This document shows, piece by piece, positions 1-32,913 of a DNA stretch of 32,913 bases. Source of the stretch: Yinghuangia soli (lineage in GTDB: Bacteria > Actinomycetota > Actinomycetes > Streptomycetales > Streptomycetaceae); assembly GCF_021502675.1 (NCBI RefSeq), contig NZ_JAKFHA010000001.1, positions 212,455 to 245,367 of the forward strand, read 5' to 3'. Numbering within the stretch: position 1 is the first letter of the stretch; every line of letters starts with the position of its first letter. The notes under the pieces were generated by a model. That model did not search any database. It was given only the letters and a program-made list of their open reading frames with translations, and was not told the origin of the DNA. Both the position numbers and the translations under genes were made by a program.

Positions 1-60
1 GTTTCCCCGGGCGGCGGGGGCCGGGGCACGCCGGGTTCACCCCCCCCCCAACCCCCCTCG

Positions 61-97
61 GGCCGAGGACCGTTCGCCCCCCGAACGGTCCTCGGCC
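61..97 (-). terminator. 16-bp perfect hairpin downstream of the P1 peptidase gene
   Basis: Positions 61-76 and 82-97 are perfect reverse complements (16-bp stem) around a 5-base C loop. The hairpin sits 36 bp past the stop codon of the minus-strand P1 peptidase gene. There is no T-run after it on the minus strand; the sequence becomes G-rich, as is common for actinomycete hairpin terminators. Bases 1-60 hold only G/C-rich sequence with a 10-C run and no gene that I can support. Confidence 0.6.
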
Positions 98-132
98 GCA
101 CGGCTGTTGCCGGCACCTGCGTCCCGCCCGCG

Positions 133-1338
133 CTACGTCCCGGCGGCCTTCCCCACGCCCCGGGCCTTCAACAGCTCGCGGACCCGGTCGTGCGGGAGGG
201 CGGGACTGCGGTGGCCGTCGCGGCCCACCATGGTCTCGGCGGCGGTGAGGGCGTTGAGGACGGCTTCCTCGACGGACTCGACGACTGCATCGTAGAAGGG
301 GTCCATCCGGCCCCACGGGATGAAGCGCAGGGTCTCGAACTCGTCGGCGCCCGGCTCCCCTTCGGGGAAGGTACTGCCCAGCGCACCGGCGTTCGCGGTC
401 GAGAAGGCCAGGAAGATGTCGCCGCTGAAGTGCGATCCGGTGGTCCCGGTGCGGGCCAGGCCGAGGGGGACGCGGCGGGCCAGCGCCTGGCATTGCCCCG
501 GCAGCAGCGGGGCGTCGGTCGCGATCACCACGATCACCGATCCCGAACCCGCGGGGGCGAACCAGTCCGTGGTCTCGAACGGGTTGTCGTCGCCCAGTTC
601 GCGGCCTACCGGCACGCCGGCGATGACCAGTTCCTTGCGCGATCCGAAGTTCGCCTGCACGAAGGCGCCCACGGTGAAATCGGTCGGACCGTAGCCGACC
701 ACGCGCGACGCGGTGCCCGATCCGCCCTTGAAGGCGTAGCAGTTCATGCCGGTGCCGCCGCCCACGCTGCCTTCCTCGACCGGCCCCGACGCGGCGGACT
801 CGAGGGCGGCGACAGCGTGTTCGGGGCGGACGTGGTCGCCGTTGATGTCGTTGAGGTAGCCGTCCCAGGTCTCGGAGACCACCGGGAGCAGCCATTGCAC
901 GCCGCGGCCGGCCGGGTGGTCCAGCGTCCAGTCGATGGTGCCGCGGTGCACGGCGCCGACCGCATGGGTGTTGGTGATCGCCACGGGCCCGTCGAGCGCG
1001 CCGGTCTCGGCGACCCAGGACAGCCCGGTCATCTCGCCGTTGCCGTTGAGCGCGTATGAGCCGGCCGCGACCGGAACGCCCGGGTCGCGGCGCCCGCGCG
1101 GGTGGATCGCGGTGACCCCGGTGCGCACCGGGCCGGCGCCGCGGCGGAGCGGCCCGTCGCCGTGCACGAGCGTGGTGTACCCGACCTCGACGCCGGGGAC
1201 GTCGGTGATCGCGTTCCACGGGCCCGGCGTCCCGTCGAAGGGGATCCCGAGCGCCCGGGCCCGGGGCCGCCCGGCGGGGGTGGCGAGGTGCGGGTCGGCC
1301 GCGGGGGCCAGGGGCGTGTCGGGCGTCGCGGGGCTCAT
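133..1338 (-). CDS. P1 family (DmpA-like) aminopeptidase/amidase
   Basis: A 401-residue protein of the P1 (DmpA/BapA) family of self-cleaving N-terminal nucleophile hydrolases, which remove N-terminal residues from peptides or hydrolyse D-amino-acid amides and esters. Family marks are TDVPGVEVG near the N-terminus, VGGGTGMNCYAFKGG, and the GSGSVIVVIATDAPLL segment, in which family members cleave between Gly and Ser so that Ser (here about residue 267) becomes the nucleophile. No signal peptide is visible, so it is probably cytoplasmic. The frame stays open to a GTG at 1422, 4 bp after the stop of the upstream regulator gene. I chose ATG 1338 because GGAG lies 8 bases before it, while the GTG has no clear site; the extra 28 residues would be Pro/Ala-rich. 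The substrate is not predictable. It probably forms an operon with the PucR-type regulator. Confidence 0.85.
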   Translation of the reverse strand: MSPATPDTPLAPAADPHLATPAGRPRARALGIPFDGTPGPWNAITDVPGVEVGYTTLVHGDGPLRRGAGPVRTGVTAIHPRGRRDPGVPVAAGSYALNGNGEMTGLSWVAETGALDGPVAITNTHAVGAVHRGTIDWTLDHPAGRGVQWLLPVVSETWDGYLNDINGDHVRPEHAVAALESAASGPVEEGSVGGGTGMNCYAFKGGSGTASRVVGYGPTDFTVGAFVQANFGSRKELVIAGVPVGRELGDDNPFETTDWFAPAGSGSVIVVIATDAPLLPGQCQALARRVPLGLARTGTTGSHFSGDIFLAFSTANAGALGSTFPEGEPGADEFETLRFIPWGRMDPFYDAVVESVEEAVLNALTAAETMVGRDGHRSPALPHDRVRELLKARGVGKAAGT

Positions 1339-1426
1339 CGGCGGCTCCAGTGGCTCGGTGCCCGCGGCGGCCGTGCGTCCCGGTCCGGCCCGGTCCGGGA
1401 CCGGATCCGGGATACCCGTCACGTAC

Positions 1427-2338
1427 TCAGCGTGCCGCCGCGATGCGGTGGGCTTCGAGAGCCAGCGTAAGTTCCACCACCGTCACCGGTTCGCTCAGGA
1501 GGCGCCCGGTGAGCTGCTCGTAGCGGCGGAGCCGGTTCAGGACGGTGTTGGGGTGGTAGAAGAGCCGGTCCCCCGCGCGGCGCGTCGAGCCGCCCGATTC
1601 GAGCCACGCGCGCAGCGTGGTGATGAGCGAGTCCCGATCGGCGGGCGGGAGTTCGAGGACCGGGCCGAGAGCGCGGTCGAGCAGCAGCGCGGCCAGGTCG
1701 GGGCAGTCCGCGATCAGCGCGCCGGGCAGGTGCTCGGCGAGCACCGCGACGGGGACGTCCGGGTCGATGCGCAGCGCGCGTTCGGCCAGGACGCGCGCCC
1801 GGGCCAGCGCGGCAGGCCCGGCCACCGGGGTGCTGACGCCGACGCGCATGCCGGACGGCGGGTCGAGCGCCTGGGCCAGGTCGGCGGGGGTGCCGTCGCC
1901 GAGCAGGACGATGGCGTGCGCGCGGATGACGTTCGCGCCGCCGGCCCCGTGCGGTCCGGGAGCCCCCGAGGCCCCCGGCATGCCCGCGCCCGGTACCGAG
2001 GAGCCCCCGGTCGTCCGCCACAGCGCACGCATGGGCTCGGGAACCGCGAGCCCCGCGTAGCCGCGGCCCGAGGTCGGATCGGTCCGGCCTTCGAACACGC
2101 TGGTGAGCGCGAGGACCGCGTACGTGCCGTCCTCGGGCAGGCCGAGCAGGGTCGCGGCGGTCACCGGTCCCGACGGTCTCGCGGTGCCGAGGGCACTCAC
2201 CGGGCCCATCGGGCCCATCGAGCCGATCGGCCCGGCGGATCCCGCCGGTCCGGTCAGCGGCGGCGGGCCGTCGAGCAGCACGCCTACCAGTTCGTCCGAG
2301 CGCGTGGCCGCGCTCCCGATCACAGACACAGGTGCCAT
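1427..2338 (-). CDS. PucR-type transcriptional regulator (C-terminal HTH_30)
   Basis: A 303-residue regulator. The last ~60 residues match the PucR C-terminal helix-turn-helix: SLITTLRAWLESGG, then RLFYHPNTVLNRLRRYEQLTGR. The middle resembles the GGDEF-like region that precedes this helix-turn-helix in PucR/CdaR proteins. It is shorter than many PucR proteins and lacks their usual large N-terminal sensor. In its place, residues 25-50 and ~118-140 are Gly/Pro-rich with collagen-like G-x-y triplets, probably unstructured linkers. The gene lies directly upstream of the P1 peptidase gene, so it may control peptide or amide breakdown. The function of the pair is inferred from position only. Confidence 0.8.
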   Translation of the reverse strand: MAPVSVIGSAATRSDELVGVLLDGPPPLTGPAGSAGPIGSMGPMGPVSALGTARPSGPVTAATLLGLPEDGTYAVLALTSVFEGRTDPTSGRGYAGLAVPEPMRALWRTTGGSSVPGAGMPGASGAPGPHGAGGANVIRAHAIVLLGDGTPADLAQALDPPSGMRVGVSTPVAGPAALARARVLAERALRIDPDVPVAVLAEHLPGALIADCPDLAALLLDRALGPVLELPPADRDSLITTLRAWLESGGSTRRAGDRLFYHPNTVLNRLRRYEQLTGRLLSEPVTVVELTLALEAHRIAAAR

Positions 2339-2407
2339 ACGCGATCCTCGGATTGCCCTCCGCCGGCCGGTCGTCGGGGTCCCGGATGCGGGACGGCCGA
2401 CCGGTGG

Positions 2408-2420
2408 TTAGCGCTGCTAA
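2408..2420. promoter_or_regulatory. TTAGC-GCT-GCTAA palindrome in a divergent promoter region
   Basis: A 13-bp palindrome (TTAGC, 3-base centre, GCTAA) lies in an unusually A/T-rich patch of otherwise GC-rich DNA, about 70 bp upstream of the PucR-type gene and 120 bp upstream of the VOC gene. It could be the autoregulatory site of the PucR-type regulator or part of its promoter. This is inference from symmetry and location only. Confidence 0.3.
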
Positions 2421-2538
2421 TTTAGAGCAGGCTAGCCGCACCCGCCCCGACAGGGAAGACATGCCGGGAGTCCGGCCGAGATGATGCCGACACGTGCCCT
2501 TCTGCGGACACGTCGGTGCGGTTGGCCATCATGTCCGC

Positions 2539-2928
2539 ATGAGCGCACCCGGTTTCACCGAAGAGGCCATCCCCGTCCTGCGCGTGTCCGACGCCGCGGC
2601 CGCGGTGGACTGGTACGCCCGGCTCGGCTTCGCCAAGCAGTGGGAGCACCGCTTCGAGCCGCACTTCCCGGCCTTCGTGGAGGTGGCCCGGGGGTCGGTA
2701 CGCCTCTTCCTGTCCGAGCACGAAGGCGACGCGCGCCCCGACACGCTCGTCTATCTGCGGGTCCGCGACGTCGATGCGGTGGCCGCCCGCTTCGCGGCCT
2801 CCGGGAGCACCGGGAGCACCGGGGAAGAGCCGCCCGCGATCGAGGAAATGCCCTGGGCCCGCGAGCTGCACCTCGCCGACCCGGACGGCAACCGCCTGCG
2901 GATCGGCACGCCGACCGAAGAGGCCTGA
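2539..2928 (+). CDS. VOC family (glyoxalase/bleomycin-resistance fold) protein
   Basis: A 129-residue single-unit vicinal oxygen chelate protein. The N-terminal pattern ..AIPVLRVSDAAAAVDWYARLGF and the C-terminal ELHLADPDGNRLRIG are typical of glyoxalase/bleomycin-resistance/dioxygenase folds, and the length is normal. The layout resembles small antibiotic-binding (bleomycin-resistance-like) members more than glyoxalase I, but the ligand cannot be told from sequence. I chose ATG 2539 because the fold begins about ten residues later; an in-frame GTG at 2494 would add 15 unlikely residues. No good ribosome-binding site precedes ATG 2539. An out-of-frame ATG at 2531 opens a three-codon reading frame whose TGA overlaps the start. 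Confidence 0.8.
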   Translation: MSAPGFTEEAIPVLRVSDAAAAVDWYARLGFAKQWEHRFEPHFPAFVEVARGSVRLFLSEHEGDARPDTLVYLRVRDVDAVAARFAASGSTGSTGEEPPAIEEMPWARELHLADPDGNRLRIGTPTEEA

Positions 2929-3051
2929 CGCCCTGTCCGACATCCCGGCAGCGCTCTTGAAGCCGTCACCCGCCCCGGTTAGCGTCCGCGCAGCACGACG
3001 CGGACGCACGACCCGTGCGGGTCCGCACGCACGAACCGAGAGGGCGGCGGC

Positions 3052-3537
3052 ATGACGGATAGCGGAGCGGGCGCGGCACCCGTCGGGGACCGGACGGAAC
3101 CCGGACCGGACGTCGTCGTACGCCACGAGGTCGGCTCGTCCGCGGCCCGGGCCATCGTGGCCGGCATCGTCGCGAAGGCGGTCGCCTCGGGGTGCGCGGT
3201 GAGCGTGGCCGTCGTGGACAGCGCGGGCACCCTCGTCGCCTTCGAACGCATGGACGGCGCCCTGCGGTTCAGCGCCGACCTGGCGGTGGCCAAGGCCCGG
3301 ACCTCGGCGCAGTTCGGCCGGACCACCGCGTTCATGGAGGGCCTCATGGACGAACGGCTGGCCTTCGCACAGAGTTTCACGAACCACGGCGGCTGGTACC
3401 TCGGCCGCGGCGGCCACCCCTTGCTGCGCGCCGGGCACCCGGTCGGCGGCATCGGCGTGAGCGGCGACGCAGCCGACTACGAGGACGAACTCGCGCGCGA
3501 GGCCTCGGAGGCCTTCTGCCCGCACACGGACGGTTGA
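3052..3537 (+). CDS. GlcG/HbpS family protein (DUF336), possible heme-binding
   Basis: A 161-residue protein of the GlcG/HbpS family. Family marks are a long first helix (SSAARAIVAGIVAKAVASGCAVSVAVVD), the strand SAGTLVAFERMDGA, FSADLAVAKARTSAQFGR, and the C-terminal GGHPLLRAGHPVGGIGVSG. HbpS of Streptomyces binds heme and modulates the SenS/SenR two-component system; GlcG-type relatives occur in glycolate, diol and aromatic-degradation loci. This protein has no signal peptide and no two-component genes nearby, so an HbpS-like sensor role is not supported by context. A GAGAGGG ribosome-binding site precedes the ATG. It stands alone, 123 bp after the VOC gene. Confidence 0.8.
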   Translation: MTDSGAGAAPVGDRTEPGPDVVVRHEVGSSAARAIVAGIVAKAVASGCAVSVAVVDSAGTLVAFERMDGALRFSADLAVAKARTSAQFGRTTAFMEGLMDERLAFAQSFTNHGGWYLGRGGHPLLRAGHPVGGIGVSGDAADYEDELAREASEAFCPHTDG

Positions 3538-3619
3538 CCGTCGAGTTCGTCCCTCGACGACGCCCCCGCTCGAACGCGCGCGACGGCGCGCCGGACGGTA
3601 CCGACGGTCAGGGCGCCGG

Positions 3620-4030
3620 TCAGTCCTCCCCGGCCGGCCCCGCGCTGCCGCCGCGCCACTGGTCGATGAGGCGCCGGTCGCGCTTGGTCGGGCGTCCCGT
3701 GCCGCGGTCGCGGATGCCGACCGCGGCGGCGACCTCACGCGGCGGGGGCGGCGGGCTCTTGTCGATCAGGCACTCGGCGGCCACCGCGGCGCCGACGCGC
3801 TTGAGGATCAGCTTGGCGACCGTCACGATCCGCTCGCGGCCGTCGATGCGCAGGCGTACCTCGTCGCCCACCTTGAGGCTGTGCGCGGGCTTCACGCGCT
3901 CGCCGTTCACGCGCACGTGCCCGGCCTTGCAGGCGGTGGCGGCGATCGAGCGGGTCTTGGTCAGGCGCACCGACCAGATCCACGCATCGACCCGCACGCC
4001 GCCCGGGGCGGTCGGTTCTGCTGCTGGCAT
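3620..4030 (-). CDS. S4-domain RNA-binding protein, Hsp15-like
   Basis: A 136-residue protein with an S4 RNA-binding domain at about residues 13-75 (VDAWIWSVRLTKTRSIAATACKAGHVRVNGERVKP.. LKVGDEVRL) and a basic C-terminal tail (GTGRPTKRDRRLIDQW). This matches the Hsp15 (HslR) group, whose E. coli member binds 50S subunits carrying nascent chains and helps recycle stalled ribosomes. The length is normal. It is convergent with the GlcG/HbpS-like gene and appears to be a single-gene unit. A general translation-quality role is inferred from the family. Confidence 0.85.
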   Translation of the reverse strand: MPAAEPTAPGGVRVDAWIWSVRLTKTRSIAATACKAGHVRVNGERVKPAHSLKVGDEVRLRIDGRERIVTVAKLILKRVGAAVAAECLIDKSPPPPPREVAAAVGIRDRGTGRPTKRDRRLIDQWRGGSAGPAGED

Positions 4031-4112
4031 GCCCCGACTCTAACTCCCCACCGGGCCGGGCCGGTCCGGCGAGCAGTCCGGGACCGGTCGGCCTGGCGGG
4101 CTGCTCCGCGGG

Positions 4113-4964
4113 TCAGCTCTCCAGCCGCCGGGCGGCGAGCCAGGCGACCATCTCGGGGTCGCGGTGGTCGAAGAACAGCGTGGTGCCGGTGTCGAGGGCG
4201 GCGATCTCGGCCATCTCGTCCCCGGTGAGCACGAAGTCGAAGACGTCGATGTTCTCGGCCATGCGCTCGGCGCGGACCGACTTGGGGATGGTGACGATGT
4301 CGCGCTGGACGAGCCAGCGCAGCACGACCTGGGCGACGGACTTGCCGTGCTGGTCGCCGATCGCGGCCAGGACCGGGTGGGTGAACAGGTGGTTCTTGCC
4401 CTCGGCGAACCCGCCCCAGGACTGGTGCTGGACGCCGTGCTCGCGCATCAGCGCGTGGTCGGCGCCGCGTTGGAAGAACGGGTGGGTCTCGATCTGGTCG
4501 ACCGCGGGGGTGACCTCGTTGTTGAGGAGCAGGTCGAGCAGCCGGTCCGGGGCGAAGTTGGCGACGCCGATCGCCTTCGCGCGCCCGTCGCGGTGCACGG
4601 CCTCCATGGCGCGCCACTGCCCGTACACGTCGCCGTAGGGCTGGTGCATCAGGTACAGGTCCACGTACTCCAGGCCCAGCCTGGCCAGCGAGGTCTCGAA
4701 AGTGCCGATGGTGTTCGCCTGCGCGGGGGCGTCCTGGACCCACAGCTTCGTGGTGACGAACAGGTCCTCGCGCGCGATGCCGCTGTTCTTGATCGCCCGG
4801 CCGACGGCCTCCTCGTTGCCGTACGCGGCGGCGGTGTCCAGGAGCCGATAGCCGGCGGCAAGGGCCTCGCCGACGGCCTGCTCGGTCTGCTCGGGCGGGA
4901 TCTGGTAGACGCCGAATCCGAGGATCGGCATGCGGGTTCCGGTGTTCAGCGTGACGTACTGCAT
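4113..4964 (-). CDS. Aldo/keto reductase (2,5-diketogluconate reductase type)
   Basis: A 283-residue NADPH-dependent aldo/keto reductase with a complete catalytic tetrad: Asp43 and Tyr48 ([11 protein letters not shown]), Lys73 (TTKLW) and His107 (LMHQP). The IPKS cofactor motif follows near residue 230. The pattern resembles AKR5-type 2,5-diketo-D-gluconate reductases. The true substrate is unknown. I chose ATG 4964 because GAAGGA lies just upstream; an in-frame GTG at 4979 overlaps the stop of the preceding gene as GTGA. It is the second gene of a two-gene operon with another aldo/keto reductase and is probably translationally coupled to it. Confidence 0.88.
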
Positions 4965-4975
4965 CGCGGTGTCCT

Positions 4976-6100
<1,125 letters not shown>

Positions 6101-6114
6101 TCACCGGCGAGGGG

Positions 6115-6129
6115 TGTACTGGCGGTACA
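6115..6129. promoter_or_regulatory. TGTAC-N5-GTACA palindrome upstream of the XRE regulator
   Basis: TGTAC and GTACA flank a 5-base centre, 36 bp upstream of the regulator's GTG. This is a plausible autoregulatory operator. Its centre is 84 bp from the centre of the palindrome at 6026-6050, but the two sequences are unrelated. Confidence 0.4.
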
Positions 6130-6164
6130 TCCCAGCGGGCCGTCCGGGGACGTACGGTCGAGGG

Positions 6165-7067
6165 GTGGACAACCGGGACGAAGTCCGCGAGTACCTGACC
6201 TCGCGGCGAGCCAAGATCACCCCCGCGCAGGCCGGGCTGCCCGCCGGGGACCGGCGCCGCGTCCCCGGGCTGCGCCGCAGCGAGGTCGCCGCACTGGCGG
6301 ACGTCAGCGTCGAGTACTACGCCAAACTCGAACGCGGGCACCTCGCCGGCGTGTCGCCCGCGGTCCTCGAAGCCGTCGCGCGGGCGCTGCAGCTCGACGA
6401 CGCCGAACGCGCCCACCTGCTCGACCTCGCCCACACCGCCACCGGCGCCGACACGCTGAGCCGACCGCGGAAGCGGACCACGCGCACCTGGACGCCGGAC
6501 CCCAGCCTGCAGTGGATCCTGGACGCGATCACCGCCGGACCGGCGTTCGTCCGCAACGGCCGCATGGACCTGCTCGCCGCCAACCCGCTCGGCCGCGCCT
6601 TCTACACCGACGTGTACGCCTCCGGCGGGCAGCCGCCCAACCTCGCCCGCTTCACGTTCCTCGCCCCCGCCGCCCGCCGCTTCTACCCGGACTGGGACAC
6701 CGTCGCCGACGTCACCGTGGCCATCCTGCGCACCGAGGCCGGCCGCGACCCGCACGACAAGGACCTCCACGACCTGGTCGGCGAACTGTCCACGCGCAGC
6801 GACGACTTCCGCACCCGCTGGGGCGCCCACGACGTCCGCCGCCACGGCACCGGCGCCAAGCGCTTCCACCACCTGCTCGTCGGCGAGGTCACCCTCGCCT
6901 ACCAGAGCCTGGAGATGACCGCCGACCCCGGGCACGCGCTCAGCATCTACGCCGCCGCCCCCGGTTCACCCGACGACGAGGCCTTGCGGCTCCTGGCGTC
7001 CTGGGCCGCCGCCCAGGACACCGGGGAACCCGCGGCCGCGCCGAGGCCGCCGTCCGCGTCGCCCTGA
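6165..7067 (+). CDS. XRE family regulator with MmyB-like ligand-binding domain
   Basis: A 300-residue regulator. The N-terminal third is an XRE helix-turn-helix (VPGLRRSEVAALADVSVEYYAKLERGHLAGVSPAVLEAVARALQLDDAERAHLLDLA). The C-terminal part (SLQWILDAITAGPAFVRNGRMDLLAANPLGRAFY.. to the end) matches the MmyB-like domain, which adopts a PAS-like fold and binds small ligands in characterised members. The start is GTG 6165, chosen because VDNRDEVREYLTSRRAKI is the normal N-terminus. The ribosome-binding site is weak and too close, so a leaderless mRNA is possible. It is divergent from the two aldo/keto reductases and probably represses them. The last ~15 residues are a Pro/Ala tail. Confidence 0.88.
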   Translation: MDNRDEVREYLTSRRAKITPAQAGLPAGDRRRVPGLRRSEVAALADVSVEYYAKLERGHLAGVSPAVLEAVARALQLDDAERAHLLDLAHTATGADTLSRPRKRTTRTWTPDPSLQWILDAITAGPAFVRNGRMDLLAANPLGRAFYTDVYASGGQPPNLARFTFLAPAARRFYPDWDTVADVTVAILRTEAGRDPHDKDLHDLVGELSTRSDDFRTRWGAHDVRRHGTGAKRFHHLLVGEVTLAYQSLEMTADPGHALSIYAAAPGSPDDEALRLLASWAAAQDTGEPAAAPRPPSASP

Positions 7068-7269
7068 GCCGCCTGGCCGGCAGATGACCACCCGCGGAGC
7101 AGGTCCGCGTCCGCGGTGGTGAACCTGGCGCGCCTTCGGTACGTACCAGCTGATGACCAGGCAGAACAGCCGCCGATGACCCCGGGCTATCTGGTCGCGC
7201 AGCCAAGGCCTGGGTGTGCGTCGTCCTGCGCGCGTCCGCGTCCGCGCTCCGGCAGAGGGGAGTCGATCC

Positions 7270-8079
7270 ATGAGCCGACCGGTCGAGCACACCGATGTCG
7301 GCGCGTACGCCCTCGGCCTCCTGGAGGGCGGGGACAAGGTGGTGTTCGAGGCCCATCTGGCCGGCTGTGAGCGGTGCCGCCGCGACCTGCGCGAGTTCGG
7401 CGAGATGGGGCCACTGCGGCGCCTGCTGGCGGACGTGCATCCGGACGCCTTCCTGCCCGTCCCGCGGTCGCCCGCGCCGGTGCTCGGGTGGGACCGGAGG
7501 CCGGAGCCGCCGTTCGCGGTGCCGAATGCTCCGGTCGCCGAGCCGCGCCCGTTGCCGGGTGGCGCCGCGGTCCATGACCTCGGCGCGGCCCGCCGGGCCC
7601 GGGACGCGCGCGAGCGCCGGGGCGTCCGCCGCGCGTCGCGGGCGCTTGCGGCGGTGGCCGCGTCGGCGGTGCTGATCGTGGCGGGGGTGGCGATCGGCGG
7701 CGGCTTCGAAGGCTCGCAGGGCCATGGCCCGTCCGCGGATCTCATGCTGACCGGCGAACGCCACCCGGCGACCGGCACCGTACGCGGCGTCGGCGAGGTC
7801 ACCGCGGCGGTGGCCCTGGAGACGCGCGGCTGGGGCAGCCATGTGGGCATCGAACTCCGCGGCGTCTACGGCCCGTTGACCTGCAACCTGGTCGTGGTCG
7901 GCAAGGACGGCAGGCGCGAGGTGGTCGGGAACTGGACGGTCCCCGAAAAGGGCTACGGCGTGCCGGCCAACCCCGCTCCGCTCGTCTTCCACGGCGGCAC
8001 GTCGATACCGCGGGAGCGGATCGACCGGTTCGAGGTCGACACGTCGGACGGACGGGTGCTGGTGACCGTCCCGATGTGA
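7270..8079 (+). CDS. Zinc-binding anti-sigma factor, single-pass membrane protein
   Basis: A 269-residue protein with an N-terminal anti-sigma zinc-finger (zf-HC2) module: His7 and the H-x3-C-x2-C motif at His29, Cys33 and Cys36. A Pro-rich linker leads to a transmembrane segment at about 125-146 (ALAAVAASAVLIVAGVAIGGG) and an extracytoplasmic C-terminal domain. Such proteins hold an ECF sigma factor at the membrane until an envelope signal releases it. The ATG has a GAGGGGAG site 8 bases upstream. Unusually, no sigma gene adjoins it: upstream is the XRE regulator and downstream a convergent gene, so its partner must lie elsewhere. The 202-bp gap before it contains a GGTACGTACC palindrome at 7138-7147 and a small hairpin at 7093-7109. 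Confidence 0.8.
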   Translation: MSRPVEHTDVGAYALGLLEGGDKVVFEAHLAGCERCRRDLREFGEMGPLRRLLADVHPDAFLPVPRSPAPVLGWDRRPEPPFAVPNAPVAEPRPLPGGAAVHDLGAARRARDARERRGVRRASRALAAVAASAVLIVAGVAIGGGFEGSQGHGPSADLMLTGERHPATGTVRGVGEVTAAVALETRGWGSHVGIELRGVYGPLTCNLVVVGKDGRREVVGNWTVPEKGYGVPANPAPLVFHGGTSIPRERIDRFEVDTSDGRVLVTVPM

Positions 8080-8134
8080 CGCGGGGTGCGGGGTGCGGGC
8101 CGCGGTGTGGCTCCGGGCGCGGTCTGCGGCCCGA

Positions 8135-10291
8135 TCAGTCGGCAGCGGGCAGGGGCGCCGGAGCGGGATCCGGGCCCGAAGCGGGATCCAGGCCCGGAGC
8201 AGCGTCCCGGCCTGGAGCAGGATCACGGGCCGGAGCAGGATCACGGGCCGGAGCGGGATCCGGAGCTCTCCCCGGGCCCGCGTCCTGCGCCGGCAGTTGG
8301 ACCGCCGCCCGGTCGCGCTGCAGCAGTTCGCCCAGGCCCTGCCGCGTGGTCGCGAGGACGACGCGGTCGCGCGCCTGCAGCACATAGCCCGGGTGCAAGC
8401 CCCAGGCCAGCACCGGCTCGTGGTCGCGTCCGCGCCCGTCGGCCATGGCGGTGGCGAGGTCGGTGCGGCGTTCGTGCGGTTCGGTGACGTCCAGCGCGAG
8501 GACCCGCCAGGCGCCCGGCCGGAACGCCTCGTCCAGGGTCCGGCCGAGGAACTCCGGGTGGCTGCCGACCTCAAGGGCCACGAACACCAGGACGTTGCGC
8601 TCGATGGGCAGCGCGCCCAGGATCTGACGTCCCATCATCGCGGCCGCGAAGGAGGGCGCGGCAAGCCGCGACACGCTGCGGCTGCGGGTGGTCGCCTGCG
8701 GGTGCGAGGCCCGCATCGCCTGGCTGACCACGGCCGCGAAGTCGTCGTCGAACAGCCGCATGACCACTCGGAGATCGGGCTTGCACTCGCGGGCGTACAG
8801 GGCCGTCTCCAGGTTGGAGCTGTCGCTGCTGGTCAGCGCGAGGACGGCCTGGGCGCGGTCGATCCGGGCCGCCTCCAGCACGCCTTCCTGGGTGGCGTCG
8901 CCGATGATGACGGGCACATGCAGCGACCGTGCGAGGGCGACGCCGCGCGCCTTCGGGTCCTGCTCGACGCACACCACCTCGACGCCCAGCTGGTGCAGGC
9001 GGTCCAGGACGCGGCTGCCGACCTTGCCGAGGCCCATGAGGACCACGTGGCCCGAGATCCCGCGCGGCGGCGGGCGCAGTGCGGTGGCCGTCCGGAACGA
9101 CCCCAGCGCCTGCAGGACGACCGCGAACAGCACCGGCAGCAGGGCGAGTCCGGTCAGGCCGGACAAGAGTTGCAGGATCTGCCGCCCCTTGCGCTCCCCG
9201 ATCGCCGGGTCGCCCATGCTGAGCAGGTCCAGCAGGGACAAGTACGCGGCTCGCAGGGGTGGTTCGCGCGTCACGCGCCACGTGAGGATGGCGAACACGG
9301 CTTCCAGCGCGACCAGTACGGCGACCGCGAGCATGAGCCTCCGCGAGAAGAGCTCGCGGAACGGCACGCGCGGCAACCGCCGGAACTGGGCGGGTAATTG
9401 ACCTCCAGGACGGTTCTCCACGGCCGCGGATCGGCGCGTCACCGCCTCCAGGACCACGCGGTTGCGGGTGGGGGCGGCCTGCTCGATCTCGTCGTCGTCC
9501 GGAAGCAAGGAGGGGCCGGGCAGGACCGTCCCCGAGGTCGCTCCGACACCCGGCGCCGTGTACACCGACATGCCGCTGCCGGAGAGGACGGCCAGCGTGC
9601 ACAACTCCCCTTCCCCGAGCGGCGCGACGGGCTCCCCGGCAGCCCGGTCCGCGGCCCGGAGCAGCAGGCCGTCGGCCTCGACGATGCGGCTCCGCTGCCC
9701 GGCGAGGGCTGCGGCGACCAGGGCGGGGGCGGCGGTGTCGGCGTCCGAGAGGACCGTCGTGGTGCTCTCCGCGGCGGGCGCCCCCGCGGTCTGCGCGGCG
9801 CGGGCGAGGAGGTCCTCGACGTAGCGGCCGAGGTTGCGGTTGAAGAGGCGGATGACCAGGCGTACGGACGGATTGATCCGCCGCGCGCGCAGGGCCGCGT
9901 GGATGTTGGTCTGGTCGTCCATGTAGGTGAACGCGACGGCGACCGCCTCGCGCACCCCGGCCTCGGCGAGCACCGGCTCACTCGGCTCGGCGGCCTCCTT
10001 TATGGTGACCGACAGGCCTTCCTCGCGGACGAGTTCGGCGATCCGCAGCCCGCTCCCCGCATGCGCAGCCGGTACGACAGCGGTCACCGGCTGCTCGTAG
10101 AGGCGGGCAAGCTCGGCGGTCAGCCGGTAGGCGAGACCGTCGTCGCCGCAGACCACCATGCGCGCGGCAGCCCGCGCTGCCGCGTCACCGGCGGAGCCGG
10201 CCGAACCTGCCGGGCCTGCCGGACCTGCCGAAGCTGCCGGGCCTGCCGCTTCCGGGGCCGCGGGCCCGGACTGATCGGGTACTAAGGACAC
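8135..10291 (-). CDS. RCK (TrkA-N)-containing ion-channel-like membrane protein
   Basis: A 718-residue protein laid out RCK - pore module - RCK. A first Rossmann-like unit (MVVCGDDGLAYRLTAEL) spans about residues 45-210. TM1 is at ~319-338 (LMLAVAVLVALEAVFAILTW), a re-entrant-like stretch at ~347-364 and TM2 at ~372-396. A canonical TrkA-N/RCK unit follows from ~414 (GHVVLMGLGKVGSRVLDRL, acidic residue after strand 2). This is the layout of CASTOR/POLLUX-like and TrkA-like putative ion channels in actinomycetes. The usual potassium filter TxGYGD is absent; the corresponding place reads LLSMGDPAIG. The C-terminal ~45 residues are DPAPAR-type repeats encoded by an 18-bp tandem repeat. The chosen start is GTG 10291 (AAGG seven bases upstream); a TTG at 10309 directly abuts the previous stop. 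Confidence 0.75.
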   Translation of the reverse strand: MSLVPDQSGPAAPEAAGPAASAGPAGPAGSAGSAGDAAARAAARMVVCGDDGLAYRLTAELARLYEQPVTAVVPAAHAGSGLRIAELVREEGLSVTIKEAAEPSEPVLAEAGVREAVAVAFTYMDDQTNIHAALRARRINPSVRLVIRLFNRNLGRYVEDLLARAAQTAGAPAAESTTTVLSDADTAAPALVAAALAGQRSRIVEADGLLLRAADRAAGEPVAPLGEGELCTLAVLSGSGMSVYTAPGVGATSGTVLPGPSLLPDDDEIEQAAPTRNRVVLEAVTRRSAAVENRPGGQLPAQFRRLPRVPFRELFSRRLMLAVAVLVALEAVFAILTWRVTREPPLRAAYLSLLDLLSMGDPAIGERKGRQILQLLSGLTGLALLPVLFAVVLQALGSFRTATALRPPPRGISGHVVLMGLGKVGSRVLDRLHQLGVEVVCVEQDPKARGVALARSLHVPVIIGDATQEGVLEAARIDRAQAVLALTSSDSSNLETALYARECKPDLRVVMRLFDDDFAAVVSQAMRASHPQATTRSRSVSRLAAPSFAAAMMGRQILGALPIERNVLVFVALEVGSHPEFLGRTLDEAFRPGAWRVLALDVTEPHERRTDLATAMADGRGRDHEPVLAWGLHPGYVLQARDRVVLATTRQGLGELLQRDRAAVQLPAQDAGPGRAPDPAPARDPAPARDPAPGRDAAPGLDPASGPDPAPAPLPAAD
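8160..8266. repeat. 18-bp tandem repeat (about 6 copies) inside the channel gene
   Basis: Six consecutive units of about 18 bp (GGAGCRGGATCMSGGSCC-like) begin at 8160, 8178, 8196, 8214, 8232 and 8250; the fourth and fifth are identical. They encode six-residue repeats (DPAPAR, DPAPGR, DAAPGL, DPASGP) at the C-terminus of the RCK protein. Copy number is likely to vary between strains. Confidence 0.85.
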
Positions 10292-10309
10292 GCCCCCACC
10301 TTGCCGCAA

Positions 10310-11047
10310 CTAGCCGTCTGCCGTGTGAGGGCGCGCGTCGTACACCACTTCGACTCCGGCGCGGAGCATGTGGGCGATCACGCGGTCGGCCACCTCCTCG
10401 TCGCAGATCAGGCAGGCCATGCCGTCGACCCGGTTGACCGGCAGCAGGACGCCGCCTGCGTACGTGGCCGCGAGGTACCAGTCGTCGCGCTCGGTCGTCC
10501 ACATCTCCTCGTGCCCGCTGACATCGACATCGCTGTTCAGCGGCTCGACAAGGAGCAGCCGCCGCTCCGGGAGCGGTGCCAGGCGCGGCGGTTCACCCCC
10601 GGCCTCCAGAACGTCCACGTACGACTTCGCCTCGGTGATCGTCAATCGCGGGGCCATCCGCCGCAGTTCGCGCAATGCCGCCATGCGGCCGCCGACCGCC
10701 AGTGCCGCGCGGGCGGCCGTCTCGAACTCGTCGGGGACGTGGCGGCCTTGGAGGCGTACGACGTAGTCGTCCTCCCAGTCGTCCGCCATCGAGGGCACTC
10801 CCCCGACGTGGAAGATCCTGCCGCTTCCGTACTCCACCAAGTACTTGCCGAAACCGCCCGCGACCGGACTCCGGTCGTCCGTCGGCACGTGCGAGCCGTA
10901 CGACACCAGCCATCCGAACCGGTGCTGTTCGACCTCGTGCCGCTCGACGGAAATCGGGGCACCCGGCCGGCTCCAGCGCCGCGAGTCGCGCGCGGTCAGG
11001 GCGTCCACCGCGGCCAGAGCCTGCTCCCGGGTCGTCATACGCGGCAT
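10310..11047 (-). CDS. Imm35/YrhB-like N-terminus with L7/L12-like helical segment
   Basis: A 245-residue protein of uncertain role. Residues ~4-95 (REQALAAVDAL.. FGWLVSYGS.. GFGKYLVEYGSGRIFHVGG) resemble the YrhB/immunity protein 35 family, found as small single genes and as immunity proteins of polymorphic toxins. A central stretch at ~120-150 (RMAALRELRRMAPRLTITEAKSYVDVLEAGG) resembles the C-terminal helices of ribosomal protein L7/L12, a module also seen in other small actinobacterial proteins. The remainder (LLLVEPLNSDVDVSGHEEMW.. to the end) I do not recognise. ATG 11047 follows a G-rich site; ATG 11038 is also possible. Its stop abuts the channel gene, so they may be co-transcribed. 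No toxin gene is seen nearby. Confidence 0.55.
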   Translation of the reverse strand: MPRMTTREQALAAVDALTARDSRRWSRPGAPISVERHEVEQHRFGWLVSYGSHVPTDDRSPVAGGFGKYLVEYGSGRIFHVGGVPSMADDWEDDYVVRLQGRHVPDEFETAARAALAVGGRMAALRELRRMAPRLTITEAKSYVDVLEAGGEPPRLAPLPERRLLLVEPLNSDVDVSGHEEMWTTERDDWYLAATYAGGVLLPVNRVDGMACLICDEEVADRVIAHMLRAGVEVVYDARPHTADG

Positions 11048-11118
11048 CGTGCCCGCCCCCGTCGGGCCGGTCCACCGGATATCCGTTTGGTCGGCCGGGC
11101 ACCGGCGAGGCGGCCGGG

Positions 11119-11718
11119 TCAGGCGGGCGCGGTCCAGTTCGGGTCGCGGCCGACGGTGCCGAGGAGGCGGTCTTGCAGGGGCGCGTCGTCAGGGACCTTC
11201 ACTTCCCGGCCGAAGACCTCGACGCCCGGGCCGAACGCTTCCGGCGTACGCAGCATGTCCAGCGTCTCGGCCGGCATCTTCTGGAACTCGGCCCAGGTCG
11301 CGGCGACCTCGGCCGGGTCGATCGTGGCGTCCTGCCCGGTCGCCTTGGCCAGGTCCCAGCCGTGCAGCACCATGTCGGCGCTCGCGACGCCGTCGATGTG
11401 CTGCTCGGCGGTCATCTTGCCGGTCGGCGTCTCGACCTCGCGCTCGGCCTCGGCCGGGTCGTGCAGGATCGCCTCGACGGCGGCGCGGGCCGCCCGGAAC
11501 GCGCCCAGCGGATCGTCGGCCATCGACGGTTCCGCGGGCAGGCTGCGGTCGAACGCGCGGAGCATCACGGCGTGCATCTCGACGATGTGCGCGACCACCC
11601 CGCGCGCGTCCCACTCCGCGCACGGCGATTGCGCGGCCCACTGTTCGGGGCGTACCGCTGCGGCCTTGGCCTCGAACGCGTCCGCGCGCCTCTGGTAACG
11701 CTCCGCAATCTCGCCCAC
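11119..11718 (-). CDS. TIGR03086 family (DinB/maleylpyruvate-isomerase-like) protein
   Basis: A 199-residue protein of the mycothiol-dependent maleylpyruvate isomerase/DinB-like four-helix fold, TIGR03086 type. Marks are EIAERYQRRADAFEAKAAAVRPEQWAAQSPCAEWDARGVVAHIVEMH, with the conserved W and metal-binding His, and VLHGWDLAKATGQDATIDPAEV. Family members bind a divalent metal, and some act in mycothiol-dependent reactions; most have no known substrate. The GTG start at 11718 has GAGGAGG seven bases upstream; the frame remains open to 11874 but the added residues look non-coding. The 269-bp gap to the divergent GNAT-AAA gene carries both promoters. Confidence 0.8.
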   Translation of the reverse strand: MGEIAERYQRRADAFEAKAAAVRPEQWAAQSPCAEWDARGVVAHIVEMHAVMLRAFDRSLPAEPSMADDPLGAFRAARAAVEAILHDPAEAEREVETPTGKMTAEQHIDGVASADMVLHGWDLAKATGQDATIDPAEVAATWAEFQKMPAETLDMLRTPEAFGPGVEVFGREVKVPDDAPLQDRLLGTVGRDPNWTAPA

Positions 11719-11987
11719 GGGAGTCCTCCTCGTGCCGGTTCGATCGGCCCGCCGACCGGGCCGGTGCCCGACGCGAACGGTACGGGACCGCGCCGACATC
11801 GAGCCGTACGCCGCGCGGGCGCCGCACATCGTCAACCCGCGCATCGGCGTACTGCCGGGCCCCGAGTTGTCCAATCCGGCGGAGTCGCCGGAGGCGGGCG
11901 CGGGCCTAGCGTTCGGGGCTCGACGACCGTGCCGCGTGCCGTCCCCCTGCCCGGGGTCCCGCGGCCGATCAGCTGGAGGTTGCGCCG

Positions 11988-13286
11988 ATGGGCTGGATCG
12001 TTCAGGAGTACCGCGAGGACGACCTCGCGTCCGTCGTGCATCTGATCGACACGACGTCGGGGCTCGGACCCGACTCGGTGTTCACGGTGTCGGAGTGCAT
12101 CACCGCGCTGACCGCGCGCCAGCCTGCCGTGGTGGCCCGGCGCGACGGCGAGGTGATCGGGGCGGCGCTGGCGACCGTGGCGGAGGGCCGCGCGTGGGTG
12201 ATGCGGATCGCGATCGCGCCGTCGCTGCGCGGCCTGGGGCTGGCCAGCTCGCTGCTGCTGGCGCTGGAGCGGCGGCTGGTCGAGATGCGGGTGCGGCGGA
12301 TCGCGTACGTGCTGCCCGAGGAGGACCTGCTGCAGGAGGGCCTGGTCAACGCCGGGTACGACCGGCGTCCGGCGGTGGCGTACTTCGAGAAGGTGGAGCC
12401 GGTCGACGACCGGGCCGCGGACGTGCTGGAGCGGCTGGGCGGCCGCGTGCTGCCCGGCGACCTGTGGTCGCGGCTGGCCGGCATGGAGGAGGAGAAGACG
12501 CTGATCGAGCGGCGCGTGGTGCTGCCGCTCGCGGACCCGGAGCGGGCCGAGCGGCACGGGGTCGAACCGCCGCGGGCGATCGCGCTGTTCGGGCCGCCCG
12601 GGACCGGCAAGACGACGTTCGCGCGGGGCATCGCGTCGCGCCTGGGCTGGCCGTTCGTCGAACTGCTGCCGTCCCGGCTGGCGGACAGCGGCAATCTGGC
12701 GGCGGCACTGCGCGAGGCGTTCGCCCGTATCGCCGAGTTGGACCGGGTGGTGGTGTTCATCGACGAGGTCGAGGAGATCGCCCCCGTACGGCAGTTCGAG
12801 TCGTCGGCGCCGCCCGGCGGCACGCACTCGGTGACCAACGAACTGCTCAAGCTGATCCCGGCGTTCCGGGAGCGCAACGAGCGGCTGCTGGTGTGCGCGA
12901 CGAACTCGGTGCGCTCGCTGGACCCGGCGTTCCTGCGCCCGGGGCGCTTCGACTACGTGATCCCGATCGGCACGCCGGACAACGCGGCGCGGCGGGCCAT
13001 GTGGGCGCGCAAGGCGCACGGGCGGCGTCCGGACGTGGACCTGGAGGCGCTGGTGCGGGCGAGCGAGCTGTTCACCCCGGCGGACATCGACCACGCGGCC
13101 CGGATCGCGGCGCAGGCGTCCTTCGAACGCGACCTCGAGCGCGGACCGGCTGCCGCGGTGAGCACCGGTGTCGCCGGCGCGGGTACGCAGGACTACTTGG
13201 AGGCCGTCGCACAGTGCCGCCCGACGGTGACGCCGGGCATGGTCGCGGACTTCCAGGTCGACATCACGACGCACGCGCGGGTGTAG
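11988..13286 (+). CDS. GNAT acetyltransferase fused to an AAA+ ATPase
   Basis: A 432-residue two-domain protein. Residues 1-~137 are a GNAT N-acetyltransferase domain, with the acetyl-CoA loop at about 77-90 (IAPSLRGLGLASSL). Residues ~160-430 are an AAA+ module of the FtsH/Cdc48 type: Walker A GPPGTGKT at 202-209, Walker B VVVFIDE at 254-260, a second-region-of-homology segment at ~306-322 with two arginines (LRPGRFDYVI), and an AAA lid after ~335. All ATPase residues appear intact. No protease domain, N-terminal adaptor or membrane segment is present. A GGAGG site eight bases upstream supports the start. I infer ATP-driven remodelling coupled to acetylation, but know of no characterised example with this order. 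It stands as a single gene. Confidence 0.88.
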   Translation: MGWIVQEYREDDLASVVHLIDTTSGLGPDSVFTVSECITALTARQPAVVARRDGEVIGAALATVAEGRAWVMRIAIAPSLRGLGLASSLLLALERRLVEMRVRRIAYVLPEEDLLQEGLVNAGYDRRPAVAYFEKVEPVDDRAADVLERLGGRVLPGDLWSRLAGMEEEKTLIERRVVLPLADPERAERHGVEPPRAIALFGPPGTGKTTFARGIASRLGWPFVELLPSRLADSGNLAAALREAFARIAELDRVVVFIDEVEEIAPVRQFESSAPPGGTHSVTNELLKLIPAFRERNERLLVCATNSVRSLDPAFLRPGRFDYVIPIGTPDNAARRAMWARKAHGRRPDVDLEALVRASELFTPADIDHAARIAAQASFERDLERGPAAAVSTGVAGAGTQDYLEAVAQCRPTVTPGMVADFQVDITTHARV

Positions 13287-13627
13287 GCGGCGTGAATCCG
13301 CCACGAGTCCTCGGCGCGGTGCCGGCCGCGCCGGGTTTCGCCCTGGCCCCGGGGGTCTGATCCCGGGCCCGGGACGAGACAGGTCGGGGCGGGGCCGGGG
13401 CGGGGGTGGGACGCGAGGGGACGCGTACAGGCGGGACGGGTTCCAGCGGGGAGGCTCGGCCCGACCCGGCTTGCCGGGTCCGCCGCCGTCCCGCCCCGGC
13501 CCCGGCTCCGCTCGGTCCTGCTGACAGGCCCCGGCGGACGGCCGGGAGAACCCGATCTCGGGTTCCCGGGGTCGATCCGGAGCTACCCGAGGACGGTACG
13601 AGTTCCATCGCGCCGAGCTGCCGGTCG
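13287..13627. other. 341-bp convergent intergenic region, hairpin-rich, no gene
   Basis: This lies between the GNAT-AAA gene (plus) and the phosphotransferase gene (minus). It contains a 14-bp palindrome (TCCCGGGCCCGGGA, 13362-13375), a GACCCGG/CCGGGTC hairpin with a CTTG loop at 13463-13480, and a longer hairpin at 13542-13569. I see no convincing coding sequence; the open frames crossing it are Arg/Pro/Gly-rich. Confidence 0.6.
13542..13569. terminator. Hairpin between convergent genes, likely bidirectional terminator
   Basis: GAACCCGA and TCGGGTTC around a two-base centre are extended by flanking CCGG/CCGG pairs with one or two unpaired bases, giving a stem of about 12 bp. It lies 58 bp past the stop of the minus-strand phosphotransferase gene and about 255 bp past the stop of the plus-strand AAA gene. 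There is no T-run on either side. Confidence 0.45.
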
Positions 13628-14557
13628 TCAGTCCGGGGGACCGTAGCCGGCGAAGTCGTCGAGTTCCCTTCGAGCTCGGCGTAGATCGTCGGCCACTCCC
13701 TCGCCGACCAGGTCCGCAAAGGCCGCCTCCCCCGCGCTCGCACGGGCGGTGAGCCCTTCGACGTGCGCATCGAGACGCGCCCGCACCACGTCGAGGAACT
13801 CCGCCTCGGTACGGTCCAAGCCGTACGCCTCCAACAGCCGGCGCAGGCGGCGCGGGCGGGCGGCAATGCGGGTGAATCCGTCGGCCGCGGCGCGGTGCCG
13901 AGCGGAAAGCGGCACCCAGGCGAACGCGGTGAAAGCCAGGTCCCACTCGCGGGTGACCGGCCCAGCGAAGTCCCAGTCGAAAAATCCGGTCAGGCGCCCG
14001 TCCTGCCAGGCGGCGTTGTAGGGGGCGGCGTCGTTGTGGCCGATGACCAAGCCGGGCGTCCAGCGCCCGCCGTCCCGCCAGATCGCGTCGGCGGGCGGGA
14101 CAAAGTCGGCGGCGGCCTCGTGGAAGCGCCGCATCCAGAGGCCCACCTGGTCGAGGCTGGTGTCCGCATATACCCATGTCGGCCATGGCCGCTCCATCCC
14201 CACTGTCCGACCGGGGAGGAAGCTGAGGACCTCCCTGCCCAGGGCGTCGAACCCGAGGGGACGCGGGGCGGCTGCGAAACCCGCGGCGGCAAGGTGCGCG
14301 AGGAGGGCGTGCACGGACGACGTCCAGGGGCCCGCGGTGCGGCGGACGGTGTCGCCCACGCGGACGGCGCCGCCGGTGCGGCCGCCGTCCAGGCTTTCCT
14401 CGTGCCCCGGTTCCTCGTGCCCCGGTTCCTCGTCCCCCGGTTCGTCGTCCCGAGGTTCGTCGACCCACGGCCCCGGTTCGTCGTCCCGAGGTTCGCCGCT
14501 CCAGCCTTCGGCGACACGGCGCTCGCCGCCGCGACCGCCGCGACGTCCGCCGGTCAT
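13628..14557 (-). CDS. Aminoglycoside-phosphotransferase-fold kinase
   Basis: A 309-residue protein of the APH/choline-kinase fold. The catalytic loop HNDAAPYN (His174, Asp176, Asn181) and the metal-binding DWDF (Asp194, Asp196) are intact, followed by EWDLAFTAFAWVPL. The N-terminal nucleotide-binding lobe is shortened compared with aminoglycoside kinases, as in many actinomycete phosphotransferase enzyme family proteins, so antibiotic resistance cannot be claimed. Residues ~18-58 are a highly acidic repeat (EPRDDEP, EPGHEEPGHEE) encoded by a 15-bp tandem repeat. The start overlaps the thioesterase stop as ATGA, so translation is probably coupled. A start after the acidic stretch is possible. 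Confidence 0.8.
   Translation of the reverse strand: MTGGRRGGRGGERRVAEGWSGEPRDDEPGPWVDEPRDDEPGDEEPGHEEPGHEESLDGGRTGGAVRVGDTVRRTAGPWTSSVHALLAHLAAAGFAAAPRPLGFDALGREVLSFLPGRTVGMERPWPTWVYADTSLDQVGLWMRRFHEAAADFVPPADAIWRDGGRWTPGLVIGHNDAAPYNAAWQDGRLTGFFDWDFAGPVTREWDLAFTAFAWVPLSARHRAAADGFTRIAARPRRLRRLLEAYGLDRTEAEFLDVVRARLDAHVEGLTARASAGEAAFADLVGEGVADDLRRARRELDDFAGYGPPD
14396..14491. repeat. 15-bp tandem repeat in the kinase N-terminus
   Basis: Units of TTCCTCGTGCCCCGG and variants start at 14396, 14411, 14426, 14441, 14456 (with a 6-bp extension) and 14477. The first two are identical. On the coding (minus) strand they give five-residue acidic units such as EPGHE, EPGDE and EPRDD. Confidence 0.8.
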
Positions 14558-15480
14558 GCCGGACCGTGGGGCCTGTCCGATGCCGGATCCGGCCGCGGGT
14601 AGACGCGGCAATTGCTGGTGCCCGAGGCGCGCAGAGTTCCGTCGGGCTCGATCAAGGTGGCGGACGTCGCGGCCAGCAGGCCGTGGGCGCGGCCTTCGGC
14701 GGCGAAGTAGGTGAGGCCCGGGCGCCGGGGCGCGGCGTACCAGGTCGCGGCCAGGTCCAGGCTGAGCATCGAGGCACCCGGGGTGCCACGCAGGGCGGCG
14801 TCCATCAGGTGCGTGTCGAGGATCATGAGGTCGGTGAGGCGCTCCGCGAGGCCGTCGGTGGGGCCGTCGGCGGGGCCGGAACCGCCGGGCGCGGTCCACT
14901 GGTCCTGGGCCGGCGCGATCCACACCGACATGGTGTCGCCGCCTCCCCGGAAGCTGCCGTCGAACTCGTCGGCGCTGAGCGGGTATTCGATGGCCCACTC
15001 GGCGAAACCCCCGAGGAACGGGAAGGACGCGTCGATCCAGCCGAGGCGCGGGCACTCCGCGACCGGCGGTACGCCGGCCAGGCGGTCGCTCGCCGGCCCG
15101 GCCGGGGCGAGCATCGACGGGTCGGCGAACCAGCACTGCGCGCCCAGCACCGGTTTGCCGCTCTGGTGCATCGTCACCTGGTACGCGGCCGCGGTACGCC
15201 CCTCGACCAGCGGCAGTACCGAGAATTCCAGCTCGCCCGGGACCGCTGCGCCGGAGAACACGACGTGGCACGAGCTGAGCTGCTTGCCGCCGGCGGACCG
15301 GGCCGCGGCAAGGGCGGCCAGGGCTGCCGTCCAGCCGCCGAAGCCGCGGCCGTTGATGCAGTGGTGGTCGGACAGGTCGGCGCTGAGCCGCCCCCCGGCG
15401 TCCGCTCGGATCAGGAGGTCGCCGAGCGGAGTGGCGACCTTGCTGTCCGCGGTCACGTCCTCGTTGCTTGTCCCCGTCAT
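14554..15480 (-). CDS. Acyl-CoA thioesterase-like protein (double hotdog fold)
   Basis: A 308-residue protein matching TesB-like/thioesterase-superfamily acyl-CoA thioesterases. The first hotdog contains HHCINGRGFGGWTAALAALAAARSA and FSGAAVPGELEFSVLPLVEGRTAAAYQVTMHQSGKPV; the second ends with TYFAAEGRAHGLLAATSATLIEPDGTLRASGTSNCRVYP. It probably hydrolyses an acyl-CoA of unknown chain. The start ATG 15480 is supported by the domain start (TPLGDLLIRADAGGRLSADLSD). The frame is open further upstream to 16752 but runs antisense to the AraC gene. It overlaps the downstream kinase gene by 4 bp and is divergent from the AraC regulator, which may control it. Confidence 0.75.
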   Translation of the reverse strand: MTGTSNEDVTADSKVATPLGDLLIRADAGGRLSADLSDHHCINGRGFGGWTAALAALAAARSAGGKQLSSCHVVFSGAAVPGELEFSVLPLVEGRTAAAYQVTMHQSGKPVLGAQCWFADPSMLAPAGPASDRLAGVPPVAECPRLGWIDASFPFLGGFAEWAIEYPLSADEFDGSFRGGGDTMSVWIAPAQDQWTAPGGSGPADGPTDGLAERLTDLMILDTHLMDAALRGTPGASMLSLDLAATWYAAPRRPGLTYFAAEGRAHGLLAATSATLIEPDGTLRASGTSNCRVYPRPDPASDRPHGPA

Positions 15481-15597
15481 CGGACGATGGTGGCACGGGG
15501 TGCCGGGATCGGCCAGGGGCCGGGGCGTACGCTGGGGTGAATCGTGCAAGCAACGGGCTGCGCGTCGGGGATCCGGCCAGAGACTCGGGAGTGGGAC

Positions 15598-16755
15598 GTG
15601 GACCGGACATCTGCCTGGCCGCAGCCGGGCGCAGCACCGTCGAGACCGTCGAGACCGGGGCGGGCGGCGCGGGACGTGTCCGTGAGCGACTTCGACACGT
15701 GGCGCTCCGTGGTGCGCGACACCTTCTTCCCGGCCGAGCTGGAGCGCCCCGCCGGACACTCCTTCGCGGCGCGCCTCCGGCACGGGACCCTCGGGCCGAT
15801 GGGCCTGGCCCGCATCGAGGCGACTCCGCACAACTTCCGGCGCACGGCCGCCGACGTGGCCCGGCAGCGGGCGGACGCGTACGACGTGGTCCTGGTCCTC
15901 GATGGCCGCGGCAGCGCAGCACAAGGTGGCCTGGGCGGCGAGCTGGACCGCGGGCATCTGGTGATCGCGGACACGACGCGGCCGTACCGGATCGACTTCG
16001 AGAGCCCGTTCCGCCTGGCGCAGCTGGTCCTGCCGCACGCGCTGCTCGGCACCGAGCCGGAAGAGCTCGCCGCGGTGACCGGCGTGCCGGTGGAGACGGA
16101 CCGCGGTACGGCAGCGCTCCTTGCCGCGCTGCTCACCCAGGTCACCGAGCCCGCCGGCCTTGCGGCTCCCGTCGGACCAGGGTCTCCCGCCGGCTCCGAC
16201 TCCCGCTCCGCCTCGGCGCCCGGCATCGAGCCGCACGTCGCCGACGCAGTCGCTGCGCTGTGCCGCGCGGTGGCGGCGGAGCTCCTGGCCGCGGCCAAGC
16301 CCGTCACCGGGACGCCTGCGCGCCATACCCTCCCGGACTCCCCCACGCCCGCTTCTGCTCCTGCCCTTGTGCCCCCGGGCGTGACCAGCGGCCCGGCGTC
16401 CGGCACCGAGGCGCAACGCCATGCCCTGCGCACACGCGTACTGGCCTGGATCGACGACCACCTCGACGACCCGACCCTGGACCCGGCCGCGATCGCCGCC
16501 GCGCACTACATCTCGACCCGGTACCTGCACCTGCTCTTCAAGGACCAGCCCGTCTCGGTGGCCAGGCATGTCAGGGAACGCCGCCTCGACCGCATCCGCC
16601 GCGACCTCGCCGACCCGGCATATCTCGGCACCCCGGTCAGCGCGGTGGCCGCCCGCTGGGCCATCGGCGACGCAGCGCAGTTCAGCAGGCTGTTCCGAGA
16701 CCGCTACGGAGTCTCGCCAAGCGCATACCGCACAGCCGCCCACGCCACCCACTGA
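15598..16755 (+). CDS. AraC family transcriptional regulator
   Basis: A 385-residue regulator. The N-terminal ~190 residues match the AraC-binding-like sensor domain of the NahR/FeaR-like group (DFDTWRSVVRDTFFPAELE.., RGHLVIADTTRPYRIDFESPFRLAQLVLP). A Pro/Ala/Ser-rich linker runs to about residue 270. The last ~107 residues are a complete two-helix-turn-helix AraC domain (LAWIDDHLDDPTLDPAAIAAAHYISTRYLHLLFKDQ.. SVARHVRERRLDRIRRDL.. AQFSRLFRDRYGVSPSAYR). I chose GTG 15598 because GGGAG lies six bases upstream; GTG codons at 15544, 15676 and 15682 are alternatives. It is divergent from the thioesterase/kinase pair, its most likely target. Confidence 0.88.
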   Translation: MDRTSAWPQPGAAPSRPSRPGRAARDVSVSDFDTWRSVVRDTFFPAELERPAGHSFAARLRHGTLGPMGLARIEATPHNFRRTAADVARQRADAYDVVLVLDGRGSAAQGGLGGELDRGHLVIADTTRPYRIDFESPFRLAQLVLPHALLGTEPEELAAVTGVPVETDRGTAALLAALLTQVTEPAGLAAPVGPGSPAGSDSRSASAPGIEPHVADAVAALCRAVAAELLAAAKPVTGTPARHTLPDSPTPASAPALVPPGVTSGPASGTEAQRHALRTRVLAWIDDHLDDPTLDPAAIAAAHYISTRYLHLLFKDQPVSVARHVRERRLDRIRRDLADPAYLGTPVSAVAARWAIGDAAQFSRLFRDRYGVSPSAYRTAAHATH

Positions 16756-16854
16756 ACAACCACGCGCGAAGAACCGAGGGAAGGTCCGCCCGCACCGGAC
16801 ACCGAGCCGCCCAGGTCACAACCGCCGCGAGCCCGCAGCTCCCCGAGAACTGAC

Positions 16855-17001
16855 CCGGCAACAGATGAGAGCGCGGGGGGGGGGGGGGGGCGGGGGGGCC
16901 GCGCCCCCCCCCCGCACGGGGGGGGGGCGCCGCGACCCCCCATCACCCCCCGCCCCCCCCCCCCACCCACTCACACACCACGCGCTCTCATCTGTTGCCG
17001 G
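16855..17001. repeat. 21-bp perfect inverted repeat around G and C homopolymers
   Basis: Positions 16855-16875 and 16981-17001 are perfect reverse complements (21 bp; core ACAGATGAGAGCGCG / CGCGCTCTCATCTGT). Between them lie a 16-G run, another G-run, C-runs, a second G-run and long C-runs. As single-stranded nucleic acid this would form a huge hairpin and/or G-quadruplex and i-motif structures. It lies in the 375-bp gap (16756-17130) between the convergent AraC and MFS genes. No gene is present in the gap. The homopolymer lengths may be unreliable because such regions are hard to sequence. Function is unknown. Confidence 0.75.
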
Positions 17002-17013
17002 CACTCGCGTTCC

Positions 17014-17103
17014 GGAGCAGTGCTCTCGAAGGGAGCGGTGCTCCAGAACGGGGAGCAGTGCTCTCGTACGAGGCGACCGCTCTCGTACCAAGCCGACGCT
17101 CTC
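17014..17103. promoter_or_regulatory. Array of GAGCAGTGCTC-type palindromes and GCTCTC half-sites
   Basis: Three palindromes, GAGCAGTGCTC (17015-17025), GGAGCGGTGCTCC (17032-17044) and GAGCAGTGCTC (17053-17063), are followed by GCTCTC half-sites at 17079 and 17098. Counting GCTCTC-like starts at 16984, 17003 (degenerate), 17022, 17040, 17060, 17079 and 17098, the period is 18-20 bp. This looks like a multi-operator region for a dimeric repressor such as a TetR-type protein, yet it sits between convergent genes, downstream of both. It may be the remnant of a lost promoter. The assignment is inference. Confidence 0.4.
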
Positions 17104-17130
17104 ATCGAAGACGGCCGCTCCCCGCAAGGG

Positions 17131-18522
17131 TCAGCGCACCGCGCGCACCTTCAGGACCAGGAACGCCCCGCCAAGCGACACCACCGCGGCAATCGGGAAG
17201 ATCGCCTCGTAACCGCCCGCGTCGACGATCCAGCCGGCGATGGTCGGGGCGGCGATCTGCGGGCCGGCTGCGGCGATGTTGACGATGCCGAGGTCCTTGC
17301 CCGGTTCGCCGCTGCTCGGCAGCACCTTGGTCATCAGCGCCAGGTCGACGGCCATGTACGTGCCGAAGAAGATGCCGTTGACGATCTGGAAGACCTCCAT
17401 GCCGCCCTCGGTCGGCGACAGCATCGGGATGGCCAGCGACGCCGCCGAGCCGACGCCGCAGATCAGCACGAACGGCTTGATGCGGCCGATGCGGTCCACC
17501 AGCGGTCCGATGACCATCGACGCGGCAACCGTGGCGAGGGCGTTGATGATGAGCTGGTAGCCCATCGCCGGGCCGATCTCCTCGCCCGGGATCTCGATGT
17601 ACTCGATGAGGATGAACATCGTGTACACGCTGACGATCCAGTAGCCCACCATGACGCCGAAGCGCGATGCGAATGCCCAGAAGAAGTCCGGGTGTTCCTT
17701 GGGGCTGACCCAGAACCCGGACAGGAACTCCTTGAGCTCGAACTTCTCCCGCGGGACGTCCTTGTTCGGCTTGTCCGGCGAGACCAGCACGAAGATCACC
17801 GCGGATGCGAAGACGATCACGGCGATCAGGTAGTAGCCCTTCTCGCCCATGAACTTGCCGTCGAAGCCGCCGATGGTGCCCGACAGGCCGAACTTCTCGC
17901 CCGGCACGCCGCCGATGATGAGCGACGCGATGATGGTGGCGAGCGGGATGCCGAGGCCGATCAGCGCGGAGAACGTGCCGTACTTGCGGACCGGGACGCG
18001 GTCCGGCATGGCGGCGGTGGACGCGGCCATGTACCCGTTCATGAAGAGCTGCACCATGCCCCAGGTGAACCCGAGCATCGCGATCGAGGACGCCTTGGCC
18101 TGGCCGACCAGCGCGAGGCAGCCGACGCCCGCGCACAGCAGCACCCACGGCGCGCGCCGGCCCCAGCGGGAGCGGGTGCGGTCGGACAGCAGGCCGAAGA
18201 GCGGGTTGCCGATGGTGGCGAGGATCGCGCCGGTGGTGCTGGCGGTGGTCAGCGCGTCGGTGTCGTTCTCGCCGGTGATCTGGGCGACCTGCAGCGGGAT
18301 GAGGAAGCTGCCGACGCCGATCCAGATCATGTAGAGCGCGATGTTGGCCAGCGGAAGCGTCAGGTACAGCGGGCCGAGGCGGTAGCCCGCCGTGTCGCCG
18401 GGCCCGGACGCGGTGCCGCCGGGTCCCGCTCCGCTGCCGCCCGCCCCCGGGCCGCCGGCCTGCTGCGCGCGTGGGTTGCCGCCGGCACCCGGGCGTTCGT
18501 GTTCGGGCAGGGTCGTACTCAT
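17131..18522 (-). CDS. MFS transporter (GPH/SLC45-like)
   Basis: A 463-residue integral membrane protein with about 12 predicted membrane spans. After a ~45-residue Gly/Pro-rich cytoplasmic N-terminus, the first spans hold GPLYLTLPLANIALYMIWIGVGSFLIPLQVAQ and the loop-2/3 signature FGLLSDRTRSRWGRRAPWVLL. This signature is typical of sugar:cation and SLC45-like major facilitator proteins. The C-terminal half repeats it as VIGPLVDRIGRIKPFVLICG. A prolonged periplasmic or loop insertion (GTIGGFDGKFMGEKGYY) precedes span 7. It is the last gene of the minus-strand catabolic cluster but is separated from the reductase gene by a terminator-like hairpin and 318 bp, so it may have its own promoter. 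The substrate is unknown; an aromatic acid or sugar is possible. Confidence 0.82.
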   Translation of the reverse strand: MSTTLPEHERPGAGGNPRAQQAGGPGAGGSGAGPGGTASGPGDTAGYRLGPLYLTLPLANIALYMIWIGVGSFLIPLQVAQITGENDTDALTTASTTGAILATIGNPLFGLLSDRTRSRWGRRAPWVLLCAGVGCLALVGQAKASSIAMLGFTWGMVQLFMNGYMAASTAAMPDRVPVRKYGTFSALIGLGIPLATIIASLIIGGVPGEKFGLSGTIGGFDGKFMGEKGYYLIAVIVFASAVIFVLVSPDKPNKDVPREKFELKEFLSGFWVSPKEHPDFFWAFASRFGVMVGYWIVSVYTMFILIEYIEIPGEEIGPAMGYQLIINALATVAASMVIGPLVDRIGRIKPFVLICGVGSAASLAIPMLSPTEGGMEVFQIVNGIFFGTYMAVDLALMTKVLPSSGEPGKDLGIVNIAAAGPQIAAPTIAGWIVDAGGYEAIFPIAAVVSLGGAFLVLKVRAVR

Positions 18523-18776
18523 CGTTGCCGTCCAAGGGATGAGGGAAGTGACGGGGCAGACAGCCGGGGGGCCTCTGGGGCTCGCTCGCCCGGGCACCGG
18601 GGCCACCAGGGCAGTGGCGGGTATGCGGAGCAGCCGGTGCAACGGGAGCGGATGCCAGCATCGGGCCGCGGCCGGGCCACGTCTTGACCTTCTGCGCACA
18701 CGGCTTGCGGTTCCGCGCACGGAGCCTTGAAGGGCCGTGCACGGGCCGCTGCGGTGCGCTATCGGGGCATGCCGAA

Positions 18777-18820
18777 GACCCGGGCCGCCGCCCTCTGCGA
18801 ACAGGGCGGCGGTCCGGGTC
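18777..18820 (-). terminator. 18-bp stem hairpin downstream of the ferredoxin reductase gene
   Basis: GACCCGGGCCGCCGCCCT (18777-18794) pairs with AGGGCGGCGGTCCGGGTC (18803-18820) over 18 bp, with one G-T mismatch that becomes G-U in RNA and an 8-base loop. It lies 21 bp past the reductase stop. The rest of the gap to the MFS gene (18523-18776, about 254 bp) presumably carries the MFS promoter; I see no gene or clear site in it. Confidence 0.65.
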
Positions 18821-18840
18821 CGGGCGGATCCGGGACGGGG

Positions 18841-20037
18841 CTACACCAGGGCTCCCCGGTACCGGGCCGCGGTGGCCGCGGCGCCTCCTCCGAGCGCCAC
18901 GACGCCTACGAGACGTCCTTCCGCGTGGTAGCCGACCACGCAGTCGGCGTCGAAGTCCCCTTCCAGCAAACGGATATCGTCCACGCCCAGGCCGGGTGCG
19001 CCGAACGACTGGAGGCGTTCGGCGTACTGGTCGGACCAGAAGGCCGGCAGCGGGGCGAACGGTTCGCCGTCCACGGCCTCGCCGGCCAGGTGGGCGGCGA
19101 GGGTGCGGGCCGCGCGCTTCGCCGTGTCGGTGGGGATGCTCCAGTGCTCGACGCGCCGCGGTACGTCGTCGTAGCGGGCGTTCGGGAAGCGGGCGACGTC
19201 GCCGACCGCGACGACGTCCGGCCGCCCTTCGACGCGCAGCAGGGCGTCGCACAGCACGCCGTCGGACAGGTCGAGGCCGTTGCCGTCCAGCCATGCCGTG
19301 TTCGGGGTCGAGCCGACCGCCTCGACGACGAGGTCGGCGGGGAGGGCCGTCCCGTCGTCCAGGACAAGGCCGGTGACGGCGTCGATCCCGCTGAAGTGCC
19401 CGACGGTGCGCCCGAGATGGAACACCACGCCGCGGGCTTCGTGACGGCGCCGCAGGGCCGCGCCGAGTTCGGCGCCCAACGGGCGCGTCATCGGTTCGGC
19501 CTCCGGCGCCACGACCGCCACTTCGGCGCCGAGGCCGCGTGCGGTGGCGGCGACTTCACAGCCGATGAAGCCCGCGCCGACCACGACCACTCGGCTGCCG
19601 GGCCGCAGGGCCGCGCGCAGGTTCTGCGCGTCGTCGAGCGTGCGGACGACGTGGCGGCCCGCGACCGGGCCCGGGCAGGGCAGCCGCCGCGGCCGGATGC
19701 CGGTGGCCACGACCAGCCCTGTGTACGGGAGTTGCGTGTCGTCGGCGAGCGTGACGGTACGCGCCGCCAGGTCGGCGGAAGCGACCGGCGTGCCGAGCCG
19801 CCAGGCGACGTCGGCGGTCGAGGCCCGGGCCCGGAACGCGACCGCGGGGTGCGTCACGTCGGAGGCCAGGACCTCCTTCGACAGCGGGGGCCGGTTGTAC
19901 GGCATGTGCGGCTCGTCGCCCACCACCGTGACCGGGCCCGACCAGCCGGCTGCGCGCAGTTGCTCGGCCGCGCGCAGCCCGCCCATCGAGGCGCCGACGA
20001 CGACCACGCCGGGCGCGGTCTGCGAACTGGTCGGCAC
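18841..20037 (-). CDS. FAD-dependent ferredoxin reductase
   Basis: A 398-residue pyridine nucleotide-disulfide oxidoreductase-like flavoprotein. The FAD motif is at residues 11-20 (VVVVGASMGG), followed by PYNRPPLSKEVL; the ATG(I)RPR motif is near 111-117; the NAD(P)H motif is at 150-161 (VVVVGAGFIGCE). The C-terminal region contains VGDVARFPN and a reductase C-domain (EHWSIPTDTAKRAARTLAAHL). This is the class that passes electrons from NAD(P)H to ferredoxins of P450 or Rieske oxygenases. The GTG start has GAGGA nine bases upstream and follows the ferredoxin stop by 4 bp, so the two are a natural electron-transfer pair. No oxygenase that needs them is in the window. Confidence 0.88.
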   Translation of the reverse strand: MPTSSQTAPGVVVVGASMGGLRAAEQLRAAGWSGPVTVVGDEPHMPYNRPPLSKEVLASDVTHPAVAFRARASTADVAWRLGTPVASADLAARTVTLADDTQLPYTGLVVATGIRPRRLPCPGPVAGRHVVRTLDDAQNLRAALRPGSRVVVVGAGFIGCEVAATARGLGAEVAVVAPEAEPMTRPLGAELGAALRRRHEARGVVFHLGRTVGHFSGIDAVTGLVLDDGTALPADLVVEAVGSTPNTAWLDGNGLDLSDGVLCDALLRVEGRPDVVAVGDVARFPNARYDDVPRRVEHWSIPTDTAKRAARTLAAHLAGEAVDGEPFAPLPAFWSDQYAERLQSFGAPGLGVDDIRLLEGDFDADCVVGYHAEGRLVGVVALGGGAAATAARYRGALV

Positions 20038-20041
20038 GGTC

Positions 20042-20230
20042 TCAGTCCTCGATCGTGATGGCCTGCAACGGGCAGACGTCCGCGGCGTCTTCGACCGCCT
20101 CGCGCAGGGCGTCGTCGGGGTCGGCGACGTACTCGAGCCGGCCGGCCGCGTTGATCTGGAAGACCTCGGGGGCGGAGAAGACGCATTGCCCGTGGTCCTG
20201 GCAGCGCTCCATGTCGACGACGACCTTCAC
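20042..20230 (-). CDS. Small [3Fe-4S]/[4Fe-4S] ferredoxin, P450/oxygenase type
   Basis: A 62-residue ferredoxin. The cluster ligands are Cys10 and Cys16 (RCQDHGQC) and Cys53 (DVCPLQAI). The position of the usual second cysteine is His13, as in actinomycete P450-associated ferredoxins that carry a [3Fe-4S] cluster or a [4Fe-4S] cluster with an unusual ligand. GTG 20230 is preceded by AAAGGAG at good spacing; the frame extends further upstream to 20266 with unlikely residues. It sits immediately upstream of the matching reductase gene and downstream of the FAH-family gene on the same strand. Confidence 0.88.
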   Translation of the reverse strand: MKVVVDMERCQDHGQCVFSAPEVFQINAAGRLEYVADPDDALREAVEDAADVCPLQAITIED

Positions 20231-20314
20231 CGTACGGCTCCTTTCGGCGGATCTGAGGCAGGGCAAGTCAGCGTTTTCGTAAGGGTTTTGACGGGCGCTC
20301 GGGGGTCGTCCGGA

Positions 20315-21169
20315 TCAGTCGCGCCGGGGCGCGCGGATGCCGCGGAACTCCCAGTCGCCGCCGAGGGCCGTGGAGAGGACCTCCTCGGACTCGGTGGGCT
20401 GCGCGCCGCAGTCGTCGCGTACCGGGACCGGGCCGGTCACGATGCGGTTGGTGAGGCGTCCGAGACCTTCGGCCTCGACCTCGACGACGTCGCCGGGCTG
20501 CACGGGGCGCGAGCCGGCCGGGGTGCCGGAGAGCAGCACGTCGCCCGGGTAGAGCGTGATGGTGCGGGCGATGTCGGCGACGAGGTAGTGCATGTCCCAC
20601 TCCATCTCGTCGGTGGAACCGTCCTGCACCACCTCTCCGTTGACGTACGTGCGCAGCGTCTTGCCGCGGAAGTCCCAGCCCTCGACCAGGCCGGGGCCGA
20701 GCGGGCACAGCGTGTCGGAGCCCTTGACGCGGAGCATCGAACCGGCGTCGGTGTCGCGGAAGTCGTGCAGGCCGTAGTCGTTGGCGAGCGTGTAGCCGCG
20801 GATGTACGCGCCGGCGTCCGCGGGCGCGATGTTGCGGCAGGTGCGGCCGATGACGATGGCGATCTCGCCCTCGTAGTTGAGGTAATTGCAGCCGTCCGGG
20901 CGCACGATGGCGCCGCCGTGCGCGTTGAGCGCCGAGGTCGGCTTGTGGAAGTACGTGGGCGCGGACGGCAGCGACGTCTGGAACTCCTCGACCCGGCTGC
21001 GGTGGTTGAGGTGCACCGCGATGACCTTGCTGGGCACGACGGGCGGCAGGTGGTGGGCGTCGGACGTCTTGACGCGGCGCCCGTCGGCGGCGATCAGTTC
21101 GTCGCCGTCGCGGACGACCTCGACGACTGCGCCGTCGAGCAGGATCCGCCGGTACTCGGTGGTGGTCAT
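20315..21169 (-). CDS. Fumarylacetoacetate hydrolase family protein (HpaG-like)
   Basis: A 284-residue FAH-family enzyme. The metal site is Glu100 and Glu102 (YEGEIAIVIG) and Asp131 (YTLANDYGLHDFR); the C-terminal LYPGDVLLSGTPAGSRPVQPGDVVEVEAEGLGRLTNRI is typical. In homoprotocatechuate breakdown this family supplies the decarboxylase/isomerase acting after HpaE on 5-oxopent-3-ene-1,2,5-tricarboxylate (HpaG). Position next to hpaD- and hpaE-like genes favours that role, but acylpyruvate-hydrolase or other ring-fission-product hydrolase activity is also possible. ATG 21169 has AAGGA upstream; the open frame continues upstream into the dioxygenase gene and is not coding there. Confidence 0.82.
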   Translation of the reverse strand: MTTTEYRRILLDGAVVEVVRDGDELIAADGRRVKTSDAHHLPPVVPSKVIAVHLNHRSRVEEFQTSLPSAPTYFHKPTSALNAHGGAIVRPDGCNYLNYEGEIAIVIGRTCRNIAPADAGAYIRGYTLANDYGLHDFRDTDAGSMLRVKGSDTLCPLGPGLVEGWDFRGKTLRTYVNGEVVQDGSTDEMEWDMHYLVADIARTITLYPGDVLLSGTPAGSRPVQPGDVVEVEAEGLGRLTNRIVTGPVPVRDDCGAQPTESEEVLSTALGGDWEFRGIRAPRRD

Positions 21170-21228
21170 GGGGTCCTTCCGGGTGGTGCGTACAGGGGCG
21201 GGGCGGACAGGGGGTCGGGCCGCAGGGC

Positions 21229-22110
21229 TCAGGCTGCGGTCCAGCCGTCCGCGGGCCGGTCGAACCACATGTGCGCCTGGCCGGTTCCGGTGGCGTTCTC
21301 GTACGTGCCGTACATCCGGCCCGGCGCGGTGCAGGACTCCTCGCCCAGCGCGCCCAGCATCATCAGGTAGTGGCCGAACCGGGCCTCGGGCTTGTGCGGC
21401 ATGAACTCCGGCATGGTGCGCAGGATTTGCGCGTGGTCGCCCTGCTCCATCCAGGCCAGCCGGTCCTCGTCCGCGGCGCGGGCCGCCGGGGTGCGGACGT
21501 GCGAGGGGTCGGACGCCTCGTGGTCGCGGAGTTCGCGCAGGTTCCAGAAGGTGTGCGAGAGCGCGCCGGAGGCGACGAGCAGGACTTTGCGGTCGGTGGC
21601 CGCGATCGCGTCGGCGAGGGCCCGGCCGAGGCGCAGGTTGTCCTCGACGTCGGCGGTCTGGCAGCAGCCGATCGACATCCACCGCTTTCCCGGCACGCCG
21701 AGGTAGTGCCACAGGTTGACGGTGGCGTAGTGGATGGGCAGGTAGGGGTCGTCGATCGCGGTGATCCAGGTCTTCTGCTTGCCCGCGAACGATGCCGTGG
21801 CGTGGGCGAGTTCGGGGTCGCCGGGGAAGTCGTACCGGATGCGGCACATCCCGCGCGGGAGTTCCTCGGAGGTGTAGAGGCCGGCGCGGTGGTGGTGTGC
21901 GGCGACCACGTACTCCACGGTCGTGGCCCAGTGCGAGTCGAAGACCACGACGGTGTCGTAGTCGAGCGTCTCGAAGACCTCTTCGCGCAGTGCGCGCAGG
22001 CCGGTGACGAGGCTGATCTCGTCGCCTTCGTTCAGCTCGTACCGCACGTCCTGCGGCAGCATGATGGTGGGCGCGTGGGCGAGCAGGCCCGCGCCGACGA
22101 TCTCGCCCAT
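21229..22110 (-). CDS. hpaD: Class III extradiol dioxygenase (HpaD/HpcB-like)
   Basis: A 293-residue LigB-superfamily extradiol ring-cleavage dioxygenase. Iron ligands are expected at His12 (LLAHAPT) and His60 (VVVFDSHW); the LLVASGALSHTFWN motif supplies the acid/base His region. Its overall pattern (VFDSHW, GLYTSEELP, ASGALSH, MLGALG, GTGQ near the end) resembles E. coli 3,4-dihydroxyphenylacetate 2,3-dioxygenase, which opens homoprotocatechuate to 5-carboxymethyl-2-hydroxymuconate semialdehyde with Fe(II). The start lies one base after the stop of the hpaE-like gene, consistent with translational coupling. The product is the substrate expected for the neighbouring dehydrogenase. A related catechol as substrate cannot be excluded. 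Confidence 0.82.
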   Translation of the reverse strand: MGEIVGAGLLAHAPTIMLPQDVRYELNEGDEISLVTGLRALREEVFETLDYDTVVVFDSHWATTVEYVVAAHHHRAGLYTSEELPRGMCRIRYDFPGDPELAHATASFAGKQKTWITAIDDPYLPIHYATVNLWHYLGVPGKRWMSIGCCQTADVEDNLRLGRALADAIAATDRKVLLVASGALSHTFWNLRELRDHEASDPSHVRTPAARAADEDRLAWMEQGDHAQILRTMPEFMPHKPEARFGHYLMMLGALGEESCTAPGRMYGTYENATGTGQAHMWFDRPADGWTAA

Positions 22111-22111
22111 G

Positions 22112-23572
22112 TCAGCGCCATCCGTTCGGGGCCGTGACGGTGTTCTTGACGTCGCAGTAGAAGTCGAAGCTCCAGGTGCCGCCTTCGCGGCCGACGCCGG
22201 AGTGCCGCGAGCCGCCGAACGGGGCCTGCAGGTCGCGGACGAAGAAGCAGTTGACCCAGACGGTGCCGGCCACCAGGCGCTCGGTGACCCGGGCGGCGCG
22301 GTCGCGGTCGCCGGTGGCGACGGTGGCAGCCAGTCCGAAGCGGGTGTCGTTGGCGAGCGTGACGGCTTCGTCCTCGTCGGCGAAGGTCTGCAGAGTCAGG
22401 ACCGGGCCGAAGACCTCTTCCTGCACGATCTCGGAGTCCTGGGCGACGCCGGTGAGAAGCGTGGGGCGGTAGAAGAGCCCGCCCAGTTCCTCGTTGGGCC
22501 CGCCGCCGGCCACGACGCTCGCCCCGGCCGCGACCGCGCGCTGCACGAACCCGTCGACGCGGGCCAGGTGTTCGGCGTGGATGTTGGGGCCGATGCCGGT
22601 GGCCTCGTCGCGCGGGTCGCCCTGCACGAGCTTGGCCGCGCGCTCGGTGAACTTCGCGGTGAACTCCTCGGCCACGGAGTCCTCGACGAGGATGCGGGTG
22701 GCGGCGAGGCAGACCTGCCCGGCGTTGTCGTACTGCTCGACGGCGAGGTCGGCGGCGAGGTCGAGGTCGGCGTCCGCGAAGACCAGCAGCGGGGACTTGC
22801 CGCCGAGTTCGAGGCTGGTCGGGGTGAGGTTGGCGCCGGCCGCGGCGCCGATGGCCTTCGCGGTGGGGACCGAGCCGGTGAAGCTGATGCGGCGTACGTC
22901 GGGGTCCTCGACGAGGGCGGCGCCGACTTCTTCGCCGTAGCCCTGCACGACGTTGAACACGCCTGCGGGCAGGCCGGCTTCGGCGGTGATGTCGGCGAAG
23001 AGCGAGGCGGTCAGCGGGGTCCACTCGGCGGGCTTGAGCACCACGGTGTTGCCGGCCGCGAGTGCCGGGGCGATCTTCCAGGTGGCCAGCATGAGCGGGG
23101 CGTTCCACGGCGTGATGAGCACGCAGGGCCCGGCCGGGTCCCAGCTGACGTGGTTGTTGTGGCCGCGGGTGTCGAAGTCGCCGTGGCCGAGGCGGTCGGT
23201 CAGCCAGTCGGCGAAGAAGCGCAGGTTGTGGGCGACGCGGGGCATGACGCCGCGCAGGTGCGAGCGCAGCAGGGCGCCGTTGTCGGTGGTCTCGACGATG
23301 GCGAGTTCGGCGAGCCGCTTCTCGACGCCGTCGGCGACCGCGTGCAGCAGCCGGGCGCGCTCGGCGGGGGGCGTGGCGGCCCAGGCGGGGAAGGCGGCGC
23401 GGGCGGCGGCGACGGCGGCGCGGGCTTCCGCGGCGCCGCCCCGGGCGATGTGCGCCACGACGCTGCCGTCGATCGGCGAGACGTCCGCGAAGGTCTCCGC
23501 GGAGCCGACGCGCTCGCCCCCGATCCAGTGCCGGGTGTCGACGGCGACACCGGCGACGGTGGCCTCGGTCAT
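22112..23572 (-). CDS. hpaE: 5-carboxymethyl-2-hydroxymuconate semialdehyde dehydrogenase-like ALDH
   Basis: A 486-residue NAD-dependent aldehyde dehydrogenase. The catalytic Cys288 lies in NAGQVCLAATRILVE, the general-base Glu in LELGGKSPLLVF (about residue 255) and the substrate-anchoring Asn in PWNAPLMLATWK. The sequence style (SPIDGSVVAHIARG, HHVSWDPAGPCVLITPWNAPLML-like, GFVQRAVAAGASVVAGG) fits the HpaE group. It is the first gene of the minus-strand catabolic operon, followed by the hpaD-like gene one base later. ATG 23572 has GGAGG seven bases upstream; the frame extends to 23605 without a better start. A 20-bp operator-like repeat begins 15 bp upstream of the start. Confidence 0.82.
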   Translation of the reverse strand: MTEATVAGVAVDTRHWIGGERVGSAETFADVSPIDGSVVAHIARGGAAEARAAVAAARAAFPAWAATPPAERARLLHAVADGVEKRLAELAIVETTDNGALLRSHLRGVMPRVAHNLRFFADWLTDRLGHGDFDTRGHNNHVSWDPAGPCVLITPWNAPLMLATWKIAPALAAGNTVVLKPAEWTPLTASLFADITAEAGLPAGVFNVVQGYGEEVGAALVEDPDVRRISFTGSVPTAKAIGAAAGANLTPTSLELGGKSPLLVFADADLDLAADLAVEQYDNAGQVCLAATRILVEDSVAEEFTAKFTERAAKLVQGDPRDEATGIGPNIHAEHLARVDGFVQRAVAAGASVVAGGGPNEELGGLFYRPTLLTGVAQDSEIVQEEVFGPVLTLQTFADEDEAVTLANDTRFGLAATVATGDRDRAARVTERLVAGTVWVNCFFVRDLQAPFGGSRHSGVGREGGTWSFDFYCDVKNTVTAPNGWR

Positions 23573-23586
23573 GGGGAACCCTCCAT

Positions 23587-23606
23587 ATCGTTTGACCCCA
23601 AACAAT
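23587..23606. promoter_or_regulatory. Operator copy 1, ATCGTTTG-N4-CAAACAAT, before the hpaE-like gene
   Basis: ATCGTTTGACCCCAAACAAT is an imperfect palindrome (one mismatch between 8-bp arms) starting 15 bp upstream of the hpaE-like ATG. It differs from the copy at 23661-23680 at only two central positions. TTTG..CAAA symmetry of this length is typical of MarR- or TetR-type regulators of aromatic degradation genes. The regulator is not adjacent. Confidence 0.7.
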
Positions 23607-23660
23607 CTAGTGAGCGGCGTACGCGGAGGTCAACCCCTTCCTTCCGGCGCCCTCCCCGGT

Positions 23661-23680
23661 ATCGTTTGGCCTCAAACAAT
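23661..23680. promoter_or_regulatory. Operator copy 2, ATCGTTTG-N4-CAAACAAT, before the divergent ALDH gene
   Basis: ATCGTTTGGCCTCAAACAAT matches copy 1 at 18 of 20 positions and lies 27 bp upstream of the plus-strand aldehyde dehydrogenase ATG. The two centres are 74 bp apart, close to seven helical turns, so one regulator could bridge both sites. The intervening sequence must also carry both promoters. Confidence 0.7.
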
Positions 23681-23707
23681 AGCCTCGACCTGCGGGAGCC
23701 GGACGCC

Positions 23708-25192
23708 ATGACCGACCTCACCCACGCCGACTGGCAGGCCCGGGCCGCCGTCTTCCGGCCCGAGACGCACCACCGCATCGACGGCGCCGCGCATCCCGGC
23801 GGCGGCGCGGTGTTCACCGTCGTCTCTGCGCGCGACGGCCGCGTCCTCGCCGAGGTGGCCCGGGCCGGCCGGGCCGAGGCCGACCTCGCCGTCGCGGCCG
23901 CCCGCCGCGCCTTCGACACCGGCCCCTGGCCGCGGCTGTCCGCCACCGAGCGCGGACGCATGCTCGTCCGCCTGGCCGACCTGGTCGAGGCGCACCGCGA
24001 GGAACTGGCCCTCGCCATCTCGCTGGAGATGGGCAAGCCGGTGACCGAGGCGTACGCCATCGAACTGCGCGCGGTCGCCAACACCTTCCGCTGGTACGGC
24101 GAGGCCGCCGACAAGCTCGTCGACGAGGCCCCGCAGACCGCCCACGACGCGGTCGCCCTGGTCACCCGCGAACCGGTCGGCGTCGTCGCGGCCGTCGTCC
24201 CCTGGAACTTCCCGCTCACCATGGCCGCCTGGAAGGTCGCCCCGGCCCTCGCGACCGGCTGCACGGTCGTCCTCAAGCCCGCCGAGCAGTCCCCGCTCTC
24301 CGCGCTCCTCCTCGGCCGCCTGGCCGACGAGGCCGGCCTGCCGCCCGGCGTCTTCAACGTCATCGCCGGGGAAGGCCCCGAGGCGGGCCGCGCGCTCGGC
24401 CTGCACCCGGACGTCGACGTCCTCGCCTTCACCGGCTCCACCGCGGTCGGCCGGCACTTCCTGCGCTACTCCGCGGACTCCAACCTCAAGCGCGTCTGGC
24501 TCGAACTCGGCGGGAAGTCACCGAACATCGTGCTCCCCGACGCCCCCGACCTGGCCGCCGCCGCGGCCACCGCCGCCTGGGGCATCTTCTTCAACCAGGG
24601 CGAGATGTGCACCGCACCCTCCCGCCTCCTGGTCCACTCCTCGGTCGCCGACCAGGTCGTGGACGCCGTCGTCGCACGCGCCCGTACGCTCCGCGTCGGC
24701 GACCCGCTCGACCCGGCCACCGACATGGGCGCCCTCGTCTCCGAGCAGCACCTCAAGAACGTCGAGTCGCACATCGCCACCGCCCTCGCCGAAGGCGCCC
24801 GCCTCCGCACCGGCGGCGCCCGCCTCGACCGCCCCGGCTGCTACCTCGAACCCACGGTCTTCGACCAGGTCACCCCGTCGCACTCCCTCGCCCGCAACGA
24901 GGTCTTCGGCCCTGTCCTCGCCGTCCTCACCTTCGACACCGAGGACGAGGCCGTCGCCCTCGCCAACGACACCGACTACGGCCTGGCCGCAGCCGTCTGG
25001 ACGTCCGACATCTCGGCCGCACACCGCATCTCACGCCGCATCAAGGCCGGCACGGTCTGGGTCAACTGCTACGAAGAGGGCGGTCTCAACGTCCCGTTCG
25101 GCGGCATGAAGCAGTCCGGCCACGGCCGCGACAAGTCCCTGCACGCCCTCGACAAGTACACCGACCTCAAGACCACGTGGATCCAACTGTGA
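23708..25192 (+). CDS. Aldehyde dehydrogenase (PuuC-like)
   Basis: A 494-residue NAD(P)-dependent aldehyde dehydrogenase. The catalytic Cys301 is in FFNQGEMCTAPSRLLV, the Glu in LELGGKSPNIVL and the Asn in PWNFPLTMAAWK. The pattern resembles the PuuC/gamma-glutamyl-gamma-aminobutyraldehyde or betaine/aromatic aldehyde group. The next gene, overlapping by 4 bp (GTGA), encodes a PuuD-like gamma-glutamyl hydrolase, which favours oxidation of a gamma-glutamylated amino-aldehyde. It is divergent from the hpaE-like gene and shares the operator pair, so an aromatic aldehyde such as 3,4-dihydroxyphenylacetaldehyde is an alternative substrate. ATG 23708 has GGGAG upstream. Confidence 0.85.
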   Translation: MTDLTHADWQARAAVFRPETHHRIDGAAHPGGGAVFTVVSARDGRVLAEVARAGRAEADLAVAAARRAFDTGPWPRLSATERGRMLVRLADLVEAHREELALAISLEMGKPVTEAYAIELRAVANTFRWYGEAADKLVDEAPQTAHDAVALVTREPVGVVAAVVPWNFPLTMAAWKVAPALATGCTVVLKPAEQSPLSALLLGRLADEAGLPPGVFNVIAGEGPEAGRALGLHPDVDVLAFTGSTAVGRHFLRYSADSNLKRVWLELGGKSPNIVLPDAPDLAAAAATAAWGIFFNQGEMCTAPSRLLVHSSVADQVVDAVVARARTLRVGDPLDPATDMGALVSEQHLKNVESHIATALAEGARLRTGGARLDRPGCYLEPTVFDQVTPSHSLARNEVFGPVLAVLTFDTEDEAVALANDTDYGLAAAVWTSDISAAHRISRRIKAGTVWVNCYEEGGLNVPFGGMKQSGHGRDKSLHALDKYTDLKTTWIQL

Positions 25193-25899
25193 GCCCCCGC
25201 CCGCTGATCGCGCTCCCCTGCCGCTTCGCGGAGCGCACCTCCGCGCTCCGCTACTCCGCCGAGGTCACCGCCCGCGCCCTCGCCGAAGCGGTCTACGCCT
25301 CCGGCGGCGAGCCGTTCATGATGCACCCCGCCGACCCCGGCTCCGCCGCCGAACGCCTGGCCCGCTGCGACGGCTTGCTCCTCCCCGGCGGCGGCGACCT
25401 CGCCCCGCACACTTACGGCGCCGCCGACGTCCACGACGAGGTGTACGACGTCGACGACGCCCAGGACGCCTTCGACCTCGCCGCCGCCCGCCACGCCCTG
25501 GCCACGGGCCTGCCGACTCTCGCCATCTGCCGCGGCATGCAGGTCGCCAACGTGGCCCTCGGCGGCACCCTCACCCAGGACATGCCGGTGCACCACCGCC
25601 ACGTCGTCCACCCCGTACGCCTGCGCCCCGACTCCGCGGTCGCCACCGCCATGCGCACCGAGAAGCCCGACGTCTCCTGCTACCACCACCAGTGCATAGA
25701 CCGCCTGGGCCGAGGCCTCACCGCCACCGCCAGAGCCACCGACGGCACCGTGGAGGCCGTCGAACTCCGCGACCACCCGGCCCTGTTCCTCGCCGTCCAA
25801 TGGCACCCCGAAGACACCGCGGCAACCGACACCGCCCAAGCCGCCCTCTTCGCAGCCCTCACCGACCACGCCCGCAGCTCAGCAGCCACGAACTGGTGA
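25189..25899 (+). CDS. Class I glutamine amidotransferase-like gamma-glutamyl hydrolase (PuuD-like)
   Basis: A 236-residue member of the peptidase C26/PuuD family. The nucleophile Cys114 lies in AICRGMQVANVALGG, and His206 and Glu208 in VQWHPED complete the triad. LLLPGGGDLAPHTYG is the oxyanion region. PuuD of E. coli splits gamma-glutamyl-GABA to glutamate and GABA in putrescine breakdown. The start GTG overlaps the aldehyde dehydrogenase stop (GTGA), so the pair is translated together and probably acts on the same gamma-glutamyl intermediate. A glutamate-amine ligase and an oxidase of such a pathway are not in the window. Confidence 0.85.
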   Translation: MSPRPLIALPCRFAERTSALRYSAEVTARALAEAVYASGGEPFMMHPADPGSAAERLARCDGLLLPGGGDLAPHTYGAADVHDEVYDVDDAQDAFDLAAARHALATGLPTLAICRGMQVANVALGGTLTQDMPVHHRHVVHPVRLRPDSAVATAMRTEKPDVSCYHHQCIDRLGRGLTATARATDGTVEAVELRDHPALFLAVQWHPEDTAATDTAQAALFAALTDHARSSAATNW

Positions 25900-25937
25900 C
25901 ACCATCGCACTACCTTGACGGCGAAACACCCCGATAT

Positions 25938-25969
25938 GGAGGCCGCAGTCCATGACTGCGGCCTCCTTT
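25938..25969 (+). terminator. 13-bp perfect hairpin terminator with short T tract
   Basis: GGAGGCCGCAGTC, a CAT loop and GACTGCGGCCTCC form a perfect 13-bp stem followed by TTT, 38 bp after the PuuD-like stop. This is the clearest intrinsic terminator of the window and separates the catabolic operon from the sigma/protease cassette. The remaining bases to 26085 presumably carry the sigma-factor promoter; I see no definite -35/-10 pair. Confidence 0.85.
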
Positions 25970-26085
25970 GCGAGCCTTCACACACGAGTCGCCGCTACGA
26001 CTAAACCTCATCGGGCAGTGCTTCGTCTTGATAGGCAGAAGGTCCGTGACGACCGGACGCGGCGACCAGCCAGGACAGGCAGGCC

Positions 26086-26616
26086 ATGGGGGATATGAGG
26101 CGGGCTCTGCACGAGCTGGTTACGGTCCGTGGGGCCGCGCTCAAGCGGAGCGCTTTCCTGTTGCGTGGGGACAACCACGGAGCTGACGACCTCCTACAGG
26201 AGGCCCTGGCTCGCACGCTGGCGCGCAGGGCAACGCACGATTTGCAGCAGTTGGAAGCGTACGTGCGCCGAACCATGGTCAACCTGGAGATCGACCGGGG
26301 ACGGCGGCGGACTCGCTGGCGCTCGACCGAACTGCAACTCTCCGGACACATAGTGACCGTCGACAAGGACCGCGCCGACGAGGTGTGCGATCGCCTGTCC
26401 CTGCGGGACGCCCTCGCGGTACTCCCCGCCCGACAACGCGCGTGCGTCGTCCTGCACTACTACGAGGATCTGCCCGTCGCCGAGATCGCCGAGATGCTCG
26501 ACTGCCGTCCCGGCACTGTCAAGGCCCATCTGCACGACGCGCGCAAGACCCTGCGCCGGCACTGGTCCGACACACCACTCGCGCTGAGCCACACGGCCAA
26601 GGAGGAAGAATCGTGA
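26086..26616 (+). CDS. SigE-family ECF RNA polymerase sigma factor
   Basis: A 176-residue ECF sigma factor. Region 2 spans about residues 12-80 (LKRSAFLLRGDNHGADDLLQEALARTLARR.. LEAYVRRTMVNLEIDRGRRRTRWR) and region 4 about 104-160 (ALAVLPARQRACVVLHYYEDLPVAEIAEMLDCRPGTVKAHLHDARKTLRR). The pattern is that of the actinobacterial SigE-family group (TIGR02983), usually paired with a downstream single-pass membrane protein. ATG 26086 is chosen; ATG 26095 is also possible. The stop overlaps the next gene (GTGATG), so the two are coupled. Its target promoters are unknown; the downstream protease operon is the obvious candidate. Codon use is less GC-biased than in the flanking loci. Confidence 0.88.
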   Translation: MGDMRRALHELVTVRGAALKRSAFLLRGDNHGADDLLQEALARTLARRATHDLQQLEAYVRRTMVNLEIDRGRRRTRWRSTELQLSGHIVTVDKDRADEVCDRLSLRDALAVLPARQRACVVLHYYEDLPVAEIAEMLDCRPGTVKAHLHDARKTLRRHWSDTPLALSHTAKEEES

Positions 26617-27371
26617 TGGACTTGGGCAAGAGCAACCTCTCGGAGGCGCTGGCCAGGGAGGCCGACCAGGCCGACAGCCCTCTCGAGACAATCGATTACG
26701 ACCGTGTCCTGGCACGTACAGCCACCCTTCGCCGACGCCGCCGATCCGGAATCGCTGTGACCAGCTCGCTGCTGGCGACAGCCGTCATTTCAGGCGCCGT
26801 ACTGGCAACCTCCATGTTCCGCTCCGACAGCGCTCCCCAGGCTGCCGCGGGCGCGGCGTCAACCCCAGGGGCTACTCCGTCCGCGCCGCTACCGACGCAG
26901 TCGACCTTGGACGACGAGATCCGAATTCTCAGACCGCTTCGGGATGCCGCGGATACCGCCGCCAAGGTGGGCGAAGGCTCCCTGGGCGGCATCTACACCA
27001 ACGTCCGCATCGTCGCCGAGTCTGGAACCGTCACCGTCTACCTGACCGACCTCAGCCGCCAAGGCGACTTTCGGGACGCCATGGCGAAGCATTCCCCCGC
27101 CCTCGACCTGTCCGTAGTGAGCTTCCAGCAGGGAATGGCGACCCGAGCACAGTGCACATCCGCGAAGCAGCAGATCGGTATCATCATCGGCACGCGGGCT
27201 CTGGTGACCTCCGCCAGCGACTGCTCTTACATCCAGGTCACGGTCCCCGACCCTGCCGCGGTGCAAGCCCGGCTCGATGACCCGAGCAGCAAGGCCTCCG
27301 GTACAGGGATTCCTGTACGAGTCGTCCAGGGCAATCCCCCCGCTTTCGCACCCGGCACAATAACGGATTGA
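26616..27371 (+). CDS. Single-pass membrane protein, putative anti-sigma factor with protease-propeptide-like ectodomain
   Basis: A 251-residue protein. Residues 1-44 are cytoplasmic with a strongly basic stretch (TLRRRRRS) before a transmembrane segment at ~45-66 (GIAVTSSLLATAVISGAVLATSMF). A Pro/Ser/Ala-rich linker (~70-97) leads to an extracytoplasmic domain, ~98-251. There is no zinc-finger anti-sigma motif; the anti-sigma role is inferred from coupling to the sigma gene and from topology. The ectodomain matches the protease region at 27500-28804: both have DE..ILRPLRD.AD, then Y..VR, VYLT and a later ..V.DP.AV. Two cysteines (180, 203) could form a disulfide. GGAGG seven bases before GTG 26613 and ten before ATG 26616 supports either start. 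Confidence 0.7.
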   Translation: MDLGKSNLSEALAREADQADSPLETIDYDRVLARTATLRRRRRSGIAVTSSLLATAVISGAVLATSMFRSDSAPQAAAGAASTPGATPSAPLPTQSTLDDEIRILRPLRDAADTAAKVGEGSLGGIYTNVRIVAESGTVTVYLTDLSRQGDFRDAMAKHSPALDLSVVSFQQGMATRAQCTSAKQQIGIIIGTRALVTSASDCSYIQVTVPDPAAVQARLDDPSSKASGTGIPVRVVQGNPPAFAPGTITD

Positions 27372-27381
27372 TCGCCCGAGG

Positions 27382-27496
27382 TCCCCCAAATTCGACATTG
27401 CACTTTGATCGGTCTGCCAATTGCTTGAGCAAGGCACTCCCATTAAGGTCAGAACGCGCCCGACGGGATCGTTGGCGCAATGTCTAATTTGGGGGA
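27382..27496 (+). promoter_or_regulatory. Long-range inverted repeat that can mask the protease ribosome-binding site
   Basis: Positions 27382-27401 and 27477-27496 (GCAATGTCTAATTTGGGGGA) pair over 20 bp with a single mismatch. The right arm contains the GGGGGA ribosome-binding site, and the ATG follows after three bases. The 75-bp loop has its own small hairpin (TTGCT..AGCAA near 27421-27432). If transcribed as one RNA the left arm would cover the ribosome-binding site. Alternatively the arms are two inverted copies of a protein-binding site, or a mobile-element scar. The promoter of the protease operon must lie within or before this region. Confidence 0.5.
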
Positions 27497-27499
27497 TTC

Positions 27500-28804
27500 A
27501 TGCGCAAGCCAAGAAAGTCATGGTCTGTCGCCGCGGTAGGTGGACTGGTTTCGGCCTGCCTTATCGGAACAGTGACCCCTTCGTCGCAGGCCGCCGAAGG
27601 CGAACCGCAGACAGTACAGGAGTTCACCGCACTCTCCCGTGATGAGCAGCTCGCCATACTTCGCCCCCTGCGCGATTTCGCTGATGCCGTGGACAAGACG
27701 GCACGAGAGCACGCCGCCGACGTGTATTCAGGAGTTCGACTGGATCCGCTGGCACGCCGCGTGGATGTCTATCTGACGCAGCGCGACCGCTCGGACGAGA
27801 TCCTCGCCGCCGCCAAGAAGAACCATCCCGGAATCGACATCAGCGTCGCCCGGGTGAACGCGTCGAAATACACGCGCCTGGACCTTGCGGAGGCGCGCAA
27901 GCGTCTGACCATGGGACTACGCGAAAACCCCGGCCTGCCCTATAGGATCGTCTCCATTGCCGTGCCTTCTGACGGCCACGGCCTCAAGGTGGGTGTCACC
28001 GACCCTTCGGCCGTCCCATCGGGCGAAGGGTCGGTCGCGGCGCGAGGAGCATCCGACATTCCGGACCCGGCCGCCTTGGCAGGCGTGGATACCACGATAT
28101 CCAAGCAGGCTCCCATGCACCCCTCAAATCGCCGTATGAATGACCTTGATCCCTACACCGGCGGCGCTCGCATAGTCAACCCGGCCGCACAGGCCGAATG
28201 CTCCGCCGGTTTTCCCGTCAGGTTTTCGGATGGGAACCCTGGGATGGTGACCGCCAATCATTGCGTCACGCCCGGAAATAATGCCGACCAGATCAATCGG
28301 CCGGACGGGGGGAAACTCGGCGTAATCTCCGATCGCGAGCCGTACTACGACGCTGCGGTCTACCGCACCAACGCCCCGGTTGCACCCTATCTCTACTATG
28401 GCGCCTGGAACTCCGACCAAAAAGGGCTGATCATATCCACCGGCGGTACCCAAGACGGTGACTACGTCTGCAACGGCGGTTCGGTGATCGGCCAAAAATG
28501 CGGGATCCGCGTGGACGACGCCGACTCCTATCTGGTCGACGATTGGGGCAACGTCTGGGCGGCGGGGGTGTCGGCATCCCAGGCCAATAACGCCGCTGCC
28601 GGCATAAGCGGCGACAGCGGTGGACCCGTGTATGAATACCTCGGAACTGACTCCGGTGGAATGCCTCTTGTGCAGGTCCGTGGAATAGTCAACGCGATCG
28701 CCAATAACGGACCTGGAACTCCCGACGTGCACCTGTTCTTCGCCAGGGCCTATGACATCCTGAACCGCTTCGAGGCAGACACGGTCCAGGGGCAGCCATC
28801 ATGA
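27500..28804 (+). CDS. Secreted trypsin-like (S1) serine protease with N-terminal propeptide domain
   Basis: A 434-residue exported protease. The signal peptide is residues 1-~32 (RKPRKSW, then AAVGGLVSACLIGTV.. SSQAA). Residues ~38-200 form a propeptide-like domain (DEQLAILRPLRDFADAV.. VYSGVRLDPLARRVDVYLTQ). The S1 catalytic domain follows from ~225, with His254 (TANHC), Asp284 (YYDAAVY) and Ser373 (GDSGGP) all present, and likely disulfides Cys234-Cys255 and Cys324-Cys334. The layout resembles alpha-lytic/streptogrisin-type proteases, whose prosegment assists folding, though this prosegment is distinctive and resembles the ectodomain of the neighbouring membrane protein. A GGGGGA site precedes the ATG closely. 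It overlaps the next gene by 4 bp (ATGA). Codon use is less GC-rich than in the flanking loci. Confidence 0.88.
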   Translation: MRKPRKSWSVAAVGGLVSACLIGTVTPSSQAAEGEPQTVQEFTALSRDEQLAILRPLRDFADAVDKTAREHAADVYSGVRLDPLARRVDVYLTQRDRSDEILAAAKKNHPGIDISVARVNASKYTRLDLAEARKRLTMGLRENPGLPYRIVSIAVPSDGHGLKVGVTDPSAVPSGEGSVAARGASDIPDPAALAGVDTTISKQAPMHPSNRRMNDLDPYTGGARIVNPAAQAECSAGFPVRFSDGNPGMVTANHCVTPGNNADQINRPDGGKLGVISDREPYYDAAVYRTNAPVAPYLYYGAWNSDQKGLIISTGGTQDGDYVCNGGSVIGQKCGIRVDDADSYLVDDWGNVWAAGVSASQANNAAAGISGDSGGPVYEYLGTDSGGMPLVQVRGIVNAIANNGPGTPDVHLFFARAYDILNRFEADTVQGQPS

Positions 28805-29400
28805 CTGAAATTTCATCGCAGTCCCGGTTTGCAAGGCCAGACATCTCCCCTATGTTTCGGGCGAACAGATCGATCAGGGTGAGACCGGCCGACGACGCCG
28901 ATATCCCCTTCCTATGGGCTCTGTTCGCAACCGACGAAGTCTCCTACCGTTGGGTCTACCGCGGACGCATACCGACCCCCGAATCGATACGAATGAACCT
29001 GCAAAGGCCCGACGTCCTCGGCCACATCATCGAGGACACCAGAGGCCAAAAGCAGTTGGGATACGTCGGAGCCTTCGACGTCAACGACCGAAATGGGCAC
29101 GCACAACTGGGAACAGTTGTCGGCCCGGATCAGCAGCAGACTGGCGTCGGCGTGACGGCGACCATGCTGTTCGCCGACTACCTATTCACGATCCTGCCAC
29201 TGCGAAAGTTGTACTTGCAGTCGCTCGACTACAACTACGCGCAGTTCAGCAGCCTTGTGTCCCGCGGCTACGCAAGCGTCGAGGGCGTTCTTCGCGAGCA
29301 TGAATTCTTTGCCGGCCGGTACTGGGACATCCATGTCCTGTCCGTGACCCGGGAACAGTTCAAACTCGCGAGCGAGCGGATGCGCCTCAGAGAGCGCTGA
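28801..29400 (+). CDS. GNAT family acetyltransferase
   Basis: A 199-residue RimJ/RimL-like N-acetyltransferase. The core begins at about residue 25 (SIRVRPADDADIPFLWALFATDE). Acetyl-CoA binding is expected in LGTVVGPDQQQTGVGVTATMLFADYLF, and the C-terminal part is KLYLQSLDYNYAQFSSLVSRGYASVEGVLREHEFFAGRYWDIHVLSVTREQF. The start overlaps the protease stop as ATGA, so synthesis is tied to the protease. The acceptor is unknown; because the protease is secreted and this enzyme has no signal peptide, it probably acts on something inside the cell made for, or in response to, the same programme. It is the last gene of the cassette. Confidence 0.85.
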   Translation: MTEISSQSRFARPDISPMFRANRSIRVRPADDADIPFLWALFATDEVSYRWVYRGRIPTPESIRMNLQRPDVLGHIIEDTRGQKQLGYVGAFDVNDRNGHAQLGTVVGPDQQQTGVGVTATMLFADYLFTILPLRKLYLQSLDYNYAQFSSLVSRGYASVEGVLREHEFFAGRYWDIHVLSVTREQFKLASERMRLRER

Positions 29401-29464
29401 CGGAACGCTCGCGCACACGCGCGTCCGGAATCCGTCCCTGCGTCGCGAAACACATAAAGACGCC

Positions 29465-29485
29465 CTCCCGGTCTCGGACCGGGAG
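29465..29485. terminator. 9-bp perfect hairpin between convergent genes
   Basis: CTCCCGGTC, a TCG loop and GACCGGGAG lie 65 bp past the GNAT stop. On the minus strand the stem is followed within a few bases by a TTTAT stretch, so it may serve as a bidirectional terminator for the GNAT and MarR genes. The rest of 29401-29609 holds no gene that I can support. Confidence 0.65.
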
Positions 29486-29609
29486 TGCGCTGCCGCTCCG
29501 CAAGGGACATGACAGAAGCTAAAGTTGCAGCCTGGCCTGCCTGGCTCACGAAAGATCTCCGCCAACTGAAATCGGCACCTCGACGCGCATGGAATACCGC
29601 CGAACAGCG

Positions 29610-30188
29610 TCAGGAACCGCTCTTCGGGCGGCGGCCGCTGCGGCGCGGTTTCGGGGCCGCGCCCGCGAGGAGTTCCTCGCGGCGTTCGTCGCCCTTGGCC
29701 TCCAGGCGGGCGACGATCTTGCGGAGGCTGTCGGCGAGTTTGAGGCAGTCGGCCGAGGAGAGGTCGTCCGTCACAAACGCCTCCTCGGCGTTGAAGGCCG
29801 GGAAGACGCGCGACATCAATTCGTCGCCCTCGGGGGTGAGCGCGAGCAGGACGAGACGGCCGTCGGAGGCGTGCTGGGTGCGGCGCAGCAGCCCGCGGGA
29901 CTCCAGGGTGCGGGCGACGCCGGTGAGCGTGCCCTTGGAGATGCCGGCCTCCTCGGCGACGTGCCGGGTCTCCGACTCGCCCCAGATCCAGACCTCCCAC
30001 AGCACGGTGAACGCGGTCCAGGTGAGCTCGGCCTCGCGCAGCACCGAGTTCTCCAGGTGCTGCCGGACGGCGGTGGCAGCGCGGTAGATGTTCGACACGG
30101 CGGCCATCTGCTCGCGGCGCAGCGGAATGTCGCCGAGGCGCTCCTGGACGACCTTCTCGGTCTCGATGATGGTCCGCTTGCCGGTCAC
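29610..30188 (-). CDS. MarR family transcriptional regulator
   Basis: A 192-residue winged-helix regulator. The N-terminal helices are LRREQMAAVSNIYRAATAVRQHLENSVLREAELTWTAFTVLWEVW; the recognition region is ETRHVAEEAGISKGTLTGVARTLESRGLLRRTQHASDGRLVLLALTPEGDEL, a textbook MarR wing. It is longer than the ~145-residue minimal MarR, with a ~25-residue basic C-terminal tail. The start is uncertain: GTG 30188 has GGGAG about ten bases upstream, GTG 30194 four. It is divergent from an APC permease and probably regulates itself and that permease. It could also be the regulator of the hpa-like locus, which lacks an adjacent one. Base composition returns here to the high-GC background. Confidence 0.85.
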   Translation of the reverse strand: MTGKRTIIETEKVVQERLGDIPLRREQMAAVSNIYRAATAVRQHLENSVLREAELTWTAFTVLWEVWIWGESETRHVAEEAGISKGTLTGVARTLESRGLLRRTQHASDGRLVLLALTPEGDELMSRVFPAFNAEEAFVTDDLSSADCLKLADSLRKIVARLEAKGDERREELLAGAAPKPRRSGRRPKSGS

Positions 30189-30274
30189 TTCCACGTACTC
30201 CCATCTGTGCGGGCGGCGCCGAGGGGTGCGCTGCTCCGTCCGGAAATCTAGCTCTTGTGGCGGCCTGTTTGCAT

Positions 30275-30306
30275 CCGTACGATCAGCGTCACCCCAGATC
30301 GTACGG
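30275..30306. promoter_or_regulatory. CCGTACGATC-N12-GATCGTACGG palindrome between the MarR and permease genes
   Basis: Perfect 10-bp arms are separated by 12 bp. Weaker symmetry extends outwards (TTTG.A on the left, TCCAAA on the right), giving a near-palindrome of roughly 48 bp from about 30267 to 30314. It lies 87 bp upstream of the MarR start and 69 bp upstream of the permease start. It is the natural candidate for the MarR operator, and is unlike the 20-bp operators at 23.6 kb except for the outer TTTG/CAAA. Confidence 0.6.
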
Positions 30307-30374
30307 GTCCAAATGATCTGCCGGGCGGCTTCCCCTGCCCACCGCCCGGTACGCCTCTCCCCCGGAGGTCCGTC

Positions 30375-31856
30375 ATGGCCGTCGAGGAATTCCCCGCACC
30401 CGGTCCCGCATCCGGCCCCGCATCGGCCGAGGCGGCGTACGCCCCGCCCGGCAAGCTCGGCGTGGCGCACATCGTGTTCTTCGTGGTCGCCGCGTCCGCG
30501 CCGCTGACCGTGGCGGCCGGCGGCATCCCGCAGAGCCTCGCGGTCACCGGCACCACCGGCATCCCGCTGGTGTACCTGCTGCTCGCCGCGATGCTCGCGG
30601 TCTTCAGCGTCGGGTACGCCGCGATGAGCCGCCGCATCACCGGGGCGGGCGCGTTTTACGCGTACGTCTCCCACGGCCTCGGCCGGATCCCCGGCGTCGG
30701 CGCCGCCTTCATCGCGCTCGTCTCGTACAACGCGATGCAGATCGGCATCTACGGGCTCTTCGGCTTCACCACCGCGGACTTCCTGGACGCGAAGCTCGGC
30801 TGGGACCTGCCGTGGTGGCTGATCGTGTTCATCGGCATCGGCGTGGTCGGCGTCCTCGGCTACCTGCGCATCGACCTGAACGCGAAGGTGCTCGCCGTTC
30901 TGCTGGTCATCGAAGCGCTCACCGTCATCGTCTTCGACTTCAGCGCGTTCACCTCGGCACCCGACGGCATCTCGTTCGACCCGTTCGGCTGGGACGCGCT
31001 CACCGCGGGCTCCACCGGCGCGGCGTTCTGCTTCGTCATGGCGTCGTTCATGGGCTTCGAGTCGGCGGCGCTGTACGGCGAGGAGTGCAAGGACCCGAAG
31101 CGGACCGTGGCGCGGTCCACGTACATCGCCGTCGCCGTGATCGGCGTGCTGTACGCGGCCACCGCGTGGGCCATGATGTCCGGCGCCGGCACCGGCAAGG
31201 CGGTCGGCGCCGCGCAGGAGAACGGCCCGAACCTCATCTTCGTGCTGAGCGAGGACCAGATCGGCAGCGGCTTCTCCGACACCGCGCAACTCTTCCTGAT
31301 CACCAGCCTGTTCGCCGCACTGCTGTCCTTCCACAACGCGGTGGCTCGCTACTTCCTCGCCCTCGGCCGGGAAGGCGTGCTGCCGACCCACCTGGGCCGC
31401 AGCCACCACCGGCACGGCTCGCCGCACATCGGCTCGGTCACCCAGACCGTGCTGGCGGCCGCGGTCGTCTCGGTCTTCGTCCTGCTCGACAAGGACCCGA
31501 TGGCGACGCTCTTCAACTGGCTGACCAACCTCGGCGCCCTCGGCGTGATCCTCCTGCTGGTCCTGACCTCGCTGGCCGTGGCGCGCTACTTCGCCCGCAA
31601 CGGCCGCCGCGAGGGCGAGCACCTGTGGAACCGCCTGGTCGCCCCGCTCATCGCGGCCGTCGCGCTCGCTGTCGTCTTCATCCTGGCGCTGGACAACTTC
31701 GGCGTGCTGCTCGGCGTCGACTCCGGCTCGGCGCTGCGCTGGGCCCTGCCGTCGCTGGTGATCGGCGCGGGCGTCGTGGGTGCGGCGTACGGCTGGTGGC
31801 TGCGCAGCACCCGTCCCGCGGTCTACGCCGGCGTCGGCCGAGGCCGCCCCGAATGA
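30375..31856 (+). CDS. APC superfamily amino acid/amine permease
   Basis: A 493-residue membrane protein with about 12 hydrophobic spans. The first span region (KLGVAHIVFFVVAASAPLTVAAGGIPQSLAVTGTTGIPLVYLLLAAMLAVFSVGYAAMSRRITGAGAFYAYVSHGLGR) has the APC signature. Span 6 contains CFVMASFMGFESAALYGEECKDPKRTVARS, the conserved substrate/acidic loop of amino acid-polyamine-organocation transporters. Substrates in this group include amino acids, polyamines and aromatic or other amines. GGAGG lies before ATG 30375. It is divergent from the MarR gene and followed 41 bp later by an LLM oxidoreductase. An amine substrate would fit the PuuC/PuuD-like genes 5 kb away, but this is inference. Confidence 0.85.
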   Translation: MAVEEFPAPGPASGPASAEAAYAPPGKLGVAHIVFFVVAASAPLTVAAGGIPQSLAVTGTTGIPLVYLLLAAMLAVFSVGYAAMSRRITGAGAFYAYVSHGLGRIPGVGAAFIALVSYNAMQIGIYGLFGFTTADFLDAKLGWDLPWWLIVFIGIGVVGVLGYLRIDLNAKVLAVLLVIEALTVIVFDFSAFTSAPDGISFDPFGWDALTAGSTGAAFCFVMASFMGFESAALYGEECKDPKRTVARSTYIAVAVIGVLYAATAWAMMSGAGTGKAVGAAQENGPNLIFVLSEDQIGSGFSDTAQLFLITSLFAALLSFHNAVARYFLALGREGVLPTHLGRSHHRHGSPHIGSVTQTVLAAAVVSVFVLLDKDPMATLFNWLTNLGALGVILLLVLTSLAVARYFARNGRREGEHLWNRLVAPLIAAVALAVVFILALDNFGVLLGVDSGSALRWALPSLVIGAGVVGAAYGWWLRSTRPAVYAGVGRGRPE

Positions 31857-31897
31857 CCTGACGTCCCATCACCATCACTACACAGCAAGGGAGTACG

Positions 31898-32827
31898 GTG
31901 GCCGCGCCCAAGCTCGTCCTCGTCCTCAGCGAGAACTGGACCCTGACCGACCCGCGCGACCTGCGGGGCCTGGTCGACATGGCCCGCGAGGCCGAGGACG
32001 CCGGATTCGACAGCGTCATGGTCAGCGAGCACATCGTGCTCGGCAAGGGAGCGGACGCGGACGGCCTGATGGCCAACCCGCGCGAGTACGCCCTGCCCGG
32101 CAACCAGGACCCGGCCACCCCCTGGCCCAACTCCCTGCTGCTCCTGTCCGCGATCGCCGCGGCCACCACGCGGCTCCGCCTGGTCGCGGCGGGCGTCATC
32201 GCCCCGCTACGGCACCCGCTCGCCCTCGCCCAGCAGCTCGCCACACTCGACCTGCTGAGCGAGGGCCGGCTGGTCGCCCAGCCCATCGTGAGCTGGCACC
32301 GCCCGGAGTACGAGGCGCTCGGCGTGCCCTTCGCCCGCCGCGGCAAGCTCCTGGACGAGCACCTCGCGGCCTGGGCGGCGCTGTGGCGCGACACCCCGGC
32401 GTCCTTCACCGGGGAGCACTACCGCTTCGAGGACGCGTACCTCGTCCCCAAGCCCTACCGCCCCGAGGGCCCGCGCCTGTGGTTCGGCGGCAGCTCGGTG
32501 CACGGCGCGGTCACCCGGCGCCTGGTGCGGTACGGCCACGGCTTCCACCCCCTCGGCCAACCCACCGACGCCGAGATGACCGCCCTGCGGGATGCGATGT
32601 CCGCCGCAGGCCGCGACCTCGCCGACCTGGAGATGGTCGGCGGCATCCGGCCGACCTTCCCCGACGACCACTCCCCCGCCCCCATCGCCCTCGCCCTGGA
32701 GTCGATCCCGGAGCAGATGTCCCGCGGCTTCACCACGATCTGCGTCAAGCCGTCCCAGTACACCGACGACCGCAGCGAAATCCCCTCCCTCTGCCGCGAG
32801 ATCGTCCGCCGGGTCGCCGCGCTCTAG
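31898..32827 (+). CDS. LLM class (luciferase-like, F420/FMN-dependent) oxidoreductase
   Basis: A 309-residue TIM-barrel luciferase-like oxidoreductase. Marks are LRGLVDMAREAEDAGFDSVMVSEHIVLG near the N-terminus, LLLLSAIAAATTRLRLVAAGVIAPLRHPLALAQQLATLDLLSEGRL, and EYEALGVPFARRGKLLDEHLAAWAALWRD followed by RPEGPRLWFGGSS. The TIGR03619-like pattern suggests F420 dependence, but FMN cannot be excluded. Such enzymes oxidise or reduce diverse substrates; none can be named here. The GTG start has AAGGGAG at good spacing, and the gene is 41 bp downstream of the permease, probably in one operon controlled by the MarR protein. Confidence 0.85.
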   Translation: MAAPKLVLVLSENWTLTDPRDLRGLVDMAREAEDAGFDSVMVSEHIVLGKGADADGLMANPREYALPGNQDPATPWPNSLLLLSAIAAATTRLRLVAAGVIAPLRHPLALAQQLATLDLLSEGRLVAQPIVSWHRPEYEALGVPFARRGKLLDEHLAAWAALWRDTPASFTGEHYRFEDAYLVPKPYRPEGPRLWFGGSSVHGAVTRRLVRYGHGFHPLGQPTDAEMTALRDAMSAAGRDLADLEMVGGIRPTFPDDHSPAPIALALESIPEQMSRGFTTICVKPSQYTDDRSEIPSLCREIVRRVAAL

Positions 32828-32847
32828 GGATCTCTCCGGCAATGCGA

Positions 32848-32876
32848 AGGGGGGCCGGGCCCAGCGCCGCCCCCCT
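32848..32876 (+). terminator. 8-bp G/C hairpin after the LLM oxidoreductase gene
   Basis: AGGGGGGC (32848-32855) and GCCCCCCT (32869-32876) are reverse complements around a 13-base loop, starting 20 bp after the stop. There is no T-run. The remaining 37 bases to the window end show no feature. Confidence 0.45.
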
Positions 32877-32913
32877 GGCCCCGGTGGACGCCAAAGAGTG
32901 GGGGGGCCATAAC

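Follow-up and report, generated by a model that had tools for sequence, protein, structure and literature searches.

Within the window (the whole 32,913-nucleotide stretch of DNA that was analysed, from a soil actinobacterium), the gene of a SigE-like ECF-type sigma factor is followed on the same strand by those of a putative membrane anti-sigma factor (P0001), a secreted S1-type serine protease (P0002) and a GNAT acetyltransferase (Table 1), and the P0001 and P0002 ORFs described in an earlier note on this DNA were both recovered where that note had placed them. The sigma factor contains regions 2 and 4, each above its Pfam cut-off (Sigma70_r2, E 3.2e-5, 24.1 bits, cut-off 24; Sigma70_r4_2, E 6.1e-19, 67.8 bits, cut-off 25.7), and scores slightly below that of TIGR02983 SigE-fam_strep (131.7 bits, cut-off 141.55). 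Its stop codon is overlapped by the start codon of P0001 (TGATG), as in the P0001 paralogues L015 and L016, and the start of the acetyltransferase gene overlaps the protease stop codon (ATGA). A candidate ECF promoter, AAC-N17-CGTC, lies upstream of the sigma gene (26004-26027), though a pattern this short is, by our estimate, likely a chance match. Upstream of the protease gene no AAC-N15-18-CGT pattern was found, and so a promoter pattern common to the two genes was rejected.

Table 1. Features of the sigma factor–P0001–P0002 locus (positions in the window).
Feature	Position	Strand	Basis
SigE-like ECF-type sigma factor gene, 176 aa	26086..26616	+	Pfam, TIGR02983 scores
P0001, putative membrane anti-sigma factor, 251 aa	26616-27371	+	ORF read from sequence
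P0001 predicted transmembrane segment, about residues 44-66	26745..26813	+	Hydropathy, boundaries by eye
P0001 prosegment-like ectodomain, residues 97-251	26904..27368	+	Alignments, profile comparison, predicted fold
P0001 Cys180	27153..27155	+	Invariant in 3/3 sigma-linked proteins of the genome (alignments)
P0001 Cys203	27222..27224	+	Alignments
Left arm of 20-bp inverted repeat, P0001-P0002 intergenic	27382..27401	+	Sequence
Right arm of 20-bp inverted repeat	27477..27496	+	Sequence
P0002, secreted S1-type serine protease, prepro form, 434 aa	27500-28804	+	ORF, profile and fold matches
P0002 prosegment, about residues 33-211	27596..28132	+	Homology to P0001 ectodomain; predicted fold
P0002 catalytic His254 (TANHC)	28259..28261	+	Invariant in 14/14 aligned proteases
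P0002 catalytic Asp284 (YYDAAV)	28349..28351	+	Invariant in 14/14 aligned proteases
P0002 catalytic Ser373 (GDSGGP)	28616..28618	+	Invariant in 14/14 aligned proteases
GNAT acetyltransferase gene	28801..29400	+	Pfam Acetyltransf_3 9.9e-8

Between the P0001 and P0002 genes lies a 20-bp inverted repeat, the only copy pair in the genome, whose arms are separated by 75 nt. Its right arm ends in GGGGGA (27491-27496), which, judging from the sequence, is likely the ribosome-binding site of the P0002 gene, placed inside the repeat. The RNA of this region (27366-27530) folds with -64.6 kcal/mol and a z score of -4.3, and the hairpin had no match in Rfam up to E 5.

P0002 possesses both the His-Asp-Ser triad and the S1 fold of the alpha-lytic/streptogrisin type; the role of His254 we take from what is known of S1 proteases. 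It matched 2oua (1.2e-7) and 2sfa (2.2e-5) in profile comparisons, 1p09 and 2sfa were the top Foldseek matches of its model, and the catalytic half of that model matches alpha-lytic protease and streptogrisin-type enzymes, while in Pfam it stayed below the Trypsin and Trypsin_2 cut-offs (Trypsin_2, 15.3 bits against 27.6). The 3' boundary of its prosegment was drawn from the conserved R212. Together with three relatives, it makes up the four prosegment proteases encoded in this genome.

P0001 has a single hydrophobic segment (hydropathy mean 1.99 over 19 residues) directly preceded by RRRRR (residues 39-43), which together predict a short N-terminus inside the cell. This architecture, Arg-rich with one hydrophobic segment and encoded after a sigma gene, is that of L015, L016 and L085 as well. 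Neither Pfam nor NCBIfam assigned P0001 to a significant family, nor to any anti-sigma domain family. In its ectodomain, Cys203 is probably the disulfide partner of Cys180.

The earlier note had aligned this ectodomain with the N-terminal region of P0002, and the comparison held: all the motifs it named are found, collinear, in P0001 (DDEIRILRPLRDAAD) and P0002 (DEQLAILRPLRDFAD), including Y..VR (YTNVR and YSGVR, respectively), the V.VYLT strand (VTVYLT and VDVYLT) and the V.DP.AV segment (VPDPAAV and VTDPSAV). BLASTP, a shuffle test and hhalign agree that the two are homologous. BLASTP of P0001 against P0002 gave E=3e-13 with 29% identity over 188 aligned columns, membrane and signal stretches included; the two domains with short flanks reached a local alignment score of 148 (300 shuffles: mean 34, sd 6.0, max 61); and hhalign of a profile of the genome's three sigma-linked proteins against one of the four prosegment proteases gave E=2.6e-18 over 129 columns. 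A whole-genome search with P0001 also retrieved the other three prosegment proteases (E 1.2e-9, 3.2e-7 and 4.5e-6). These alignments show that the P0001 ectodomain and the P0002 prosegment have a domain in common.

The interpretation of this domain as a prosegment was borne out in part, by a tentative match in predicted fold and not by sequence profiles. Models of the two domains, both of low confidence, resemble the pro region of alpha-lytic protease (2PRO, 3PRO, 4PRO; PF02983): this pro region supplies seven chains among the top ten PDB matches to the P0001 ectodomain model, with non-significant E-values, and the prosegment in the P0002 model aligns to 2pro/3pro/4pro over 160-176 columns. 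These entries stood near the top of both fold searches with weak E-values (0.015-0.6), and by that measure unrelated entries, namely a designed protein, a plant protease and ribosomal proteins, ranked as well or better. Overall model quality is low (mean pLDDT 59.5 and 49.8), confidence being restricted to the first half of the ectodomain. By sequence, membership in PF02983 was rejected: this Pfam model matched 2/46 family members (best E 0.023), searches of PDB sequences with the family profiles left the domain without any match below E 0.03, and hhalign of A9 against two canonical-type prosegments yielded a probability of 1.5% and E 0.034, with a score (18.4) above that of all 40 column shuffles (max 13.6). 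Searching the window's own genome with PF02983 gave no match, but neither did the control genomes. The domain may resemble the alpha-lytic pro region in fold, as the low-confidence models predict, and in P0002 it is likewise placed N-terminal to an alpha-lytic/streptogrisin-like catalytic domain; it differs in lacking a significant sequence-profile match and, in P0001, in being an ectodomain that is tethered to the membrane, carries a cysteine pair and has no catalytic domain.

Members of this domain family occur in three kinds of host: S1 proteases, standalone copies that are mostly lipoproteins, and membrane partners of SigE-like sigma factors. An S1 protease gene adjoins 11 of the 63 standalone rows at a distance of at most 168 bp, so that free copies pair recurrently with proteases; around the other 52, the whole stretch examined held no S1-motif ORF. 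The protease adjoining L174 has a canonical PF02983 prosegment (E 1.2e-11), and the neighbour of L179 aligns to it with 65% identity. Sigma-linked ectodomains number 23, four in the window genus and 19 in Kitasatospora, where sigma genes were recognised by a custom HMM that included the L116 sigma factor. A search for related loci in the genome contigs, made with the sigma-linked ectodomains, gave 134 pattern matches, of which none was confirmed. For these counts, L196 was treated as standalone (its sigma gene is 664 bp away and the protein is lipoprotein-like), and L092, a protease-like ORF without triad motifs, was kept among the 63; L084, which is the beginning of a protease ORF interrupted by an in-frame stop, was dropped, as were L276 at a contig end and L278 with its broken frame, and L287, L296 and L297 had no domain match. 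L184, L195 and L076 counted as standalone in the tree and as proteases in the cysteine census, and the tree left out L197, whose match spans 69 residues, as well as L077, L082, L086 and L088, which are second copies.

In the tree, the 19 Kitasatospora sigma-linked loci lie beside a lipoprotein clade and the four of the window genus within a protease-rich clade. A single clade for all sigma-linked ectodomains was rejected (AU p=0.009), and so they have at least two origins. The P0001 ectodomain clusters with its sigma-linked counterparts in the genus and not with the P0002 prosegment, by which the tree rejects a recent local copy; that the prosegment encoded next door is not its closest relative we count against docking on a prosegment mimic. 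Cysteine is absent from 43/44 prosegments and present in all 23 sigma-linked domains, as would be expected if these have to last, unlike a disposable prosegment.

Prosegments fold and block proteases of the alpha-lytic/streptogrisin type. The reading we prefer, one that we regard as a nearly even call, is that the locus pairs a SigE-like ECF sigma factor with a membrane anti-sigma factor whose ectodomain mimics a prosegment, docks the mature protease and thereby reports it. The ectodomain would be a divergent copy of a protease prosegment, on which mature P0002, or any of its three relatives in the genome, would dock just as it does on its own pro region. This docking, or a cleavage, could then open the anti-sigma factor to regulated proteolysis, or alter its state, releasing the sigma factor that it would otherwise inhibit. 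The ectodomain would accordingly have two roles, sensing active protease and, as a local inhibitor, shielding the membrane, and the P0002 gene may be a target of the sigma factor. For this reading speak the homology, the predicted folds, the free copies beside S1 proteases, the two or more origins of sigma-linked ectodomains, their cysteines and the precedent of RsiV; against it weigh the single complete locus, the modest co-occurrence in Kitasatospora, the missing profile link to PF02983, the poor models, the lack of a recognised anti-sigma domain in P0001 and the lack of an AAC-N15-18-CGT pattern upstream of the P0002 gene.

In alpha-lytic protease, the pro-region tail leads into the active site, and the length of this tail bears on docking in both directions. 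From the last conserved strand position to the conserved Arg at the pro/mature junction, 23 of 29 scored proteases have 13 residues; the genome's three sigma-linked proteins end 14-16 residues past that position, and L116 ends 12 past it, which we count for the prosegment mimic. The Kitasatospora ectodomains end within two residues of it in 13/19 cases and within eight in 17/19, so that much of the tail is missing, and this we count against docking. The shortened tails would fit better an ectodomain that stems from the prosegment family but now senses something else, such as cell-wall state, a peptide or a small ligand, with no protease docking on it, an alternative that we consider rather unlikely. 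It draws further on the high divergence of the sigma-linked proteins within the window genus (26-32% identity) and on the gene neighbourhoods. Sigma gene, domain-bearing membrane protein and protease stand together in the window alone, the other 22 of the 23 sigma-linked loci having no adjoining prosegment protease within the stretches examined, and so a general cassette was not supported.

Whole-genome co-occurrence, which the earlier note had suggested testing, was positive in Kitasatospora, at weak to moderate strength (p 0.008-0.06). Full prosegment proteases, defined as matches from profile position ≤76 to ≥377 and read by eye, occurred in 11/20 sigma-linked genomes and 14/50 others (p=0.05, ignoring, like all these p-values, kinship among genomes). 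Adding two incomplete cases gave 13/22 against 12/48 (p=0.008), and other choices of borderline cases gave p values of 0.016-0.06, counting the borderline G085 leading to either 0.06 or 0.016; L292 (22 bits, a partial domain), which is outside the tree, belongs to the set of 20, and without it p=0.026. The base rate among relatives was already 16/50 genomes by our own count, one of these an interrupted gene, and among the 26 candidates scored per genome, 9/20 sigma-linked genomes had no full prosegment protease, as a sensor of another ligand would allow. Against such a sensor stand the co-occurrence itself, positive though weak, the protease adjoining P0001 in the window, and the repeated origin (at least twice) of sigma-linked ectodomains from one prosegment/inhibitor family. 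This repeated origin and the free copies beside S1 proteases also lend indirect support to a functional link between such free copies and the proteases.

Alternatively, and to our mind improbably, P0001 may serve mainly as a tethered inhibitor or foldase, that is, as immunity against secreted proteases, its coupling to the sigma factor being secondary: consumed when surface proteases attack, it would elicit an envelope-protection response and not protease synthesis. The standalone, mostly lipoprotein copies beside S1 proteases do resemble surface-bound inhibitors, the tethered copies carry cysteines, and RsiV fills both roles for lysozyme (PMC5014341); however, the start/stop overlap with the sigma gene in the window, L015 and L016 argues that signalling is primary. 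Neutral capture of the domain from a protease gene, with the window's gene order due to chance and no functional link, would agree with the presence of all three genes together at one locus only, but it is very unlikely given the recognisable domain and cysteines retained in 23 sigma-linked loci, their at least two origins and a tree without sign of recent local copying.

Extended to the family, the prosegment-mimic reading is tentative, and we hold it to be possible rather than probable: in at least two actinobacterial lineages, the folding inhibitor of a secreted protease would have been recruited independently as the sensory ectodomain of an anti-sigma factor, with mature protease docking on the tethered copy so that the cell reads its amount at the surface. 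Lipoprotein copies beside protease genes would be general surface inhibitors, and the window would represent one closed locus, where the ribosome-binding site of the protease gene would also be sequestered by an RNA hairpin or have paired operators on either side.

Several known systems offer partial parallels. As in the TIGR02983 SigE-family pairs of actinobacteria, a sigma gene is overlapped by a downstream membrane protein gene; unlike in that family, the sigma factor scores slightly below the cut-off and the partner's ectodomain is without a significant match in Pfam or NCBIfam. Propeptide-like inhibitors of subtilisins and cathepsins, for which we know of no sigma link, are free prosegment copies that act on the mature enzyme, a function that is putative here and drawn by analogy. 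Unlike the present family, they concern other protease classes, examples being the Plasmodium SUB1 propeptide-like protein (subtilisin class; PMC6993865) and a cathepsin L propeptide-like protein (cathepsin, I29, class; PMC6010012). The mechanism proposed here is most readily compared with sigma-V and RsiV of Bacillus subtilis: RsiV, a membrane anti-sigma factor, binds the active site of lysozyme with its ectodomain, inhibits and so reports the enzyme, after which RsiV is itself susceptible to site-1 cleavage (PMC5014341). Its ligand is lysozyme, whereas the P0001 ectodomain is related to the prosegment of its own proposed ligand, and among the family models of Pfam and NCBIfam P0001 matched none of RsiV type. 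Among the open-licence PMC papers listed in literature searches, judged by titles and abstract openings, none dealt with an anti-sigma factor with a prosegment-like ectodomain.

If the prosegment-mimic reading is true, the sequence of this ECF sigma system would allow its signal to be guessed, since the ectodomain, being kin to the ligand's prosegment, names the class of its ligand. Such a system would further hint at the means by which actinobacteria that secrete proteases gauge and withstand these enzymes. The domain itself points to an unannotated family spread over proteases, lipoproteins and sigma factor partners, and its free members are candidates for inhibiting alpha-lytic-like proteases.

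Homology between the ectodomain of the membrane protein P0001 and the N-terminal region of the S1 protease P0002 is well supported at the sequence level: the two proteins matched in a pairwise BLASTP comparison (E=3e-13), their domains with short flanks gave an alignment score of 148 against a maximum of 61 in 300 shuffles, and hhalign aligned the profile of three sigma-linked proteins with that of four proteases, all from the window genome, at E=2.6e-18. The likeness described in the earlier note was thus borne out, and the motifs it quoted were all found, collinear in both proteins.

The identification of this shared domain as a prosegment is supported. AlphaFold models, built on shallow alignments of 7 sequences for the ectodomain and 5 for the protease, had mean pLDDT values of 59.5 and 49.8, respectively, with ectodomain residues ~21-100 scoring 69-89 in ten-residue blocks. 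Of the ten top-listed PDB hits for the ectodomain model, seven were alpha-lytic pro-region chains, with prob 0.80-0.96 and an rmsd of 2.2-3.5 across 68-71 columns at E 0.16-0.60; a designed protein (prob 0.21) ranked first. The catalytic half of the protease model matched bacterial S1 enzymes, among them alpha-lytic protease (1p09, E 1.2e-4). Its prosegment matched 4pro, 3pro and 2pro at ranks 19-28 (160-176 columns, E 0.015-0.036, TM by target 0.49-0.67), below two ribosomal chains and plant NAL1. At the sequence level, comparison with pro regions of canonical type was not significant (prob 1.5%); it aligned the helix-hairpin element and scored above 40 column shuffles.

In alpha-lytic protease the pro/mature junction spans the active site; folding is ~10^9-fold faster with the pro region (excerpt of PMC2829044). 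A junction motif was found in 29 of the 43 proteases examined here, and in 23 of these 29 the conserved Arg lies 13 residues from the last conserved strand position. Standalone copies end a median of 13 residues past that position (64 rows, including two protease-like ones); all tail lengths rest on positions extrapolated from where the HMM match ends. The sigma-linked proteins, encoded directly after SigE-like sigma genes, extend 14-16 residues past it in the window genome, 28 at L085 of the same genus, 12 at L116 and 11 at L271, and 13 of the 19 from Kitasatospora stop at most 2 residues past it, with four more at 6-8. In length, the window-type ectodomain thus roughly equals a complete prosegment, and the majority Kitasatospora type is a trimmed one. 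Among the 19 Kitasatospora proteins a long Ser/Pro-rich stalk often precedes the domain.

Profile searches found the domain in at least 41 of 297 genomes of the window's family, where 12 candidates per genome were scored, in 14 of 393 genomes of the class and in 26 of 293 of the order, and a deeper search in 23 of 61 relatives. It occurs in three kinds of host: S1 proteases, as their prosegment; membrane proteins immediately downstream of SigE-like sigma genes; and standalone copies, for many of which a lipobox was called by eye or by pattern. In the relabelled tree set (44 protease, 63 standalone and 23 sigma-linked rows), cysteine is absent from 43 of the 44 prosegments, and at least one is present in all 23 sigma-linked and 44 of the 63 standalone domains. 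A cysteine pair is invariant across the three sigma-linked proteins of the window genome (Cys180 and Cys203 in P0001). We read these cysteines, whose pairing we infer, as disulfide stabilisation of copies that need to persist, as opposed to disposable prosegments. One protease gene of the family in the window genus (L084 6621-7997, genome G001) carries an in-frame TAG within the prosegment, from either pseudogenisation or sequencing error.

Searching the window genome with P0001 revealed two more sigma-linked proteins (C37; L015 and L016), each beginning where a SigE-like sigma gene ends, and three more proteases with the same prosegment (C4, C78 and C45; L017-L019); the stretches fetched for L015 and L016 contained no protease. 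The sigma-linked rows comprise four from the window genus (window, L015, L016, L085) and 19 from Kitasatospora (L116 and 18 of 28 further fetched loci, among L270-L295). In a quick tree, with no bootstrap and some long branches, the former fell within a protease-rich clade and the latter next to lipoproteins, and forcing all 23 together cost 56.6 log-likelihood units (AU p=0.009); the domain therefore turned into the ectodomain of a sigma partner on at least two occasions.

Several observations count against protease sensing by the ectodomain. The full three-gene arrangement is present at one of 23 sigma-linked loci, that of the window. Across 70 Kitasatospora genomes, full-length prosegment proteases (judged by eye as matches covering both profile halves) were found in 11 of 20 sigma-linked genomes versus 14 of the 50 others (p=0.05). 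With two incomplete sigma-linked cases included, the counts become 13/22 versus 12/48 (p=0.008), and other borderline choices give p 0.016-0.06, kinship being ignored throughout. Where positions on one contig were compared (G027, G140 and the incomplete case G115) the sigma-linked gene and the protease are far apart, and therefore any link would act in trans. A SigE-like sigma gene also lies within 1 kb of three other prosegment proteases (L018 4837-8426, L080 6664-9257 and L081 6627-9454, the genes converging in the latter two), and the membrane partners of these sigma genes yielded no prosegment domain above threshold. These loci hint at a wider sigma-protease tie, yet dilute the specific domain-based one.

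The alpha-lytic pro region is also a tight inhibitor. An S1 protease gene adjoins 11 of the 63 standalone rows with a gap of at most 168 bp, rows that are not independent (L181, L182 and L175 share one family code, L174 and L179 another); the remaining 52 have no S1-motif ORF within the fetched stretch. The protease at L174 has a canonical PF02983 prosegment (E 1.2e-11), to which that at L179 is 65% identical across the prosegment. The 11 standalone copies beside proteases, lipoproteins for the most part, are candidate surface-bound inhibitors of alpha-lytic-like proteases.

Coordinates of the window features and of standalone copies beside S1 proteases
Feature	Locus	Position	Strand	Remark
SigE-like sigma factor gene	window	26086-26616	+	
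Membrane protein gene (P0001)	window	26616-27371	+	overlaps sigma gene
Inverted repeat, left arm, 20 bp	window	27382-27401		between membrane protein and protease genes
Inverted repeat, right arm, 20 bp	window	27477-27496		holds protease gene's likely ribosome-binding site
S1 protease gene (P0002)	window	27500-28804	+	
GNAT acetyltransferase gene	window	28801-29400	+	four-base overlap (ATGA) with protease stop codon
Standalone copy	L077	8308-8925		same as L124 9217-9834
Standalone copy	L083	7302-7961		
Standalone copy	L119	6561-7940		
Standalone copy	L174	5362-6042		
Standalone copy	L175	5866-6528		
Standalone copy	L179	4194-4679		
Standalone copy	L181	2612-3517		
Standalone copy	L182	6155-7555		
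Standalone copy	L239	4966-5766		
Standalone copy	L290	4900-5487		
Standalone copy	L293	4920-5501		

The arms of the inverted repeat before the protease gene are 95% complementary, with 75 nt between them, and stand 95 bp apart (~nine helical turns). The repeat is the longest in a set of 63 regions, each lying upstream of the domain in a protease or sigma-linked gene; its arms have no further match in the window genome at up to 2 mismatches, and Rfam gave no match to the region. In the predicted RNA fold (-64.6 kcal/mol, z -4.3) the GGGGGA ahead of the protease start is paired. The arms may form either an RNA lock on the protease start in read-through transcripts of the sigma operon or paired operators; the repeat could also be an inserted element. 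A separate hairpin, GGAGGCCGCAGT...ACTGCGGCCTCC (window 25938-25966), lies 5' of the sigma gene; the terminator scan did not report it, and it is perhaps the terminator of the upstream gene.

RsiV binds the active site of lysozyme, inhibits the enzyme and becomes cleavable (excerpt of PMC5014341), an analogy to P0001 in function only. The reading we consider best supported, and plausible, is in line with the earlier note: a P0001-type anti-sigma factor would present a prosegment mimic as its ectodomain and thereby sense the mature alpha-lytic-like protease, with docking, cleavage, sigma inhibition and feedback as inferred elements. On this reading P0001 would be an anti-sigma factor of ECF type with an ectodomain that hints at its ligand.
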